DNA of 64,000 nucleotides from an uncultured Lachnospiraceae bacterium (GTDB lineage: Bacteria > Bacillota > Clostridia > Lachnospirales > Lachnospiraceae), in the NCBI GenBank assembly GCA_902781895.1, contig CACZLA010000005.1, positions 1-64,000 on the forward strand, read 5' to 3'. The notes under the pieces were generated by a model that worked only from the letters and a program-made list of their open reading frames with translations, was not told where the DNA came from and made no database searches. This document shows, one piece after another, positions 1 through 64,000 of the stretch. The position numbers were made by a program, and so were the translations under genes. Each line of letters opens with the position of its first letter. The stretch's first letter is position 1.

Positions 1-63
1 GCACGAAGTGAGAATATTGCTCGACATCTTTCCAAGGCGTATGAAATGGGTATAAAATTTTGA
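1..63 (+). CDS. C-terminal end of an unknown protein (partial)
   Basis: The first frame is open from the window edge and ends at a TGA at 61-63. It gives only 20 residues, ending EMGIKF. The ending with Ala, Tyr and Gly spacing faintly recalls a Sel1/TPR-type repeat, but this is too short to assign. No terminator follows before the next small gene. Confidence 0.35.
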   Translation, partial: ARSENIARHLSKAYEMGIKF

Positions 64-142
64 GACACTCAAAACTTCCCGTTTGTCGAGATTAAGCGAC
101 AGTAAGATATACCGGAAGATAACCAACTATAGGATTTATAAA

Positions 143-415
143 ATGAACAATATACAGATGTGCGAAATGCTCAAAAAATTGAATGAATGGGAATTTGTAG
201 ATGGTTTTTCGGTCGGTGGGTTTGAATACATGGGTTTTTCCGGAGTGTCCCCAAATAAACTGATCATCATATCGTCACAAAAGGAAACAGTATTTGACTG
301 CGATAATAAGAGCATGTCGGAAATAGAGATTGATATTGATGATTCATATATTTCGGATAAAGGTTGTTTGAAACCGGTTGTCATGCTTCGTATGGGACAA
401 TCAGAACATAGATGA
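143..415 (+). CDS. Small hypothetical protein, 90 aa
   Basis: I do not recognise this protein. It is acidic in its C-terminal half (repeated Glu-Ile-Asp residues) and has no signal peptide or membrane segment, so it is probably cytoplasmic. The frame stays open upstream to a TTG at 83. I chose ATG 143 because AGGA at 131-134 sits 8 bases in front of it and the upstream residues are basic and unstructured. It lies 25 bases before the next gene and may share its transcript. It sits in a patch with several truncated genes, so it could itself be a remnant. Confidence 0.5.
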   Translation: MNNIQMCEMLKKLNEWEFVDGFSVGGFEYMGFSGVSPNKLIIISSQKETVFDCDNKSMSEIEIDIDDSYISDKGCLKPVVMLRMGQSEHR

Positions 416-440
416 GAAGTAGTAGGAGGAGAATTCAAAT

Positions 441-1010
441 ATGTCATTATTCAGCAAGCTATTAAAAAAAGATGTAAAAGAGAATGATGGGAATAAAAAT
501 GATTTACCTATGCAAACGCAGGATAGAATCTGCATAGAGACACATTTTGCTACATTTACATATATTAATTATCCGAATGAAGTAGGATATGAGGCGGATA
601 TAAACTGGTATGATATGCCGGAAGATGAAGAAGGGCGTTTATCATACATTCCTGTTGGTTGTTATATAGATTGTAATACATCGGAAACAACAGAGGCGTC
701 GCTTTGTCTTGATCGTTTGACAAGATTGTTTGAGGACAGATATGGAACCGATATCAGAGTAAAGCTGGCGGTGGCCAATTATTATGCAGATGAAAATGGA
801 CTTATTAAAACCAATTCCGGCGAAATGATTTCAAAGGAAGACTTAATGAATGAGTTGGAAATCAGGTTTATATCCGTAACCAGAGACGGAAAAACAACAT
901 ATTCGTTGTATCATATAAGTCTTGATATTGAAGGAGATATTCATATAGTATTTGCTGAAGATGGTTCGGTAACTGTTACGGGAGATAAAGAATTTTATAA
1001 TTTTGAGTAA
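441..1010 (+). CDS. Hypothetical protein, possibly DUF2262-like, 189 aa
   Basis: A soluble acidic protein without signal peptide or transmembrane segment. The order of short blocks is a beta-rich start around residues 33-50, a central helix near LCLDRLTRLF, an alternation of short strands, and an ending GSVTVTGDKEF. This resembles the DUF2262 type of uncharacterised protein, but I match it only by general pattern. The start is well supported: AGGAGG lies about 9 bases before ATG 441. The stop at 1010 directly abuts a gene remnant, which suggests a recombination breakpoint just behind this gene. Function unknown. Confidence 0.6.
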   Translation: MSLFSKLLKKDVKENDGNKNDLPMQTQDRICIETHFATFTYINYPNEVGYEADINWYDMPEDEEGRLSYIPVGCYIDCNTSETTEASLCLDRLTRLFEDRYGTDIRVKLAVANYYADENGLIKTNSGEMISKEDLMNELEIRFISVTRDGKTTYSLYHISLDIEGDIHIVFAEDGSVTVTGDKEFYNFE

Positions 1011-1012
1011 AT

Positions 1013-1591
1013 CCATGGAATGATGAAGATTATCCGTATATATTGCCTCTTAACTTTGGTATGAATATCACGGAAGAAAATGTGCTGGAACTGTATTTCC
1101 ATGGAGCGACAGAAGGGACAAAATTGGATTTGATTGCAAAAGATAATCGGGCAGGCTTTGAAATGGATTGTGAGCATAATGAAGTTCCACTCAATATTGG
1201 TGGTTATAAGTATGATAAGACTACTAAGACATTTCCTGTATTCATTAATTATGACAAAAGTGATGATATACAGGATACGATAAAGTATGAGGATCATTTC
1301 ACCTCAAGAAGTACGTTGATAGCTATATCCAAACAGAGCAGATCTCTGGAATCAGAAGATGTTCAGAACTTCCTTTATGCAAAAGAACGAGGCATAGATG
1401 TTGAACTATTCGTGAGAAAGAACAAGGACGATAAGATATCCAAGGAGTTCTATTATCTTGGTAGAATGACAGCTACAGGCAATACGAATGAATTCATTAT
1501 GGCCAATACTGATAAGTCTGCCGTGGAGATAGAGTGGAAGTTGGATACACCTGTAAGAGAAGATAGCTATCAGTATATTGTTAATGGATAA
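1013..1591 (+). pseudogene. Chimeric remnant: pyridoxamine-oxidase fragment joined to a DUF3427 helicase tail
   Basis: The reading frame runs from about 1013 and has no proper start; the best is TTG 1043. Codons 1016-1185 read NDEDYPYILPLNFG and later YFHGATEG and GFEMDC. These are core motifs of the small FMN-binding pyridoxamine 5'-phosphate oxidase family, but its N-terminus and C-terminal half are missing. From about 1190 the same frame reads NIGGYKYD, INYDKSDDI, TKYEDHF-like and FYYLGRM blocks, which are the C-terminal DUF3427 domain of certain DEAD/DEAH helicases. The helicase body is absent. Two unrelated fragments are thus fused in one frame. I see no ribosome site. The intact paralogue of the first part lies at 3132. 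Confidence 0.7.
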
Positions 1592-1621
1592 ATATATAGA
1601 CTTAATGTATGGAGACAGAAG

Positions 1622-2203
1622 ATGAGTTTACACAAGATAATAGACTTAACAGAAGCTGACTTTGGCTGTGAGGAACATTTAGATGGACCTCATGCAGTTC
1701 TGGTTTTTGAAGATGGTACCAGACGCGAGGTTTCCGAAAAGTGGATATCAGATAATAAAATAGAAGAAGGAAAATCTGTTTGGATTAAAGATGATAAAAC
1801 AATAATCAAGGCAATCAATGTAGTTGCAGCAGTTATTCGTCATGGTGATAAGATATTTGCAACGCAGCGCGGTTATGGTGATTTTAAAGACAGATGGGAA
1901 TTTCCGGGAGGAAAGATTGAACCCGGAGAAGATCCTAAAGAGGCACTTGTCAGAGAGATAAAGGAAGAACTGGATACTGAGATAAAAGTAGGAAACCTTA
2001 TAAAAACAGTAGAGACAGATTATCCCACATTTCATATAACTATGCATGTTTACTGGTGCGAAATAGTAAAGGGTGAACTGACGCTTCTGGAGCATGAGGC
2101 GGCTAAGTGGCTTGAAATTGATTCAAAGCTTCCAACAGCGGTAGACTGGCTGCCGGCTGATCTGGAAGTGATTTTAAAGTTATTAGGTGATGAAGTTGGA
2201 TAA
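1622..2203 (+). CDS. NUDIX hydrolase, MutT-like nucleoside triphosphate pyrophosphohydrolase
   Basis: The protein has 193 residues. The first 55 or so form a small N-terminal domain (HAVLVFEDGTRREV region). A MutT-type NUDIX domain follows from about residue 65, with the box GGKIEPGEDP...REIKEEL near residues 98-120, matching Gx5Ex7REUxEE. Such enzymes hydrolyse oxidised or unusual nucleoside triphosphates (for example 8-oxo-dGTP or CTP types) to the monophosphate. The start is ATG 1622 with GGAG at 1611-1614. NUDIX genes of this type often stand beside or within DUF3427 helicase genes, so the DUF3427 remnant just upstream is probably its former partner. The substrate cannot be told from sequence. 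Confidence 0.9.
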   Translation: MSLHKIIDLTEADFGCEEHLDGPHAVLVFEDGTRREVSEKWISDNKIEEGKSVWIKDDKTIIKAINVVAAVIRHGDKIFATQRGYGDFKDRWEFPGGKIEPGEDPKEALVREIKEELDTEIKVGNLIKTVETDYPTFHITMHVYWCEIVKGELTLLEHEAAKWLEIDSKLPTAVDWLPADLEVILKLLGDEVG

Positions 2204-2472
2204 AATAATTAGATTTGGATGGATAGCACTTTTGCTTGCGATGGTTGGCGATATTGTCATTCAAAAGTGATGAGGGTGCTACAGGAATTGTAAGTATCAT
2301 TTGTTTTGTTATTGCTATGGCTTTCTTTGTTTTGTTTGTGATGTCTGATAAACCGGAGTTCTCTGATACGATTATAGATAATGAGGGATTATGGCAAAGG
2401 TTTAATCTGATATTTATGTATGTGCCACTCATTATGGTCGCTATCAGGCAGATGAAGATTGGTAGGGATTAA
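2190..2472 (+). pseudogene. DUF998-type membrane protein with an internal deletion
   Basis: From ATG 2190, overlapping the end of the NUDIX gene, one frame reads a typical N-terminal membrane segment (FGWIALLLAMVGDIVI) and stops at 2268-2270. Another frame, open from 2236 to 2472, gives the C-terminal part: SFKSDEGATGIVSI, a membrane helix, MSDKPEFSDT, and NEGLWQRFNLIFMYVPL. These are the two ends of one family of roughly 200-residue integral membrane proteins. The middle helices are missing and the junction lies near 2240-2262. The frame change makes a full product impossible. The 78-residue tail alone is unlikely to be functional. Confidence 0.7.
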
Positions 2473-2558
2473 GATGCCATAAAACTTGTGGTTGCAGAAA
2501 TGGTTGATGGTGCAAGGTTCGGGGTATTGAGGCGTTTTAGGATAAATAGGAGATAAAA

Positions 2559-3104
2559 ATGAAGGCATTGATCATAAATTGCAGTCCTGTTCGTACAGGG
2601 GCAACTGCTGAAATAGTTAAGTTAGTTTCAGAACAGTTATCAAATAGATATAGTGTTAAAAGTATTTGCATAGATGATTATACCTATGCTTTTTGTAGAG
2701 GTTGTCGTTCATGCCATAGTACAGCAAAATGCGTTATGAGAGATGCAACGGTCATCGAAAATATAATGGATGAGTATGATGCGGCGGATGTAATTGTTTC
2801 GGTTTCCCCATCATATTGGGCTGATATTCCCGGGCAGTATAAGGCATTTATAGACAGATGCACGCCCTGGTGTGATACACATGAACCACATGCGTCGATT
2901 AGGGAAGGCAAGAAGGGATATTCGGTTGCTCTCAGAACAGGCTCGGGTATGCATGAGTGCGACAGGATAATTCAGAGTATTGAGCACTTTTATGGGCACT
3001 TACATATTGAATGCTCCGGACACCTCGGACTTACATCAATTGAGTATAAGGATAATGTTGAACCGAGGAAAAAAGAAATAATTGAATTTTGCAAGAGCAT
3101 ATAA
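2559..3104 (+). CDS. Flavodoxin-like iron-sulfur flavoprotein / NAD(P)H-dependent FMN reductase
   Basis: The protein has 181 residues. It opens with a flavodoxin fold start, ALIINCSPVRTGATAEIV, whose SPxxxGxT loop binds the FMN phosphate. A CRGCRSCHSTAKC cluster at about residues 46-58 has the Cx2Cx2Cx5C spacing known from iron-sulfur flavoproteins. The ADVIVSVSPSYWADIPGQYK segment is the second flavin loop, followed by the conserved FIDRC. It is expected to be a cytoplasmic electron-transfer or reductase protein. AGGAG lies 8-9 bases before ATG 2559. It is followed after 27 bases by a flavin-oxidase-like gene, probably in the same transcript. Confidence 0.85.
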   Translation: MKALIINCSPVRTGATAEIVKLVSEQLSNRYSVKSICIDDYTYAFCRGCRSCHSTAKCVMRDATVIENIMDEYDAADVIVSVSPSYWADIPGQYKAFIDRCTPWCDTHEPHASIREGKKGYSVALRTGSGMHECDRIIQSIEHFYGHLHIECSGHLGLTSIEYKDNVEPRKKEIIEFCKSI

Positions 3105-3131
3105 CTTTCAGCTTAAACTTCGAGGGAGAGG

Positions 3132-3617
3132 ATGAGTTATTCAACAAATATGAGAAGAAATGACAGAGAAATAACAGACAAAACTTTAATTAAACAATTT
3201 ATTGCAAAAGAACGGATTATTAGAATTGCATTCTATGATAATGGCGATCTGTATATAGTTCCGCTTAATTATGGATTTATACATGAGAATGACAAATATG
3301 TTTTCTATTTTCATGGAGCTAAGGCAGGTCGAAAATACGAACTTAGCAAATCCTCACCTAGTGTGGGATTTGAAATTGATGGTGCATATGAATTATTAGA
3401 GGCTGATGTTGCGTGTGATTATTCAGCTAAGTTCCAAAGCGTTATTGGTACGGGCAGGCTATCAATAGTTGAAGATGATGTAGAAAAGATAAAAGGATTA
3501 AATGCCTTAATGAAACATATTTCTGGAAAATCTGAATGGAGTTTTTCTAAAGAAATGGTTGATGCAGTTGCGGTTTTTCGTTTAGAGGTTGAGAAACTTT
3601 CATGTAAGGCAAAGTAA
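3132..3617 (+). CDS. Pyridoxamine 5'-phosphate oxidase family (NimA-like) flavoprotein
   Basis: The protein has 161 residues. It contains the family's split beta-barrel motifs: MRRNDREITD at the start, the YIVPLNYGF strand, YFHGAKAGRK, VGFEIDGAYEL, and YSAKFQSVIGTGRLSIV. Members bind FMN or a related cofactor; NimA-type relatives reduce nitroimidazoles, but most have unknown substrates. GGGAGAGG precedes ATG 3132. It shares a likely transcript with the upstream flavoprotein, so the two may act together in redox chemistry. A partial relative of the same family lies at 1016-1185, suggesting an old duplication. A strong terminator follows. Confidence 0.85.
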   Translation: MSYSTNMRRNDREITDKTLIKQFIAKERIIRIAFYDNGDLYIVPLNYGFIHENDKYVFYFHGAKAGRKYELSKSSPSVGFEIDGAYELLEADVACDYSAKFQSVIGTGRLSIVEDDVEKIKGLNALMKHISGKSEWSFSKEMVDAVAVFRLEVEKLSCKAK

Positions 3618-3680
3618 CATTATATTTCAGAATAAACGACTAACGCAAATCGGCAGTTTAACGCGGTGCCCATTCGCATT

Positions 3681-3720
3681 CCCCTCTTTACTGGACAAAC
3701 TGGTAAGGGGGGCTTTTTTC
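3681..3720. terminator. Rho-independent terminator between convergent genes
   Basis: CCCCT...TACTGG pairs with CTGGTA...AGGGG across a short loop (two G-T pairs) and is followed by six T. It ends the 2559-3617 transcript, and the stop codon of the opposite-strand membrane gene lies at its edge. Confidence 0.8.
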
Positions 3721-4273
3721 AGCTATAATCATCCGTGGTGAGTAACTGATACAAATAAAAGACTGCCGGTACAGCCATTACGATCCATTTCAGATTCAGA
3801 AGGGCATTTGCAGTATCTGTTTTATAGGTGGTGGAAAGTGCTTCGTAGAAGTTGTCAAACAGATTGGTTCCGATGTTTTTGATCATTTCTTCGTAGTAGA
3901 TTCCGGTTGCTCTGGTAACAAGGAAAATATTTGCTATAAGTGATATAATGAAAACTATAATTGTCCATTTATTTGGTGTGTTACGGCCCATCAAGTTCGC
4001 TATAACGATAAGGCCTATAAAGAACAGTATCATATAAAGTCCGCTTCCAACGGCGGAGAATGTGATATAGCCTGCGTGACTGCTGACGTTATGCAGCAGG
4101 ACGAAGACAAGGAATTTTTCGTATAGTATTGTGAGGATCAGAATGATGGCGATGCCGATAATAATTACCGTAGTCAGATTGGCGGAATTTGTGTCATCAC
4201 GGCCGTGCTTATGGAAATGCAGGAGTGCGATGAAAACTCCATATACAAGAAAAACAAGGATGTAATGTAACAT
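3719..4273 (-). CDS. Hypothetical integral membrane protein, 184 aa
   Basis: About five hydrophobic helices can be seen: residues 3-20, 34-58, 72-98, 102-122 and 160-178. An exposed loop of about 35 residues before the last helix contains YYEEMIKNIGTNLFDNFYEAL. I do not recognise a family. There is a His-rich turn (HFHKHGRDD) after the first helix that could bind a metal, but this is a guess. It is a single gene on the minus strand, convergent with the flavoprotein pair and divergent from the methyltransferase at 4358. Confidence 0.65.
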   Translation of the reverse strand: MLHYILVFLVYGVFIALLHFHKHGRDDTNSANLTTVIIIGIAIILILTILYEKFLVFVLLHNVSSHAGYITFSAVGSGLYMILFFIGLIVIANLMGRNTPNKWTIIVFIISLIANIFLVTRATGIYYEEMIKNIGTNLFDNFYEALSTTYKTDTANALLNLKWIVMAVPAVFYLYQLLTTDDYS

Positions 4274-4357
4274 TTTACGTGCTCCTATATTACATGGTGA
4301 AAAAGGCTTTATGTTTTAAGTATACATTTTATTTACTAAGATACAAGGGGGAAGAAT

Positions 4358-5026
4358 ATGAGAGATAATAAATCAGCTCATAATTCCGCAGTATATGATG
4401 CTCGTATAGAGAATGTACTGCCATATTACAGAGAGTACCATTTCCAAATCATGGATATGGTTAACTCTATGGGCTTTAAGGATGTGAAATGGCTTGATAC
4501 GGGATGCGGAACCGGAACACTGGCTATGAGGGTTCTGGAGGAAAGAAGTGATGTGAGTTTTACGCTCTCTGATCCCTCCGAACAGATGTTGGCAGTGGCA
4601 AAGGAGAAGCTGGCCGGAAGAGATATAAGATATATTGTGGGGACATCTCAGGAGCTTGAATTTGAGTCGGAGTTTGATGTGGTTACTGCGGTGCAGAGTC
4701 ATCATTATCTGCAGCCGGATGAGAGAAGGTTGGCAGTTCAGAAATGCTACAATGCACTTCGGGACAGCGGCATCTTTATGGTGTTTGAGAATATAAGGAT
4801 GACCACTGATGAGAGCGAAGCTATAGCTCTTTCGAGATGGGCGAAGTATCTTGAGGAACATGGAAATACTCAGGAAGAGATACAGTTTCAGATGGACAGG
4901 AGAGGCACGGAGGTTCTGCCTATCACGATAGAGGAACATATAAAGGTTCTGAGAGATGCAGGCTTCAAATCTGTAAATCTGCTGTGGGCGTCGTACCTGC
5001 AGGCAGGACTTTGGGCGATAAAATAA
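4358..5026 (+). CDS. Class I SAM-dependent methyltransferase
   Basis: The protein has 222 residues with a Rossmann methyltransferase core. Motif I is LDTGCGTGTLAMRVLE (about residues 46-61), which binds S-adenosylmethionine. LSDPSEQML is motif II, and FDVVTAVQSHHYL is the motif-III/IV region. The C-terminal third is helical and likely forms the substrate cap. The double His in QSHHYL is unusual but occurs in small-molecule methyltransferases. AGGGGGA lies before ATG 4358. It is followed after 44 bases by an unknown gene. The substrate cannot be read from the sequence. Confidence 0.88.
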   Translation: MRDNKSAHNSAVYDARIENVLPYYREYHFQIMDMVNSMGFKDVKWLDTGCGTGTLAMRVLEERSDVSFTLSDPSEQMLAVAKEKLAGRDIRYIVGTSQELEFESEFDVVTAVQSHHYLQPDERRLAVQKCYNALRDSGIFMVFENIRMTTDESEAIALSRWAKYLEEHGNTQEEIQFQMDRRGTEVLPITIEEHIKVLRDAGFKSVNLLWASYLQAGLWAIK

Positions 5027-5070
5027 GATAGATAAATATACTTGATATAAAAAAATTTCGGAGGGGTTAC

Positions 5071-5403
5071 ATGGCAGCAAATTTTACAGACAGAGTACTG
5101 GCCACAGCGCCGCTTATGATGCTGGTGGAAAGGCTGAGAAGAGTTCAGGGTTATCAGATCACTAAGGAATATGCTGATGGATTCGGCGGGGCGATTTTTG
5201 AGCTTATCCATTCTATATCCTTTTCATCCTGGGGTGAAAATATAACAATTCATTTTTCAATATATAACAATACCCAGACACTTGTTGAGATAAAATCAGA
5301 GTGTACTCTTCCTACGCAGGTGGTTGACTGGGGAAAAAATAAGAAGAATGTTACGGCCATTATGAGTTACCTTTTGAATGGAATCATGGTGAGCAGGATA
5401 TAA
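5071..5403 (+). CDS. Hypothetical protein, 110 aa
   Basis: A small soluble protein I cannot assign. It starts with a helical part (VLATAPLMMLVERLRRVQGY) and continues with alternating strands (GGAIFELIHSISF, ENITIHFSIYNN, TLVEIKSECTLPTQVVDWGKN), suggesting a compact alpha/beta or barrel fold. It has no signal peptide. CGGAGGGG lies just before ATG 5071. It follows the methyltransferase closely and may be co-transcribed. Confidence 0.6.
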   Translation: MAANFTDRVLATAPLMMLVERLRRVQGYQITKEYADGFGGAIFELIHSISFSSWGENITIHFSIYNNTQTLVEIKSECTLPTQVVDWGKNKKNVTAIMSYLLNGIMVSRI

Positions 5404-5488
5404 ATGGAATAAAAGACAGGCTATAAGAAGATAGTAATTTGTGTATTTAAGGCTACAAATCTTTACTATTTAATGATAATATAATATT

Positions 5489-5513
5489 GGTGTCAAAAGA
5501 TTCTTTTGGCGCC
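5489..5513 (+). other. Perfect hairpin upstream of the cyclic-di-GMP gene
   Basis: GGTGTCAAAAG pairs along its full 11 bases (two G-T pairs) with CTTTTGGCGCC over a three-base loop. No T run follows, so it is a poor terminator. It sits in the 162-base gap before the GGDEF/EAL gene, about 50 bases upstream of its start, and could be a leader-RNA element or an operator. Confidence 0.4.
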
Positions 5514-5565
5514 ATATGATATACGGATTGAGCAGTAAATATTTTGATTCGGAGAGGGCATCGTT

Positions 5566-8500
5566 ATGGGAGAAAGCACCAATGGAAAAAATGCTCCAAT
5601 AACCTTTGGAGAGATAGCGTTGGCACTTGCTGCAGATTATGACAGCATTTTTGTTATTGATGCAGATGATGACAGTTACGTGGAGTACCTTGCACAGGGC
5701 GATGATAAAGAGCTTGTTAAAAGAGCGTCAGGCGAAAATTTTTATACGGATGTTATAAGAGATTGTCGTGAGCAGGTTTATCCTGATGATCAGGACTTTT
5801 TTATAGCTTCCTTTAAGAAGGAAAAAGTAACCGAGATACTTAAAACGGGAAAGTCCTTTTCTCTGAATTACCGTCTGATGGTGGATGGTAATCCTTTGTA
5901 TTACTACCTTAAGACCATCAAGGGTGTTGGAAATAAGGTAATAATCGGTGTAAGAAATGTTGATAAGCAGACGAGAAGAGAGATAGATGCGAAATCCCAG
6001 CTTGAGACCTACAGTCATATAGCGGGGGCTCTTGCCAGTTGTTTTGAGGTTATCTATTACATCAATATTCAGAATGGTAATTATATTCAGTACAGCTCCA
6101 GTGATGGATATTCGAAGCTGGGGACAACTATAAAAGGTGATGATTTCTTTTTAGATGCAGCGAGAGATATCAGAAAATATATTCACCGGGATGATATGGA
6201 AACTGTTCTGTCTGAAATGGATAAGACAAGGTTTCTTCATAATCTTGAGGAAACCGGTATGCATACCTTTGAGTACAGACAGCAGCTTGGCGATGAAATG
6301 CGTTATGTATCTACAACTGTAGTACGTCCGAAAAATGATGTGGATCATATCGTTATGGGTGTATTGAATGTGGATGCACAGAAAAAACGTGAGCAGTCCA
6401 TTATCAAAGAAAATGAGATATTTGATGAGATAGCTATGGCGCTGGCTGCAAGGTATGAGGTTATATATCATGTTAATATCATAACCGATGAGTATGCGGA
6501 ATACAGTGCAAGTGAAAAGTATACCAGACTTGCTGTAGGAACCACCGGAAAGGATTTCTTTACAGATACCCGTAGAAATATGGAGCGGGATATATATCCG
6601 GAAGATCTTCCTATGATGATCAAGGCGATGAGTAAGGATTATCTGTTAAAGAACCTTGATGAATCAGGTAAAATATTCCTGAACTATCGTCTTATGCTGG
6701 ATGGACGTCCTCAGTATGTTACCCTTTTTGCAGTTCGTCCTAAGGAAGATTCAAATCATATTCTTGTTGCGGTTGCAAATGTTGATGCGGCAAAGCGTAA
6801 GGAAATGGAATTTGAAGCCGCTATTGATTCGGCTATGGATATGGCGAACAGAGATGCTCTCACCGGAGTAAAGAATCTTCATGCTTACACAAATTCTGTT
6901 AATCAGCTGGATGATTCTTTGAAGGATAAACAAATTGAAGACAATCCATTTGCCATAGGCGTATTTGACATAAACGGGCTTAAGCAGGTGAATGATACGT
7001 ATGGTCATAGTGCCGGAGATGATTTTATAAAAAGTGCGTGTGAGATAATATGCGAGATATATAAGCACAGTCCGGTCTTCAGGATAGGCGGAGATGAGTT
7101 TGTTGTTATCCTGAAAGGAAGCGATTACATAAGACGTGATGAGCTGTTTATAGAGTTTAAAAAGAAACAGAGAGAAAACAGAAAAAAAGGTGTTGTTACT
7201 CTTGCGGGCGGCATGTCGGATTTTAATCCGAAAATGGATGCATGTGTGCAGGATGTATTTAGGCGTGCCGACAGCCGTATGTATGAGTATAAGAAGATAT
7301 TTAAAGAATCTCAGGATGATGATGCCGGAGATGATGCATATCCTGAATCAAGACGTATCAAACTGGATAAACTCTTTGAGGCTTTCTCTATAGTCGCAGA
7401 AGGTACATACGTTTATCTTTGCGATATGAGATATGATGTTTCCAGATGGTCGAAGAATGCGGTTAATACCTTTGGACTGCCTGATGAATATATGTTCAAT
7501 GCCGGAAGTATTTGGGAGAAGAGGATACATCCTGATGATATTACGGTTTATCATACCGAGATAGATAATATCTTCCGAGGAAAAACCGTTGGACATGATA
7601 TGCAGTACAGAGCCAGGACACTGGAGGGGGATTACATCATCTGTACCTGTCGTGGAACTGTACTTATCGATGAGACCGGTGAACCGGAATATTTCGCGGG
7701 ATCCATACGTAATCACTCTATACAGGAGAATATAGATACCCTTACCGGACTAAGTAATCAGTACGGATTTCTTGAAACTCTTGATGAGAACATGAAGAGA
7801 GAAAAAGAGATGGAGATTATTCTTCTCGGTATAGGAAAGTTTGCTGAGTTTAATGATGTGTATGGATACCATTTCGGTAATAAGATACTTCAGAAATTCT
7901 CGCGTCAGCTTTATGAATTTGTTGGAAATACCGGAAATGTTTTCCGAATGGATGGAACTAAGTTTGTGGTAATGTTCAATACATTTGAAACCGAGGAGAT
8001 ACATAAGAGATATGAAGAAATCAGAAGAATCTGCAGGACTGAATTTGTGGTGGATGGGAAAAATATCATCCTTGATCTGAATGCAGGTCATATCTCAGTT
8101 AAGAATTTTGATGTTGATCCCCAGACGGTATATGCGTGTCTGAGCTTCGTTTACAGTGAGAGTAAGCTCCATAGACAGGGAGATATAGTTGACTTTACGG
8201 ATGATCTGAATAACAACAATTCAGAACGGATCGAGCAGCTTCATTATATCCGTGGTTCTATCATGAAGAACTATGAAGGCTTCTACCTGCTTTATCAGCC
8301 GGTAGTGGATTCAAATACTGAAAAAATTGTGGGTGCCGAGGCTCTGATAAGATGGAAGAGCGAGAAGTACGGAACTGTTCCTCCTGATCAGTTTATTCCT
8401 CTTCTGGAGAAGGATCCCTTGTTCCCTGAACTGGGTGAATGGATTCTTGAGACAGCACTGAAGGATGCAAAAAGGATTATGCAGCTGGTTCCGGAATTTG

Positions 8501-9003
8501 TGGTAAATGTCAACCTCTCCTATACACAGCTGGAGAAGGGCGGATTTGTGGATATGGTGCTTCAGAAGCTTAAGGAACAGAATTATCCGCCGGATCATCT
8601 CTGCCTTGAGATTACGGAGCGATGCCGACTGCTTGATATGGGCATCCTGAAAAATGTTATCGATAATCTCAGAAGCTTTGGTGTTAAAATAGCACTGGAT
8701 GATTTCGGAACAGGATTCTCGTCCATCGGACTTGTTAAGAATCTTCCGTTTGATACCATAAAGATAGACAGGAGCTTCGTTCTCCGTATCGAAGAGGATG
8801 AGAAGGAGAAGGCTCTGGTTGAGAACTTCGTAAATGTTGCGGCTACATTTGGCGCAAAGGTATGCGTCGAGGGTATTGAGACTGAGGGAATGAAGGAAAT
8901 ACTTCAGAAGTATCGTGTACAAAGCTTCCAGGGCTACTACTATGCGAAGCCGATTTCCGTAGGCGAGCTGGAGACGTGGTTAGTGGGACAGGATGATAAG
9001 TAA
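5566..9003 (+). CDS. PAS-GGDEF-PAS-GGDEF-EAL cyclic-di-GMP turnover protein, 1145 aa
   Basis: Three similar sensory repeats of about 125 residues (roughly 15-128, 148-275, 288-415) share ALA..YxVIxxIN, DFFxDxxRDxR, YPDD or HRDDM, and NYRLMxDGxPxY motifs and look PAS-like. A complete GGDEF domain follows (DALTGVKN; GGDEF near residue 508), then a fourth PAS-like segment (605-725). A second GGDEF domain has the signature changed to MDGTKF. An EAL domain (about 900-1140) keeps AEALIRW, VNVNLS, LEITE, DDFGTGFSS, KIDRSF and VEGIE. The prediction is one active diguanylate cyclase, one inactive or regulatory GGDEF and an active phosphodiesterase. No membrane helices are visible. The start has GGAGAGGG before ATG 5566. 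The TetR gene behind it follows almost without a gap. Confidence 0.92.
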   Translation: MGESTNGKNAPITFGEIALALAADYDSIFVIDADDDSYVEYLAQGDDKELVKRASGENFYTDVIRDCREQVYPDDQDFFIASFKKEKVTEILKTGKSFSLNYRLMVDGNPLYYYLKTIKGVGNKVIIGVRNVDKQTRREIDAKSQLETYSHIAGALASCFEVIYYINIQNGNYIQYSSSDGYSKLGTTIKGDDFFLDAARDIRKYIHRDDMETVLSEMDKTRFLHNLEETGMHTFEYRQQLGDEMRYVSTTVVRPKNDVDHIVMGVLNVDAQKKREQSIIKENEIFDEIAMALAARYEVIYHVNIITDEYAEYSASEKYTRLAVGTTGKDFFTDTRRNMERDIYPEDLPMMIKAMSKDYLLKNLDESGKIFLNYRLMLDGRPQYVTLFAVRPKEDSNHILVAVANVDAAKRKEMEFEAAIDSAMDMANRDALTGVKNLHAYTNSVNQLDDSLKDKQIEDNPFAIGVFDINGLKQVNDTYGHSAGDDFIKSACEIICEIYKHSPVFRIGGDEFVVILKGSDYIRRDELFIEFKKKQRENRKKGVVTLAGGMSDFNPKMDACVQDVFRRADSRMYEYKKIFKESQDDDAGDDAYPESRRIKLDKLFEAFSIVAEGTYVYLCDMRYDVSRWSKNAVNTFGLPDEYMFNAGSIWEKRIHPDDITVYHTEIDNIFRGKTVGHDMQYRARTLEGDYIICTCRGTVLIDETGEPEYFAGSIRNHSIQENIDTLTGLSNQYGFLETLDENMKREKEMEIILLGIGKFAEFNDVYGYHFGNKILQKFSRQLYEFVGNTGNVFRMDGTKFVVMFNTFETEEIHKRYEEIRRICRTEFVVDGKNIILDLNAGHISVKNFDVDPQTVYACLSFVYSESKLHRQGDIVDFTDDLNNNNSERIEQLHYIRGSIMKNYEGFYLLYQPVVDSNTEKIVGAEALIRWKSEKYGTVPPDQFIPLLEKDPLFPELGEWILETALKDAKRIMQLVPEFVVNVNLSYTQLEKGGFVDMVLQKLKEQNYPPDHLCLEITERCRLLDMGILKNVIDNLRSFGVKIALDDFGTGFSSIGLVKNLPFDTIKIDRSFVLRIEEDEKEKALVENFVNVAATFGAKVCVEGIETEGMKEILQKYRVQSFQGYYYAKPISVGELETWLVGQDDK

Positions 9004-9016
9004 TGAGGGTTTTATA

Positions 9017-9592
9017 ATGAGTGAAAAGAAACCTGACAAAAGAGTTTTAAAAACCAAGAGAGCTTTATGTGAAGGACTGGCGGAGCTTCTTACCGATAAG
9101 GAGTTGCGCAAGATAACCGTTCAGGAGATAACGGATAAAGCGGATGTGAATCGTGTTACATTTTATAAGCATTATTTAGATGTTTATGATCTGTATGAGA
9201 AGCTGGAAAATGAGGTGATCATTGACCTGGGAATTCTTGTTCTTGATGCTGAGAAAGGCCCGACGGAAGATTATAACTCCAGTCTTATTGATTATATAGA
9301 TAGTAACCGAAAGGTTTTCAGCATGATATTCAGTCCGTACAATACCGGCCAGCTTAGAGATAAGGTGGAAAAATTGTTTGCGGGTCTCTATCTTCAGATA
9401 TATATGGAGAAGTTCGGGATAAAGAAAAAGACTAAAGAAGTAGAATATGTAAGCTATTATCATTCAAGCGGATGTATAGCAATCATAGAAAAATGGGTTC
9501 GCAGCGGATATGACGGATCAAAGGAATCCATAATCAAGATAATTTCCGATATGGATAAGAACTTCGAAAAAAACGGAGATTACTCAAAATAG
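9017..9592 (+). CDS. TetR/AcrR family transcriptional regulator
   Basis: The N-terminal helix-turn-helix domain (about residues 8-55) reads KRALCEGLAELL, ITVQEITDKADVNR and TFYKHYLDVYDL, the standard TetR pattern. The C-terminal helical domain, likely ligand-sensing, ends with the EKWVRSGYDGS motif seen in the DhaS-like TetR branch. The frame is open from ATG 8993, inside the previous gene. I prefer ATG 9017 because GAGGG at 9005-9009 is well spaced. The stop of the cyclic-di-GMP gene lies only 14 bases upstream, so the two are probably translated from one message. A terminator follows. Confidence 0.88.
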   Translation: MSEKKPDKRVLKTKRALCEGLAELLTDKELRKITVQEITDKADVNRVTFYKHYLDVYDLYEKLENEVIIDLGILVLDAEKGPTEDYNSSLIDYIDSNRKVFSMIFSPYNTGQLRDKVEKLFAGLYLQIYMEKFGIKKKTKEVEYVSYYHSSGCIAIIEKWVRSGYDGSKESIIKIISDMDKNFEKNGDYSK

Positions 9593-9601
9593 TAATAATG
9601 A

Positions 9602-9640
9602 GATGACAATCGTTATCGGTTGTCATCTTTTTATTTTTGT
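9602..9640 (+). terminator. Rho-independent terminator after the TetR gene
   Basis: GATGACAA pairs with TTGTCATC around a ten-base loop and is followed by a long T-rich run. It closes the 5566-9592 transcript. Confidence 0.85.
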
Positions 9641-9694
9641 CTTATAATAATGTAAGTTACTAATCTGTGGCAAATAATAAATCGGAGGTATGGT

Positions 9695-10207
9695 ATGGTG
9701 GAAAAAAATACGGCTTGCACTACTGACAAGGTTATAGCAGGCGCTGCCATCGGAGCGGGCGTTGCTTTCATTGCGTTAGGAGTAAAAAAGGTTTTTACTG
9801 CACGCAGGATGAAGAATGTTACAACTGATCCTGAAGATGTAAGGCAGGAATTTGAAGATTATCTTGCTGAGAAGGAAAGAAAGCAGGTTGCTAAGAGAAA
9901 AAAGAAGTTCAGAAAAGGTATATTCAACATTATTGTTGGAGTAGCTTCAGCAGCTGTTGGTGCTGTTTTCCTTTCACCTTATAAGAAATATCTGACTGAT
10001 AACAGGGTAGTTGTAAAGGTTAAGGATGCTGATGTGATCGGTAAGATCAAGGATTCTAATGTGGTTGGTAAGTTCAGAGAAGCTGATGTGATCGGAAAGA
10101 TCAAGGACACTGACCTGGCTGGAAAGCTGAGAGATGCTGATGTTGTCGGCAGAATAAAAGATAATGAATTTTTCGGCAAGATAAAAGGAAAGCTTGATAA
10201 GGAGTAA
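9695..10207 (+). CDS. Membrane-anchored protein with six nonapeptide repeats
   Basis: The protein has 170 residues. Residues 10-33 are a Gly/Ala-rich helix (AGAAIGAGVAFIALGV), and 73-92 a second (GIFNIIVGVASAAVGAVFL). Between them is a strongly charged segment rich in Lys, Arg and Glu. From about residue 110 to the end there are six back-to-back nine-residue units with the pattern D-A-D-V-I-G-K-I-K. Position 6 is always Gly; positions 7 and 9 are always Lys or Arg. The last unit runs into a basic tail. I know no family for this. It is likely a membrane protein with a basic amphipathic tail. It is followed after nine bases by the acyl ligase gene and probably shares its transcript. Confidence 0.7.
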   Translation: MVEKNTACTTDKVIAGAAIGAGVAFIALGVKKVFTARRMKNVTTDPEDVRQEFEDYLAEKERKQVAKRKKKFRKGIFNIIVGVASAAVGAVFLSPYKKYLTDNRVVVKVKDADVIGKIKDSNVVGKFREADVIGKIKDTDLAGKLRDADVVGRIKDNEFFGKIKGKLDKE

Positions 10208-10216
10208 AGAAGAAAT

Positions 10217-11845
10217 ATGAAAAACAGGGAATACCCATATTACGATGTTCCTCAGATGTCAGATCTGAAAGATATGATTAACAGGAATGCGGCAGAAAAA
10301 CCAGATCAGACTGCGTTTATGTATCCAATTGAAACAGGTGAGATGAAAAAGTCATTTCTCAATCTGAAGGAAGATGTTGAGGCCTTTGGTACATGGATGT
10401 ATCAGAAGAAGATAAAGAATAAGCATGTGGTCATTTTAGGAGAAAATTCCTATGAATGGATTGTTACATTCCTGGCTACTGTAAATGGCGGAAATACAGC
10501 TGTAGCAATTGACAAAGGTCTTCCGGTGGAAGAGGTCAAGGAACTTGCAGCAACTGCGGAAGCTGAAATCGCATTTGTTTCAGATACATATTTTGAAAAG
10601 CTTGAAAAGAAGGCGGTTAAGAAAACATATAATCTCAAGAATTTTGATGATATTCTGGCAGAAGGAAGAAAGCTTCTGAGGGATGGTAAAGAGGATTTCC
10701 TGAAGTATGAGATAGAGCCTGATAAGACAGCCGCTATACTGTTCACATCCGGAACATCGGGTGTCAGCAAGGGCGTTGAACTGACAAACAGAAATATAGC
10801 TTTTGAGATTGTTCATACAAGTCAGCTGTTTGCTCCTAAGGGAGGAGTGCTTGCGGTGCTTCCTTTCCATCATGCATTTGGACTTGTGGTTGGAATCTTC
10901 ATGGTTGTTAATTATGGATTCCCTATTTATATCAACAAGAGCCTTAAGCATGTAAAGAAGAATATGGTCGACTTCCGTCCGCAGACTATGTTCCTTGTTC
11001 CGTTATTCGTTGAGTTCTTCCATAAGCAGATATGGGCAGAGGTTGAAAAGAAGGGCAAGACTACTGCATTTAAAGGACTTATGAAGACAACAAATCTTCT
11101 CCTTAAAGCAGGTATCGATGTTCGTAGAAAAACATATGGTTCCATCCACAAGGTATTCGGTGGAGAGCTTGAATATATCATTTGTGGTGGAGCTGCTCTT
11201 GATCCTATGTATGTTAAGGAATTCAGAACATGGGGTATCGAGATACTAAACGGATATGGTGCTACAGAGTGTTCTCCGTGTACTGCAGTTAACAGACCGC
11301 ATTTCTATAAGGACGGAAGTGTAGGGAATCTGGTTCCGGGAATTGAGGTTAAGATAACTGATGAAGGTGAGGTTGCATTTAAGGGTGACCTGATAATGAA
11401 GGGTTATTACAAGAATCCGGAAGCTACAGCTGAAGCAGTTATAGATGGATGGTATCATACAGGCGACCTTGGATATGTTGATGATGATAATTTTATTTTC
11501 CTTACAGGACGTAAGAAGAATCTTATTATCCTCAGTAACGGTGAGAATATCTCTCCTGAGGAGCTTGAGATGGATATAGCCAGAGATGAGGCTGTTCAGG
11601 AAGTTCTTGTTTATGATGAGAACGGAAAGATAGTTGCAGAGATATTCCCTGTTGAAGAGCATTTTGGAGATACAGAGTATTTCGAGAAGTTAAAGGATAA
11701 GGTAAATAAAGGCAGACCTCTTTATAAGCAGATAGCAAGGGTGAAACTGCGTGAAGAAGATTTCATAAAGAATGCTACTATGAAGATAGTAAGATATAAG
11801 AATATACCTAATCCTCAGAACAATACTTTCAAGTCAGAGTACTAA
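10217..11845 (+). CDS. AMP-forming acyl-CoA synthetase / acyl ligase
   Basis: The protein has 542 residues. It carries the adenylation-domain motifs: the ATP loop AAILFTSGTSGVSKGVELTN (about residues 174-193), LPFHHAFGL, GGAALDPMYVKEF, GYGATECSPCTAVN, GWYHTGDLGYVDDDNF, and the hinge GRKKNLIILSNGENISPEELE. The C-terminal Lys-bearing segment is IKNATMKIVR. Such enzymes activate a carboxylic acid, usually a fatty acid, to an acyl-adenylate and pass it to CoA or a carrier. The length and order match long-chain acyl-CoA synthetases. Which acid is used is not visible. It is followed by folP after 55 bases. Confidence 0.9.
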   Translation: MKNREYPYYDVPQMSDLKDMINRNAAEKPDQTAFMYPIETGEMKKSFLNLKEDVEAFGTWMYQKKIKNKHVVILGENSYEWIVTFLATVNGGNTAVAIDKGLPVEEVKELAATAEAEIAFVSDTYFEKLEKKAVKKTYNLKNFDDILAEGRKLLRDGKEDFLKYEIEPDKTAAILFTSGTSGVSKGVELTNRNIAFEIVHTSQLFAPKGGVLAVLPFHHAFGLVVGIFMVVNYGFPIYINKSLKHVKKNMVDFRPQTMFLVPLFVEFFHKQIWAEVEKKGKTTAFKGLMKTTNLLLKAGIDVRRKTYGSIHKVFGGELEYIICGGAALDPMYVKEFRTWGIEILNGYGATECSPCTAVNRPHFYKDGSVGNLVPGIEVKITDEGEVAFKGDLIMKGYYKNPEATAEAVIDGWYHTGDLGYVDDDNFIFLTGRKKNLIILSNGENISPEELEMDIARDEAVQEVLVYDENGKIVAEIFPVEEHFGDTEYFEKLKDKVNKGRPLYKQIARVKLREEDFIKNATMKIVRYKNIPNPQNNTFKSEY

Positions 11846-11900
11846 GTCTTTTGACTTGGAAACGATCTATTAAAGCTTTGACTAAGGAGAAATAAGCTAG

Positions 11901-12860
11901 GTGAAAATCGGAAACAGAGATTTTGATTTTAATTCCCATCACGTTTACGTGATGGGAATATTAAATATAACGCCGGATTCCTTTTCGGACGGTGGAAAAT
12001 ATACAGATAAGGATACCATACTGAACCATACCCGGGAAATGATAGACGCAGGAGCTGATATTGTTGATGTGGGTGGGGAGAGTACCCGTCCCGGCCATGT
12101 TCAGATAACGGTTCAGGAAGAGATAGAAAGAGTTACATCTGTGATCAGTCTCATCAAGGACAGCTTCGATATCCCTGTATCCATAGATACATATAAGGCC
12201 GAGGTGGCTTCGGCTGCCCTGGAAGCCGGAGCGGATGTGATAAATGATATCTGGGGACTTAAATATAGGGATGATAATATATCGGAGAAATCAGAGCGTG
12301 AACCGGGGGAATCAAAGAACAATTCGGTTGAGATGGGGCATATTGCTGCAGAGACAGGTGTTCCTGTAATCCTTATGCATAATGATCATCTCGGCAGAAG
12401 CCTTGAAGAAAGAAACGGAAAAGCCCTGGAGGAATTCCTGAGAGATAATCCCGGCAGAAGTGCAGTCGAGCTGCTTAGTGTTGTTGGTGAAGACAGAGTC
12501 GCAGACAGAGTAGTCTGGGGCCTTGAAGAAAGCGTGAAGATAGCACTGGATGCCGGAATCAAAAAAGAAAACATCATTCTTGATCCCGGAATCGGATTTG
12601 CCAAAACCCAGAGAGAAAACCTTCTGGTGATGAAGTATCTGGCGGACATCGTGAGAAGACTGGACTATCCTATGCTGCTTGCCACATCCCGTAAGTCTAT
12701 GATAGGGAATGCACTTGATCTTCCGGCTGATGAAAGAGAAGAAGGAACTATCGTAACTTCTATACTCGGAGCCCGGGCGGGATGTAAGATGATAAGAGTT
12801 CATGATGTGGAGAAAAATGTAAGGGCGCTTAAGATGTTGGATGCGATTGAGTGCGTATAG
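11901..12860 (+). CDS. folP: Dihydropteroate synthase
   Basis: FolP condenses p-aminobenzoate with a pterin pyrophosphate in folate synthesis and is the sulfonamide target. Visible motifs are VMGILNITPDSFSDGGKY, VDVGGESTRPGH, SIDTYKAEVA, INDIWGL, LMHND, NIILDPGIGFAKT and LATSRKSMIGN, in the right order for the TIM barrel. At 319 residues it is longer than the usual 260-290. The extra length lies after INDIWGL (a hydrophilic stretch rich in Glu and Ser) and in the segment after LMHND. I chose GTG 11901 because AAGGAGA lies 10 bases upstream and the first family motif follows soon after. No other folate gene is adjacent. Confidence 0.95.
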   Translation: MKIGNRDFDFNSHHVYVMGILNITPDSFSDGGKYTDKDTILNHTREMIDAGADIVDVGGESTRPGHVQITVQEEIERVTSVISLIKDSFDIPVSIDTYKAEVASAALEAGADVINDIWGLKYRDDNISEKSEREPGESKNNSVEMGHIAAETGVPVILMHNDHLGRSLEERNGKALEEFLRDNPGRSAVELLSVVGEDRVADRVVWGLEESVKIALDAGIKKENIILDPGIGFAKTQRENLLVMKYLADIVRRLDYPMLLATSRKSMIGNALDLPADEREEGTIVTSILGARAGCKMIRVHDVEKNVRALKMLDAIECV

Positions 12861-12884
12861 TGTGACGATAAAATAAACAAGCTC

Positions 12885-12917
12885 CGGTGTTTTCCCTAGG
12901 GAAGACACCGTTTTTTT
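12885..12917 (+). terminator. Rho-independent terminator after folP
   Basis: CGGTGTTTTCCC pairs with GGGAAGACACCG around a two-base turn and is followed by seven T. It separates folP from the transporter and partner-switching genes. Confidence 0.9.
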
Positions 12918-13037
12918 GATAGATTATATTGTGCAAATGTGATAAAATAAAGTATGTGATTTATGAATTGTTATGCAAAGTAAACATAAAACATTGCGCT
13001 TTTGTTGCGTTCCATTTTTATGAATTTGGTGAAATAA

Positions 13038-14756
13038 ATGAAAGGTTTTTGTGAAAAAAAATTCTATTCAATGTTTTTATCCGGCACTTTTACGAAGGCT
13101 GTTATGTACATTATGCTTCTTTGTGACAGCATAATTGCCGGTCACTATATCGGCGCATCAGGAGTGGCGGCGATAAATGCCATTACTCCCGTAACGGGAA
13201 TCGTTACATTTTTCGGGGATCTGGTTTCTACCGGTGTCGGAATCATTTATACGAGAGAAAGAGGGGCTATGCGGAAGGATCGAGCTGACGAGATTTACAG
13301 TCAGGGACTGATCATCAGCATAACCATCGGATTAATCTCGGCCATTACGATTTTTTTGATTCAAAATGTCTATTTCAGTGTGAATGGAATTACAGGAGAG
13401 ATTCTTGGACAGTCTCTGAAATACTACCGGTTTCTTCCAATCAATGCATTCCTGACAATCGTTATCTTTTATCTTGAACAGATGGTATACAGCGACGGAG
13501 ACGAGCTTTGCAATAATATCTGTTATGTTTTCCAGATCGGCGGAAATATTGTATGCTCTATCGTGCTCGCGAAGTACTATGGTATGAAGGGAATCATATT
13601 AGGCTCTATCATAGGAAACGGCCTTGGTATTCTTACATGCTGCTGGCATTACTTCCGTAAGTGCAATACCCTTCATTTCGTATGGCATTTTTCGATTAAA
13701 GATTTCTTCCTTACTTCCAAATACAGCATTGTGGATTCATCGGTATATCTTTGCTGGGGACTTATGGACTATGTGATGATAGGTTTCGTCTCGGGACATT
13801 ACGGAGAATCAGGACTGATCACTCTTGCAGTTGTTGTAAGCCTGATTGAATTCAGTGTTGTTTTGGATGGAGTCGGTATGGCGATGCAGCCTCTCATTGG
13901 TACCTATTTTGGGGAGAAGAATCACCGGCTGATAAAAAGAGTTATGAAAGCGGCAATAAAGGCTGCTTTAGTTGAAGGTGTTGTCGCAACGTTACTTATA
14001 TGTATTTTTGCGAAACAATTTTGCGGCCTTTTCGGAATTAAAGGATCAGAGGCATTGGAACCGTCTATGCAAGCTATTCGGATTGTTTCAATCGGATTCA
14101 CTTTCTGTAGTGCAGTTTCCCTTATGACATCCTACTACATGCTCATAGACCGGATCAGAATGGCAACCTGTTTTGCCTGCTTGCAGAATGGTTTGCTTTA
14201 TATACTTCTGCCGATTTTAGGTTCGACACTTTTTGGAATAAACGGCATGTGGGTAGGATTTGTGATAGCGCCTGTCCTAACTCTGATAATTTCGTTGGGG
14301 TTTGTATATCTTCGCTTTGGGAATGATAATTTCCCATTCATTTTAAAGAGTATGGATTCAGAAATCGATGTCATAGATGACACGCTTACAACAGAAAATG
14401 TGGTGGCTCTTTCAAAAAAAGTCGGGAACAGTCTGGAAGAACACCAATATTCTCCGGCAGATGTAGCGAGGGTGAGGCTTTTTGTTGAGGAGGTTGGAAT
14501 TGCCATCATAGATAAGAACAGTCAGAAGAAGAAAGCTCCTTTGATTGAGTATTCATTATTCTATGAAGAAGATTCGGTTCTTATTATAGAGAGAGACTCC
14601 GGTGAGTTGTTTGATCTTACGAACCCGGACAATCCGATAGAGGCGCTCAATGTGTTCGTTCTGGACGCCCTTATGGAATCGCACAAGGAAAAGGCATATT
14701 TTGTAACCACAGGATATAATCGAAATATCATTCGTTTTCAAAAAGAGATAGCATGA
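13038..14756 (+). CDS. MATE family transporter with C-terminal RsbW-like ATPase domain
   Basis: The protein has 572 residues. Residues 1 to about 445 have the twelve helices of the MATE/NorM multidrug and toxin extrusion fold, with motifs such as DSIIAGHYIGASGVAAINA near the start. The region from about 455 to 572 is soluble and resembles the histidine-kinase-like ATPase fold of anti-sigma factors: ADVARVRLFVEEVGIAIIDKN in the place of the N box, and IERDSGELFDLTNP in the place of the G1 box. The key residues are degenerate, so it may bind a partner rather than phosphorylate. The 3' end (TGA 14754-14756) and the next ATG (14758) almost touch, which implies translational coupling. It is the first gene of a six-gene run with phosphatase, STAS and kinase partners. 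Confidence 0.85.
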   Translation: MKGFCEKKFYSMFLSGTFTKAVMYIMLLCDSIIAGHYIGASGVAAINAITPVTGIVTFFGDLVSTGVGIIYTRERGAMRKDRADEIYSQGLIISITIGLISAITIFLIQNVYFSVNGITGEILGQSLKYYRFLPINAFLTIVIFYLEQMVYSDGDELCNNICYVFQIGGNIVCSIVLAKYYGMKGIILGSIIGNGLGILTCCWHYFRKCNTLHFVWHFSIKDFFLTSKYSIVDSSVYLCWGLMDYVMIGFVSGHYGESGLITLAVVVSLIEFSVVLDGVGMAMQPLIGTYFGEKNHRLIKRVMKAAIKAALVEGVVATLLICIFAKQFCGLFGIKGSEALEPSMQAIRIVSIGFTFCSAVSLMTSYYMLIDRIRMATCFACLQNGLLYILLPILGSTLFGINGMWVGFVIAPVLTLIISLGFVYLRFGNDNFPFILKSMDSEIDVIDDTLTTENVVALSKKVGNSLEEHQYSPADVARVRLFVEEVGIAIIDKNSQKKKAPLIEYSLFYEEDSVLIIERDSGELFDLTNPDNPIEALNVFVLDALMESHKEKAYFVTTGYNRNIIRFQKEIA

Positions 14757-14757
14757 C

Positions 14758-16350
14758 ATGAATATTATCATTTATGATTTTGGGACAAGCAGTGTAAAAA
14801 CATGTTTATTTGATATCGATTCCGGAATAGAGCTTTTAGCAAGTTCTACTGCATCATACTCCCTCTATATCTCCGATGACGGAGGCGCGGAACAGGATAC
14901 GGAAGAGTGGTGGGCAGCCCTTTGTTCCACTACACGGGATTTATTTCTGAAGTCCGATGCAAAACCGGAAGAGATTGAAGGAATGGCATTCTGTTCACAG
15001 ATGCAGGGAACCGTTTTTGTTGATGAGAAAGGAAATGCCTTAAGACGTCCGATGACTTATCTGGACCAGAAAGGAATGAAGGAATATAAAGAATGCATGG
15101 GCCGGGGAATCATTAAAGTATCCGGCTGCAGTCTTTATAAACTTGTTAAGAATCTCAGGGTCAACTACGCTGCTTCCACCAGTGCCAAGGATCCTGTCTG
15201 GAAGTATAAATGGGTGGAGAAAAATGAGCCGGAGGTTTTCGCAAAAACCTATAAATGGCTTGATATCTGTGATTACCTTGCAGGCCGTTGCACGGGAAGG
15301 ATCATTCGAACCGCCGATTCCGCATTTGCCACTTTTCTTTATGATACGAGAAAGGGAAAGGAAGGCTGGAATAAGGGGCTGGTGAAAATGTACAAGGTAA
15401 ACCCGAAGCATTTGCCTGAGATCATTGATAGTTCGGACCGGGCTGGCGAACTGACTGCCAAAGCTGCTGAAGATCTCGGACTGGTTGCGGGGATCCCTGT
15501 CTTCGGAGGTGGTGGAGATACAACTTTTGTAAGTATCGGTGCAGGATCAGCAAAACCGGGGAAGACACATATATATGTCGGGACCTCCGGTTGGGTTTCC
15601 ACATTTCTTGATTACCAGACGGTTGACATTAATGCAATGATCACCGGAGTTCTTTCGGCGAAGCACGGGTACTTCAATTATTATGCCGAGCTGGAAACCG
15701 CAGGAAAGTGTTTCGACTGGGTGATAAACCATCTCGCACTGGATGAGGTAGGTATTTATCTGAAAAACAATAAAGTGAAGGATGATTATGAGAGCAGTTA
15801 TACAAGCCTTTATGATTATATTTCCGAAGAAATAAATAAGGTTCCGCCGGGGGCGAACGGTGTGATCTTCACTCCGTGGATGCATGGAAACAGATGCCCT
15901 TTCGAAGATTCCAATGCGGGAGGAATGTTTTTTAATATCCGAATTGAGAACGGAAAGAGAGATATGCTCCGGGCTGTTTTGGAAGGAATCTGCTATCACC
16001 TTCGCTGGTTACTGGAATGCGAAGATGTGAAAGTAAAGACATCCGATCCCATCCGTTTTGTAGGAGGCGGTTCCCTGTCTCCGGTTACCTGTCAGATGCT
16101 GGCGGATATTACAGGGCGGAGGATTGAGACGGTTAATAATACGCAGGAGGTCGGTGCCATCGGAACGGCGCTTACCGTTGCTGCAGGGATCAGAGGCGTG
16201 GATGTTTTAGAACTTTCAGAGCAGCTTGTCAAAGTAAAACAGACATATCTTCCGAACACGGAGAATAAAGAAGTGTATGATCATAATTACAGGACTTTCA
16301 AAAAACTCTACAAGTCCAATGCAGCTATGTTTAAGGAAATGAATGGATAA
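14758..16350 (+). CDS. FGGY family carbohydrate kinase (xylulokinase-like)
   Basis: The protein has 530 residues. It begins IIYDFGTSSVKTCLFD, the phosphate-1 loop of the FGGY/actin-like ATPase superfamily. MQGTVFVDEKG and PMTYLDQKG mark the sugar-binding half. GGGGDTTFVSIGAG, IYVGTSGWVS and RFVGGGSLSPVTCQMLADI are the phosphate-2 and adenosine loops. HGNRCPFEDSNAGG is the FGGY signature region. The family phosphorylates pentoses, glycerol, gluconate and similar polyols. The gene sits between a transporter and signalling genes, with no isomerase or sugar uptake gene near it. Start and stop are nearly fused to the neighbour in front, and 17 bases separate it from the phosphatase behind. Confidence 0.9.
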   Translation: MNIIIYDFGTSSVKTCLFDIDSGIELLASSTASYSLYISDDGGAEQDTEEWWAALCSTTRDLFLKSDAKPEEIEGMAFCSQMQGTVFVDEKGNALRRPMTYLDQKGMKEYKECMGRGIIKVSGCSLYKLVKNLRVNYAASTSAKDPVWKYKWVEKNEPEVFAKTYKWLDICDYLAGRCTGRIIRTADSAFATFLYDTRKGKEGWNKGLVKMYKVNPKHLPEIIDSSDRAGELTAKAAEDLGLVAGIPVFGGGGDTTFVSIGAGSAKPGKTHIYVGTSGWVSTFLDYQTVDINAMITGVLSAKHGYFNYYAELETAGKCFDWVINHLALDEVGIYLKNNKVKDDYESSYTSLYDYISEEINKVPPGANGVIFTPWMHGNRCPFEDSNAGGMFFNIRIENGKRDMLRAVLEGICYHLRWLLECEDVKVKTSDPIRFVGGGSLSPVTCQMLADITGRRIETVNNTQEVGAIGTALTVAAGIRGVDVLELSEQLVKVKQTYLPNTENKEVYDHNYRTFKKLYKSNAAMFKEMNG

Positions 16351-16367
16351 GTTACGGAGGGGGCATT

Positions 16368-17771
16368 ATGAATAACAATCCCATCTTACGTGAAAATGAA
16401 GTGGAAGCAAATCGCATGATGGCGCTGGTACTTGATGTTACCTTCGTGATCGTGGCAATTACCTGGGTTTTATTCGAGATGGATGTTTTCTATATTCGGA
16501 TCCAGTATCGCGGGCTGATGATCTTTAACCTTGCTCTGATCGGTATTGTAAATATAATCAGTCGACATTTCAAATTTGAAAAAGTATGGATCAAATATTT
16601 GCAGATGACGGCTGCAATACTTGTTTATGCCGTGACCACCATGGCACTTACTTATAATGTACCTTTTTTGGCAGCAATTCCGATCCTTTTATCCATACGT
16701 TATTTTAATAAACTATATACGATAAACATTTCTATCATATCTGTCTTTGTATTCTTTATTGCCTATATATTAGGGGCAAATTACGGAATGCTGGATCTGA
16801 ACTTTGTTCAGTATGACCCCGGGACCACCATTGTCACAAACGATGCAATGTGGCTTGACGATGCCGTCAGAGACATCCCGTATGATAGTATGCAGATGGT
16901 TAAGAATACGATCATTTCAAACTACTTTGTCAAACTGTTACAGCTGGTCATCATTGCGGTGGCTTCCAGGCAGATGGTAGTTTGCTGTCAGGTTCTTCTG
17001 CAAAAGGAGAAAAAACTTGCGGAAGGTAACGCAAGGATCGGAGCTGAACTGGAAATGGCAGAGAAGATTCAGAAGGATATGCTGCCGAGCATCTTCCCTA
17101 CTTTTTCGGAAAAAGAGGAATTTGACCTTTACGCTTCCATGACGACAGCCAGAGAAGTCGGTGGTGATTTCTATGATTTTTTCATGATCGATGAAAACCA
17201 TCTTTGTTTCCTGATCGCCGATGTTTCCGGCAAGGGAATCCCGGCAGCCATGTTTATGATGACAGCCAAGACTATGATCAAGGATTATGCTCTGACAAGG
17301 ACAAATACGTCGGAGATTTTTACAGAGGTAAATGAGCGGCTTTGTGAGAATAATGAAGCCGGGATGTTTGCAACGGCATGGATCGGAATCCTGGATCTAA
17401 AAACGAGGATCTTACAGTTTACCAATGCAGGACATAATTTTCCTATAATCCAAAAAAAGGGAATGCCTTGTGAAGCGCTGGAAAAGAAACACGGTCTTTT
17501 CCTGGCCGGAATGGAGGGGGTCGTATACAGACAGGATGAGATGCAGCTTAATCCCGGGGATCGTATTTTGCTTTATACGGACGGGGTTACCGAGTCGCAT
17601 AATCCCAAGAAGGAACTCTTCGGAGAAGAACGTCTGATGAATATTCTTAACCGTACCGATGGTGAAAAAGGAGAAACTGTGCTTTCGGGAATCTTAAATG
17701 AAGTAAAGACATTTGAGGCGGGAGTGGAACAGTTTGATGATATTACAATGTCGATTCTGACATTAAAATAA
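16368..17771 (+). CDS. Membrane-bound SpoIIE/RsbU-type PP2C serine phosphatase
   Basis: The protein has 467 residues. An N-terminal membrane region holds about six helices (residues 20-135 and 185-205). A short coiled linker (LLQKEKKLAEGNARIGAEL) leads to a PP2C phosphatase domain from about residue 225. It keeps the metal-binding motifs REVGGDFYDFF, IADVSGKGIPAAMFM, GMFATAWIG, FTNAGHNFP, LLYTDGVTES and the final QFDDITM. Enzymes of this class remove phosphate from serine on STAS-domain anti-anti-sigma proteins, and exactly such a gene follows 20 bases behind. The membrane region may sense an unknown signal. ACGGAGGGGG lies before ATG 16368. Confidence 0.93.
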   Translation: MNNNPILRENEVEANRMMALVLDVTFVIVAITWVLFEMDVFYIRIQYRGLMIFNLALIGIVNIISRHFKFEKVWIKYLQMTAAILVYAVTTMALTYNVPFLAAIPILLSIRYFNKLYTINISIISVFVFFIAYILGANYGMLDLNFVQYDPGTTIVTNDAMWLDDAVRDIPYDSMQMVKNTIISNYFVKLLQLVIIAVASRQMVVCCQVLLQKEKKLAEGNARIGAELEMAEKIQKDMLPSIFPTFSEKEEFDLYASMTTAREVGGDFYDFFMIDENHLCFLIADVSGKGIPAAMFMMTAKTMIKDYALTRTNTSEIFTEVNERLCENNEAGMFATAWIGILDLKTRILQFTNAGHNFPIIQKKGMPCEALEKKHGLFLAGMEGVVYRQDEMQLNPGDRILLYTDGVTESHNPKKELFGEERLMNILNRTDGEKGETVLSGILNEVKTFEAGVEQFDDITMSILTLK

Positions 17772-17791
17772 AACAAGCAGGAGGACAGAAA

Positions 17792-18094
17792 ATGGAACTG
17801 GAAATGAAAACTAAAAAAGATGGAAAAAATATGGAAATTATTTTAATTGGGGAAATAAATACGAATACCGCCCCGGAACTTAAGACACTTTTTGAAAATG
17901 AACTGGATCCTTCCGGGGAGCTTACACTGGATTTTAAAGACTGTGATTTTGTCTCATCCGCAGGACTCCGTGTTCTTTTAAATACATTTAAGAGTATGAA
18001 GAGTTCCGGTGGTCAGATGAAGTTCCTGAATATCGGGCCGAATTTCAAAGAGGTACTTTATATAACCGGACTGGATGCGGTTTTCCATTTATAA
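17792..18094 (+). CDS. STAS-domain anti-anti-sigma factor (SpoIIAA/RsbV-like)
   Basis: The protein has 100 residues, the usual size. Typical motifs are IILIGEINTNTAPEL, LDFKDCDFVSSAGLRVLL and ITGLDAVFHL. One of the two serines in FVSSAGLR (about residues 56-57) is the expected phosphorylation site. By family rule the unphosphorylated form binds the RsbW-like kinase and frees that kinase's target; the SpoIIE-type phosphatase upstream would regenerate it. AGGAGG lies 8-9 bases before ATG 17792. Confidence 0.93.
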   Translation: MELEMKTKKDGKNMEIILIGEINTNTAPELKTLFENELDPSGELTLDFKDCDFVSSAGLRVLLNTFKSMKSSGGQMKFLNIGPNFKEVLYITGLDAVFHL

Positions 18095-18129
18095 TGATTC
18101 AAATACCCTCTGAAAGATGAGATATTTAT

Positions 18130-18756
18130 ATGAATGTATACGATTTTGACGGTACGATCTATTATCCGGATTGTGCATTAAACTTTATGTTTTGGTGTTT
18201 AAGAAGACACCCTTCTTTGTTCTTTACGTATGTACCGAAACTGATAAAATGTGGGATTCAATATAAACGAAAAAAGATTCCCAGATTTATTTTTGAGCGG
18301 ACATTTTTCAGTTTTCTTTGTAAGGTTGATGATTTTGATGTGCAGATAGAGAAATTCTGGGATAAGGCCATAAAAAGAATGTCTGCGTGGTATCTGGCAC
18401 AAAAACGACCTGATGATCTGATCATCAGTGCTTCTCCAAATTGCATCATCGAGCCGATTGCCAGAAGACTCGGTGTTAATTTTGTTGCAACAGAGTACGA
18501 TCGTGAAGTTGGGGCTTTTGTTGACAATCTGATGTTTGCAAGAGAAAAAGCCGCATACATTTTCGACCAGGGATTTCCGGAGATCGAGAATTTCTATTCC
18601 GACTCTTTAGCAGATACTCCGATGGCTTTGTGCGCGGAGAAAGCACATCTGGTAACACATAAGGCACAGGTGGTTGAGGATTGGCCAAAACTGGATACGG
18701 AAACACTAAAGAAGGTATATGAAAAAATAGATTCAGGCTGGTCGGTTCACTTATAG
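18130..18756 (+). CDS. HAD superfamily phosphatase (HAD-IB-like)
   Basis: The protein has 208 residues. Motif I is YDFDGTIYYPD at residues 3-13, with both catalytic Asp. Motif II is LIISASPNCII, motif III the Lys in the AREKAAYIF region, and motif IV YSDSLADTPM. The order matches HAD-IB phosphoserine-phosphatase-like enzymes and related lipid-phosphate phosphatases. The hydrophobic and basic cap (FFTYVPKLIKCGIQYKRKKI) suggests a membrane-near substrate. It lies between the STAS gene and the kinase gene, so it is part of the same operon, although phosphatases of this type are not part of known partner-switching sets. It may act on the product of the FGGY kinase. Confidence 0.85.
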   Translation: MNVYDFDGTIYYPDCALNFMFWCLRRHPSLFFTYVPKLIKCGIQYKRKKIPRFIFERTFFSFLCKVDDFDVQIEKFWDKAIKRMSAWYLAQKRPDDLIISASPNCIIEPIARRLGVNFVATEYDREVGAFVDNLMFAREKAAYIFDQGFPEIENFYSDSLADTPMALCAEKAHLVTHKAQVVEDWPKLDTETLKKVYEKIDSGWSVHL

Positions 18757-18776
18757 GAAAAAGGAAATTAGTGTAA

Positions 18777-19196
18777 ATGAAAGAACTCCATGTTAATTCT
18801 AATGTTGAGAATATTCCGACAGTGAAGAACTTCGTCTGTTCCGAACTGGAAAGACTCGGCTGCACGGAAAGGCTTGTGATGCAGATGAAGATGGCCGTGG
18901 ATGAACTGTTTGCAAATATCAGTTTTTATGCTTACGATTCAGAATCCGGACCGGTTACCGTACTATTTGACTACGAAGAGGAGTCCTCGACGGCCATTCT
19001 TACTTTCATCGATGAAGGAAAGCCTTATAATCCCCTGGAAGCTGAAGAACCGGATGTTGAACTTGAGGGAGAACTTCGCCCTATCGGGGGGCTTGGTATC
19101 TTTCTGGTTCGAAATCTAATGGATGATATGCTGTATGAGTATAAAGACAGACAAAACATATTAACCTTAAAAAAGAATACAGAAATTCTATTTTGA
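18777..19196 (+). CDS. RsbW/SpoIIAB-like serine kinase, anti-sigma type ATP-binding protein
   Basis: The protein has 139 residues and forms a compact HATPase fold. The N box reads AVDELFANISFYAY, the G1 box FIDEGKPYNPL, and the G2 region IGGLGIFLVRNLMDDMLYEY. All key residues are present, unlike the related domain at the end of the MATE protein. By family rule it phosphorylates the STAS protein encoded at 17792 and holds a partner inactive. In B. subtilis that partner is a sigma factor, but none is encoded in this cluster. It is the last gene before the zinc operon promoter. I see no separate terminator unless the palindrome at 19228-19274 serves as one. Confidence 0.92.
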   Translation: MKELHVNSNVENIPTVKNFVCSELERLGCTERLVMQMKMAVDELFANISFYAYDSESGPVTVLFDYEEESSTAILTFIDEGKPYNPLEAEEPDVELEGELRPIGGLGIFLVRNLMDDMLYEYKDRQNILTLKKNTEILF

Positions 19197-19203
19197 ATGA
19201 TGC

Positions 19204-19274
19204 TTGACAAAATAATAATCCAAGAGTAAAATGAAAATCGTTTTCAAATTGAATTTGAAAACGATTTTCATTTT
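19204..19274 (+). promoter_or_regulatory. Promoter overlapped by a perfect 47-bp palindromic Fur-family operator
   Basis: TTGACA (19204-19209) and TAAAAT (19227-19232) are separated by 17 bases. From 19228 to 19274 there are two 23-base arms that are exact reverse complements around one central G. Each arm contains a 15-base Fur-type box of the 7-1-7 kind, TGAAAATCGTTTTCA (19232-19246) and its inverse (19256-19270), centred 24 bases apart. Binding would cover the -10 and the transcription start. It lies just upstream of the Fur-family gene and the zinc transporter genes and is most likely the zinc-responsive autoregulatory site. The same palindrome could also work as a terminator for the upstream operon. 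Confidence 0.85.
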
Positions 19275-19342
19275 GTTATTAATGAGTTAATGCATATGGA
19301 ATTCAACAATGGCATTAACATATGAAAAAAAGGCTTCATACT

Positions 19343-19759
19343 ATGAATACAAAATCAAAATACAATACAAAACAGAAAGCAGAGCTGACGGCATATCTGA
19401 TGAGTAAGGCCGGCGAACATGTGACTGTAAACGACGTCTGCAGACACTTTGAAGAAAAGGGCAGACCTATCGGAGTTACAACTGTATACAGGCAGCTTGA
19501 TAAGATGGTGGAAGAGGGACTTGTAAACAAGTACAATCTCGACTCCAAAAGCTCTGCCTGCTATGAATATATAGATTCAGAGCATCATATGGATGGAGCG
19601 TGCTCCTGCTATCACTGTAAATGTGAGAAATGCGGAAAGCTTATCCATCTTCACTGTGAAGAAATAGAGGAACTGATGAAACACATTGAAGGAAACCACG
19701 GATTTGTGATAAATCCAAAAAGTACTGTATTTTACGGAGTTTGTGAGGACTGTAAATAG
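19343..19759 (+). CDS. zur: Fur family metal regulator, probably Zur
   Basis: The protein has 138 residues from ATG 19343. The winged helix (VTVNDVCRHFEEK, GVTTVYRQLDKMVEEGLVNK) is the standard Fur DNA-binding domain. The metal-binding half has EHHMDGACSCYHC, CEKCGKLIHLHCEE and a closing CEDC. CEKC and CEDC would form the structural zinc site. The added Cys-rich piece GACSCYHC is unusual. I chose ATG 19343 rather than 19322 because only the former has an AAAGG site at good spacing. Repression of the following znu genes by zinc-loaded protein is the natural reading, given the operator at 19228-19274. Confidence 0.85.
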   Translation: MNTKSKYNTKQKAELTAYLMSKAGEHVTVNDVCRHFEEKGRPIGVTTVYRQLDKMVEEGLVNKYNLDSKSSACYEYIDSEHHMDGACSCYHCKCEKCGKLIHLHCEEIEELMKHIEGNHGFVINPKSTVFYGVCEDCK

Positions 19760-19779
19760 TGAAGAGAGGGTTTACCGGG

Positions 19780-20088
19780 ATGTGTAAAAAAGATAAATGG
19801 ATGAAAAGGATTGCTGCATTATGTGGTATATTTCTTGTTGGAATTCTCCTTCTGTCAACGGCTTTTATTGCAGAGGAAATCGGTCAACATGACTGCGCAG
19901 GCGAGGAATGTCCAATATGTGAGACTATTGAAGAATGCATTAATAATATGTATGTTTGTGGTCTTGGTGTAGTACTTCTTACGTTATTTGTTGTATTTAC
20001 GGGCGTTTTCAAAATGATTACGGAACGTCTGCAGATATACAGAATAATAAAAACACCTGTGACATATAAGGTGAGGCTGGATAATTGA
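19780..20088 (+). CDS. Small membrane protein of the zinc operon with Cys motif
   Basis: The protein has 102 residues from ATG 19780. It has two membrane helices (about 10-30 and 55-76). Between them lies a short exposed segment with HDCAGEECPICETIEEC, a His and four Cys within 17 residues that could bind zinc. The frame also opens at GTG 19759, right on the stop of the regulator gene, but AGAGAGGG at 19762-19769 favours ATG 19780. I do not recognise a named family. Its place between the regulator and the binding protein suggests a zinc-related role. Confidence 0.65.
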   Translation: MCKKDKWMKRIAALCGIFLVGILLLSTAFIAEEIGQHDCAGEECPICETIEECINNMYVCGLGVVLLTLFVVFTGVFKMITERLQIYRIIKTPVTYKVRLDN

Positions 20089-20152
20089 TAATCCTTTTGG
20101 TTATGGTGTAGAAGTTGTCAGATAGATTGGAAATAATATAGAAAAGGATTAT
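20088..20152 (+). promoter_or_regulatory. Long-range hairpin that could mask the znuA ribosome site
   Basis: ATAATCCTTTT at 20088-20098 is the exact reverse complement of AAAAGGATTAT at 20142-20152, with 43 bases between. The right arm contains the AAAAGGA ribosome site for ATG 20158. Pairing would hide it, so translation of the binding protein could be controlled at the RNA level or coupled to the gene before. Confidence 0.45.
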
Positions 20153-20157
20153 TTAAT

Positions 20158-21441
20158 ATGAAGAGTTATATAAAAAAAATAGTTACATTTATTCTTGTTT
20201 CATCTATGGTGCTGGGACTTACAGCCTGTGGATCAGGTTCATCCAAAGCGAAAGCCGGTGATGGAAAGCTGCATATAGTTACGACTATATTTCCTGAGTA
20301 TGACTGGGTCAGGGAAATAGCAGGAGACAAGATAGGGAGTATTGAGCTGACCATGCTTCTTGATAACGGTGTGGATCTTCACAGCTTTCAGCCAACTGCG
20401 GAAGATATAACAAAGATAAAAACCTGCGATATATTTATCTATGTGGGTGGTGAGTCTGACAAGTGGGTTGATGATGTTTTGAAGGAAGCTTCAAATAAGG
20501 ATATGACGGTTATAGACCTTCTGGATGTTCTCGGCGACTCAGTTAGAGAAGAGGAAGTTGTCGAGGGAATGCAGGGAGAAGATGAGCATGAGCATGGAGA
20601 TGAGGCTGATCATGAAGATGCAAATGCGGATGAACATGAGGATGAGAAGGAAGATGTAAATGTGGATGAAGCTTCGGATGAGGGAAATGGACCACAGGGC
20701 TTCAAGGAGATACCACAGGAAGAAGCGGAAGCGATAGACGGTGAAGGCTCTATGGAAGACGGCTTAGAGCAGGAAAGTGATCTTCATGATGCAGATGCAA
20801 ATGAGATAGAAGATGCTTCAGATGATAAACATGATGATAAGGAAGATAGTGACCATGAGGAAGCAGAGGGACATCATCATGATGACAGGGATATAGAGTA
20901 TGATGAGCATGTATGGCTGTCCCTGAGAAATGCTCAGGTGCTGGTAAATGAGATATCCTCAAAAATGTGCGAGAAGGATCCCGGGAATGCCGATACCTAT
21001 AAGAAGAATGCAGAGGATTATTGTAAGAAGCTTTCGGATCTAGATGCACAGTATAAAGAGACAGTAGAAAACGCCAGGATAAAAACTGTTCTGTTTGCAG
21101 ACAGATTTCCATTCAGATACATGGTTGAGGATTACGGCCTTGATTATTATGCAGCATTTGTGGGATGCTCTGCTGAAACTGAGGCCAGCTTTGAAACAGT
21201 CATTTTCCTTGCAGAAAAGATAGATGAACTTAGTCTTCCGACTATTTGTACTATAGAAAAGAGTGATAAGAAGATTGCCGAGACAGTTAAGGAAAATACC
21301 AAAACAAAGGATCAGGAAATCATAACTATGGATTCTCTTCAGTCAGTTACATCAGAGGATGTAAAGTCGGGTGAGACATATTTAAAGAGGATGACAGACA
21401 ATCTTGAAGCTTTGAAGAAGGCACTGGGTGTTACCGGATAA
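20158..21441 (+). CDS. znuA: Zinc ABC transporter substrate-binding lipoprotein
   Basis: The protein has 427 residues. A signal peptide with lipobox LTAC is at about residues 20-25. The first lobe holds TTIFPEYDWVREIAG and a ligand His in NGVDLHSFQPTAEDI. Between about 135 and 250 there is a very acidic insertion rich in Asp, Glu and His, typical of zinc-binding loops but unusually long. The second ligand His is in YDEHVWLSLRN. Where most ZnuA proteins have a third His, this one reads FADRFPFRYM; the acidic GCSAETEASFETV follows. It would deliver Zn2+ to the ZnuBC transporter encoded just behind. Confidence 0.93.
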   Translation: MKSYIKKIVTFILVSSMVLGLTACGSGSSKAKAGDGKLHIVTTIFPEYDWVREIAGDKIGSIELTMLLDNGVDLHSFQPTAEDITKIKTCDIFIYVGGESDKWVDDVLKEASNKDMTVIDLLDVLGDSVREEEVVEGMQGEDEHEHGDEADHEDANADEHEDEKEDVNVDEASDEGNGPQGFKEIPQEEAEAIDGEGSMEDGLEQESDLHDADANEIEDASDDKHDDKEDSDHEEAEGHHHDDRDIEYDEHVWLSLRNAQVLVNEISSKMCEKDPGNADTYKKNAEDYCKKLSDLDAQYKETVENARIKTVLFADRFPFRYMVEDYGLDYYAAFVGCSAETEASFETVIFLAEKIDELSLPTICTIEKSDKKIAETVKENTKTKDQEIITMDSLQSVTSEDVKSGETYLKRMTDNLEALKKALGVTG

Positions 21442-21462
21442 TAAGAAAAGAGTTTGAACGAG

Positions 21463-22179
21463 ATGAATTATATAGAAGTAAAGGATATTACAACAGGATA
21501 TGATGGGATTCCTCTTACGAAGCATATAAACTTTAATGTGGAGAAGGGTGACTATGTCTGTATAGTCGGAGAAAACGGTGCCGGAAAAAGTACCCTCATG
21601 AAGACTATCCTGAAGCTTATCCCTGTTATTAAGGGTGAGATTTTATACAGCGATGAACTGGGGAAAGGTGATATAGGATATCTGCCTCAGCAGACCATAG
21701 TTCAGAAGGATTTCCCGGCAAGTGTCTGGGAGATAGTTCTTTCCGGAAATCTGTCCAAATCGGGAATGCGCCCTTTCTATAACGCAGAGGAAAAGAAAGC
21801 GGCGAAGGAAAGTCTGAAAAGACTGGATGCCTGGGACCTGAGGAAGAAGACCTTCAGAAATCTTTCAGGTGGACAACAGCAGAGAGTTCTGCTGGCACGT
21901 GCGCTTACGGCCACATCTAAACTCATCCTTCTGGATGAACCGGTCAGCGGTCTGGATCCGAAGGTTACGGAGGAACTGTACAGAATAGTTAAGTCACTTA
22001 ATGAAGAGGGTGTTACCATTATCATGATATCCCATGATATCAGTACTGCTGTCAGATACTCAAGTCATATACTTCATCTCGGACATAAACAGCTGTTTTT
22101 CGGAAAGACCGGTGATTATGTTGAGAGTGAAGCATATAAATTCTTCTCCAGTATCGGTGAAGATAAAGATGAAGATTAA
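21463..22179 (+). CDS. znuC: Zinc ABC transporter ATPase
   Basis: The Walker A loop is GENGAGKSTLMKT (about residues 36-48), the Q loop is in GYLPQQT, the signature is NLSGGQQQRVLLARAL, Walker B is KLILLDEP, and the switch His is in MISHD. At 239 residues it has the usual length. It powers zinc uptake with ZnuB. The frame can be extended to a TTG at 21454, but ATG 21463 is a better fit, with AAGAG 10 bases upstream. It lies 21 bases behind the binding-protein gene. Confidence 0.93.
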   Translation: MNYIEVKDITTGYDGIPLTKHINFNVEKGDYVCIVGENGAGKSTLMKTILKLIPVIKGEILYSDELGKGDIGYLPQQTIVQKDFPASVWEIVLSGNLSKSGMRPFYNAEEKKAAKESLKRLDAWDLRKKTFRNLSGGQQQRVLLARALTATSKLILLDEPVSGLDPKVTEELYRIVKSLNEEGVTIIMISHDISTAVRYSSHILHLGHKQLFFGKTGDYVESEAYKFFSSIGEDKDED

Positions 22180-22205
22180 ATACATATTTAAAATAGGAAT
22201 TGGTA

Positions 22206-23045
22206 ATGGACGAATTATTTTATTATCTACAATTTGATTTCGTTATATATGCACTTATAGTCGGAGTGCTTATAGCACTCTGCTCGTCACTTCTCGGCGT
22301 GACTCTCGTGCTGAAGCGATACTCCTTTATCGGAGACGGACTGTCACATGTGGCATTTGGTGCTATGGCAATAGCGACCGTGTTAAAGCTCACCAGCAAT
22401 ACCATACTTGTAATGCCGGTGACTATCATAGTTGCAGTCCTGCTTCTCAGAAACGGAAGTAAGTCGATGCTGAAGGGTGATGCAGCTATAGCTATGCTTT
22501 CGGTTACATCCCTGGCATTTGGATATATGATAATGAATGTATTTTCAACCTCGGCAAATGTATCCGGAGATGTCTGCAGTACTCTCTTCGGATCCACATC
22601 TATCCTTACACTGGATAAGACTGAGGTTATTATATGTATTGTTTTATCGGTAGTTGTTATCGCATTGTTCATTCTTCTTTATAACAAGATTTTTGCGGTT
22701 ACATTTGACGAGACCTTCTGCAGGGCAACTGGTGTTCCTGCGGGAAGATATAATTTTTTGATAGCAGTCATCATAGCAGTTATAATTGTTATGGGAATGA
22801 ATCTGGTGGGAAGTCTGCTGATATCCGCCCTGATCGTATTTCCGGCACTGGCTGCTATGAGAGTCAGCGGAACCTTTAAGGGTGTTGTCATCCTTTCGGC
22901 TATATTTTCGGTGATCTGCGCTCTGGTGGGAATGATCATTTCCATACTCTGCTCCACACCGGTGGGTGCTACAATAGTTGCAATGAATCTGGCTGTATTT
23001 ATAGTGGCTTGGTTTGTGGGTAAATTTATAATGAAGCTTTCATAG
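22206..23045 (+). CDS. znuB: Zinc ABC transporter permease
   Basis: The protein has 279 residues with eight to nine hydrophobic helices of the ABC-3 (ZnuB/AdcB) permease family. Family motifs are LVLKRYSFIGDGLSHVAFG (contact with the ATPase), DETFCRATGVPAGRYN, and VGSLLISALIVFPALAA. ATG 22206 has AGGAA at about 22195 at good spacing; an in-frame TTG at 22200 is less likely. A 17-base tandem array separates it from the next lipoprotein gene. Confidence 0.93.
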   Translation: MDELFYYLQFDFVIYALIVGVLIALCSSLLGVTLVLKRYSFIGDGLSHVAFGAMAIATVLKLTSNTILVMPVTIIVAVLLLRNGSKSMLKGDAAIAMLSVTSLAFGYMIMNVFSTSANVSGDVCSTLFGSTSILTLDKTEVIICIVLSVVVIALFILLYNKIFAVTFDETFCRATGVPAGRYNFLIAVIIAVIIVMGMNLVGSLLISALIVFPALAAMRVSGTFKGVVILSAIFSVICALVGMIISILCSTPVGATIVAMNLAVFIVAWFVGKFIMKLS

Positions 23046-23054
23046 TTAAAATAT

Positions 23055-23161
23055 CTAATAAGAGAAATCGACTAATAAGAGAAACCTACTAATATAGAGG
23101 AAATTGTTTAACAAGAGAAATTGTTTAATAAGAGAAATTGACCAACAGGGGAAAACGTTTA
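23055..23161 (+). repeat. Six-unit 17-bp tandem array ending in a ribosome site
   Basis: Units start at 23055, 23072, 23089 (22 bases), 23111, 23128 and 23145. All carry a variant of taataagagaaattg. The last unit has changed to contain AGGGGA, which serves the ATG at 23164. The array fills the whole gap between znuB and the lipoprotein gene. Confidence 0.75.
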
Positions 23162-23163
23162 AG

Positions 23164-23859
23164 ATGGAAAAAATAGTGATAAAGAAAAGTGTAATTAAGA
23201 AAACAGAAAAAACAATAAGTGTTGCGCTTGCATCAATGATGCTGCTCAGCCTTTCGGCGTGTGGAAATGCTTCAGCTGACAGCAAGGTGAAGACAGGAAA
23301 TAATGTGCAGAATACCATAGATCAGCAGGTTGCCAAGGAAACATCTTCAGAGGAGACTACCCAGGCTACGACTGAGGCAACAACTCAGGCTACCACGGAG
23401 GCCACAACAGTTGCAGGTACGGCTTCCTCAACGGACGTTTCAAATTGGGACGCAGATGTAACTGCTGAAGAGATAGAGAAGTATTCATCTGAGGATGCAG
23501 ATATAGATCTTACAAAGATGGACAGTAATATGATATATTCCACAGTCTATCAGCTGACTTATGACGCTCATTCATATGAGGGTAAGATGGTAAAGATGAA
23601 GGGACAGTATTATGTGGGAATAGATCAGGAGACCGGAGCGGTTTACCATTTTATTCTGATGAAGGATGCCCAGGCGTGCTGTCAGCAGGGAATAGAATTT
23701 GTTTGGGGAGACGGAAGTCACAAATATCCGGATGAATATCCTGCAGACGGAACGGATATCGTTGTTCTGGGAAGATACGAAACCTATAAGGATAATCCGG
23801 ACGATGAATATGAATTCTGTCGTATTGCAAACGCAAGTATGGAGGTTGTAAAAAACTGA
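23164..23859 (+). CDS. Lipoprotein with Thr-rich linker, zinc operon member
   Basis: The protein has 231 residues from ATG 23164. A basic start and hydrophobic segment lead to the lipobox LSAC (about residue 33), so it is exported and lipid-anchored. A Thr/Glu/Ala-rich linker with repeated ATTEATTQ follows. The C-terminal domain from about residue 120 reads YEGKMVKMKGQYYVG, MKDAQACCQQGIEFVWG and DGTDIVVLGRYETY, a compact beta-rich fold resembling small OB-like domains. The double Cys may bind metal. The frame extends upstream to TTG 23104, but that part is the repeat array. Its last base overlaps the start of trmL (ATGA). A role in zinc handling is inferred only from position. Confidence 0.75.
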   Translation: MEKIVIKKSVIKKTEKTISVALASMMLLSLSACGNASADSKVKTGNNVQNTIDQQVAKETSSEETTQATTEATTQATTEATTVAGTASSTDVSNWDADVTAEEIEKYSSEDADIDLTKMDSNMIYSTVYQLTYDAHSYEGKMVKMKGQYYVGIDQETGAVYHFILMKDAQACCQQGIEFVWGDGSHKYPDEYPADGTDIVVLGRYETYKDNPDDEYEFCRIANASMEVVKN

Positions 23860-24428
23860 TGATAAATATAGTTCTGATGGAGCCGGAAATACCTTACAAT
23901 ACGGGAAATATTGGCAGGACCTGTGTTATCACGGGAAGCCGGCTTCACCTGATAAGACCCTATGGTTTTATGATCAATGATAAAATGTTAAAAAGAGCAG
24001 GCCTTGATTACTGGCATAAGGTTGATGTGACCGAGCATGACAGTATAGAGGCCTTTTATGAATATGTGGATAATGAGCGGAATATATCAGAAATGAGAAA
24101 GACGGAAGATATAAGAACGTCGGGAAGTGTCAGAAGTCCTCATATATACTATGCCACGACCAAGGGCAGACACAGATATACAGATGTGGAGTACCATGAC
24201 GGCGACTATATAGTTTTCGGACGGGAGAGTGCCGGAATACCGGAGGAGATACTGATCAGACATCAGGATGACTGCATAAGGATTCCCATGCTTCCCGAAG
24301 AACGTTCGCTGAACCTGTCAAACAGCGTTGCGATAGTACTTTATGAGGCTTTGAGACAGATGGAATTTCCCGGACTTGAGACAGAAGGTGAACTACATAA
24401 TAATGTAAAGTGGAAGGATGTTTTTTGA
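23859..24428 (+). CDS. trmL: tRNA (cytidine(34)-2'-O)-methyltransferase, TrmL
   Basis: The protein has 189 residues. SPOUT-class knot motifs are visible: VLMEPEIPYNTGNIGRTC near the start, LIRPYGF, LDYWHKVDV, IVFGRESAGIPEEIL and RSLNLSNSVAIVLYEALRQ. The enzyme 2'-O-methylates the wobble base of certain leucine tRNAs. It is longer than the usual 155-160 residues; the extra piece follows FYEYVDNE and is charged. The start ATG overlaps the stop of the preceding lipoprotein gene, so it is translated from the zinc operon message although its function is unrelated. Confidence 0.93.
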   Translation: MINIVLMEPEIPYNTGNIGRTCVITGSRLHLIRPYGFMINDKMLKRAGLDYWHKVDVTEHDSIEAFYEYVDNERNISEMRKTEDIRTSGSVRSPHIYYATTKGRHRYTDVEYHDGDYIVFGRESAGIPEEILIRHQDDCIRIPMLPEERSLNLSNSVAIVLYEALRQMEFPGLETEGELHNNVKWKDVF

Positions 24429-24496
24429 GTCAAACGTGAATAGTTATATGAAAATACATCACCATGGATTGTACAATATATATAGTTCATGGTAAA

Positions 24497-24568
24497 ATCG
24501 TTCTGATGGCTTCTATTAAAATTGTTCTGACGGTTTCTATAGAAGTGTTCTATTGGTTCCTATTAATG
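24497..24568 (+). repeat. Three imperfect 24-bp tandem repeats before the M13 peptidase gene
   Basis: Units 24497-24520, 24521-24544 and 24545-24568 share the pattern attgttctga-ggtttctatta. They sit about 30 bases before the signal-peptide start. The rest of the 171-base gap is AT-rich with no clear promoter. Confidence 0.65.
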
Positions 24569-24679
24569 AAAGTTTTATTATGGGGGAGTTTTAAGTAGTA
24601 TGAAAAAAAGAGGAAGGCGTATAGCGAAGAAGCTTGTCGGAGTATTACTGGCTTCGGCTATAATGCTTCAGTCAGTTGG

Positions 24680-25837
24680 TTGTGGATCAGAGATGCTGGG
24701 GGTGACCAGCCGGGACATGGGAAATGGATAAATTCCAATCTTCCTGAGAATGCCAGTAAATGTGCTGAAATTCGTCTGCAGGATGATTTTGCAGCTGCAG
24801 CCAATGCCCAGTGGAATGAGAGTCAGAACTTTGATCCAAGTGAAACATATAGTACACTTGATGATGCAGGAAAGATAGTGCGTGGTAAGCTTAGGGAGAT
24901 TTTTGCCGATGAGTCTATCAAGGATCCGAATGTTGAAAAGCTTCGTGTCATAGATGGACTTTATACAGACTGGGATTACCGGAATCAGCTGGGGGTTGAG
25001 CCATTACGAAAGTATCTGGATTACATAGATGAGATACAGTCCATCGAAGATGTATATGAGTATATGATGGACAGCAGCAGGAATCCCTTTGTCGGAATGT
25101 TGTTTAAGCTGGAAATGTGTCAGACTGACCATATCAGTCTATCCATCTTACAGCCGGAGTATTCACTGAAGACCTCCAGTTTTTATATGAATCTGATGGA
25201 TGATGGACTCCAGCAGAAGGACAAGGTTACCAGGCTGACACATTATTTGCTGGAACGTCTTGGTGAATCAGAAGATGAGGTGGATGAGCTTTTAGACGAA
25301 AACTTTGCATTTGAGCTGAAGATGGCAGAAATAAATCCTGGTAATGAGAATTATGTTGATTATTACACGGATGTAACTCTTGAGGATGTCAAAAAAAATG
25401 CAGGAGATTTTCAGATAGAACGTATACTGGAGCATTTTGGACTGGATAAATACCAGAACTATACAGGGGATATGGACTACCTGAAGGGAATTCAAGATAT
25501 TCTGGTGGAAGATAATCTGGAAGGGATTAAGGCATATTTCAAAATATACCTTATTATTAAGTCGGTAAGTTATCTTGATTATGATGCTTTGGTTGAATTT
25601 CTAAACGTCCGGCTGGATCAGTCTGATCGTTATGCCGAGGCAAATGTCAGGTCTACGGATTTATATTTTTTCTCTGAGTTGGAAAACTCTCCTCTTTCAG
25701 GTCTCAAGGATCAGGTGTATCTGGATTATTATTATGATGAAGAGGTGGCAGAAGATATAAAATCCATGTGTGAGGATTATGTCAAGGAATACCATGAGAT
25801 AATCGCAGAGAAGGACTGGCTCACTGATGAAAAATAA
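24680..25837 (+). CDS. M13 peptidase N-terminal domain (frame-shifted fragment)
   Basis: This open frame gives the helical N-terminal domain of M13 peptidases. It holds LQDDFAAAANAQWN, the equivalent of the family's DDFYxAVNxxW start, then long acidic helices with LGVEPLRKYLDYIDEI and FFSELENSPLSG. It ends EKDWLTDEK where the family normally continues into the catalytic half. There is no good start codon in this frame; TTG 24680 lies inside the lipoprotein leader read in another frame. It therefore depends on a frameshift to be expressed as part of the full enzyme. Confidence 0.6.
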   Translation: MWIRDAGGDQPGHGKWINSNLPENASKCAEIRLQDDFAAAANAQWNESQNFDPSETYSTLDDAGKIVRGKLREIFADESIKDPNVEKLRVIDGLYTDWDYRNQLGVEPLRKYLDYIDEIQSIEDVYEYMMDSSRNPFVGMLFKLEMCQTDHISLSILQPEYSLKTSSFYMNLMDDGLQQKDKVTRLTHYLLERLGESEDEVDELLDENFAFELKMAEINPGNENYVDYYTDVTLEDVKKNAGDFQIERILEHFGLDKYQNYTGDMDYLKGIQDILVEDNLEGIKAYFKIYLIIKSVSYLDYDALVEFLNVRLDQSDRYAEANVRSTDLYFFSELENSPLSGLKDQVYLDYYYDEEVAEDIKSMCEDYVKEYHEIIAEKDWLTDEK

Positions 25838-26663
25838 GGAACGTATCTATCAGAAAATCGACGATATGCATTTTCTTATCATGAAGCCCAATAATGTGGC
25901 TGATTATTCTGATGTATCCTTTGTTTCCAAAGAAGAGGGCGGAAGCATGCTGGATGCATATTGCGAGATAAGTCGTTTTAATCTCGAGAATATGGGTAGG
26001 ATGTGTAATGAGAAACTGGATCGTGATTACTGGAATATCTATGAAAAGGATACAACAACCAGTGCAATAAACAGTGTTTACGTACCTGATAGAAATGCAT
26101 TTTTTATAGATATCGGGATTCTTAACGGCGAGTTTTACTCGAAAGATATGAGCTATGAAGAGAAGCTTGGAGCTATTGGCTGTGTTATAGGTCATGAGCT
26201 TTCTCATGCATTTGATTCCTGGGGAGTCAGATTTGACAGTCAGGGCAAGGAGAATGATCTTCTTGTGGGAGATGATATGAAAACCTTCAAGAAGATGTCT
26301 GGTGATGTTGCCGATTATTTTGGAGAGGTAAGATCCTTTGAAGGCTCAGGATATTATGATGGAACTAATGATATCACCGGAGAAGCCATAGCTGATATGG
26401 GTGGAATGAAATGTAGTCTAAGGCTGGCAGAGAAGATAGATGGTTTTGATTATGATAAGTTTTTCCGATCCTATGCTTCTGTATGGAAGAAATTAACTAC
26501 TAAAAGTGATTGTGTGGATAGAATAAAGACAGATCCGCATCCACTAAGTTATCTCAGGATAAATATTACGGTCCAGCAGTTCGATGAGTTCTATGAGACT
26601 TATGGAATACAGGAAGGTGATGGGATGTATCTGGCACCGGACGACCGGATAGCTATTTGGTAG
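25827..26663 (+). CDS. M13 peptidase catalytic domain (frame-shifted fragment)
   Basis: This frame opens in the overlap with the N-domain fragment and gives 278 residues. It carries the zinc site VIGHELSHAFDSWG (HExxH) and GEAIADMGG (third ligand Glu and the Asp), and closes with DPHPLSYLRIN, the conserved His and Arg of the S1' region. All catalytic residues are present, so inactivation, if real, is recent. It ends 10 bases before the membrane-protein gene, whose ribosome site overlaps the stop codon. Confidence 0.7.
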   Translation: MKNKERIYQKIDDMHFLIMKPNNVADYSDVSFVSKEEGGSMLDAYCEISRFNLENMGRMCNEKLDRDYWNIYEKDTTTSAINSVYVPDRNAFFIDIGILNGEFYSKDMSYEEKLGAIGCVIGHELSHAFDSWGVRFDSQGKENDLLVGDDMKTFKKMSGDVADYFGEVRSFEGSGYYDGTNDITGEAIADMGGMKCSLRLAEKIDGFDYDKFFRSYASVWKKLTTKSDCVDRIKTDPHPLSYLRINITVQQFDEFYETYGIQEGDGMYLAPDDRIAIW

Positions 26664-26673
26664 GAGGTGGATT

Positions 26674-27498
26674 ATGGGTAAGCTTATATCTTATGAAATC
26701 AAACATATAACTCATAAAAAAAGATTTATTATCCTATCTGTACTGCTATTCCTTGGTCTGATCGGATGGGCTGTGTATGTGAAGATGGATTTTTTAAATC
26801 ATTTTACTTACGCTACAAATATGCAGGAATATCTGCGTGTGATCTTCAATCCCGGGGTGGGATGTATAGTACTATTTGCACAGTACAGGAGGAGGTTCAT
26901 AAGAACTCTGATGAGTGAAGCAGAGGAGCAGGGCATTGGCTATAAAAAGCTGGTGATCAGCAAGTGGTGTGCCGCAACGATTCTATTTGTCGCATTTTAT
27001 CTGGTGGCACTTGTACTCATTCTTTTGCTTTCTTTGATTCTGGGAGCTCATTGTAATGGTACGGAACTGTGGGCACTTACACTTAGTACTATTTTTGGAT
27101 GTGTGCTGGCGGTTGGAGCATATAGCATAGCACTTTTTGTATTGTTCCTGATTCCGACTTTCCTTCCGTCATGGATATTCTATCTGGCTATTGCTGCAGT
27201 AGTACCGATAATAATGTTCAACCAGTATGCATTCGGAGAACCACGGGTCAAGATGTTCAGTCCGTTTTTCATTTCAAGGTATACGGATGAGGCATATACT
27301 GCAGGAGTTCTGGGACAGGCCAGACTCGGATTTTTACTGATATTATTGATATATATTATTATATCCTTCGGACTTTCGATTCTGTTTTTCTATCTGAAGA
27401 GGAAGAGGATCAATAAGAAGAATAAAAAACTGGAAGCAGAATTAATCGATCATACAGGAGAAGGTGAAATAATTAATCATACAGGAGAAGGCGAATGA
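26674..27498 (+). CDS. Six-helix membrane protein, ABC-2 permease-like
   Basis: The protein has 274 residues with a basic N-terminus (YEIKHITHKKRF) and about six membrane helices at 17-36, 58-72, 104-130, 138-165, 170-190 and 222-246. This is the layout of ABC-2 type exporter permeases. No ATPase gene is adjacent. The C-terminal tail is charged and contains the duplicated nonapeptide IDHTGEGEI/INHTGEGE. AGGAGGTG lies before ATG 26674, and its stop overlaps the next start (ATGA), so it is coupled to the genes on both sides. The transported compound is unknown. Confidence 0.65.
   Translation: MGKLISYEIKHITHKKRFIILSVLLFLGLIGWAVYVKMDFLNHFTYATNMQEYLRVIFNPGVGCIVLFAQYRRRFIRTLMSEAEEQGIGYKKLVISKWCAATILFVAFYLVALVLILLLSLILGAHCNGTELWALTLSTIFGCVLAVGAYSIALFVLFLIPTFLPSWIFYLAIAAVVPIIMFNQYAFGEPRVKMFSPFFISRYTDEAYTAGVLGQARLGFLLILLIYIIISFGLSILFFYLKRKRINKKNKKLEAELIDHTGEGEIINHTGEGE
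27444..27495 (+). repeat. 27-bp tandem duplication carrying a ribosome site
   Basis: The stretch catacaggagaagg occurs at 27451 and again at 27478, with matching flanks. It codes for a repeated nonapeptide at the end of the membrane protein. The second copy supplies the AGGAGAAGG ribosome site for ATG 27495; the first copy is a spare upstream site. Confidence 0.7.
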
Positions 27499-28901
27499 AA
27501 AGAATAATAGGAGTACATTTTTGGGATAAGAAGGTACATCTGTGCTGGAGTGAGGAGGAATCTATAAGCACGGCATCCTTCAATCTTCCGCAGGATCTCA
27601 GAAGAGATGATATTCTTGAACAGGAGTTTGCACTGGAAGGTGTTTTAAAGGCAGTTAAGCAGTATCTCAGCGAGAAGCTGGCAATAACTGATTTCGGACT
27701 TGTGATCGCTGTCCCGGATAATTTCGGTGTAAGTAATATTAAGCTTATATATCAGACAGGAAAGAAATGTAATACTGAGATAAAGGGTGTGACTCCGGAA
27801 TCTCTGGCATTCGCCCTGTATGTTTACGGAGAATATGAATTTGACGGAAGGCTTCTTTCGGCTGTGGTAGGAGAGAAGCGTATCGGTATAGCCGAATACG
27901 ATTTCAGCGACAGGGGAGTAGAGAAGATAACTACATATATTTCGGGAGCATGGAATGGTGCATCCTTCTCAAGGGCGCCGTTTATAAGCAGCTACAGCAA
28001 CAGACTTTTTGATGCAACTGAGGCTGAACTGATATTCTGTGCAGGTGGAATGAATGCATGCATGACCTTTGAAAATACCTTCAAAGCATATGTTAAAAGC
28101 TCCGGATTTATCAACAGGGAAATAGGACTCAAGATGATGGATGGTCACTCCATAGTTGAGGGACTTGGATATCTATGCGGAAAGCTGGAGGGCAGAGATG
28201 CATTTGCAGGTCTCGGTGTTATGGACAAGCTTTCTCCATATGAGTTTTATATCGGAATAAACGGAGAGATATATTCACTGCTTGAACCGGAAATGGCATT
28301 TCCGAAGACTGCAGGAGTTGAGATAAAGAAGCTTTTCGAGTCAGGACAGGACAGCGAAAAGTTTGTTCTGTATGAAAAGGTGGGTGGTGCATTTGTAAGT
28401 GTCGGAGCTGCAAGTATAGCCCGTGATAATCTGTCGGATTATTATAAAAAGCCAACCTGGATAGGGGTTCATATAGATGAAGACAGAAGCTTCTCACTGA
28501 TAGTACAGAATATCGAAACAGATAATTATATCGAGGTTCCGCTGGAAGGAGCGGATGTTAAGGACGGAGCTAAAGATGAAGAGGATGTTGCAAGCTTTGT
28601 TGAGAAGATACTTCCGATCATCGATAACCTTGAATATGCATCCAAGTTCGCAAAGGATCAGGATAATCCATATACTCAGGGAATCATCCAGAGTTATACC
28701 CAGGCTGTAGAGATTCTGGAGAAGAGTGGAGTGACTATAATATCCGGTGAGGGTGAGCCCTTTGATTTCAATCTGCAGAATGCAGTTGCTCATGTTACGG
28801 ATGTGGATCTTCCGGACAATACCGTTAAGCAGGTAATGCAGACGGGATATATGTATAAAGGAAAGGTCATCCGTACCGCGTCGGTAATCGTAGCGAACTA
28901 A
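27495..28901 (+). CDS. Degenerate Hsp70-like domain fused to a GrpE-like domain
   Basis: The protein has 468 residues. From about 363 to the end it reads FVEKILPIIDNLEYASKF, then EILEKSGVTII, GEPFDFNLQNAV, NTVKQVMQTGYMYKGKVIR and TASVIVAN. This is the GrpE nucleotide-exchange-factor pattern of helices plus beta domain. Residues 1-350 have the layout of the Hsp70/actin ATPase fold: VIAVPDNFGVSNIKLIYQTG near residue 70, LIFCAGGMNACMTFE, and HSIVEGLGYLCGKLEG. The phosphate-1 and phosphate-2 loops are lost (GVHFWDKKVHLCW; VVGEKRIGIAEYDF). ATP hydrolysis therefore looks unlikely. It is coupled to the membrane gene upstream. A terminator follows. Confidence 0.7.
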   Translation: MKRIIGVHFWDKKVHLCWSEEESISTASFNLPQDLRRDDILEQEFALEGVLKAVKQYLSEKLAITDFGLVIAVPDNFGVSNIKLIYQTGKKCNTEIKGVTPESLAFALYVYGEYEFDGRLLSAVVGEKRIGIAEYDFSDRGVEKITTYISGAWNGASFSRAPFISSYSNRLFDATEAELIFCAGGMNACMTFENTFKAYVKSSGFINREIGLKMMDGHSIVEGLGYLCGKLEGRDAFAGLGVMDKLSPYEFYIGINGEIYSLLEPEMAFPKTAGVEIKKLFESGQDSEKFVLYEKVGGAFVSVGAASIARDNLSDYYKKPTWIGVHIDEDRSFSLIVQNIETDNYIEVPLEGADVKDGAKDEEDVASFVEKILPIIDNLEYASKFAKDQDNPYTQGIIQSYTQAVEILEKSGVTIISGEGEPFDFNLQNAVAHVTDVDLPDNTVKQVMQTGYMYKGKVIRTASVIVAN

Positions 28902-28968
28902 AAATATCACGAAAAAACAACGAATTAAAAAAAGAAAAAACAAAGAAAAACAATAAAAATACAAAGAG

Positions 28969-29024
28969 AAAAGACTATGCAATATATCAAACCTGTCCCC
29001 ACAGAAAAAAGCATAGTCTTTTTT
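28969..29024. terminator. Terminator between the Hsp70/GrpE fusion gene and the M23 gene
   Basis: AAAAGACTATGC pairs with GCATAGTCTTTT around a 30-base loop. The A run on one side and T run on the other let it work in both directions for these convergent genes. The rest of the 28902-29125 gap is A-rich then AT-rich, without other features. Confidence 0.75.
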
Positions 29025-29125
29025 ATATTCATTACTTTATTAAGTAATTTATACCTCTATTAAATTTTGTCTTTATTTAAGATGCATATTATGATGTTAT
29101 GTCATATCTTACTTTTATCAGACTT

Positions 29126-30430
29126 CTACAGATATCCCATAGGATCCACATATGAACCATTCAGTCGGACTGCAAAGTGAAGATGCGGTCCGGTTGATAT
29201 TCCGGTGTTGCCCGAGTAAGCTATGGTCTGACCGGCTGTTACATTCTGTCCAACGCTGACTGCAAAGCCTGACAGATGGAAGTAGAGAGTAGAGATTCCA
29301 TTTCCGTGATCTATCATGACACAGTTTCCGCCGCCTCCAAGGTAACCGGTGTAGGATACAACTCCGTCTGCGGCTGCCACAACTGATGAACCGGATGGAC
29401 ATCCGATATCTATTCCCATATGATTACTGGTAGCTCCTGCTGTGGGCGAAACTCTCGGTCCGAAGTAGGAGGTTATTACTGATGATGCCGGCATTGGCCA
29501 TCTGAAGGCACCGCCTGAATAAGTATTCATAGGTGCAACCGGCTGTTGCTGCTGTTGCTGAGCCTGTTGCTGCGATGCATCTGTTGCACTGGCCTGTTGA
29601 GCCTGCTGTGCGGCCTGCTGCTGAGCTGCCTGTTGTGCGGCTGCTTCCTCTGCGGCCTTTCTTCTCGCCTGTGCCTGCGCTTCCATGGCGGCGATAGTTG
29701 CATTCTGCTCGGCTTCGATAGCCTGAAGCTTTTCTATACTAATCTCAGTATCCGATATCTCAGCATTATACTGCTTGAGTGTGGCCTGCTTTCCGTCCTG
29801 CATAACCTGCAGAGCTTCCTGCTCGCCTTCGGCTTCGGTTCTCAGATCTTCAATCTCAGTGATATTTTCGGAAATGGTCGATTTGTATTCGTAAATATTT
29901 TTCTCTATATCCAGCAGATCGTTAAGCTCCTTCTGATCATATGAAGAAACCTGTGAAACATACTCGGACTGATTAATTGCGTTCGAATAATCCTTGATGG
30001 TTACTATCGCTTCTATATAATCTGCGTCTCCGTTCTCGTATGCAAACTGGATACGCTCCTTCATGCTTTCGTACTGCTGTGATTCAGCAATATATGCATT
30101 CTGGAGCTGATTCTCGATAACTGCGGCCTTTGCCTGAAGGGCATTTCTACGGGTACTCAGTTCATTTATGGTTTCCTCGTAGCTGCAGATCTCATTGTCC
30201 AGATCCTCGATCACCTTTACTATATCTTTTTTATCATTTTCAAGCTCTTTCAGTCTTGCTTCAGCAGCCTTTCTTTTTTCGGTTGCATCCTTCTTTTTCT
30301 CCTGAGCATCAGTCAGTTCGTCAGCGTACACATTTGACGTGCCTGAACTATATGTCATCGGTGATGATGCAACAAAAAAAGCGGCGACCAGAAGAGCGCT
30401 TAATACTTTTCTGTGCTTTATTGATACCAT
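29126..30430 (-). CDS. Secreted M23 family cell-wall hydrolase with coiled coil
   Basis: The protein has 434 residues. A signal peptide (about 1-36) precedes a long coiled coil rich in Glu, Lys and Ala (38-250). Then comes a Gln/Ala-rich low-complexity linker (260-300) and a LytM/M23 peptidase domain at the end. The metal site is intact: NHMGIDIG gives the first His and Asp, and GPHLHFAV the HxH. This is the EnvC/CwlO-like layout of murein hydrolases or their activators, which cut peptide bridges in peptidoglycan. A good minus-strand promoter lies at 30500-30528. Confidence 0.92.
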   Translation of the reverse strand: MVSIKHRKVLSALLVAAFFVASSPMTYSSGTSNVYADELTDAQEKKKDATEKRKAAEARLKELENDKKDIVKVIEDLDNEICSYEETINELSTRRNALQAKAAVIENQLQNAYIAESQQYESMKERIQFAYENGDADYIEAIVTIKDYSNAINQSEYVSQVSSYDQKELNDLLDIEKNIYEYKSTISENITEIEDLRTEAEGEQEALQVMQDGKQATLKQYNAEISDTEISIEKLQAIEAEQNATIAAMEAQAQARRKAAEEAAAQQAAQQQAAQQAQQASATDASQQQAQQQQQQPVAPMNTYSGGAFRWPMPASSVITSYFGPRVSPTAGATSNHMGIDIGCPSGSSVVAAADGVVSYTGYLGGGGNCVMIDHGNGISTLYFHLSGFAVSVGQNVTAGQTIAYSGNTGISTGPHLHFAVRLNGSYVDPMGYL

Positions 30431-30499
30431 AAATAACTCCCGGGTTATCGTAACTGGAATCAGTTTCCATAAATTACGATTTTATGTATACCAAAAAGC

Positions 30500-30528
30500 A
30501 TTATACAACTATGGGAAATGTAATGCAA
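30500..30528 (-). promoter_or_regulatory. Promoter of the M23 hydrolase gene
   Basis: Read on the minus strand: TTGCAT (-35, 30528-30523), 17-base spacer, TATAAT (-10, 30505-30500). It lies 70 bases upstream of the start codon at 30430. No other promoter-like site is visible in this gap. Confidence 0.7.
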
Positions 30529-30552
30529 TTGTGCATTTTGTACAAAAATATT

Positions 30553-31122
30553 TTACTCTCCCAGCACATCGGAAATGTGAATATATGCGGCTTTTGCACA
30601 GCTCGTAAGAAGCTTACGCATATTGTCGGTGACAAAGGATGGTTCTTCCTGCATGCCGTGAATGACCCATTCGATGACAACACCGCAAATTCCGTAAGCA
30701 AAGAAACGGGAAATAAAGTTACGCTGAACGCTGTTTACATTTCCCTGTTCATCAAGAATATCAATAGCCTGCTCAAATATGGTCTGAGCCTGATTGATAA
30801 GAAATGTCTGAATATAACTCTCTGTATGAGTGATGGTGTTTATATAAAAGTTTTTGTCGTTTTTCATGCTTGTGAGCACGCATTCCATTTTCTCCGGCCA
30901 GTTGTCGAAGTCAACGGACTGCATGTTTTCTTCGAGAAGATCATTGGCATAGATCCACTCCAGGAGCATAAATTTGTCTTCAAAATGATAATAAAAAGTC
31001 TGGCGGTTGATACCGCATTTTTCGGATATATCCTTTACGGATATTTTATCAAAAGGTTTTTTTCTTGTGAGTTCCTTCAGGCTATCGGCGATAGCTCTTT
31101 TTGTTATCGTTGATTCAGACAT
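30553..31122 (-). CDS. TetR/AcrR family regulator (DhaS-like)
   Basis: The protein has 189 residues. The helix-turn-helix reads TKRAIADSLKELTRKKPFDK, ISVKDISEKCGINRQ and TFYYHFEDKFMLLEWIY, the typical N-terminus of the DhaS-like TetR branch. The C-terminal domain ends GVVIEWVIHGMQEEPSF, matching the TetR C-terminal motif of that group. AGGGAG lies just before the start. It is divergent from the LemA-like gene and exporter genes at 31264-36466, with a palindromic site in that promoter, so it is likely their repressor. Confidence 0.9.
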   Translation of the reverse strand: MSESTITKRAIADSLKELTRKKPFDKISVKDISEKCGINRQTFYYHFEDKFMLLEWIYANDLLEENMQSVDFDNWPEKMECVLTSMKNDKNFYINTITHTESYIQTFLINQAQTIFEQAIDILDEQGNVNSVQRNFISRFFAYGICGVVIEWVIHGMQEEPSFVTDNMRKLLTSCAKAAYIHISDVLGE

Positions 31123-31191
31123 GACGCACTCCCTATTCTTATATTTACGACTATAATACTATACCATAAATCAGAGATAAATTAAAGAGCT

Positions 31192-31220
31192 TTGCCATGC
31201 GTGAAGTATGGTGCTATAAT
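31192..31220 (+). promoter_or_regulatory. Promoter with candidate TetR operator for the exporter genes
   Basis: TTGCCA (31192-31197) and TATAAT (31215-31220) are 17 bases apart. The spacer holds CCATGC...GTATGG, an imperfect inverted repeat, exactly where a repressor would block polymerase. It drives the LemA-like gene starting at 31264. Confidence 0.65.
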
Positions 31221-31263
31221 GTCATAGATGTCATTGGGATGTAATATTCATGGAGGGAATAAA

Positions 31264-31830
31264 ATGACTACTGTAGTACCTGCTGTATTAATGATATTCC
31301 TGATTGTTTTCGGGGCTGTCTTTATACACTGCACAGTGAAGGGTGATAAGCTGGATTCCGCGGCAAGAGATAAGAGTTCTGAGATAGACGGAAGCTTGTG
31401 GGACAGAGGCTTCCAGCTGAGTAAGCTGGTTGAGATTCTGGAGTCAAAGAATATAGAACATGAGATAGATGCTCCGGATGTGAATACATTTGGACTTGGT
31501 ATGTCACCTGTTCTTCAGGCGTCGACCTGCGAAACTCTGGACTCAAAGGATAAGGAGCTGAGAAGGGTTCTGAAGAAGCATCCCGAGCTGATGGATGATG
31601 AGGAATTTAAAACGCATCTTGATAAGTTCAACAATGCGAGAAATGAACTTTTCAAAGAATCGTTGGAATTTAATAAGAGCGTAAATGTATTTAACAGCTA
31701 CATTTCAAGATTCCCCTCAAGCGTGGTTGCAAGATTCCATAAGAAGAGGGAAAAGAACATCTTCATGTATTATTTCGTGGAAATAAAGGATGATGAGGAG
31801 ACGGAAGAAAAGGCTGATACGCAGGGCTGA
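31264..31830 (+). CDS. LemA family protein
   Basis: The protein has 188 residues from ATG 31264, which has GGAGGGA six to seven bases upstream. The frame extends to 31228 without a ribosome site. An N-terminal membrane helix (4-24) is followed by a helical domain with LSKLVEILESKN, NNARNELFKESLEFNKSVNVFNSYISRFPSSVVARF, which is the LemA signature around YNxxixxFP. LemA proteins are membrane-anchored coiled helical proteins of uncertain role. It sits first in a run with an exporter and a large lipoprotein, divergent from the TetR gene. Confidence 0.85.
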   Translation: MTTVVPAVLMIFLIVFGAVFIHCTVKGDKLDSAARDKSSEIDGSLWDRGFQLSKLVEILESKNIEHEIDAPDVNTFGLGMSPVLQASTCETLDSKDKELRRVLKKHPELMDDEEFKTHLDKFNNARNELFKESLEFNKSVNVFNSYISRFPSSVVARFHKKREKNIFMYYFVEIKDDEETEEKADTQG

Positions 31831-31859
31831 AAAGGCTTGAAATTGAATATATTTGTAAT

Positions 31860-31924
31860 AATCGTGATGATATTTTTAGACATTTTTCAAAATGTGTCAA
31901 AAAGTATGTCACGATTTTTATTTT
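31860..31924 (+). terminator. Nested hairpin with T-rich tail between LemA and exporter genes
   Basis: AATCGTGA (31860-31867) pairs with TCACGATT (31909-31916), followed by a T-rich tail. Inside it ACATTTT pairs with AAAATGT over two bases. It could be a terminator or an attenuator that reduces reading into the exporter gene. Confidence 0.4.
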
Positions 31925-31993
31925 GTCTAATTACAAAATCGAAAGCCCGTACTATCCTATGGCCAATGGGAAAATAAAACAGGAGGGATGATA

Positions 31994-34111
31994 ATGAAGT
32001 TTGGAAAGAAGATAGTAAACTTAAGGATACCGATCCTCATACTGTCGATCATACTTTTGATACCGTCAGCGCTTGGCTATCTCAACACAAGAACAAACTA
32101 TGATATCCTTACATACCTGCCCGAGGATTTCGAGACTATGAAAGGTCAGCAGATACTGGCCGACGATTTCGGAACAGGTGCTTTTTCTCTGGTAGTAACA
32201 GAGGGGATGGCGGATAAGGATATAGCAAAGATGGCCGAGGATGTTGAAAAGGTTGATCATGTTGTAAGGGTGGTCAGCTATGCATCATTCTCACAGGGGA
32301 TAGTTCCTGTAGGACTGCTTCCTGACAGATTAAAGGATGCATTTGCAAATGGCGACGCCCGGATGATGGCGGTCTTCTACGATACCACCATATCTGCAGA
32401 TGAAACTCTTCAGGCTGTAGAGGACGTAAGAGCGGTTGCAGGAGATCATGTTTATGTCGGAGGTATGTCGGCGATAGTTATCGATACAAAGAATCTCAGT
32501 GACAAAGAGATTCCCGCATATATCGCGATAGCTGCAGTGCTTTGTCTGATAATTCTTACTATAAGTATGGATTCATTTCTTATTCCGGTACTGTTCCTTA
32601 TGAGTATCGGATTCGCAATCATTTACAATCTTGGTTCAAATGTATTTATGGGACAGATATCCTATGTTACCAAGGCTCTGGCGGCGGTTCTTCAGCTGGC
32701 TGTTACCATGGACTATTCCATCTTCCTGTGGCACAGCTACTGCGAAGAGAAAAAGGTTCCGGGAGTTGACAAAAAGGATGCTATGGCAGTGGCCATAGAG
32801 AAAACCTTTTCATCGGTTGTGGGAAGTTCCATAACAACAGTTGCCGGTTTCGTGGCACTTTGTTTTATGACATTTACCCTGGGACTTGATATGGGTATTG
32901 TTATGGCAAAGGGAGTTGTGATCGGAGTTATCTGCTGTGTAACATTACTTCCATCTCTGATACTTGTGCTGGACAAGGCTATAGAGAAAACATCGCATAA
33001 ACCGATAGTTCCTGATTTTTCAAAGATAAGCAAATGGATAGTAAAGCATTACTACATCGGACTTATACTTTTTGCACTGCTTATCGTTCCGGCATATTAC
33101 GGACAGTCTCATAATGAGGTTTATTACAATCTGGACAGTACACTTCCAAAGGAACTCGGAAGTATACAGGCTAATGATAAGCTGCAGGAAAAATTCCATA
33201 TGAACACCACTCATATGATCCTGCTTGATTCAAATCTTAATGATAAAACAGTAAGAAAAATTACAGATGAAATAGATGGATTAAAGGGTGTTAAAGCAAC
33301 TATCGGAATTCAGTCTCTGGTGGGTGCGGGAGTTCCGAAGGAAATGATACCCGAACATATAAGAAGTATAGTTGATGACGGAGAGTACCAGCTGCTGTTC
33401 ATTATGTCAGAGTACAAGATTGCTACTGACGAGGTAAATGAACAGTGTGACAAGATAAATGGAATCCTCGATAAATATGATGAAAAGGCAATGCTGATAG
33501 GTGAGGCTCCTTGTACGGTAGATCTTATCAAGACAACGGACAGAGATTTCAAGGTTGTTAACTGGGTATCTATCATAATGGTCGGAATAATTATTATATT
33601 TGTATTCAGATCATTTTCACTTCCGGTACTGCTTGTATCAGTTATCGAATTTGCAATCTTTATAAATATGGCTATACCACATTACATGGGAACGGTACTT
33701 CCATTTGTTGCTTCCATAGTTATAGGTACCATACAGCTGGGTTCAACCGTTGACTACGCGATCCTGATGACGACTAAATATGTGAATCTGAGATCAAGCG
33801 GTTCGGACAAGAACGAAGCTGTAACAGGAGCACTCAGTGGTTCCATCAATTCAATATTTGTAAGTGCGCTTTCATTCTTTGCGGCTACCATAGGCGTGGC
33901 AGTCTATTCAAAGATAGATATGATCGGTCAGCTATGTATGCTGATGTCCAGAGGTGCAATAATAAGTATGTTTGTAGTAACACTTCTCCTTCCTGCAGTA
34001 CTGAAGGTATTTGACGGACTGATCATTCGTTCCACAAGCGGCTTTAAGGGCTTGAGGGGTGAGATGCGTGTGAAGGAAAGCAAAGTTGAGAAGATAAACA
34101 GACTTGCGTAA
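31994..34111 (+). CDS. RND/MMPL-type exporter
   Basis: The protein has 705 residues from ATG 31994 (AGGAGGG lies six bases before it; the ATG at 31988 is too close). It has a duplicated layout: one helix, a large extracytoplasmic loop, then a block of five to six helices, twice. Each block has the MMPL charged-helix signature, AVTMDYSIFLWH and GSTVDYAILMTT, whose Asp-Tyr pair carries protons. The family exports hydrophobic compounds or lipids using the proton gradient. It is followed after 39 bases by a lipoprotein with LxxG repeats, probably its external partner. Regulation is likely by the divergent TetR. Confidence 0.9.
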   Translation: MKFGKKIVNLRIPILILSIILLIPSALGYLNTRTNYDILTYLPEDFETMKGQQILADDFGTGAFSLVVTEGMADKDIAKMAEDVEKVDHVVRVVSYASFSQGIVPVGLLPDRLKDAFANGDARMMAVFYDTTISADETLQAVEDVRAVAGDHVYVGGMSAIVIDTKNLSDKEIPAYIAIAAVLCLIILTISMDSFLIPVLFLMSIGFAIIYNLGSNVFMGQISYVTKALAAVLQLAVTMDYSIFLWHSYCEEKKVPGVDKKDAMAVAIEKTFSSVVGSSITTVAGFVALCFMTFTLGLDMGIVMAKGVVIGVICCVTLLPSLILVLDKAIEKTSHKPIVPDFSKISKWIVKHYYIGLILFALLIVPAYYGQSHNEVYYNLDSTLPKELGSIQANDKLQEKFHMNTTHMILLDSNLNDKTVRKITDEIDGLKGVKATIGIQSLVGAGVPKEMIPEHIRSIVDDGEYQLLFIMSEYKIATDEVNEQCDKINGILDKYDEKAMLIGEAPCTVDLIKTTDRDFKVVNWVSIIMVGIIIIFVFRSFSLPVLLVSVIEFAIFINMAIPHYMGTVLPFVASIVIGTIQLGSTVDYAILMTTKYVNLRSSGSDKNEAVTGALSGSINSIFVSALSFFAATIGVAVYSKIDMIGQLCMLMSRGAIISMFVVTLLLPAVLKVFDGLIIRSTSGFKGLRGEMRVKESKVEKINRLA

Positions 34112-34150
34112 TTGTTATAAATGGTGAATATAAACAAGGAGTGAAGTATA

Positions 34151-36466
34151 ATGAGGAAATTTTATAAGGGAAATATGAAGAAAGTGGTAGCGGCTTTCGT
34201 GTGTGTCATGATGGCAGGAAGCCTGGCTGCATGCGGCGGCAGTGACGATGAAGCTAAAACTATCACTCAGGAAAAGGCCCTCGCTCAGAATGAGGAGGGT
34301 GATATAACAAATGTTATTTCTGATTCACTTGGACTCGGTTCCGAAACAGATGCCGACAAGGAAGAGACTGTATATGTTATTTCGGATGCATCCGGAAATC
34401 AGAAAGAAACCATAGTAGATGAATGGCTGAAGAACCCGGAAAAGAAGGATGAGATTCAGGATGTGAGCGACCTTTCGGATATAGAAAATGTAAAAGGTGA
34501 CGAAACATTTTCACAGGATGGAAAGAAGCTTACATGGAAGGCCGGTGGAAATGATATCTATTATCAGGGAAGAACTGAGGAGCAGTCACCTGTATCAGTA
34601 TCAGTTAAATACACACTGGACGGTAAAGAGATCTCTCCGGATGAACTTGCAGGTAAGAGCGGCCATGTAAAGATAGAGTATAAATATATAAATAACTGTA
34701 AAGAAAATGGAGTTTGTGTTCCATTTCTCATGGGCACCGGAATGATACTTCATCTGGATACATTTTCAAATGTTGAGGCAGAGCATGCAAAGATCATTTC
34801 CGATGGAAGCAGATATATAGTTATAGGCTACGGAATGCCGGGACTCACAGAGAGCCTTGAGCTTGATAAGAAGGATATAGTTCTTCCTGATGGCTTCACA
34901 GTAGAAGCTGATGTTCAGAATTTTGAGTTAGGTATGTCGATAACTGTAGCAAGTGCTGAGAATATCGGTTCTGAGGAAGATATAGATATATCTGATGTTG
35001 AAAAAGAAATAAATGATCTTTCACATGAGTATCAGAATGGTATGAATTCCCTTGTAAACGGAGTTAAGGATTATACAGGCGGAGTTGAAAAGGTTTCAAA
35101 CGGAGTAAATCAGCTTTATACAGGAACAACAGATCTGTGTAATGGTGCAGGAACTCTGAGTAATGGTGTTAATACAGCAGCAGATGGTGCATCGGAGCTG
35201 GCAAATGGAGCAACCAAGTTAAACGACGGTGCTAAGCAGCTCAGCACAGGAACAGCTTCTGCTTACAGCGGCGCAAAGCAGGTAAGCGATGGTGCTGCAC
35301 AGCTGAATGAAAAGGTTCAGGCGGTTCAGCTTCCTGATATCTCAAGCATGAATCCGGGAGAGGCTGACGAAGAGACAAAGGCAGCTATAAAGAGCACAGC
35401 TGAAGGATATCTGGGACAGGATACAGCAACCTATGTAGGCGGCGAGATCGGTGGTGCCATAAATACTGCAGTTACAAATTCAGTAACACCTTCAACAGTA
35501 GGACAGGTAGTAGCATATAAGACAAGCGGAGATGCAGCAGTTCAGACAGCAGCACAGACAGCAGCACAGAATCAGGCAGCAACAGCACAGTCAAAGGCAG
35601 CAGCAGCTGCAACAGATTATGCAGGGGCTGCACAGGGAAATGCAGTTGCTATAGCTCAGTCAATCTATGGTGATGCATTTGATCCGACTGATCCGGCGCA
35701 GCAGGCAGTTATCGCTCAGATAACACAATCACTCTGCGGTGCATACGGAGAGGGCTACGGAACAGCATACTGTACAGGCTATGGTTCAGGTTATGCTGAT
35801 GAATATATAACATATCTTACAGAGTTCAATTCATTCTCACAGACACTTACAGCACAGTTTGGAGGAGATGAATTTAACGGTACAGTTTCAGGTTCAGTAA
35901 CAAATGTAGCAAACGCTTATGCAAAGGCCGGTTCACAGGTAACACTGGGCAAGGTGGGAGACCAGATGTCATCATTCTCAACACAGCTTGATGCGCTGAA
36001 GGACGGAACACAGAAGCTGGCTGATGGTTCATCATCACTTACAACCGGTATCGGTCAGTTAAACAGCGGAGCATCTGAGCTGGCAAACGGAACAGATGCA
36101 CTTAGCACAGGAGCATCAACATTAAGCGGTGGTATGACACAGTTGAAGGATGGATCCCAGCAGCTCTATACCGGTACAAAGACTCTGAAGGATGGAGTGG
36201 GAACACTCAAGGCCGGAACAGATACACTGGTACAGAACAACGGAAAGCTAAACGATGGTGCCTCAGAGCTTGGAAATGCAACGGATAAGGTTATAGATAA
36301 ACTGAATGAAACAGAGGACGGAGTTAATGACTTCGTTGATAATGTAAATAAGGTCAAAGCGGCAGGAAGAGATTATCAGTCATTCGCAGGAGTACGCGGA
36401 GACATGAAAGGAAAGACAAAGTTCATCATCAAGGTGGATGGTGTCGGTGAAACATCGAATCCCTAA
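34151..36466 (+). CDS. Large lipoprotein with LxxG heptad repeats, exporter partner
   Basis: The protein has 771 residues. The signal peptide ends in lipobox LAAC (about residues 25-28). A beta-rich domain (80-275) is followed by two blocks of heptads of the type LxxGxxxLxxG (about 295-390 and 610-725), as in LNDGAKQLSTG and LADGSSSLTTG. Between them is a segment very rich in Ala, Gln, Gly and Tyr (about 410-560). Heptads of this kind occur in YhgE/Pip-type proteins. The pairing with an RND exporter suggests a periplasm-like scaffold reaching into the wall. There is no C-terminal membrane helix. A terminator follows. Confidence 0.8.
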   Translation: MRKFYKGNMKKVVAAFVCVMMAGSLAACGGSDDEAKTITQEKALAQNEEGDITNVISDSLGLGSETDADKEETVYVISDASGNQKETIVDEWLKNPEKKDEIQDVSDLSDIENVKGDETFSQDGKKLTWKAGGNDIYYQGRTEEQSPVSVSVKYTLDGKEISPDELAGKSGHVKIEYKYINNCKENGVCVPFLMGTGMILHLDTFSNVEAEHAKIISDGSRYIVIGYGMPGLTESLELDKKDIVLPDGFTVEADVQNFELGMSITVASAENIGSEEDIDISDVEKEINDLSHEYQNGMNSLVNGVKDYTGGVEKVSNGVNQLYTGTTDLCNGAGTLSNGVNTAADGASELANGATKLNDGAKQLSTGTASAYSGAKQVSDGAAQLNEKVQAVQLPDISSMNPGEADEETKAAIKSTAEGYLGQDTATYVGGEIGGAINTAVTNSVTPSTVGQVVAYKTSGDAAVQTAAQTAAQNQAATAQSKAAAAATDYAGAAQGNAVAIAQSIYGDAFDPTDPAQQAVIAQITQSLCGAYGEGYGTAYCTGYGSGYADEYITYLTEFNSFSQTLTAQFGGDEFNGTVSGSVTNVANAYAKAGSQVTLGKVGDQMSSFSTQLDALKDGTQKLADGSSSLTTGIGQLNSGASELANGTDALSTGASTLSGGMTQLKDGSQQLYTGTKTLKDGVGTLKAGTDTLVQNNGKLNDGASELGNATDKVIDKLNETEDGVNDFVDNVNKVKAAGRDYQSFAGVRGDMKGKTKFIIKVDGVGETSNP

Positions 36467-36498
36467 GGGATTACTTCATTATACATTCCCATTTAAAG

Positions 36499-36533
36499 TG
36501 GGGCAGAGGCATAGTTCCTCTGTCCCGCTTTTC
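36499..36533 (+). terminator. Terminator after the LxxG lipoprotein gene
   Basis: GGGGCAGAGG pairs with CCTCTGTCCC across a seven-base loop, followed by CGCTTTT. It closes the 31264-36466 unit. Confidence 0.8.
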
Positions 36534-36560
36534 CATTTGAGGGAGGTGGGCGCATGCTGT

Positions 36561-36629
36561 TTTATTGGCGTTTCACATGTTGATTTATTGGCGTTTCACA
36601 TGTTGATTTGTTGGTGTTTCACATGTCGT
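36561..36629 (+). repeat. Three exact-length 23-bp tandem repeats before ppk
   Basis: Units 36561-36583 and 36584-36606 are identical; 36607-36629 differs at a few bases. The core is ttggcgtttcacatgt. The array lies 90 bases before the ppk start, in a 252-base gap that otherwise holds only the terminator. Confidence 0.85.
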
Positions 36630-36718
36630 CTCGTATGGCATATATTTTCATAATGTGTTATAATGGCGGAAGTGTTATTTTCGGAGTTACAAATCAAAAA
36701 TTCGGAAGGGGTGTTATT

Positions 36719-38764
36719 GTGAAAAAGCTATATCAAAACAGAGAATTATCATGGCTTAGATTTAATGAAAGAGTTCTTGAAGAGGCTGAGGATGAAAGAA
36801 ATCCTTTATGTGAGAGACTTACTTTCATGTCCATCTATCAGACAAATCTTGATGAGTTCTTTATGGTCAGAGTAGGTTCACTTCATGATCAGATGCTTCT
36901 TGAGGATGATCCCAAGGAAAATAAAACAAATATGTCTGCATCAAAGCAGCTGGAGGCTATCCGTGACCGCGTTCGTGAACTGGGTATCAGAAAGGATGAG
37001 TCCTATCACCGCCTGATGAAGGAGGTTGAGAAAAAGGGTGTAAAGATAGCGCAGTTTTCCGAGCTTGCAGAGGAGGAGGGACAGTTCCTTCATGATTATT
37101 TCCAGAGGGAGATACTTCCGCTTCTTTCCCCATATACTATAAGTAAAAAGCGTCCATTTCCATTTATAAAGAATAAGGAAATATGTGCTACGGCTCTGCT
37201 TGAGACAAAGTCGGGCAAGAACAGATACGGTATCGTTCCATGCAGCAACGGAATGTTTTCAAGACTTATTGAGATTCCGAATAACAGGGGTACTTATATG
37301 CTGGCTGAGGAGCTGATATTACATTTCCTCGGAGAAGTATTCACAGGATATAATATCGCAAGCAAGTCGCTGGTTCGTGTGACTCGTAATGCCGACATCG
37401 ATGCAGACAAGGTATATGATGAGGAACTGAATTACAGAGATCACATGGCAGAGGTTATCAAGCTCAGAAGAAAGCTTGAGCCGGTGAGACTCGAGTATAC
37501 GAGAGATATAGATAAGAAGATTGTAAAGAGCGTTGCAAACTTCTTTAAGATCGATAAGGAAATGATATTCCTGACAAATGCACCGCTGGATATGTCATTT
37601 GTATTTGATATAGAGGATTCTCTGAGACATGATAAGGAGAACTTCTTCGAGAAGAAGGTACCGCAGAAACCTGCCTGCCTTGATATTTCAAAGCCGATAC
37701 TTCCTCAGGTGCTTGAGAAGGACAAGCTGCTTTCATATCCATATGAATCCATAAATCCTTTCCTGAAGATGCTGAAGGAGGCTGCTAACAATCCGAATGT
37801 GGTATCTATAAAGATGACTCTTTACAGACTGGCAAAACAGAGTGAGGTTGTATCCGCTCTTGTTGATGCAGCGGAGAATGGAAAGGAAGTTGATGTTCTT
37901 GTAGAGCTGAAGGCCAGATTTGACGAGGAGAACAATATCGGCTGGTCCAGAACTCTCGAGAATGCAGGCTGTAATGTTATCTATGGTCTGGACGGTCTCA
38001 AGGTTCATTCAAAGCTCTGCCTTATCACTATGAAACAGGATAAGGAAGTAGTTTATGTGACTCAGATCGGTACAGGAAATTACAACGAAAAGACTGCAAG
38101 ACTTTATACAGATCTCAGTCTGATGACTGCAGATCAGAAGATAGGAGCAGAGGCTGCAAGAGTATTTAATGCTCTTTCGATGGGCGACGTTATGAAGCGT
38201 ACAGAGCATCTGCTGGTTGCACCAAAGTGCCTTCAGAATAAAGTTATTGATAAGATAGACCGTGAGATACAGATAGCTAAAGACGGAGGAGAGGGATACA
38301 TCGGAGTAAAGATAAACTCTCTCACAGATAAGAAGATCATAGACAGACTGATCGAAGCATCACGTGCAGGTGTAAAGGTGGATATGGTTGTCCGTGGCAT
38401 CTGCTGTCTCATTCCGGGAATCAAGGATGAAACGGAGAATATAAGGATCATAAGTATAGTCGGAAGATTCCTTGAGCATTCACGTATTTACATTTTCGGT
38501 AAGGGTGAGCGTGAGGAAATGTATATCGGTTCGGCAGACTTTATGACAAGAAATACCGTAAGACGTGTGGAAGTTGCAACGCCGATTTATGATCCGGATA
38601 TAAAGAACAGATTAAGAGACATGTTCAATCTCCTGATGTCTGACAATGTTAAGGCAAGAGAGATGGGCAAGGATGGAAACTATACATATGTAGAGCATGC
38701 TAAGCCTGCTGTAAATGCACAGGAAACATTTTACGAGGAAGCTTATAAAGCGGTAGAAAGCTAA
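36719..38764 (+). CDS. ppk: Polyphosphate kinase 1
   Basis: The protein has 681 residues from GTG 36719, which has GGAAGGGG seven bases upstream. The frame stays open to 36608, but those residues do not match the family. The N-terminus (NRELSWLRFNERVLEEA) and NLDEFFMVRVGSL are classic. The active site holds TLYRLAKQSEVVSAL, GLKVHSKLCLI (the first catalytic His), TGNYNEKTARLYTDLS, and EHSRIYIFG (the autophosphorylated His region). It makes polyphosphate from ATP, reversibly. No exopolyphosphatase is adjacent. A sensor kinase follows after 84 bases. Confidence 0.96.
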   Translation: MKKLYQNRELSWLRFNERVLEEAEDERNPLCERLTFMSIYQTNLDEFFMVRVGSLHDQMLLEDDPKENKTNMSASKQLEAIRDRVRELGIRKDESYHRLMKEVEKKGVKIAQFSELAEEEGQFLHDYFQREILPLLSPYTISKKRPFPFIKNKEICATALLETKSGKNRYGIVPCSNGMFSRLIEIPNNRGTYMLAEELILHFLGEVFTGYNIASKSLVRVTRNADIDADKVYDEELNYRDHMAEVIKLRRKLEPVRLEYTRDIDKKIVKSVANFFKIDKEMIFLTNAPLDMSFVFDIEDSLRHDKENFFEKKVPQKPACLDISKPILPQVLEKDKLLSYPYESINPFLKMLKEAANNPNVVSIKMTLYRLAKQSEVVSALVDAAENGKEVDVLVELKARFDEENNIGWSRTLENAGCNVIYGLDGLKVHSKLCLITMKQDKEVVYVTQIGTGNYNEKTARLYTDLSLMTADQKIGAEAARVFNALSMGDVMKRTEHLLVAPKCLQNKVIDKIDREIQIAKDGGEGYIGVKINSLTDKKIIDRLIEASRAGVKVDMVVRGICCLIPGIKDETENIRIISIVGRFLEHSRIYIFGKGEREEMYIGSADFMTRNTVRRVEVATPIYDPDIKNRLRDMFNLLMSDNVKAREMGKDGNYTYVEHAKPAVNAQETFYEEAYKAVES

Positions 38765-38848
38765 TCGCTGTATGATCGATGGGAAGCTGATTGCTGCATG
38801 GTTGGTAGTGGGCTGATTGTTATAAGGTAGTTAGAAGGTTAGGCACCG

Positions 38849-40273
38849 ATGAAAAATATCAGGATAAGAACTTACATTTTAATATCGATGGTTTTGATCG
38901 TGACATTGTCTCTCGGTGCAGTAGTGTATGCGACGGTTTCGCTTTTCTCCAGCAGACGTATATCATCTGTTAAGGACAGTATGAATGACAGTGTCACTGA
39001 TCTGTCTCATATTGTAGAAGATGTCGGAATGAAGGAGACTGAATTTCATACGGGATTTATTAACAGAACACAGTCTCTTGCCAGATTTCAGAATGGAGTG
39101 ATAGTTGTGGTTGACCGTGATTACAGGATAATCTGTGATACTGCCGGTAATCATAACGGTTCATACATCATTAATAAAGATATAATGGATGTTATGAACG
39201 GCAGGGAAAAGAAGCTGGAGTTCGAGAATAATAAAGAGGTTACAACCTTTACGCCGGTTTATTACGCCGGTAATGTGGATGGAGTTATTATTTTCAGTGT
39301 CTCACTATCGAAGGTTCGTGGTGAGATTGATGACGTCAGAAATGTACTCGTGGTAATGCTGGGCGTTCTTCTTCTGATAGATGTGCTTCTCATCATTTAC
39401 ATTTCCAAGCGGTCCGTAAGAGACCTTAATAATGTAAATGAGCAGATAATGCATACGGCCCTTGGTAACCTTTCCGAGAAGCTTCCGGAGAATGAAGGCT
39501 TTATCGAGATACAGGTCCTTTCCGAGAATTATAATGATGTAATGAGCAAGCTTGCCATGATCGATCAGACGAGAAATGAATTCGTTTCGAACGTGTCTCA
39601 CGAGCTTAAGACTCCTATCACTTCCATGAAGGTTCTTGCAGAGTCACTTACACAGAATGAGTCTGCCACTGCGGAAGAGTATAAGGAGTTTATGACGGAT
39701 ATCGTTGATGAGATAGACAGAGAAACTAAGATTATCAATGATCTGCTCACACTGGTCCGTACAGATTCAAATAACAAGGAACTGAATATGGAAAAGGCCG
39801 ACATCAATGAAATGATGAAGACCATTATCAAGACCGTCAGTCCGCTGGCAAAGCAGCGTGGTATCGATATGAAATATGAGTGCTACAGGGAAGTTGTTGC
39901 GGACGTGGATCAGGTTAAGCTTTCACTTGCCATATCAAATCTTATAGAAAATGCGGTTAAGTATAATGTCGATAACGGCTGGATCAAATGCAGTCTGAAT
40001 ACGGATCATAAGTATTTTTATATAAAGGTTGCGGATTCCGGTGTTGGTATTCCGGATGATGCAAAGGACAGAGTGTTTGATAGATTTTACAGAGTTGATA
40101 AGGCGAGAAGTCGAGACACCGGTGGAACCGGTCTGGGTCTTTCCATAACAAGAAGCATCATAAATGCTCATAAAGGAACTATCAAGCTGTACAGTGAGTC
40201 CGGAAAAGGAACTACATTTACGGTTAAGATTCCGCTGGAAAATAATCTCAAGACAAACCAGGTTGGGAATTGA
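38849..40273 (+). CDS. Sensor histidine kinase
   Basis: The protein has 474 residues. Two membrane helices (about 8-32 and 163-188) enclose a sensor domain of about 130 residues with a PAS-like core (NGVIVVVDRDYRIICDTAG). A HAMP segment follows, then the phospho-acceptor site NEFVSNVSHELKTPITSM and the ATP site with NLIENAVKYN, DSGVGIPDDA, FYRVDKARSRDTGGTGLGLSI and GKGTTFTVKIP. The layout matches WalK/PhoR-type kinases. No response regulator gene lies next to it; ppk is upstream and a GerMN lipoprotein downstream. It is expected to phosphorylate a regulator encoded elsewhere. Confidence 0.93.
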   Translation: MKNIRIRTYILISMVLIVTLSLGAVVYATVSLFSSRRISSVKDSMNDSVTDLSHIVEDVGMKETEFHTGFINRTQSLARFQNGVIVVVDRDYRIICDTAGNHNGSYIINKDIMDVMNGREKKLEFENNKEVTTFTPVYYAGNVDGVIIFSVSLSKVRGEIDDVRNVLVVMLGVLLLIDVLLIIYISKRSVRDLNNVNEQIMHTALGNLSEKLPENEGFIEIQVLSENYNDVMSKLAMIDQTRNEFVSNVSHELKTPITSMKVLAESLTQNESATAEEYKEFMTDIVDEIDRETKIINDLLTLVRTDSNNKELNMEKADINEMMKTIIKTVSPLAKQRGIDMKYECYREVVADVDQVKLSLAISNLIENAVKYNVDNGWIKCSLNTDHKYFYIKVADSGVGIPDDAKDRVFDRFYRVDKARSRDTGGTGLGLSITRSIINAHKGTIKLYSESGKGTTFTVKIPLENNLKTNQVGN

Positions 40274-40317
40274 TAACCGTCTCTGATGGCAGAGATGAGC
40301 GGGATATGATTTGAAAA

Positions 40318-40360
40318 ACAGTTGAGATAAACAGTTGAGATAAACAGTTGAGATAAACAG
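40318..40360 (+). repeat. 13-bp tandem repeat, three copies
   Basis: The unit acagttgagataa occurs three times without change (40318-40330, 40331-40343, 40344-40356) plus four bases. It fills part of the gap between the sensor kinase and the GerMN lipoprotein gene. Confidence 0.85.
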
Positions 40361-40403
40361 ACAGTAATAAGATAGTATGATTTAGTAGAAAGCGAATGGA
40401 TAG

Positions 40404-40940
40404 ATGCGTAATAAAGTGAAATATAAAACTTCATATGGTTTAGGGTTTGTGCGTATCTATGCATCAAGGATGGTTTTGCTATTGCTAGCTTGTTTGATGC
40501 TATTTGCAGTCTCAGGTTGTGGAGTGGATGGTTCGAAGGATAGCAAGGTGGAAGGTGTGGTAAATAAGACCGGAACTGTCCAGCTGTACCATACGACTGA
40601 TGTGTCTGTTGAACCGGATCCCGAAAGGTATCAGCTGATGCAGCCTGATAACCTGTCAGCATCACTTGATGAGATAATAGAAAAGATACAGATTCAGGAT
40701 AAGCTTCGCATAGATAAATATCTGATTGACGGAGATCGAAATGTGACACTGTTTATTTCCGAGGTTACTCCACTTACGGAGGAAGAACTTCTGCTGAATA
40801 AAGCAGCACTTATTCGAAGTGTAACACAGCTTAATATCGGAAATGTTATCCTTGTTGTTTCCGACGAGAACGGAAAACAGATAGAGGATGCCACATATAC
40901 AGATGCTTCATTTTATTATTATGAAGTTGAAAAGGATTGA
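40404..40940 (+). CDS. GerMN-type lipoprotein
   Basis: The protein has 178 residues. After a basic start, the signal peptide ends in lipobox VSGC (about residue 37-40). The C-terminal part, TVQLYHTT near 60, then YLIDGDRNVTLFIS, LTEEELLLNKAALIRSVTQLNIGNVILVVSDENGK, matches the GerMN/sporulation-spore-germination pattern. Such proteins may bind cell-wall sugars. They often sit behind WalK-like kinases in Clostridia, as here. The start codon has only a weak ribosome site (GGA 40398), so the true start is less sure. Confidence 0.75.
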   Translation: MRNKVKYKTSYGLGFVRIYASRMVLLLLACLMLFAVSGCGVDGSKDSKVEGVVNKTGTVQLYHTTDVSVEPDPERYQLMQPDNLSASLDEIIEKIQIQDKLRIDKYLIDGDRNVTLFISEVTPLTEEELLLNKAALIRSVTQLNIGNVILVVSDENGKQIEDATYTDASFYYYEVEKD

Positions 40941-40943
40941 TGT

Positions 40944-41099
40944 GATAAAAGATAACGAGAAAAGAAAAAAGAGTAAAGAAAAAAGAGAAAAGAAAAAAGA
41001 GAACAAGAGAAAAAGAGATAGAGAGATAGAGAGATAGGGAGATAGAGAGATAAAGAGATAGAGAGATAGAGAGACTGAAAGATTAAGGGAGATTAGAAT
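40944..41099 (+). repeat. Polypurine tract with agagatag repeats before comEC
   Basis: About 155 bases consist almost only of A and G with occasional T. The first half is a run of gaaaaa units and the second a run of agagatag units. Only a handful of C occur. It lies between the lipoprotein stop and the comEC start; AAGGGA within it (41085-41090) serves as the ribosome site. Confidence 0.8.
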
Positions 41100-41101
41100 A
41101 G

Positions 41102-44050
41102 GTGAAGAGACCGCTACTTACGGCCGGTGTGATGTTCGTTTTGGGTGAACTAATATACCGGCTGGCGCAGAATAGTTTTGCGTATTCTGCAGGGATTATT
41201 ACTTTAATAGTTTTGATTCTGGTAAGCAACATTCTCAGGCAAGAAAAAAAATGCTTGAGTATGTTGCTTTTTTTGTGCCTTCCTATGGGAGCGTTGTGGG
41301 GATATGGATATTACTCGGATAGCGGAAGATTGACCGAGCTTGCGGAGTCCCGTGAGAAGGTATGTGTTTCTGCATACATTTATAAATCAGAGAAAACAGA
41401 AAGTGGCGTTAGGCTGATGCTGGAATGCGATGACGGAAGGATGCTGGCGTATGTGAAGACGGAAAATGCAGATAAGAAATATACAGATAAAAAATATAAT
41501 GCGGAGAAGATAGAGAATAAAAAAAACACAGAGAAAACAGAAGATTCAGATAATACGAAGTTGACGAAAAAGAAGAATATGAATCCGGAAGGAGATATAG
41601 ATGGTATAAGAAGATATCTCCCGGGTAAATATATAAAAATAACAGGAACTTTGCAGGAAATAAAAGGCAGTACAAATCCCGGAAGCATGGATAGCCGGGA
41701 ATACTATGCCGGACTTGGTGTGGAATGCGAGATAGTTCCCGATAGCGTTGAGATAGACCCAACGAGAGAGAATAAGTTCAGAGTTTTTCTAAGCGGGATG
41801 AGACTAAAGCTAGGGGATACTATTGATGAATATTTTGGTGCTGAGGATGGAGCAATACTTAAGACAATGATTCTGGGAGACAGATCTGATATAAGCAGTG
41901 ACACCAAGCTGCTTTTTCAGAGAAGTGGTATAGCGCATATTCTTGCCATATCAGGACTACATGTGGGTTTGATAGCAGGAATATTCTCATGGCTTCTTGC
42001 TCTTTTGAGGATAAGAAAGAAAAAGGCGTGTGTTATAGTTTGTATCTTCATTATCGTATATGGCCTATTTACCGGATTTTCGCCGGCAACGACAAGGGCG
42101 GTAATTATGGTAGTGATTCTTAAGATGTCATTTGTGTTTGGCAGATCTCCGGATATTCCCACGAGTATGATAGAAGCCCTTCTGATAATGATGATAATAA
42201 ATCCTGACTGCATATTTTCAACAGGACTACTGATGAGCTTTGCAGCCATTTTGGGCGTTCATACCGGAATGGTTTTTTATGATGTGATCTTCGGGAAGGA
42301 AAGATTTCTCAAGCTGCCCGAAAGGATGAGGGGATATATGAAGAAGTACTCAGCCGGACTTCTGTCAGTGCTGTCTATAAACATCTGGATGCTTCCGCTG
42401 ATCATCAGTGGATATTATGAGGTTCCTGTTTATGCCATTGCACTTAATTTCATTATCATTCCATTACTCACGATAGTTGTTGCCGGTGGGATGTTTGTTG
42501 CTGTGCTTGGTTATATTGCCGGTAATCTATATCCCATAAGGATGGTCTGTCTCGGGGTCAGGTACATATGTTCCCGGATTATCGGATTTTATAAGATGAT
42601 GTGCGGGCTGTTTTTGAAGCTGCCGGGCTCGGTGATCATAACGGGGCATATGAAACTGTGGCTGATGATTACATTTTACTTATGTGTAAGTCTGATCCTG
42701 TTTTGCGTTTACAGGAGGTTGAGGAGAGACAGGGATAGGGTGAAAGGATTAAGTGTTGATAAAGGTAAAAAAGGAAGACGTATAAGAGATGGTAAAAGAA
42801 GGATAGGTGAAAGTGAGGGAAGTAGTAACAATTATTTGAGAAGATATATGAAAGTCGTAATAGTTCAGGTTACTTTAATGATTGTGATGATCGCACTTAC
42901 ATGGTTTGTTAATAAGAGAAGTGAGGCAGTTGTATTTCTGGATGTCGGGCAGGGTGATGGTTCTATCATTCACACAGCTGATAGGAATTATATCGTTGAC
43001 TGCGGATCATCGTCGAGTGATAAGGTCGGACAATATGTGCTGCTTCCGGCGTTAAAGTATTACGGAGTGAGCAGGGTGGATATGATTTTTATTTCTCATA
43101 CTGACGCGGATCACGTGAACGGGATTATATATCTTCTGGAGAATAAGGAAAAGTATGGCGTTGAAGTCGGAGGAGTTGCATTTGCCAAAGGAACGATGCG
43201 TGATGAAGTGTATGAACGAATTGAAACACTTGTGGGAGAAGAAAACATTTTGGAACTTCAGGAAGGAGATGTGGTGGAAGATGAAATTGAAGTTTTGTAT
43301 CCAACCCGTGAGATTGCGGAGAGTGTTGACGGGGATAAATACGGAGGCGATTCCGTGGATGATTCCAGAGACGGTTTTGAGAGTGATTCCGGAGGTGATT
43401 CCGTGGATGATTTTTGGAGTGATTCCGGAGGTGATTCCGTGGATGATTTTTGGAGTGATTCCGAAGATGATTCCGTGGATGATTTTTGGAGTGATTCCGT
43501 GGATGATTTTTGGAGTGATTCCGGAGGTGATTCCGGAGATGATTCCGTGGATGATTTTTGGAGTGATTCCGGAGATGATTCTTTGAGTTATTCCAAGGAG
43601 GTTGCGAGTCATAGCGGAAACGATTATTCGCTTGTTTTGAAGTATGTAAATAAGGGTATTGAAGCTGATGATGAAGCTGATGATGAAGCTGATGATGAAG
43701 TTGATGATGAAGCTGATGATGAAGCTGTTGTTGCTTTAGAAAAGAACGCTAATAAGAATTCGGATTTTGAGATTTTATATACCGGAGATATCGGTTCAGA
43801 AGTTGAAAAGAAGATACATTTTACGGATGACCATCAAAGAAAAAGAATTCTAAAATGTGCACACCATGGTTCAAAGTATTCATCATCTGAAGAGTTTATT
43901 GAAGGCTATGATCCGGACATAGCGGTTATATCCTGCGGAAAGAACAACATGTATGGCCATCCTGCTCCGGAAACTCTGGAAAGATTGAAAGAAGAAGGAA
44001 GCTTCATATATCGTACGGATCTGGATGGAGCGGTGATTATTGAATATTGA
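41102..44050 (+). CDS. comEC: DNA uptake channel ComEC/Rec2 with a repeat-rich insertion
   Basis: The protein has 982 residues; the usual length is 700-800. The N-terminal part has membrane helices and the DUF4131/OB-like domain, with a Lys/Asn/Glu-rich insertion at about 125-165. The competence membrane core (ILAISGLHVGLIAGIFSWLL, GLFTGFSPATTRAVIM) spans about 270-540. The C-terminal metallo-beta-lactamase-like domain starts FLDVGQGDGSIIHTADRNYIVDCG and holds SHTDADHVNG (about 665). Between that and the closing LYTGDIGSEVE and CAHHGSKYSSSEEF there is an acidic repeat region (about 750-876). The channel carries single-stranded DNA into the cell. GTG 41102 is the start. Confidence 0.93.
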   Translation: MKRPLLTAGVMFVLGELIYRLAQNSFAYSAGIITLIVLILVSNILRQEKKCLSMLLFLCLPMGALWGYGYYSDSGRLTELAESREKVCVSAYIYKSEKTESGVRLMLECDDGRMLAYVKTENADKKYTDKKYNAEKIENKKNTEKTEDSDNTKLTKKKNMNPEGDIDGIRRYLPGKYIKITGTLQEIKGSTNPGSMDSREYYAGLGVECEIVPDSVEIDPTRENKFRVFLSGMRLKLGDTIDEYFGAEDGAILKTMILGDRSDISSDTKLLFQRSGIAHILAISGLHVGLIAGIFSWLLALLRIRKKKACVIVCIFIIVYGLFTGFSPATTRAVIMVVILKMSFVFGRSPDIPTSMIEALLIMMIINPDCIFSTGLLMSFAAILGVHTGMVFYDVIFGKERFLKLPERMRGYMKKYSAGLLSVLSINIWMLPLIISGYYEVPVYAIALNFIIIPLLTIVVAGGMFVAVLGYIAGNLYPIRMVCLGVRYICSRIIGFYKMMCGLFLKLPGSVIITGHMKLWLMITFYLCVSLILFCVYRRLRRDRDRVKGLSVDKGKKGRRIRDGKRRIGESEGSSNNYLRRYMKVVIVQVTLMIVMIALTWFVNKRSEAVVFLDVGQGDGSIIHTADRNYIVDCGSSSSDKVGQYVLLPALKYYGVSRVDMIFISHTDADHVNGIIYLLENKEKYGVEVGGVAFAKGTMRDEVYERIETLVGEENILELQEGDVVEDEIEVLYPTREIAESVDGDKYGGDSVDDSRDGFESDSGGDSVDDFWSDSGGDSVDDFWSDSEDDSVDDFWSDSVDDFWSDSGGDSGDDSVDDFWSDSGDDSLSYSKEVASHSGNDYSLVLKYVNKGIEADDEADDEADDEVDDEADDEAVVALEKNANKNSDFEILYTGDIGSEVEKKIHFTDDHQRKRILKCAHHGSKYSSSEEFIEGYDPDIAVISCGKNNMYGHPAPETLERLKEEGSFIYRTDLDGAVIIEY
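43350..43731 (+). repeat. In-frame tandem repeats inside comEC
   Basis: From 43350 to about 43590, variants of gattccgtggatgattttt plus ggagtgattccggaggt repeat several times and encode DSVDDFWSDSGG units. From 43662 to 43731 a 12-base unit gatgatgaagct repeats about five times and encodes ADDE units. All units are multiples of three, so the reading frame is kept. The opposite strand and another plus frame also stay open as a side effect. Confidence 0.9.
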
Positions 44051-44059
44051 ATGATCAAG

Positions 44060-44585
44060 AGGTTGAGGAGGAAAAAGCAACAAAAAAGAAAGAAAAGGCG
44101 AAAAGTGTTGCCAGAGGGGTTGAAAACAGGTGGTCGAAAGGAGGGAAAAGCAACAAAAAAGAAAGAAAAGGCGAAAATTGTTGCCGGAGAGGTTGAAAAC
44201 AGGCGGTCGAAAGGAGGGAAAAGCAACAAAAAAGAAAGAAAAGGCGAAAAGTGTTGCCGGAGAGGTTGAAAATAGGCGGTTGAGAGTAGGGAAAAGCAAC
44301 AAAAAAGAAAGAAAAGGCGAAAAGTGTTGCCGGAGAGGTTGAAAATAGGTGGTTGAGAGGAGGAAAAAGCAACAAAAAAGAAAGAAAAGGCGAAAATTGT
44401 TGCCGGAGAGGTTGAAAATAGGTGGTCGAAAGGAGGAAAAAGCAACAAAAAAGAAAGAAAAGGCGAAAAGTGTTGCCAGAGGGGTTGAAAACAGGCGGTC
44501 GAGAGGAGGGAAAAGCAACAAAAAAGAAAGAAAAGGCGAAAAGTGTTGCCAGGGGGGTTGAAAACAGGCGTTTGAGTGGGGGGCA
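44060..44585 (+). repeat. 73-bp tandem array, seven copies
   Basis: The motif gcaacaaaaaagaaagaaaa begins at 44077, 44150, 44223, 44296, 44369, 44442 and 44515, so the period is exactly 73 with no slippage. Each unit also has gcgaaaa-tgttgcc, a gaggggttgaaaa part and a gg-ggtcgaaagga part; copies differ at a few positions. Within each unit GCAACA and TGTTGC form an inverted pair 23 bases apart. The array starts about ten bases after the comEC stop. Open frames on both strands here arise from the repeat and are not credible genes. Confidence 0.95.
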
Positions 44586-44679
44586 GGCGTCTTAGTTATA
44601 GTGAGGGATGGTATGGATATAGTAATCAATAGTAAGGGGTAGTGACGAATAGTAAGGAATGGATGTTTAGATTATTTGT

Positions 44680-44826
44680 ATGATTAAAATGATTGAAATG
44701 ATTGAAATGATTAAAATGATTGAAATGATTGAAATGATTGAAATGATTGAAATGATTGAAATGATTGAAATGATTGAAATGATTGAAATGATTGAAATGA
44801 TTGAAATGGTTAAAATGAATAAATGA
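44680..44826 (+). repeat. 9-bp tandem array, 15 copies, readable as a Met-Ile-Glu peptide
   Basis: From 44680 to 44814 the unit ATGATTGAA repeats 15 times; changes are GAA to AAA in three or so units and one ATT to GTT. Read from 44680 it is an open frame of 48 codons, (Met-Ile-Glu/Lys)n, ending ATG AAT AAA TGA at 44824-44826. No ribosome site precedes it. It ends seven bases before the ribosome site of the nuclease-like gene. The 44586-44679 stretch between the two arrays shows nothing I can name. Confidence 0.85.
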
Positions 44827-44845
44827 TTTTGAAAGGAGCTATGCT

Positions 44846-45673
44846 TTGATAAGGATTGAAGAGATAGAAAGTGAGATGAAATTTTATCAGGATTATTATG
44901 ATAAGGTATCGGCAGAATTGAAAGGACTTAAAAAGAAGTTGCCAGACGGAGCAAGATTGCATGCGATAAAACATGGAAATACATATCAGTACTATGTTAG
45001 ATGGAATGGACCAAAAAAAGAAAGAGAATATATAAGTAAAGATGAAATTGAGAAAGCAAAGATTTTAGCCCTGATTGAATATTATGAAAAATTATCGGAG
45101 AAATTGCAACAGGACATAAAATGTTTGGGTAAGTTAAAAGAAACATGGTCAGGAGATCCTTTTAATTGGGTTGAGGAAAATATGAGTCGAGGGAAATATG
45201 CCTTAGTACCTCCTGTATACTGTGATGATACGAGTTACATACGGGAATGGAAAGAACAGACATATGAAAAAATGTCATTTAAGGAGAATTCGCCGGAGTT
45301 TTTTACTAGGCAAGGAGTTAGAGTTCGGTCGAAATCGGAGATGATAATTGCTGATATGCTAGATGAGATAGAGATTCCATTTCTATATGAGAAACCTCTT
45401 AAGTTGGGGACGTGGACGATTCATCCTGATTTTACCCTGCTGGATATTAAAAATCGGCGCGAAATATACTGGGAACACTTTGGGATGATGGATGATATGG
45501 ATTATAGAAATGATGCTTTTTTAAAGATGAGTAAATATGAGGAGTATGGATTCTATCAGCACGACAGATTGATTTGGACTTTTGAGACGGGGAAGCAACC
45601 GCTTAACACAAAAGTGCTGAGAAAAATGATTTCGCAATTTGCAAAAACGCTTGGTTATGAAAGAAGATATTAA
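44846..45673 (+). CDS. PD-(D/E)XK nuclease-like hypothetical protein
   Basis: The protein has 275 residues from TTG 44846, with AAAGGAG at 44832-44838. Residues 1-100 are mainly helical and charged, with a long coiled start. Around 165-215 the pattern VRSKSEMIIADMLDEI, IHPDFTLLDI and IYWEHFGM gives a Glu, an Asp after a Pro-like turn and a Glu-x-His, which fits a PD-(D/E)XK nuclease core. The rest (YGFYQHDRLIWTFE) is strand and helix. The target is unknown; no methylase or restriction partner is near. It lies directly behind the tandem arrays. Confidence 0.65.
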   Translation: MIRIEEIESEMKFYQDYYDKVSAELKGLKKKLPDGARLHAIKHGNTYQYYVRWNGPKKEREYISKDEIEKAKILALIEYYEKLSEKLQQDIKCLGKLKETWSGDPFNWVEENMSRGKYALVPPVYCDDTSYIREWKEQTYEKMSFKENSPEFFTRQGVRVRSKSEMIIADMLDEIEIPFLYEKPLKLGTWTIHPDFTLLDIKNRREIYWEHFGMMDDMDYRNDAFLKMSKYEEYGFYQHDRLIWTFETGKQPLNTKVLRKMISQFAKTLGYERRY

Positions 45674-45818
45674 GGCGTGTTTTCGGACACTTTTATGACG
45701 AGATTTGTATAGTAAGAAAATAGGTGTTAGGTTATAATGGGAAATGTATTATGTGTTGGTATAAGATATGGTTCGAGGGGAACTATATTTCGATTTAATT
45801 TTTATAGGGGATTGTTAT

Positions 45819-46235
45819 ATGAATGATTGGATAATAAAGCATAATGAATTAACAGCACAGGAGTTTATTCATATGTGGGAATCTGTATGGGGTGAAGGTC
45901 CATCTTTAGAACAGACAAAGCTTGCGATGAATAATACTCTGTTTAGAGTTTCGATATTTGATGGAGAAAAGATTATTGCTATGGCAAGAGTTATTGGGGA
46001 TATGGGGCTTAGTTACTATATTAAAGATGTTATAGTATTGCCTGAATACCAGGGAAAAGGTATTGGCAGAATTCTGATTAATGAGCTGCTTAAGTTTATT
46101 AATGAACATGGTGTTCCTGATACACATATATTTGTTGAACTATGTGCTATGCCGGATAAGATACCATTTTATGAAAGGTTCGGCTTCTCTGCCAATGAGG
46201 CTCAGAGGTTGAGGATAATGTATCATGTAGATTGA
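45819..46235 (+). CDS. GNAT family N-acetyltransferase
   Basis: The protein has 138 residues from ATG 45819, which has AGGGGA eight bases upstream. The frame extends to 45768 without a ribosome site. The acetyl-CoA motif is VLPEYQGKGIGRILINELLKFI (shown in part: QGKGIG), with the preceding strand SYYIKDVIV and the closing PFYERFGFSANE. It transfers an acetyl group to a small amine or a protein end; the substrate is unknown. It lies 28 bases before the deaminase gene. Confidence 0.88.
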   Translation: MNDWIIKHNELTAQEFIHMWESVWGEGPSLEQTKLAMNNTLFRVSIFDGEKIIAMARVIGDMGLSYYIKDVIVLPEYQGKGIGRILINELLKFINEHGVPDTHIFVELCAMPDKIPFYERFGFSANEAQRLRIMYHVD

Positions 46236-46263
46236 TATTCCAGGATATTGTAAAGGAGAAGAA

Positions 46264-46764
46264 ATGGTAATAACAAATTCAAATGAAGATAGAGTTACCA
46301 AAATTGATACATATTTAAATGCAGCTGAAGTATTTGCTTATCGCAGTACTTGTATAAAAAGAAAATATGGAGCCGTTATAGTAAAAGATGATGCCGTGAT
46401 TTCTACCGGATATAATGGTGCTCCAAGAGGAAAGAAGAATTGCTGTGATATTGGATATTGTCCAAGAAAGGAAAAGAATCTGCATCAAGGTCAAGGATAT
46501 GATATATGCAGAGCTGTTCATGCGGAGGCGAACGCATTACTTAACTGTTCCAGAGAACAGACGATAGGAGCTGATCTATATCTAACAGGTATTAATCCGG
46601 AAGATAGTTCAATTCATGAAGCTAATCCATGTCCGCTATGCGCCAGGATGATCATTCAGGCAGGTATTAATAATGTCTATCTTCGTATTGGCAAAGGCGT
46701 TGGAGAATATAAAGTTGTGCCTGCTGAGAAATTATGTTGGGTTGTAGGAAACGACAATGACTAA
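46264..46764 (+). CDS. Deoxycytidylate deaminase family protein
   Basis: The protein has 166 residues. The zinc site is complete: RAVHAEANALL (His-Ala-Glu) and NPCPLCARMII (Pro-Cys-x-x-Cys). The extra CCDIGYCPRKEKNLH segment before it carries the additional Cys and His found in ComEB/dCMP deaminases. The reaction is dCMP to dUMP, feeding thymidylate synthesis. AAGGAGA lies before ATG 46264. The stop overlaps an alternative start of the following pseudogene. Confidence 0.9.
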   Translation: MVITNSNEDRVTKIDTYLNAAEVFAYRSTCIKRKYGAVIVKDDAVISTGYNGAPRGKKNCCDIGYCPRKEKNLHQGQGYDICRAVHAEANALLNCSREQTIGADLYLTGINPEDSSIHEANPCPLCARMIIQAGINNVYLRIGKGVGEYKVVPAEKLCWVVGNDND

Positions 46765-46777
46765 AGGAATAAAGAAA

Positions 46778-47107
46778 ATGAAAGTAAAGATAGCTTTTGT
46801 ACAGCTTCTTCCCGGTAGGAATTTAAGTGAGAGCATTTTTGTGAAACAGTTTCCGGAAAGTGCGCGGATTCTAATGCTGAAAGGAGCAGAACTCCTTTTG
46901 GTTCCTAATGCATGTCCGATGGAATTGAATCGACTCTCACAACTTCGGGGTAGAGCCTATGAAAATATGCTGGCTATTGCCACTTGCAATTATCCGTCGC
47001 CTTATCCTGATTGCAATGGACATTCAACTCTGTTCGATGGCGTTATATATCTTCCGGAACTTTCCGGTTCAAGGGATATATGTGCTAATTCGCTTTTGCT
47101 GGGATGA
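46778..47107 (+). pseudogene. Carbon-nitrogen hydrolase (nitrilase family) with internal deletion
   Basis: From ATG 46778 the frame reads KIAFVQLLPGRNLSES, the family's first strand. It then jumps directly to FPESARILMLKGAELLLVPNAC, RGRAYENMLAIATCNY and CNGHSTLFDGVIYLPE, which lie near the end of normal members. The middle, with the catalytic Glu and Lys and probably over 100 residues, is missing; the Cys region is displaced (VPNACPME kept). The C-terminus also ends early at SGSRD. At 109 residues it is well under half the usual length. It cannot be active. AAAGGA precedes the start. Confidence 0.75.
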
Positions 47108-47159
47108 TGTGATAGAACGTTATATTTCAGGATAATCAAATAATGGAGAGATGTGGATT

Positions 47160-47774
47160 ATGGTAAATGAATTTGAATGGAATAGAATGATAGCCGGCAA
47201 ACTATACTCGCCGTTTAAGGTCGGTTCAGATGCATGGAGTAAGGTGCATAAGGCTCAGAAGGATTTCAATGATTCTGAGTTTTGGCATGACAGAGAACCT
47301 TTGAAAAGACTTATGAAATGCTTTGGAAGTGCGCCCGAGGATATGGTACTTACTCCTCCGGTATATTTTGATCATGGAGATAGGGTGTTCTTTGGAAAAC
47401 ATTTTTATGCAAATACAGATCTGACGATTCTTGATGAGAATTACGTGCGTTTTGGTGACAATGTTTTTCTTGCACCACATGTGAGCATATACACAGCCGG
47501 ACATCCGATAGATGCCGAGATAAGAAATACAGAGGTTGAGTATGCCAAGCCTGTTACCATCGGATCCAATGTTTGGATTGGAGGAAATGTTGTTATCAAT
47601 CCGGGCGTGACGATTGGTGATGACGTTGTTATAGGATCCGGATCAGTTGTTACTAAAGATATTCCCAGCCATTCTGTGGCGGCCGGTAATCCGTGTAAAG
47701 TAATACGAGCTATCACGCAGGAGGATCACGAACGGTGGAAAAGAGAATATGATGAGTATATTCGACGAAGCTAA
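47160..47774 (+). CDS. Sugar O-acetyltransferase, maltose/galactoside type
   Basis: The protein has 204 residues from ATG 47160; GGAGAG nine bases upstream favours this over ATG 47151. The N-terminal MAC domain (EWNRMIAGKLYSPF) is followed by a left-handed beta-helix of hexapeptide repeats with the catalytic His in FLAPHVSIYTAGHP and the repeats VTIGSNVWIGGNVVINPGV, then SHSVAAGNPCKVIR. It moves acetyl from acetyl-CoA to sugars. It is a common single-gene detoxifier. Confidence 0.93.
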   Translation: MVNEFEWNRMIAGKLYSPFKVGSDAWSKVHKAQKDFNDSEFWHDREPLKRLMKCFGSAPEDMVLTPPVYFDHGDRVFFGKHFYANTDLTILDENYVRFGDNVFLAPHVSIYTAGHPIDAEIRNTEVEYAKPVTIGSNVWIGGNVVINPGVTIGDDVVIGSGSVVTKDIPSHSVAAGNPCKVIRAITQEDHERWKREYDEYIRRS

Positions 47775-47997
47775 AACTATAGCGATAGGAGCAAAATAAC
47801 TCAGAATATAATCGGGTTTCTCGAAAGACAATCGAAGAAAACTAATCTGTTGTAAATCACTTATTTGTGTTATTATGTATGGCGGTGATGTGAGGCATCG
47901 TTATTGAGTTTCAGTGAAGTGAGGTGCAGGTATTATTTTAGCGTCTCAAAACCATGAGAGAATATCTGAGAGAAAGGAAATAACCCAATTGACAGCA

Positions 47998-48031
47998 GAT
48001 AATCCGATTGTCAACGTATAATCGGATTATC
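47998..48031 (+). promoter_or_regulatory. Perfect 12-bp inverted repeat upstream of a membrane gene
   Basis: GATAATCCGATT and AATCGGATTATC are exact complements around ten bases. TATAAT (48017-48022) spans the junction of loop and right arm. A third, imperfect copy (gataattggattat) follows. TTGACA at 47989-47994 is 22 bases from the TATAAT, too far for an ordinary promoter. It may be an operator. The remaining 47775-47997 stretch shows nothing clear. Confidence 0.45.
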
Positions 48032-48058
48032 AATAGATAATTGGATTATATGTGAAGC

Positions 48059-48691
48059 GTGAATAAGAAACGGATAATCATTAGTAGGATTGCTTTTGCC
48101 ATCGGGGTGGTCGCAGTTATAATGTCGAGGATTCACCCGGGAAGGTATTTGTTTGATGCTCAGGCATATTGGCATGGTTATAATGGAGTTTTCTGGGATA
48201 CAGTTTTTGTTGGGGTATTTTGCTTGTGCGGTATTATATGCTCAGCGAATCTTTTTTTTGAGAGCAGAAAATCCGTTGTTAAGATATGCATGACCGTGCT
48301 TATTGCAGCATGCTTTGTCTGCTTTAGTTATCTGATGTTATCGCTGATTGGTAATCATGATAAAATGTCGAAGAAGGTTGTCTTCGTAAGTGATGACGGA
48401 ACCCGTGAGATAATAGATGCGGGAGGCGATGTTGATTCAAATGGAAATTCAAGCGGGTTTAAGCATTATGCAACTACATTTAAAGATGATAAGGTTTATT
48501 TTTTCAGAGCTTTCTATACATATGAAGAAGATTTTACCCCTCAGATAAAATGGTATGAAGACGGTTTCTGGGTAAGTGCATATTGTCCGGAGGATAAATC
48601 CGGTGATGTGAGTCTTGTACCGGAATCTACGGAAGCACTCGCTTTTAGATATGAAAAACGAGATGATGGATTTTTCTTTTTCTATGATTGA
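48059..48691 (+). CDS. Hypothetical membrane protein, 210 aa
   Basis: GTG 48059 is the start. Three membrane helices (about 8-24, 48-66, 75-97) are followed by an exposed C-terminal domain of about 110 residues with beta-like strands (KKVVFVSDDGTREIID, DDKVYFFRAFYTYEEDF, KWYEDGFWVSAYCPED). I do not recognise a family. The 5' region has the inverted repeat at 47998-48031. It may be co-transcribed with the small lipoprotein gene 55 bases behind. Confidence 0.6.
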   Translation: MNKKRIIISRIAFAIGVVAVIMSRIHPGRYLFDAQAYWHGYNGVFWDTVFVGVFCLCGIICSANLFFESRKSVVKICMTVLIAACFVCFSYLMLSLIGNHDKMSKKVVFVSDDGTREIIDAGGDVDSNGNSSGFKHYATTFKDDKVYFFRAFYTYEEDFTPQIKWYEDGFWVSAYCPEDKSGDVSLVPESTEALAFRYEKRDDGFFFFYD

Positions 48692-48746
48692 ACAGGTTTT
48701 TAATTTAAAAAAATAAACGGAGAAAAACAGCAAGGAGAAAAACAGC

Positions 48747-49145
48747 ATGGAGAGAAAAAATATGAAAAGAATAGTGTGCATATTACTTACAGTTCTAGTT
48801 CTGACAGTATTGACAGGCTGCGGATCGGATTCAAAGGATGCTGATGGTAATGCAAGGATTACTTCGAAGTGGAAACTGATAGAGATGTCAGTAAATGGAA
48901 GCACTGATACAGATGAGACATTTCTGGCCATGGAAGAGGCTCCGAAATTTACATGTGATGATGGAAAAACCTTTGTGTTCTCGAATATGAAAAAATCACA
49001 CTCCGGTAAGCTTCAAGAGGATGAGGATGGATATACTTTGAAATTTGATGACAAAACAGTGGATATGAAAGCGGTTATAGATGGAGATAAATTGACAATT
49101 ACTATTCCCAATAAAACCACGAAACTCGTTTTTGAGGCGGAGTAA
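48747..49145 (+). CDS. Small lipoprotein, 132 aa
   Basis: The signal peptide has lipobox LTGC (about residues 22-25), so the protein is exported and anchored. The remaining 105 residues form a single domain that reads SKWKLIEMSVNGS, FTCDDGKTFVFSNM, LQEDEDGYTLKFDD and VIDGDKLTITIP, a small lipocalin-like or beta-barrel pattern found in many Clostridial lipoproteins. Two starts are possible (48747 with AAGGAG, 48762 with GGAGAG). Function unknown. Confidence 0.7.
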   Translation: MERKNMKRIVCILLTVLVLTVLTGCGSDSKDADGNARITSKWKLIEMSVNGSTDTDETFLAMEEAPKFTCDDGKTFVFSNMKKSHSGKLQEDEDGYTLKFDDKTVDMKAVIDGDKLTITIPNKTTKLVFEAE

Positions 49146-49222
49146 ACCACGAAATAAAAATACATATCAGAGTGGAATCGCAAAAGAAGTAATAAGCGAA
49201 GAATCTTATAAAAAGGAAAAAT

Positions 49223-51595
49223 ATGGAACAGGAAATAAAAGGACTTACAAGTGAAGAGGTAGCTCGCCTGACAGAGGAGGGGAAGGCAAATGTTCTTCCC
49301 AACAGTAGTTCTCAAAGCGTTGGCTCTATATTCTTCAATAATGTTTTCACATATTTCAACTTTATATTCTTTGGTCTTGCATTTCTCGTAATCATGGTCG
49401 GGGCGTATCGAAACCTGACATTTATGGTTGCGGTTATTCTTAATATGATCATTGGTATCATTCAGCAGCTTCGTGCGAAAACCGTGCTCGATAAGCTGGC
49501 TCTTCTTGATGTGACAAAATATACTGCGATCAGGGATGGGGCTGAACAAACAACTGATATGGAAAAGCTGGTCCTTGGAGATTATATAAAGCTTACTGCC
49601 GGCCAGCAGATTCCGGCGGATTCTGTGGTGGTAGATGGAAAGGTGTCCGTAAATGAATCACTTCTGACAGGTGAGGCTGATGAGATTGAGAAGGAAAATG
49701 GAGCCGAACTGATGTCAGGAAGTGTTGTGATGTCAGGTGAATGCATTGCCAAAATAGAAAAGGTCGGAATAGATTCCTACGCTGCAAGTCTTACGGCAAA
49801 AGCTAAGGAAGTAAAGCAGAAGAAATCAGAGATGATAAAGGATATCGAACTTATAGTCCTGATTGCAGGTATAGCCATAATACCTGTAGGACTTCTTATG
49901 GTTTTCAGTTCTGTTTTTATAAATGGAGAAAGCCTGCATGACGGAGTCGTGTCAATGGTAGGTGCTGTTGTGGGAATGATTCCCGAAGGACTGTATCTTC
50001 TTCTGACTATCGCGCTTACGATGAGTGCGGCGCGTCTGGCGGTAAAGAAGGTTCTGCTTCATGATATGAAGAGTATAGAAACTCTGGCAGCAGTTGATGT
50101 GCTTTGCGTTGATAAAACAGGAACCATAACAAATGAGTCTATGTCGGTAACGGACATTTATTCTCCGAAGCAGGGTGAGGGCTCGAAATCTGATACTCCG
50201 AATCAGGCTGACGATTCTAAGCTTGATGCGTCTAAAAATCTGCTGGCTAAATATATCTATACAATCCCTGATTCCAATATAACCATGAATGCTCTTCGTG
50301 AGCATATTTCCGAGGAGTCTGCGGGAGGAAAACTGAATGCATCAGAAGTCATGGCTTTCAGCTCAAAGACTAAATATTCGGAAATAGTAACGGATGAGAG
50401 CTGTCTGAGATTCGGTGCACCTGAGTTTCTTCTTACACAGGATCAGCAGGAGGAAAATAGGGAGCTTATTGAGGCTCATACAGGAAAAGGCGAAAGAGTT
50501 CTTGCATTTGTCAGTGCACCTCTTGATGACAGAGACAATTTTAAGCCTCTTCTGTTTGTAAGTATGGCAAATGAGATCCGTGAAACCGCACCTGAAACAT
50601 TTAAATACTTTGCAGAACAGGGAGTTAAGATAAAGGTTATCTCCGGTGATAATCCAATGACTGTTTCAAGAGTGGCAATGGCTGCAAATATTGAGGATGC
50701 GGACAGCTATGTTGATGCGTCTACACTGACAACTGAGGAAGACTATCTGGAGGCAGTAAAGAAATATACTGTTTTCGGACGTGTTAAACCTGAACAGAAG
50801 AAGGAACTGATAGAGGCTATAAAGAAAAACGGACAGAAGGTTGCAATGACCGGAGACGGCGTAAATGATATCCTTGCCATGAAGGAAGCTGACTGCTCTA
50901 TAGCTATGGGAAGCGGAAGTGATGCGGCAAGGCAGGCTGCACAGGTTGTTCTTATGGATTCGGATTTTTCACGTATGATGAATATAGTTTCTGAGGGAAG
51001 AAGGATCGTAAACAACATGACCAGATCCGGAATCCTGTTCCTGTATAAGAATATATTTTCATTCGTACTGGCTGTATTTACAATCATTTTTTCATTACAT
51101 TTTCCTCTTAAACCGACGCAGATATCTCTTATTTCCATGTTCAATATCGGTTTGCCGGGATTTCTTCTGGCTATGGAAAATAATACAAAAAGACAAAGGG
51201 GAAGGTTGCTTTACAGAACTATGATAGGAGCTTTTCCAACGGCACTGTACTCCTTCGTTGCAGTGTTCTCTCTTGTAATGATGGCAGATTTTCTGGATCT
51301 GTCAAATGACGAACTGGGAGTTGCGGGAACCTTTATTCTTTCGGGTATAGGATTTGTGCTTCTTTGGAAAAATCTGAAACCGTTAAACAGGTACAGAATA
51401 TTTGTATTCTCTCTTTGTGTGGTTGGAATGATAGTTACGATTCTGACCTTCTGGAACATCTTCATACTTGCTACTGTAACATTCAGAGGTGGTATGATAG
51501 GAGTTGGATACACAATTGTCTGTTCAGGTGCCTGGTGGCTGATCCAGCAGTGCATTGGGAGTAAGGAAGAGGCTGTTCGGAGTCAAATGGAATGA
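49223..51595 (+). CDS. Cation-transporting P-type ATPase (CtpE-like)
   Basis: The protein has 790 residues. The start GLTSEEVARLTEEGKANVLP and NVFTYFNFIFFGLAFLV match the CtpE branch of P2-type ATPases. Motifs are SLLTGEADEI (actuator), CVDKTGTITNES with the phosphorylated Asp near residue 297, and MTGDGVNDILAMKEADCSIAMG (hinge). About ten membrane helices are seen: two pairs before the catalytic loops and six after. CtpE of mycobacteria moves Ca2+; the ion here is not known. AAAAGGAAAA lies before ATG 49223. The gene is convergent with holA, with only 21 bases between. Confidence 0.92.
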   Translation: MEQEIKGLTSEEVARLTEEGKANVLPNSSSQSVGSIFFNNVFTYFNFIFFGLAFLVIMVGAYRNLTFMVAVILNMIIGIIQQLRAKTVLDKLALLDVTKYTAIRDGAEQTTDMEKLVLGDYIKLTAGQQIPADSVVVDGKVSVNESLLTGEADEIEKENGAELMSGSVVMSGECIAKIEKVGIDSYAASLTAKAKEVKQKKSEMIKDIELIVLIAGIAIIPVGLLMVFSSVFINGESLHDGVVSMVGAVVGMIPEGLYLLLTIALTMSAARLAVKKVLLHDMKSIETLAAVDVLCVDKTGTITNESMSVTDIYSPKQGEGSKSDTPNQADDSKLDASKNLLAKYIYTIPDSNITMNALREHISEESAGGKLNASEVMAFSSKTKYSEIVTDESCLRFGAPEFLLTQDQQEENRELIEAHTGKGERVLAFVSAPLDDRDNFKPLLFVSMANEIRETAPETFKYFAEQGVKIKVISGDNPMTVSRVAMAANIEDADSYVDASTLTTEEDYLEAVKKYTVFGRVKPEQKKELIEAIKKNGQKVAMTGDGVNDILAMKEADCSIAMGSGSDAARQAAQVVLMDSDFSRMMNIVSEGRRIVNNMTRSGILFLYKNIFSFVLAVFTIIFSLHFPLKPTQISLISMFNIGLPGFLLAMENNTKRQRGRLLYRTMIGAFPTALYSFVAVFSLVMMADFLDLSNDELGVAGTFILSGIGFVLLWKNLKPLNRYRIFVFSLCVVGMIVTILTFWNIFILATVTFRGGMIGVGYTIVCSGAWWLIQQCIGSKEEAVRSQME

Positions 51596-51616
51596 TAGAA
51601 CAGCAGAACTACAGTA

Positions 51617-52657
51617 TCATCTTTTAAGAAGTGTAACTATAAGTTTTTCGGATGCGTTGTAGTCCAGCAGTCTTCCTGAGGTTATGGCTAGACGCATGTC
51701 ATAACACAGGTCGATAGCACTCAGTATTTCTTTCTGAGAATAGTTTTTTGCAGTATTGATGATATCCCGCGTAAAGCTCGGACTGAGCTTGATCTTTGAT
51801 GCGATAGTACCTACATTTGCTCCTTCATTAAGAAGCTGCTTAACCTGACTCAGCTGATTATATTTCCATGTGATAAGGGATATGATGGTCATGGGCTGAG
51901 TTTTGATGGAGCAAAGGTCATTATAGATCTGAAGAGCCTGAGCGCTCTTTTTCTGGGAAATGTATTTGCACATATCAAATATCTTATCTTCGACGGAGTT
52001 GGAGCAGAGCATGTCCACATCTTCGTCGAGGATAGTACCTTTTTCGAGACAGTAATCATGAAGCTTTGTGGCTTCATTTTTTAATAGATACATATTTCGT
52101 TCTTCGCCGTAGGCGTCAAGAAATCTGTCAGGGACGGTTGCTCTGACCTTCATGTCACCTTCGGAAAGGATACCTATTATCCATTTGTTCAGTGTCTGCA
52201 TATCAGGAGTGTTGAATTCCAGACAGGAAGCGAGTTCGTTTTTGTTTGTATGAAGATATGCTTTCTTGTTCTTTGTAACACTTTTCTCGCAGAAAATGAT
52301 AACATTTGTGTCCGGTACCTGAGGAAGTGAGCTTAGATAATCCGAGTCTGACAGATCAAAGAAACCGCTGTCCTCTACAAGGACAACTCTGTGCTCCGAA
52401 AGAAATGGCATCGTCAGTGCATCGTTCATCACCGCATTTATATCAAAGGAATCCTTGTTATAGGTGGTGAAGTTCATGGTGTCATCAGGAGATATAAGTG
52501 CTTCGAGGAGAGCATGCTTGTACTGATTGACAAGATAAGGTTCATCACCAAAAAGAAGGTACAGTCTTGAGAATTGCCCTTCTTTTATGTGGCTTTTAAC
52601 AGTAGCCATGGATCTGTTTGTTGGATTTTCATTTGTTTTTTTCTTTGAGTTAGCCAT
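51617..52657 (-). CDS. holA: DNA polymerase III delta subunit
   Basis: The protein has 346 residues. It is the clamp-loader subunit that opens the sliding clamp. Visible family features are LYLLFGDEPYLVNQYKHALL near residue 31, MPFLSEHRVVLVEDSGFF, TNVIIFCEKSVTKNKKAYL, EGDMKV, LKNEATKLHDYC, and the C-terminal collar (ISLITWKYNQLSQVKQLL, ILSAIDLCYDMRLAITSGRL). It is divergent from rpsT, a common order in Firmicutes. A basic, Asn/Lys-rich leader of about 20 residues precedes the conserved part. Confidence 0.93.
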   Translation of the reverse strand: MANSKKKTNENPTNRSMATVKSHIKEGQFSRLYLLFGDEPYLVNQYKHALLEALISPDDTMNFTTYNKDSFDINAVMNDALTMPFLSEHRVVLVEDSGFFDLSDSDYLSSLPQVPDTNVIIFCEKSVTKNKKAYLHTNKNELASCLEFNTPDMQTLNKWIIGILSEGDMKVRATVPDRFLDAYGEERNMYLLKNEATKLHDYCLEKGTILDEDVDMLCSNSVEDKIFDMCKYISQKKSAQALQIYNDLCSIKTQPMTIISLITWKYNQLSQVKQLLNEGANVGTIASKIKLSPSFTRDIINTAKNYSQKEILSAIDLCYDMRLAITSGRLLDYNASEKLIVTLLKR

Positions 52658-52690
52658 AGTAAGAGTATAAACTCTGAACAGAAAGCGTGC

Positions 52691-52738
52691 AAGGATTTTG
52701 CTATAGCCAACTAAAAGGATTTTACTAAAGCCAACATG
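52691..52738 (+). repeat. Two-copy 24-bp tandem repeat between holA and rpsT
   Basis: aaggattttgctatagcc and aaggattttactaaagcc begin units at 52691 and 52715, followed by similar tails. It lies in the 290-base divergent gap, upstream of the rpsT promoter. Confidence 0.6.
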
Positions 52739-52776
52739 TTTTGTTGATCAGAACTACAAATTTTGTTAAAAATACC

Positions 52777-52805
52777 TTGACGGAGTAAGGATACTTTGGT
52801 ATTAT
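52777..52805 (+). promoter_or_regulatory. Promoter of rpsT with a long leader
   Basis: TTGACG (52777-52782), 17-base spacer, TATTAT (52800-52805). The predicted message has a leader of about 135 bases containing a hairpin around 52880-52906 (AGCTG...CAGCT). A strong CCGGAGGT at 52931-52938 serves ATG 52948. Confidence 0.8.
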
Positions 52806-52947
52806 GACTTTTGCTGTGGTTTAGTAGTTTTATATGCCCGGTGTAGTTAACCCATACATCGAACGTGTCTTGGCTAAGTAGAGCTGCTTAGAAAAAGCAC
52901 AGCTGATACTTTATAGAAAAGATAATAGTCCGGAGGTAAATAAAGAC

Positions 52948-53211
52948 ATGGCAAACATTAAGTCTGCAAAGAAGAGAATTCTTGTAAACAAGAAAAAGGA
53001 AATGAGAAATAAGTCTGTAAAGAGCAGAGTTAAGACAATCGTAAAGAAGGTTGAGGCTTCTATAGCAGCAGGCGATAAGGCTGCAGCAGAGGAGAACCTT
53101 AAGGTAGCTATTTCTGAAATCAGCAAGGCTGCAAAGAAGGGTGTCTTCCACAAGAATACAGCTGCAAGAAAGATCTCACGTCTTACAGTTGCTGTAAACA
53201 AGATGGCGTAA
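52948..53211 (+). CDS. rpsT: 30S ribosomal protein S20
   Basis: The protein has 87 residues, the normal size. It is basic and starts MANIKSAKKRILVNKKKEMRN (shown here only as the classic NIKSAKKR start), with the later SAKKGVFHKN-like element as AAKKGVFHKNTAARKISRL. It binds 16S rRNA in the small subunit. The codon use is stronger and more uniform than in the neighbours, as expected for a highly expressed gene. It has its own promoter and terminator. Confidence 0.97.
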   Translation: MANIKSAKKRILVNKKKEMRNKSVKSRVKTIVKKVEASIAAGDKAAAEENLKVAISEISKAAKKGVFHKNTAARKISRLTVAVNKMA

Positions 53212-53251
53212 ATATCGCTAAAACTCTTTGTAATTAGAATAGATATAAAAC

Positions 53252-53295
53252 ACCTGTTGTCTGTGCATTTATGTGTGCGGATAACAGGTTTTTTT
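53252..53295 (+). terminator. Terminator after rpsT
   Basis: ACCTGTT pairs with AACAGGT and is followed by seven T. The loop of 24 bases can fold further (TGTGC with GTGTG-like pairs). Confidence 0.8.
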
Positions 53296-53447
53296 GTTGC
53301 TTTTGTAACGGCATTTTTGTGCAAAAAATAATATACTTCTCTGCCTTATCATAGGATTAACAAAAGCGAAATCATATTGGGGGAAAGATGTTTCGGAAGG
53401 TATCCCGCATAGAGGTGTGGGGTGAAGATGATAAGGAGGAGAAAAGT

Positions 53448-54182
53448 ATGTTTAGTGATTATGAAATGATGGGAAATCAGAAGTATCTCAGGATAATTGC
53501 AAGTGATAATGAACATAGAAATCAGTCGGACAGCGATATGATAAGTAATAAAGAAATGCAGGGTTTCTTAAGACTGAACTTTACTTCTTCAAATGGAGTC
53601 GATGTATATAAATACGATGTAACGGATTATGACAGACTGGATGAATGCCTGAGAGATTTCTACAGTATAGAAGAGATGGCAGAGGTGATCATAAAGATGA
53701 TCAAGGCTGTTCAGAAGCTTGAAGGAAGTGGCCTCAGCAAGGATCGCATTATCATGTCAAAGTACAGTGTATATGTGAGAAAGGCAGATATGGATGTGAG
53801 ATTTATATATCTTCCGGTGGAGAATATATTTGGGGATGCAGATTATCTGTTCAGAATGATGATGATAGATATACTGGAGAATAATCCATTTAGCGATGCC
53901 CGTCTTGATAAACTTATCTGTTATCTGAAGCAGAGCAGGGTTGTAGATTACTCAGTGATCGTAAAGATGCTGGAAGCTGTTATGAATACAGGCAGCGCAT
54001 ATGTTGATATTTCGGTGATCACATCTGATGAAACAGTTGTTGAGATAGTACAAAAGAAGGAAAGAAGATTCAGACTGTTTAAGGTTGGAAGAAAGGTAAA
54101 ATCTCAAAGAAGAACAAGATCAGATAAAAAGATCACAGGAACAAGGATCGGCGATATGGGTTTTATAAAAATCCCGGCTTGA
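53448..54182 (+). CDS. DUF6382-like protein without FHA domain
   Basis: The protein has 244 residues from ATG 53448, where AAGGAGGA at 53433-53440 fixes the start; the frame opens earlier at 53388. The central part (LRLNFTSSNGVDVYKYDVTDYDRL, then EEMAEVIIKMIKAVQKLE, then VYVRKADMDVRFIYLPVEN) follows the DUF6382 pattern, a domain usually joined to a C-terminal FHA phosphothreonine-binding domain in Clostridia. Here no FHA domain follows, only a basic tail (KVGRKVKSQRRTRSDKK). A Ser/Thr kinase gene lies next to it, which supports a role in the same phospho-signalling. Confidence 0.7.
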   Translation: MFSDYEMMGNQKYLRIIASDNEHRNQSDSDMISNKEMQGFLRLNFTSSNGVDVYKYDVTDYDRLDECLRDFYSIEEMAEVIIKMIKAVQKLEGSGLSKDRIIMSKYSVYVRKADMDVRFIYLPVENIFGDADYLFRMMMIDILENNPFSDARLDKLICYLKQSRVVDYSVIVKMLEAVMNTGSAYVDISVITSDETVVEIVQKKERRFRLFKVGRKVKSQRRTRSDKKITGTRIGDMGFIKIPA

Positions 54183-54224
54183 ATAACGGGACATCGGATT
54201 AATACTCCCGGAGGGGAATGATAT

Positions 54225-54266
54225 AAAGAGGAGGCTATCAAAACGTATGGCCTCCTCTTTATGTTT
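54225..54266 (+). terminator. Hairpin between the DUF6382 and kinase genes
   Basis: AAAGAGGAGGC pairs perfectly with GCCTCCTCTTT around a 14-base loop. The tail (ATGTTTGTG) is only moderately T-rich, so termination may be partial. Confidence 0.65.
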
Positions 54267-54363
54267 GTGATAGAATAATCATGCGGAGTTATGCGGTTTT
54301 CGGGAACTGAGTAAGCACCGTAAACAGTAAAAAATGATTCACTGCTTCCGGAGAATATGGAGT

Positions 54364-56454
54364 ATGGCAAGAGATGATGAGTCCAATCGAATAAGGAAAG
54401 TCAGCAAGCAGTATTATTCTGATAAAAATAATGTCACCACGAAATGGCTGAGACAGTATGGCCGTATCAGCAAGACCGGTAACTATCAGATAAATAAGAG
54501 CTGCGTTATTGAGATATTTAATATGCTGGATATAGTGCTGGACAACAAATACAACGAGTATGTATCGAAGGCTCTTTTCCTTGGCGATGAAACTGAAAAT
54601 GGAATCACAACTTTATACTTTGAATATGAGGGTCGGGGAATCCACTTCTGGGATCCGGGAGACCGTTTTAAACCGAGGCTTCATGCCCTCAGAATGTTCG
54701 GACTTGAAGTTCCCATGGAGATTGATTATCTGAATAAAAAGGTCAGAAATCTTACGGTTCACGGAAATGAGACTATAATTACCGGAGAGACTCATCAGGA
54801 CGAGGATGAAAGACCTATAGTCCTTAATTATGAGAATACGAAAAATCTCATGCTCCAGATGGCGAATATGCTTGTAATCGCAGGGGCTATGGATGAAGTA
54901 TACGCCCATCCTACATTTGACATGCTCAGAACCAAGGAAGGAAGAGAGCTGAAAGAGGGAAGCTACAGAGTGAATCTTCTGATCGGTGAGGGCGGTACAA
55001 GCTATGTATATCGTGGCACGCAGATAAGCCTGAACCGCCGGGTTGCGATAAAGGAGATGAAGCCCGACAAATGTAATCAGGAGATTTTTGAACGTGAGCG
55101 TAACAACCTGCAGCGGATAAGGCATCACAATATTCCTCAGATACTTGATGTATTTTTTGAAAACGGAACCTATTATCTGGTAATGGAATATATCGAGGGC
55201 AGGACGCTGGATCAGTACTGTGAGAAAAGGATTCTCAGCTGCGCGGAGAAATACAGGCTGTCTATTAAGATATGCGAGCTGCTGGGATTTCTTCATAATA
55301 ACGGCAACGGCATGATCTATTCCGACCTGAAGGCACAGAATCTCATGGTCGATAATCTGGGAAATGTATTCTTTCTGGACTTCGGAATAGCAAGAGGAAT
55401 AGACGAAAAAATCTCTCTGGGATATTCGGATGACTATGCGGCTCCTGAAGTTATAGAGACGGGAAGGTCCGACTACAGATCTGATATCTATTCTCTGGGA
55501 CGTCTGCTTGAATTTATATTTTATAAAACCCCGACTTCCGATGAGATAACAGGAAATGTAAATAACGTTATTGAGAAGTGCATGCGATATAATCCCAATG
55601 ACAGATATGAGTCTGTCAATTATGCACTGGATGACCTGAGGGGACGGACCAGTTACTATAGTCAGCTTCCGGCACAGGGTACAGTGGGTACGACAGAACA
55701 GATTATTGCTATGCAGAGTCCTTCCGGTATACAGGGAAATCTGATCATTCAAAGAATACCAAATACGCAGGGGATACCTGATCAGAATGCTATGGTGCCG
55801 GTTGCTAACGTAAATGATTTTACAGGAACTTTGTCAGATCGTCAGACTGTATATGAGAAGACAAATGAGATAAATGGCGGAAAGAAAAAGAACAAAAAAC
55901 TCAGAATTGCCATAGCTTCTGTCATTACAATAACCGTGGCCATGATAGGTGTGGTTATATGGATGTCCATGGGAAAAAAATCAAATGTCGATACTTCGGG
56001 TGCAGTAAGTAATCATGGCAGTACGGGGGGCAGGGAGTCAGATGATTCTGATAAAGATATAAAAGAACCATATAACAGCGATGAATATACCGAAGAAAAA
56101 GAAGTGACCAGTCAGTGTACATGCTTTTACGGGAAGGTTGATGTATCGATTCAAAGCTACTCCGTTGAAAACTCCACAGTTGTTCTCAGGATAGATAACA
56201 GAACAGCAGGAGAGATAAGGATGTTTAAAACTCCTGTTCTGATAACTGAAAAAGAAGAGCTTGAGCTGGATTCCCTGGATAATATCTCAGTCATAGGATG
56301 CAAGATAGGAGCTGACAGCTACAGAGAGATAACCCTCAAGGTACCGGAACAGTTTATGAAGACCGGCGGTGAGATAAAAGGGGCGCTTTCAACTGATGAC
56401 GATACGGTCGATGATGCTGAGAAGGTATATCTGGTTGCGCTTAAGATGGAGTAA
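54364..56454 (+). CDS. Ser/Thr protein kinase with N-terminal HEPN-like region and exported tail
   Basis: The protein has 696 residues from ATG 54364 (GGAG about ten bases upstream). Residues 1-200 are a helical domain; near its middle VRNLTVHGNE gives Arg128 and His133, the Rx4H spacing of HEPN domains. The kinase domain (about 205-455) has IGEGGTSYVYRG, VAIKEM (Lys near 230), YSDLKAQNLMV (catalytic loop with YSD in place of HRD), FLDFGIARG and YAAPEVIE. A Pro/Gln-rich linker leads to one membrane helix (about 513-536). The outer C-terminal domain of about 130 residues is beta-rich (VDVSIQSYSVENSTVVLRID). Confidence 0.87.
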   Translation: MARDDESNRIRKVSKQYYSDKNNVTTKWLRQYGRISKTGNYQINKSCVIEIFNMLDIVLDNKYNEYVSKALFLGDETENGITTLYFEYEGRGIHFWDPGDRFKPRLHALRMFGLEVPMEIDYLNKKVRNLTVHGNETIITGETHQDEDERPIVLNYENTKNLMLQMANMLVIAGAMDEVYAHPTFDMLRTKEGRELKEGSYRVNLLIGEGGTSYVYRGTQISLNRRVAIKEMKPDKCNQEIFERERNNLQRIRHHNIPQILDVFFENGTYYLVMEYIEGRTLDQYCEKRILSCAEKYRLSIKICELLGFLHNNGNGMIYSDLKAQNLMVDNLGNVFFLDFGIARGIDEKISLGYSDDYAAPEVIETGRSDYRSDIYSLGRLLEFIFYKTPTSDEITGNVNNVIEKCMRYNPNDRYESVNYALDDLRGRTSYYSQLPAQGTVGTTEQIIAMQSPSGIQGNLIIQRIPNTQGIPDQNAMVPVANVNDFTGTLSDRQTVYEKTNEINGGKKKNKKLRIAIASVITITVAMIGVVIWMSMGKKSNVDTSGAVSNHGSTGGRESDDSDKDIKEPYNSDEYTEEKEVTSQCTCFYGKVDVSIQSYSVENSTVVLRIDNRTAGEIRMFKTPVLITEKEELELDSLDNISVIGCKIGADSYREITLKVPEQFMKTGGEIKGALSTDDDTVDDAEKVYLVALKME

Positions 56455-56563
56455 TTCGCGGATATACTTAAATAGAGTAATTCGTTGCAGTAAATGCATA
56501 TAAATGATAAAATGGAGTGTAGGTTTTAAGTAAAACGGAAATAAAAAAACTGGAGGGTGTTAC

Positions 56564-58795
56564 ATGAAGGATAAGCTGTATAATTGGATAAACTGGATAC
56601 TGTATGATGAGCTGATCGATGGCAAGATAAATGCACCGAAGCATCTGCTTGGAAATCATGATTATGGTGATGGTCAGGTAATTACGTGCTATAAGCCACA
56701 TAGTCAGACGGTATCTATAAAAACTCCGAAGGGAAAGACTTCTCTTCCTATGGAGAAGATAAGCGAAGAAGGATTTTACGGGATATATTTCCCGAAGAAA
56801 AAATTCAAGGGAACAAACTACAGATTTGTGACAGAGTATTATGACGGAACAACTGTTGAAAGTGCTGATCCTTATGCATTTGAAGGACAGTTCACAGACT
56901 TTGATGCATATCTTTTTGCCGAGGGAAAGAACTACGACGTATATAACAAGATGGGTGCACATCCGATGGAAATAGACGGAGTTAAGGGTACATACTTTGC
57001 AGTATGGGCTCCGGATGCGAGAAGGGTTTCCGTTGTGGGTGATTTCAATATGTGGGACGGTGCACTGAACCCTATGCAGATACACAGTGCCTCCGGCGTT
57101 TATGAACTCTTTATCCCTGATGTACTTCCGGGAGCTATTTATAAATTCCAGATTTTAACCCGTTATGGTGATATCCTTTTCAAGGCCGATCCATACGGAA
57201 ATCAGGATCAGGTAAGACCTGACAATGCAAATGTGGTTGTTGATATTTCCGATATCAAATGGACTGATAAGGTCTGGATGGATAACCGCAAGAAGCAGGA
57301 CAGAGTTGCTCGTATGAAGCAGCCGATGTCTATCTATGAATGTCATATCGGTTCATGGAAAAAGAAGATAGAGGATTCGGATTTCGGATTCTATACATAC
57401 AGAGAGTATGCTGAGGAGATAGGAAAATATGTAGTAGATATGGGTTATACTCATATCGAGCTGATGGGTATCGCTGAGTATCCATTTGACGGATCCTGGG
57501 GATATCAGGTAACAAACTATTTTGCTCCTACATCCAGATACGGAACACCTGAGGATTTTGCTTATTTCGTAGATCATATGCACAGTCTGGGAATCGGTGT
57601 AATACTTGACTGGGTACCGGCCCATTTCCCGAGAGATGCACACGGACTGGGAAGATTCGACGGAATGGCTCTTTATGAAAATGCTGATCCGAGAAAGGGT
57701 GAGCATCCTGACTGGGGTACATACATTTTTGATTATGGCAGAAATGAGGTTTCAAACTTCCTTACTTCAAATGCACTTTTCTGGGTAGAGAAGTATCATA
57801 TCGACGGACTTCGTGTTGATGCCGTTGCATCCATGCTTTACCTAGACTATGGTAAGAGAGATGGTGAATGGGTTGCCAACAAGGACGGCGGAAAGGAGAA
57901 CCTTGAAGCTATCGCCCTTCTCCAGAATATCAATAAGATTATGGAGGAGAGAAATCCGGGAGCATACCTCATCGCCGAGGAGTCAACTGCATGGCCGGGA
58001 GTTACAGCTCCGGCTGACATGAACGGACTTGGATTCCTCTTCAAATGGAATATGGGATGGATGAATGACTTCCTTGAGTACATGAAGCTGGATCCTTATT
58101 TCCGTAAGTTCAATCACAACAGACTGACATTCTCTCTGTCATATGTTTATGCAGAGAATTATATACTTGTTATTTCACATGATGAGGTTGTTCATCTGAA
58201 GTGTTCGATGATCAACAAGATGCCGGGACTTGAGTTTGATAAGTTTGCAAACCTTCGTACTGCATATGGATTTATGACAGGACATCCCGGAAAGAAGCTT
58301 CTGTTCATGGGACAGGAATTTGCACAGCTCAGAGAGTGGAGCGAGGCGCGTTCTCTCGACTGGTATCTGCTGGATGATCCGAAGCATAAGGGCATTCAGG
58401 ATTATGTAAGAGATCTGAATCATCTGTATACACAGTATGATGCCCTGTATTATAACGATAATGAAGTAATGGGCTTCGAGTGGACAAAGGTTGACGATGC
58501 AGACAGCGGAATCGTTGCATTTGTAAGACGTGGAAAGACTGCAAAGGATCAGATCATGTTCATCTGCAACTTTGTTCCGGTAGAACGTAAGGATTATCGT
58601 ATCGGAGTTCCTTGCCTCACAACCTACAAGGAGATTCTTTCCTCCGATGACAAGAAGTACGGCGGTCTTGGTAGAAATATCGGACCGAAGAAGGTTATAA
58701 AAGCACAGGCAGAGCCTGCTGACAGAATGAAGAATTCTATCGTGATCGATGTTCCGCCACTTTCGGTTACCGTACTGAAGTATGACTTTAAATAA
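56564..58795 (+). CDS. glgB: 1,4-alpha-glucan branching enzyme
   Basis: The protein has 743 residues. The N-terminal carbohydrate-binding and CBM48 parts (GTYFAVWAPDARRVSVVGDFNMWDG) are followed by the GH13 barrel: YECHIGSW, LDWVPAHFPRD, GLRVDAVASMLYLDY (nucleophile Asp), LIAEESTAWPGVT (acid Glu) and VISHDEVVHLKCSMI (third Asp). A beta-sandwich end follows. The enzyme makes the alpha-1,6 branches of glycogen. No other glg gene is in the window. CTGGAGGGTG lies before ATG 56564. Confidence 0.96.
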   Translation: MKDKLYNWINWILYDELIDGKINAPKHLLGNHDYGDGQVITCYKPHSQTVSIKTPKGKTSLPMEKISEEGFYGIYFPKKKFKGTNYRFVTEYYDGTTVESADPYAFEGQFTDFDAYLFAEGKNYDVYNKMGAHPMEIDGVKGTYFAVWAPDARRVSVVGDFNMWDGALNPMQIHSASGVYELFIPDVLPGAIYKFQILTRYGDILFKADPYGNQDQVRPDNANVVVDISDIKWTDKVWMDNRKKQDRVARMKQPMSIYECHIGSWKKKIEDSDFGFYTYREYAEEIGKYVVDMGYTHIELMGIAEYPFDGSWGYQVTNYFAPTSRYGTPEDFAYFVDHMHSLGIGVILDWVPAHFPRDAHGLGRFDGMALYENADPRKGEHPDWGTYIFDYGRNEVSNFLTSNALFWVEKYHIDGLRVDAVASMLYLDYGKRDGEWVANKDGGKENLEAIALLQNINKIMEERNPGAYLIAEESTAWPGVTAPADMNGLGFLFKWNMGWMNDFLEYMKLDPYFRKFNHNRLTFSLSYVYAENYILVISHDEVVHLKCSMINKMPGLEFDKFANLRTAYGFMTGHPGKKLLFMGQEFAQLREWSEARSLDWYLLDDPKHKGIQDYVRDLNHLYTQYDALYYNDNEVMGFEWTKVDDADSGIVAFVRRGKTAKDQIMFICNFVPVERKDYRIGVPCLTTYKEILSSDDKKYGGLGRNIGPKKVIKAQAEPADRMKNSIVIDVPPLSVTVLKYDFK

Positions 58796-58835
58796 TTATG
58801 AAATAAGTATCAAAGGTCATAATAATTTGAAATAA

Positions 58836-58876
58836 AATAAGTCGATGGGGATAATCCTCATCGACTTATTATTTTG
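58836..58876. terminator. Long stem terminator after glgB
   Basis: AATAAGTCGATGGGGAT pairs along its whole length with ATCCTCATCGACTTATT, with an almost absent loop and a T-rich tail. The A/T-rich ends allow it to serve the convergent gene at 58924 as well. Confidence 0.85.
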
Positions 58877-58923
58877 TGTTGTTATTATTTTGTTATTTGT
58901 CTTTGTAAAGATATGTTACTGAC

Positions 58924-59235
58924 TTAAATAAACTTTACTGCAGTTCCATATACCATCATTTCAGCTGCACCCTGTGCAAGCTCAGATGTACAATATCTTA
59001 CAGCGACAACTGCGTCAGCACCAAGGCTGCTTGCCTGCTGTTCAAGACGCTCCAGAGCTATGTCACGAGACTTACCCATAAGCTCGGTGTATTTTTTCAT
59101 TTCTCCACCCACAAGGTTCTTAAGACCTGATCCGATATCTCTGATTGCGTTAACTGCCTGAACTGTGCTTCCGGAAACCATTCCGATAACCTCAAAGTTT
59201 TTTCCCGGAATCTCGTTTGTTGTTACAATAAGCAT
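58924..59235 (-). CDS. YbjQ/DUF74 family protein
   Basis: The protein has 103 residues from the ATG at 59235, which has AAGGAGGT directly upstream in the right place; the frame extends to 59289 but without support. Family features are the start MLIVTTNEIPGKNFEVIG, MVSGSTVQAVNAIRDIGSGLKNLVGGE, and LGADAVVAVRY, GTAVKF at the end. These small proteins form pentamers and have been called heavy-metal-binding, but the function is not settled. Confidence 0.9.
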   Translation of the reverse strand: MLIVTTNEIPGKNFEVIGMVSGSTVQAVNAIRDIGSGLKNLVGGEMKKYTELMGKSRDIALERLEQQASSLGADAVVAVRYCTSELAQGAAEMMVYGTAVKFI

Positions 59236-59334
59236 GATAAATACCTCCTTCATTTTAAACGTGTCAAAAGGAATTTTTGACACTTGCATAGTAATATACT
59301 ACCATGATGTATGAAAAATTTCAAATGACAGAAA

Positions 59335-59407
59335 GATGTGGTTTGTTTGTAAGAAACGATGTAGTTTGTTTGTAAGAAACGATGTGGTTTGTTTGTAAGT
59401 AAGAAAC
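59335..59407 (+). repeat. 23-bp tandem repeat, three copies, before ylmH
   Basis: The unit gatgtggtttgtttgtaag plus aaac occurs at 59335 and 59358, and at 59381 with a four-base duplication. It ends about 45 bases before the ylmH start. The surrounding gap holds no other clear element. Confidence 0.8.
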
Positions 59408-59453
59408 AAAGTAGTTGTATCGGGATATATATAATTTTTGAGTGATAAGGAAA

Positions 59454-60218
59454 ATGGACACAAATATTGATGTAAAAAAACGATTAACTGAATTATCTGA
59501 GAAAGCTTATCGGGAGAATCGATATGTCTTTACCGATTTTCTGAATGTGGCGCAGCTTTCGGAGTATTATGAGATGGACGGTAAGTTCAGTGTCGCAGCG
59601 TCCGCATATGGCGGAGCGGACGGATGCGAGCGGTGTGTTGTGGGATTTGGGTCGGAGGAAGAGTTTGGGTATACGGAACCATTTCCCATAACCATACTTA
59701 AGATCTATCCGGCTATGGCAAAGTATGCGGAGGAACTGACTCATCGTGATTATCTCGGCTCACTGGTGGGGCTGGGCATCGAAAGAGAGAAGATTGGCGA
59801 TATAATAATCAGAAAGAACCGGAAGGATAAGGCAGTTTATGTCTTTGTTATAGATAATATAGCGGATTATGTGATGGAAAATCTCGGGTATGTGAAGCAT
59901 ACAAATGTAAGAGTGGAGAAATGTGATGTGGTGCCGGAGGATATCAGACCCCAGCTGGAGGAAAAGTCCATCATAGTAAGCTCCAACAGGATTGATGCCA
60001 TCATATCAAAACTCTATAACATGTCCAGAGAACAGTCTATAAAATGTTTTTCTGAAAATAAAGTATTCCTGAACGGTATCTGCATGACATCAAACGCAAG
60101 ACCGCTGAAAGAGGGAGATATGGTTTCGGTCAGAGGTAAGGGCAAGTTTATCTTTGACGGAGAAGGGGGCAGCACCAGAAAGGACAGGCTGTACGTGAAA
60201 GTCAGGGAATATGTCTGA
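59454..60218 (+). CDS. ylmH: YlmH-like S4 RNA-binding protein
   Basis: The protein has 254 residues from ATG 59454; a GTG at 59442 is in frame but lacks a ribosome site. The N-terminal part (KRLTELSEKAYRENRYVFTDFLN) and ILKIYPAMAKYAEELTHRDYLGSLVGLGIEREKIGDI match the YlmH family, and the C-terminal S4 domain (SSNRIDAIISKLYNMSREQS, then KVFLNG) binds RNA. In other Firmicutes the gene lies near the division cluster and the protein has been linked to ribosome rescue; here it stands alone. Confidence 0.92.
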   Translation: MDTNIDVKKRLTELSEKAYRENRYVFTDFLNVAQLSEYYEMDGKFSVAASAYGGADGCERCVVGFGSEEEFGYTEPFPITILKIYPAMAKYAEELTHRDYLGSLVGLGIEREKIGDIIIRKNRKDKAVYVFVIDNIADYVMENLGYVKHTNVRVEKCDVVPEDIRPQLEEKSIIVSSNRIDAIISKLYNMSREQSIKCFSENKVFLNGICMTSNARPLKEGDMVSVRGKGKFIFDGEGGSTRKDRLYVKVREYV

Positions 60219-60251
60219 TAACTTTCTGGCGAACAATAGTGACTCAAAAAT

Positions 60252-60287
60252 GACTGCATTTTTTTATAAGAAATGCGGTCTTTTTTG
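60252..60287 (+). terminator. Terminator after ylmH
   Basis: GACTGCATTT pairs with AAATGCGGTC (one G-T) around a nine-base T/A-rich loop, followed by six T. Confidence 0.85.
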
Positions 60288-60426
60288 TTTTAGTTTATGT
60301 AGGAAAGTGGTACAATTAATATGATTGGGCAATTTTTAAGTATTAATAATAATCTATAATTATTTCATATGATGAAGAAAACAAATTGATAAAAAAAGAA
60401 TCTAATTTCAGCGGGGTAAATAATAT

Positions 60427-63400
60427 ATGGGCGATAAAAGAACGAAAAAACGATTAGTGGTTTTTACAATCCTGATGGCAGGGTTGTTTATTCTTTTGGG
60501 TGGTTTGATACAGAAGAATTCCGAGGCCGCGGTTCAGGTGCTTGAAACAAATGTTTCTGAGGCCGGCGAAGGAAAGATAATGATTGGCGTGCAGGGTACA
60601 TTTTATTCGACAAAAGAGAATGATATGCTTGACCTGATGAACGAGGTCAGAAAAGAAGCTTATGATGAGCATATCGAGTATCCGAGAGGTTCAGGGAAAA
60701 AGCTGGGAATAGATTATCCTTATGTTCCGCTGAAGTGGTCTAATTCTTTGGAGAATATAGCCAGGATCAGAGCTGCGGAGTGCAGTGTACGTGGGGCTCA
60801 TAGCAGACCTTCAGGTGATTCTACATTTTTACCATATAACGGATTTAAGTCGAATGGTGAGGTTATTGCCTGGAATACAGAGGTTCTTAATGCAATACGT
60901 AATAAAAATGATTCGGATGACGGTGGAAGCTGGTATTCTGAAAAGAAGTATTATATAAGTGATGATTATGCTTCATATGTTACCGGTCATTATACATCTA
61001 TGATCGATCCTGATAACAAGTATGTGGGTATTTCAGCATTCAAGGGGGATTATTCAACAACCTCATATGGGAATTATCTGAGTATAACAGGTGAGTTTAG
61101 TTCTACTTCAAGCGAGCTTGATCAGACATTCGTTGGACTTGATGGGCATTATATACAGAAGATAGAAGTCCTTGCTGATTATGTGACATTAAATATAGCA
61201 GGAGATAATGTTGTATATGTTGATGATGATGCGACATTTGATCTGATGGCAACTGTGAAGATATCATCCTCGAACGGTTCCTACAATTGTCCTGTATATA
61301 CTCCGGCTACATGGAGTATTGATGATGATTCAATTGCGGAAATAAATCCGGCAACAGGAAAGATAACTGCTAAAAAGAGCGGCTCTACAACAATAAATGT
61401 TGAGGTAGTTACAGGATCAAAGACACTGACTGCATCTACTGATATAGTTGTTCTGGATAAGGGGGTAACTATTGAAGGGCTTGAGGAGCCTGAAATGATC
61501 ACCGTCAATACAGGTACAAAGCCTGATCTTCCTAAGACAGTTAAGGCAGATCTTTCTAACGGAGAACAGATAGATGTTATTGTATCCTGGGCTGATATGA
61601 ACTCTGATTATTATGCAAAGGATTCGTATTGTTATTGGCAGAACACACAGTTCGATGTGGTGGGTACATTTAAAAATCTGACAGTTAATCAAACTATAAA
61701 AGTTATAGCACAGATAAAAAGCATTACACTGTCAACTGACAGTGTGACAACGGATTCCGGTGTGATGCCGGAGCTTCCTGAGGTTCTGAGTATTGTACTA
61801 ACAAACGGAATAGGATATACCAACCCGAATAAAAACTGGACCTGGGAACTGAAGGATGAATATAAGAGCCGTGAGGGCGGAGATTTTGAAATAGAAGGAA
61901 GTTACTATTTTAATAAAACAAAGACGGCAACATTTACCCTTCATGTAAATCCTGCAACCGTTACGAATGTTGAATTTAAACATGATGGTGAAATTGTAGA
62001 AACTGACAGTGGTGTTTGTCCTGAGTATCCGAAGGCAACTGTTACCTGGTCAAACACCGATGTAACAGAGGAGGATATAGAGTGGGTTGATGCCGAGCCG
62101 TCAGCGACTTACGATGACCCAAGTGATCCTGTCAGAAAATATTATATGAGAGACGGTGGCGACTACGACCTGACAGGAATATATAATGAGGAAACTACCA
62201 ACATAGGCATACATGTAAATGCTGCCACAGCTGATAGTGCGGCAGTAAAAGAAGATGACAGATACATAACAGTAAACTGTGGTGAGGCCCCGGTACTTCC
62301 TTTGAAAGCAGACGTTTTCTGGTCAAATGGTGATGTGTCTTCAGAGTCTGTTACCTGGGACGAGATTTCAGAAGAGGCTTATAACGTTCTGGAGGGTAAT
62401 AACTTTGAGGTTACCGGATTATGCTTCGGTAAAACAGCTGCGGTAGAAATAACAACTCTTCCGGCAGATATTGTCAGTATAGATGAATTTGATACTATAG
62501 AGGTTCCTGAAAGAGTGAATCCTACAGATCTGCTGCCTGAGACAGCCACTATTAACTGGAGTAATGATACATCAAGTGAGCTGGAGGTTACCTGGGATGA
62601 GATAGATGAATCTGATTACAGCGAACCCGGCACCTTCACTGTAGAGGGTTATATAGTTGATATGCATGGTAACAATGTGAAGGTTACCAATACCATTAAC
62701 GTTAACCCAAGAAAACCTGTAAGTATAAAGTTAAAAGACGGACAGCTTGAAAATGATACCTGTGTATATAGCTATAGCAAGACCGATATTACCGGTGAGA
62801 TAGATGTACACTATGACAACGGTGAGGTTGAGTCATATGATATAACACCTTCCATGATAACTGTTTTTGATGCTGACAGTACTGAGAGCAGTCAGGTGAT
62901 AACAATAACTTATACGGAGGATGGTGTAGAAAACAGTCTGCAGACTACTATTTATCTTGTAAAGAGAAATGGAATTACTGTTACAACACTTCCTGATAAG
63001 ACTGAGTATATTGAGGATGAATGTGAAGAGCTGGATATTACAGGCATCGAGATATATGAGAACTTTGATAACGGAACCATGAGGAAGATATCATCTGATA
63101 AATATTCTGTAGATGATTTCTCGGGATTTGATCCGAATCCATCTCAGTATGGAGATCAGGAGATTACGGTTTCATTATATGGATTCAGCGATACATTTAA
63201 CGTAAAGGTTTCCGAGAAGACTCTCGAAGAGATAAAGCTCTATACAAGACCTGACAATCTGACTTATGTTGAAGGTCAGGAGTTTGATCCTACGGGTATT
63301 GTAATTAACGGTACATTTGATAACGGAAAGACATATGTACTTGATCCGGATGAAGCACTGTATAAGCTTAATACTGATCCGGATACAGGTTATATCGGAG

Positions 63401-64000
63401 AAGATGTAACTACGGATACGGTGGGAAGATATAAAGTATTTGTTTTATATCCTTATATGGTTGAGGAATATGAGGATGGAAGTGTAGCTAGAGGCTATCA
63501 GATAACATCCTTCTATATAGATGTTATTCCGAAGGTTGTTGATGAGATAGATGTATACACCGAACCATCTAAGACAGTATTCCCTCAGAATGATATAACC
63601 TTTGAAGATTACAATTTCTCTGATGGTGAACTGGTTGTTAATTATAATGATGGCGATACAAGGATTGTTAAGTTCTTTGAAGATGGTGTGGAAATAAGCG
63701 GTTTTGATATCACAACTCTCGGAGGACAGACAGTAACTGTTTCATATGGAGAAAAGACAACTACATTTGAAACGATGGTTAATGAGCCTCAGCTGGTTTC
63801 AACAACTGTAACTGCTCCGACAAAGTCAGGCTATGCAGAGGGAGAGACTCTTGAGCTTGACGGGGCGAAGATAGTATTTACATATGATAACGGACTTACG
63901 GACGAGATAGATGTGGATCCTGATGATGAGGATATTGATGTTGCATTTGCTGATGACACAAGTATCACAGATCCTCTTACGGGAGACAGCAAGACACTGG
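60427..64000 (+). CDS. Large secreted CAP-domain protein with Ig-like repeats (partial)
   Basis: The frame opens at ATG 60427 and stays open to the window edge, 1191 codons. The signal peptide (about 1-35) is followed by a CAP/SCP-like domain (60-170) with LMNEVRKEAYDEH, PLKWSNSLENIARIRAAEC and GAHSRPSG, the motifs of cysteine-rich secretory and SCP proteins. The rest is a row of bacterial Ig-like domains, first a Big_2 type (ATWSIDDDSIAEINPATGKI, TAKKSGSTTI), then many that follow a DLPKTVKADLSNG or YVEGQEFDPTGIVINGTF pattern. It is most likely a surface or wall protein. GGGG about 10 bases upstream is the ribosome site. Confidence 0.85.
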   Translation, partial: MGDKRTKKRLVVFTILMAGLFILLGGLIQKNSEAAVQVLETNVSEAGEGKIMIGVQGTFYSTKENDMLDLMNEVRKEAYDEHIEYPRGSGKKLGIDYPYVPLKWSNSLENIARIRAAECSVRGAHSRPSGDSTFLPYNGFKSNGEVIAWNTEVLNAIRNKNDSDDGGSWYSEKKYYISDDYASYVTGHYTSMIDPDNKYVGISAFKGDYSTTSYGNYLSITGEFSSTSSELDQTFVGLDGHYIQKIEVLADYVTLNIAGDNVVYVDDDATFDLMATVKISSSNGSYNCPVYTPATWSIDDDSIAEINPATGKITAKKSGSTTINVEVVTGSKTLTASTDIVVLDKGVTIEGLEEPEMITVNTGTKPDLPKTVKADLSNGEQIDVIVSWADMNSDYYAKDSYCYWQNTQFDVVGTFKNLTVNQTIKVIAQIKSITLSTDSVTTDSGVMPELPEVLSIVLTNGIGYTNPNKNWTWELKDEYKSREGGDFEIEGSYYFNKTKTATFTLHVNPATVTNVEFKHDGEIVETDSGVCPEYPKATVTWSNTDVTEEDIEWVDAEPSATYDDPSDPVRKYYMRDGGDYDLTGIYNEETTNIGIHVNAATADSAAVKEDDRYITVNCGEAPVLPLKADVFWSNGDVSSESVTWDEISEEAYNVLEGNNFEVTGLCFGKTAAVEITTLPADIVSIDEFDTIEVPERVNPTDLLPETATINWSNDTSSELEVTWDEIDESDYSEPGTFTVEGYIVDMHGNNVKVTNTINVNPRKPVSIKLKDGQLENDTCVYSYSKTDITGEIDVHYDNGEVESYDITPSMITVFDADSTESSQVITITYTEDGVENSLQTTIYLVKRNGITVTTLPDKTEYIEDECEELDITGIEIYENFDNGTMRKISSDKYSVDDFSGFDPNPSQYGDQEITVSLYGFSDTFNVKVSEKTLEEIKLYTRPDNLTYVEGQEFDPTGIVINGTFDNGKTYVLDPDEALYKLNTDPDTGYIGEDVTTDTVGRYKVFVLYPYMVEEYEDGSVARGYQITSFYIDVIPKVVDEIDVYTEPSKTVFPQNDITFEDYNFSDGELVVNYNDGDTRIVKFFEDGVEISGFDITTLGGQTVTVSYGEKTTTFETMVNEPQLVSTTVTAPTKSGYAEGETLELDGAKIVFTYDNGLTDEIDVDPDDEDIDVAFADDTSITDPLTGDSKTL

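Follow-up and report, generated by a model that had tools for sequence, protein, structure and literature searches.

The question raised by this locus is what a partner switch may control when no sigma factor is encoded beside it. Partner switching is known to control sigma factors and, lately, enzymes such as diguanylate cyclases. In the window, the whole stretch of 64,000 nt that was analysed, a six-gene operon carries the three component types of such a switch together with a MATE-type transporter, and the C-terminal tail of the latter is predicted to adopt an anti-sigma-kinase fold. The evidence points tentatively to the transporter as the output of the switch.

Organization of the operon

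The features of the operon and its borders are as follows.

12885–12910, + strand: hairpin resembling a terminator, located between folP and the operon, 11 pairs of which 6 are GC, then a T run (pattern match only)
13038–14756, + strand: MATE-fold transporter with a C-terminal RsbW-like tail, 572 aa (Pfam MatE and AF2 model)
14364–14741, + strand: tail domain of the transporter, residues 443–568, anti-sigma-kinase fold (predicted structure)
14487–14504, + strand: degenerate N-box EEVGIA of the tail, residues 484–489 (alignment)
14595–14597, + strand: Asp520, the G1-box Asp kept in the tail (alignment)
14758–16350, + strand: FGGY-family carbohydrate kinase, 530 aa (Pfam FGGY_N/FGGY_C)
16368–17771, + strand: SpoIIE/PP2C phosphatase, 467 aa (Pfam SpoIIE)
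17792–18094, + strand: STAS anti-anti-sigma-type protein, 100 aa (Pfam STAS)
18130–18756, + strand: HAD-IB-type phosphatase, 208 aa (Pfam HAD)
18777–19196, + strand: RsbW-like kinase, 139 aa (Pfam HATPase_c_2)
19228–19274, no strand assigned: palindrome of 20 pairs between the operon and a Fur-family gene (pattern match)

An earlier note on this DNA described six co-directional genes with gaps of 1–35 bases. This is borne out, as all six ORFs are found on the + strand at these coordinates, separated by 1, 17, 20, 35 and 20 bases. The palindrome is a predicted Fur/Zur-type box or terminator, judging by its position before the Fur-family gene. Elsewhere in the window, outside the operon, a 1145-aa ORF at positions 5566–9003 resembles a GGDEF-EAL protein by reading.

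The FGGY kinase is xylulokinase-like, yet it scores under the XylB cut-off (TIGR01312, 283.5 bits vs 380.25). It is also well under the cut-off for the autoinducer-2 kinase LsrK (NF008187, 148.3 bits vs 528). The HAD phosphatase has a Pfam HAD match of 5.8e-9 and a DFDGT motif, and is under the cut-off of TIGR01490.

The transporter and its tail

The membrane part of the transporter matches MatE at 1.4e-20 (Pfam). The AF2 model has a pLDDT of 84.6 and its top PDB match is the MATE chain 3vvr_A (E 2.6e-13); the protein is under all four NCBIfam cut-offs listed for it. The tail has a sub-threshold match to HATPase_c_2 (E 0.017, 15.6 bits vs a cut-off of 27.4; Pfam), and a profile comparison with RsbW gives a probability of 47.9 and an E value of 1.9e-4. 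The top PDB matches of the tail model are RsbW and SpoIIAB chains, which rank over DesK-type histidine kinases, and several of them were solved with a STAS partner bound (6m37, 1th8 and 8ih8). Structure prediction, which gives an RsbW/SpoIIAB-like fold, thus agrees with the earlier proposal that the transporter tail is of the kinase fold.

The putative ATP site of the tail is degenerate. Ala489 occupies the position of Asn47 in the RsbW of the operon. The N-box Asn is absent from all 49 orthologue rows of alignment A1 (Thr in 43, Ala in 4, Ser in 2). A1 as a whole is a chosen subset, with 41 and 39 sequences from two lists of 120 matches each plus 7 of the 80 named orthologue loci. It is likewise absent from 34/34 rows of alignment A2, and is present in 39/39 rows of the C10-type tailed MATEs. 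Such a loss is not confined to this orthologue family, as only 11 members of a mixed set (37 tailed MATEs) keep the residue. Part of the G2 box is also lost. Glu484, Glu485 and Asp520 are retained across the 49 orthologue rows despite the loss of the Asn, and Asp520 is also kept in the 39 C10-type rows. Five tail residues (Glu484, Arg519, Asp520, Gly559 and Asn561) are invariant in the 88 aligned orthologues and C10-type paralogues. The tail as a whole diverges faster than the membrane part, with a mean pairwise identity of 66.5% vs 81.4%. A lost Asn and a partial G2 box in a fold that is kept are more in line with a port for binding than with another kinase.

The tailed transporters form a large family: of 7996 candidates that were scored, 478 reach E 1e-3 or better, and both domains are present in 116 of the best 120 matches, as counted by eye.

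The switch proteins and sigma factors

The phosphatase has a SpoIIE match of 8.5e-48 over residues 276–465 (Pfam) and carries the motifs DFYD, DVSGKG and DDIT, which we take to be the metal-binding Asp motifs. Its N-terminal half is hydrophobic on reading and the protein is probably membrane-bound. The single-domain STAS protein matches STAS at 1.6e-15 (Pfam) and is above the cut-off of TIGR00377 (69.6 bits vs 53.45). It aligns with RsbV (6m36_B, 1.1e-9), where Ser56 falls on the DSTG serine, presumably the acceptor in RsbV. The RsbW-like kinase has matches to HATPase_c_2 (4.5e-22, Pfam) and to RsbW 6m36_A (7.6e-4). Its N, G1 and G2 boxes are intact (Glu43, Asn47, Asp79 and a GGLG box), and Glu43, Asn47, Asp79 and Gly104/105/107 are invariant in 19 aligned rows.

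No sigma factor is present within the operon, as determined from the ORFs and Pfam. This absence, pointed out earlier, extends to relatives: a sigma-like ORF lies within 5 kb of the MATE gene in just 2 of the 80 named orthologue loci, so that no conserved sigma gene goes with the cluster in these loci. The genome (2.35 Mb, 92% complete) has three sigma-70 region-2 matches, which by size and reading are RpoD and two ECF-sized proteins. A sigma factor of SigB/SigF size is therefore absent both from the operon and from these three matches. RsbW-type proteins usually hold sigma factors of the SigB/SigF size class, to which ECF-sized ones do not belong.

The same genome, at about 92% completeness, contains one complete STAS protein, one standalone RsbW and 11 SpoIIE domains, so that the operon switch may also take signals from the other ten. 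Among 38 genomes of the genus, a strong RsbW-like match (E <=1.6e-20) is found in 10/10 that have a MATE orthologue, and an RsbW-like match (E <1e-15) in 18/28 that lack one (one-sided p 0.028).

Proposed mechanism

The reading put forward here, with somewhat less than even confidence, is that STAS moves between the RsbW-like kinase and the MATE tail according to its phosphorylation, which would place transport under partner switching. The RsbW-like kinase would phosphorylate STAS at Ser56, and the SpoIIE protein, which probably sits at the membrane, would dephosphorylate it on sensing its signal. Unphosphorylated STAS would then bind the pseudokinase tail, and the transporter would be opened or closed. 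The substrate of the FGGY kinase and HAD phosphatase may be the small molecule that is transported, or a precursor of it.

Linkage of switch genes with tailed transporters

Same-strand SpoIIE, STAS or RsbW genes are found within 5 kb in 26/80 named orthologue loci by tblastn and in 25/80 by profiles. The corresponding counts for other tailed MATEs are 10/25 and 9/25, where the 25 loci exclude L055 (split MATE) and L058 (no MATE). The tail-less MATE controls have 1/20 by both methods; these were hand-picked from the same genus and some are close to contig ends. Partner-switch genes accompany tailed MATEs more often than tail-less ones, with Fisher p values (tblastn/profiles) of 0.012/0.021 for the orthologues and 0.012/0.027 for the other tailed MATEs, although the profiles and queries were built from loci near tailed MATEs and divergent switch genes near the controls may be under-detected. 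When at least two switch genes are required, the difference (16/80 vs 1/20) is not significant (p 0.18). Opposite-strand matches among the 80 loci are few (SpoIIE 3, RsbW 2, STAS 0). Loci L039–L050 were excluded from the count because several duplicate the contigs of named loci (L039/L095, L040/L093, L041/L096, L042/L097, L044/L117 and L045/L099).

The linkage is not obligatory. Flanks of 3 kb or more on either side are available for 42 orthologue loci, and in 25 of these (tblastn) or 26 (profiles) no switch gene occurs within 5 kb. A tree was built for the window and 78 of the 80 loci; L137 has a stop in its translation, and L127 was dropped by hand although it could have stayed. Well-supported branches record at least 6 changes of linkage, and the best tree 9. 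The 9 changes compare with a mean near 13.6 when linkage is shuffled; linkage is thus clustered on the tree and the 26 linked loci are not independent.

These counts bear on a different reading, that the target of STAS and RsbW is a regulator, an enzyme or an ECF-type sigma factor encoded elsewhere, with the operon shared for co-expression only and the tail vestigial or purely structural. The 25 or 26 loci that have no linked switch gene would be expected from it, and the two ECF-sized sigma factors of the genome and the faster change of the tail agree with it as well. The near absence of linkage in the tail-less controls and the five invariant tail residues are harder to reconcile with it, and ECF-sized proteins are not of the size class usual for RsbW-type partners. 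Overall this reading is somewhat unlikely.

The earlier note proposed a search for the six families in one order. The families do recur together, and the gene set is found in other bacteria too, but in differing orders, and the order of the window is rare and not fixed. In the 31 loci whose flanks extend for 5 kb in both directions, 12 show linkage, each with an order of its own; this count replaces one of 23 orders for the 26 linked loci, a figure inflated by contig ends. The commonest combination is MATE, HAD and FGGY. Among the 80 named loci, L108 has the order MATE-FGGY-SpoIIE-STAS-HAD-RsbW and L100 has the same order without a detected RsbW. A strict six-gene unit was rejected for the rarity of the exact order, and replaced by a core with variable switch genes.

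The switch genes are not linked equally. STAS is linked to the MATE gene in 20/80 loci and RsbW in 7/80 by profiles, a count that omits matches in ORFs of 520–700 aa and so also drops fused kinases; the tblastn counts are 20 and 10. This favours STAS over RsbW as the partner of the tail. It also weighs against a second alternative, in which the RsbW-like kinase docks on the tail at the membrane and is freed by STAS, the transporter still being the output. Three loci (L051, L159 and L166) have STAS near a tailed MATE and no RsbW match in the flanks examined. The predicted RsbW/SpoIIAB fold of the tail is compatible with such pairing, dimerisation may survive the loss of an ATP site, and a heterodimer of RsbW1 and RsbW3 offers a precedent (PMC10950880). 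Binding of the tail to RsbW is nevertheless unlikely.

A further idea was that MATE-linked STAS genes are specially without an RsbW of their own, and hence forced onto the tail. The comparison did not discriminate and the idea was dropped. No RsbW is found within 5 kb of the MATE in 14/20 MATE-linked STAS genes; in a rough comparison, 38/71 standalone STAS genes listed for the genus have no RsbW in the surrounding 5 kb. The 71 genes are those of 73 rows that qualify by open frame among the matches listed, recounted by eye; G008:C36 and G023:C31 were missed, and neither has a listed kinase on its own contig.

Least probable, and quite unlikely, is a transporter acting as the input, in which substrate or ion binding shifts the tail and its binding to STAS or RsbW alters STAS phosphorylation with an output elsewhere in the cell: the single complete STAS and standalone RsbW of the genome could serve as a hub and in the sister tailed-MATE family the N-box Asn is present and HATPase_c_2 is matched in full, but SpoIIE proteins seem to fill the sensor roles already, and an obvious linked output gene is missing, as families other than HAD, FGGY and those of the switch occur in at most 9/80 loci.

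Control of the transporter by STAS may extend beyond this operon. A sigma-free class of partner switches in rumen-type Clostridia, in which STAS shuttles between RsbW-like kinases and pseudokinase MATE tails and so directly controls transport, with related modules controlling other transporters such as FeoB and MFS proteins, can be suggested, though as a generalization it is rather doubtful. If the transporter is the output, a familiar bacterial circuit would have been put to a new use. It would imply fast post-translational control of transport via Ser phosphorylation, and would give a role to the large MATE fusion family.

Comparison with known systems

By title and abstract, neither a fusion of MATE with an anti-sigma kinase nor a partner switch acting on a transporter was found in the literature searched, which lies mostly outside subscription papers. 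The membrane part of the transporter is that of the MATE efflux family (NorM/DinF/PfMATE) by Pfam and by fold. MATE chains from the fold search are about 406–486 residues, whereas the operon transporter has 572, the extra part being the tail. The RsbU/SpoIIE, RsbV/SpoIIAA and RsbW/SpoIIAB switch is represented by all three component types, and the operon proteins match it in metal-binding motifs, the aligned Ser and ATP-site residues. It differs in that the linked candidate target in the operon is a transporter.

SiaABCD of Pseudomonas aeruginosa likewise combines a kinase with a PP2C phosphatase and a STAS-like protein, and is reported to control an enzyme by direct binding (PMC8457831; PMC7647112). 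There SiaC, the STAS-like protein, binds and activates the enzyme SiaD (PMC8457831), which is a precedent for the regulation of an enzyme by such a protein. In contrast, no diguanylate cyclase is present among the six genes of the operon (Pfam). RsbW3 of M. smegmatis, an RsbW homologue that acts via a heterodimer with RsbW1, is described as a binding partner within a partner switch (PMC10950880). RsbW3 is a separate protein in a SigF circuit, whereas the operon homologue is fused to a transporter. The SulP/SLC26 anion transporters are also transporters bearing a domain of the partner-switch set (PMC8256260). Their fused domain is STAS itself; in the operon MATE it is the complementary kinase fold that is fused, and STAS is encoded separately.

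Operon layout and borders

The six open reading frames of the operon (13038–19196, forward strand) lie exactly where the earlier note had placed them, with gaps of 1, 17, 20, 35 and 20 bases, and their identities are borne out by Pfam as MatE, FGGY, SpoIIE, STAS, HAD and HATPase_c_2. The operon starts 177 bases downstream of the end of folP, and a Fur-family gene follows 125 bases after its end. An Rfam scan of the operon borders gave no family at gathering score. Two features are present there:

12885–12910, terminator-like hairpin between folP and the operon start
19228–19274, long palindrome between the operon end and the Fur-family gene

Farther upstream (window positions 5566–9003) is a 1145-aa protein with, by reading, a PAS-GGDEF-EAL make-up; three genes separate it from folP.

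The tail of the MATE transporter

Judged from its sequence, the C-terminal tail of the MATE transporter is probably not an active kinase. The N-box Asn is replaced in all 49 orthologue rows of the tail alignment (Thr in 43, Ala in 4, Ser in 2), and a second alignment agrees, with Asn absent in 34 of 34 rows. Glu484, Glu485 and the G1 residue Asp520 are invariant across the 49 rows. A sister family of tailed MATEs keeps the Asn in 39 of 39 rows, which count as one case because all are relatives of one query. It takes in a paralogue on contig C10 of the window's own genome (the C10 MATE), with a tail that matches HATPase_c_2 in full (43.8 bits). Among other tailed MATEs the picture varies, the Asn being kept in 11 of 37 (first alignment).

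The fusion of MATE and tail is widespread: PF01554 and PF13581 are both present in 116 of the 120 best matches of the C10 MATE (counted by eye), and one among the 120 is named by its source "efflux pump/anti-sigma regulatory factor". One tailed paralogue (G017:C20:68848–70138) is in two separate frames of 249 and 205 aa in the G017 assembly.

Switch proteins in the genome

The operon STAS protein aligns with RsbV and has Ser56 opposite the DSTG serine. The RsbW-like protein keeps Glu43, Asn47, Asp79 and the GGLG box, all invariant in 19 aligned rows, and the usual motifs are present in the SpoIIE phosphatase. The window's genome as analysed (2.35 Mb, 92% complete) has 11 SpoIIE domains, three sigma factors (RpoD plus two of ECF size), one complete STAS protein plus a 48-aa remnant without the N-terminal half (G000:C6:64084–64263), and eight HATPase_c_2 matches. 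One of the eight is of standalone RsbW size; beyond this one and the C10 MATE, six sit in frames of 398–949 aa. The operon therefore has the only complete STAS/RsbW pair seen in this genome. Four SpoIIE phosphatases are in tandem at G000:C1:101284–107186. Of the ten SpoIIE proteins outside the window, one also has 5TM-5TMR_LYT; the other nine give no further Pfam match at E 1e-3.

Linkage of switch genes to the MATE

Named genomes were scanned and yielded 131 relatives, of which the best 80 (70–82% identity) were used. The source records name Clostridia, Lachnospiraceae and Oscillospiraceae among them, and many of the samples come from the rumen or elsewhere in the ruminant gut; cultured members include [Clostridium] aminophilum, Ruminococcus flavefaciens MC2020 and Butyrivibrio sp. 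AC2005. L161, L140 and L149, recorded as Spirochaetales or Dehalococcoidales bins, are perhaps mis-binned.

Linkage was counted by tblastn on the same strand within 5 kb of the MATE. In the 80 loci, HAD is linked in 39, FGGY in 37, SpoIIE in 20, STAS in 20 and RsbW in 10; any switch gene (SpoIIE, STAS or RsbW) is linked in 26 and two or more in 16. Opposite-strand tblastn matches within 5 kb number three for SpoIIE, two for RsbW and none for STAS. Any switch gene is found by tblastn at 10 of 25 other tailed MATEs and at 1 of 20 tail-less MATEs of the same genus (L188); profile searches give 25/80, 9/25 and 1/20 for the three sets. With loci taken as independent despite kinship, the Fisher p for orthologues against tail-less controls is 0.012 (tblastn) or 0.021 (profiles) for any switch gene, and 0.18 for two or more.

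Of the co-occurrence in one order for which the earlier note suggested a search, part is seen: switch genes recur near MATE orthologues, but their order is not fixed. Flanks of 5 kb on either side are available for 31 loci; switch genes are linked in 12 of these, each time in a different order. A tree was built from 79 MATEs, of which 41 (the window and 40 loci) have usable flanks. The best tree requires nine linkage changes, and counting well-supported branches only leaves six or more; linkage is still more clustered than with shuffled labels. Such recurrence in different orders, with repeated change on the tree, argues for a working connection of switch and MATE. Against this, 25 (tblastn) or 26 (profiles) of 42 loci with at least 3 kb on both sides have no linked switch gene. 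Among 38 same-genus genomes, a strong RsbW-like match is present somewhere in 10/10 with the MATE orthologue versus 18/28 without (one-sided p 0.028). The switch may therefore work in trans; three more orthologue genomes (G051, G054, G056) lie outside this comparison.

A conserved sigma gene in relatives, which would have run counter to the switch proposed in the earlier note, was not found within 5 kb of the MATE orthologues in the 80 loci. Only L111 and L123, both without linked switch genes, have a weakly sigma-like ORF in this range, at distances of 53 and 365 bases, respectively.

Other switch and transporter neighbourhoods

FeoB is a further kind of transporter with partner-switch genes nearby; this is seen in 4 of 20 loci that were chosen because of their kinases. 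FeoB-type genes adjoin or sit near standalone RsbW-like genes at L205:1381–4697 and L209:1698–4694 (assigned by Pfam) and at L211:1851–5497 and L207:1–4841 (homologues); STAS is also present at L205 and L211. At L195:3–4479 (MFS by Pfam) and L201:3–3876 (homologue of the L195 protein), a SpoIIE-RsbW fusion protein comes after an MFS protein. A 1034-aa EamA-dCache-HAMP-SpoIIE fusion (L071:6160–9261), which unites a transporter-like domain and a phosphatase domain in a single chain, is near a tailed MATE, RsbW and STAS. STAS fused to a putative aminoglycoside/choline-kinase-type domain (by reading) is found near tailed MATEs at L105:490–1677 and 1984–3177, L137:4566–5717 and L069:2770–4290.

An NRPS-like protein is clustered with a tailed MATE and switch genes at L044:116–8464, L047, L048, L049 and L050; it is adenylation-carrier-condensation by Pfam in L047, the others being homologues. 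The L044 cluster has a GH3 enzyme, and those of L044, L048, L049 and L050 a 459-aa protein, the L044 copy of which matches nothing in Pfam at E 0.01. Very large proteins (2201–3044 aa) matching the AMP-ligase query adjoin tailed MATEs at L059, L063, L064 and L070 and are likely encoded by NRPS genes.

Proposed mechanism and comparison with known systems

We infer that STAS would be held phosphorylated by RsbW, and that a signal at the SpoIIE protein would lead to removal of the phosphate. Free STAS would then bind the pseudokinase tail of the transporter and alter transport. Binding of the tail to RsbW instead, for which the RsbW1-RsbW3 heterodimer is a precedent (PMC10950880), is less likely: STAS was chosen as the partner because it is linked to the MATE in 20 of 80 loci versus 7 (profiles) or 10 (tblastn) for RsbW.

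The linkage of FGGY and HAD, each in nearly half of the loci, suggests that the transported compound or its precursor goes through a phosphorylated state. NRPS-like and GH3 enzymes adjoin tailed MATEs in some relatives, which hints that a small molecule is synthesised and exported.

The components of the operon are already known. What would be new is the coupling of such a switch to a transporter via a pseudokinase tail, with a proposed STAS-tail contact; no report of such a coupling was found in searches of an open-access library. The nearest functional precedent for the proposed STAS action on the transporter is SiaC/SiaD, where SiaC activates SiaD through direct binding (PMC8457831).
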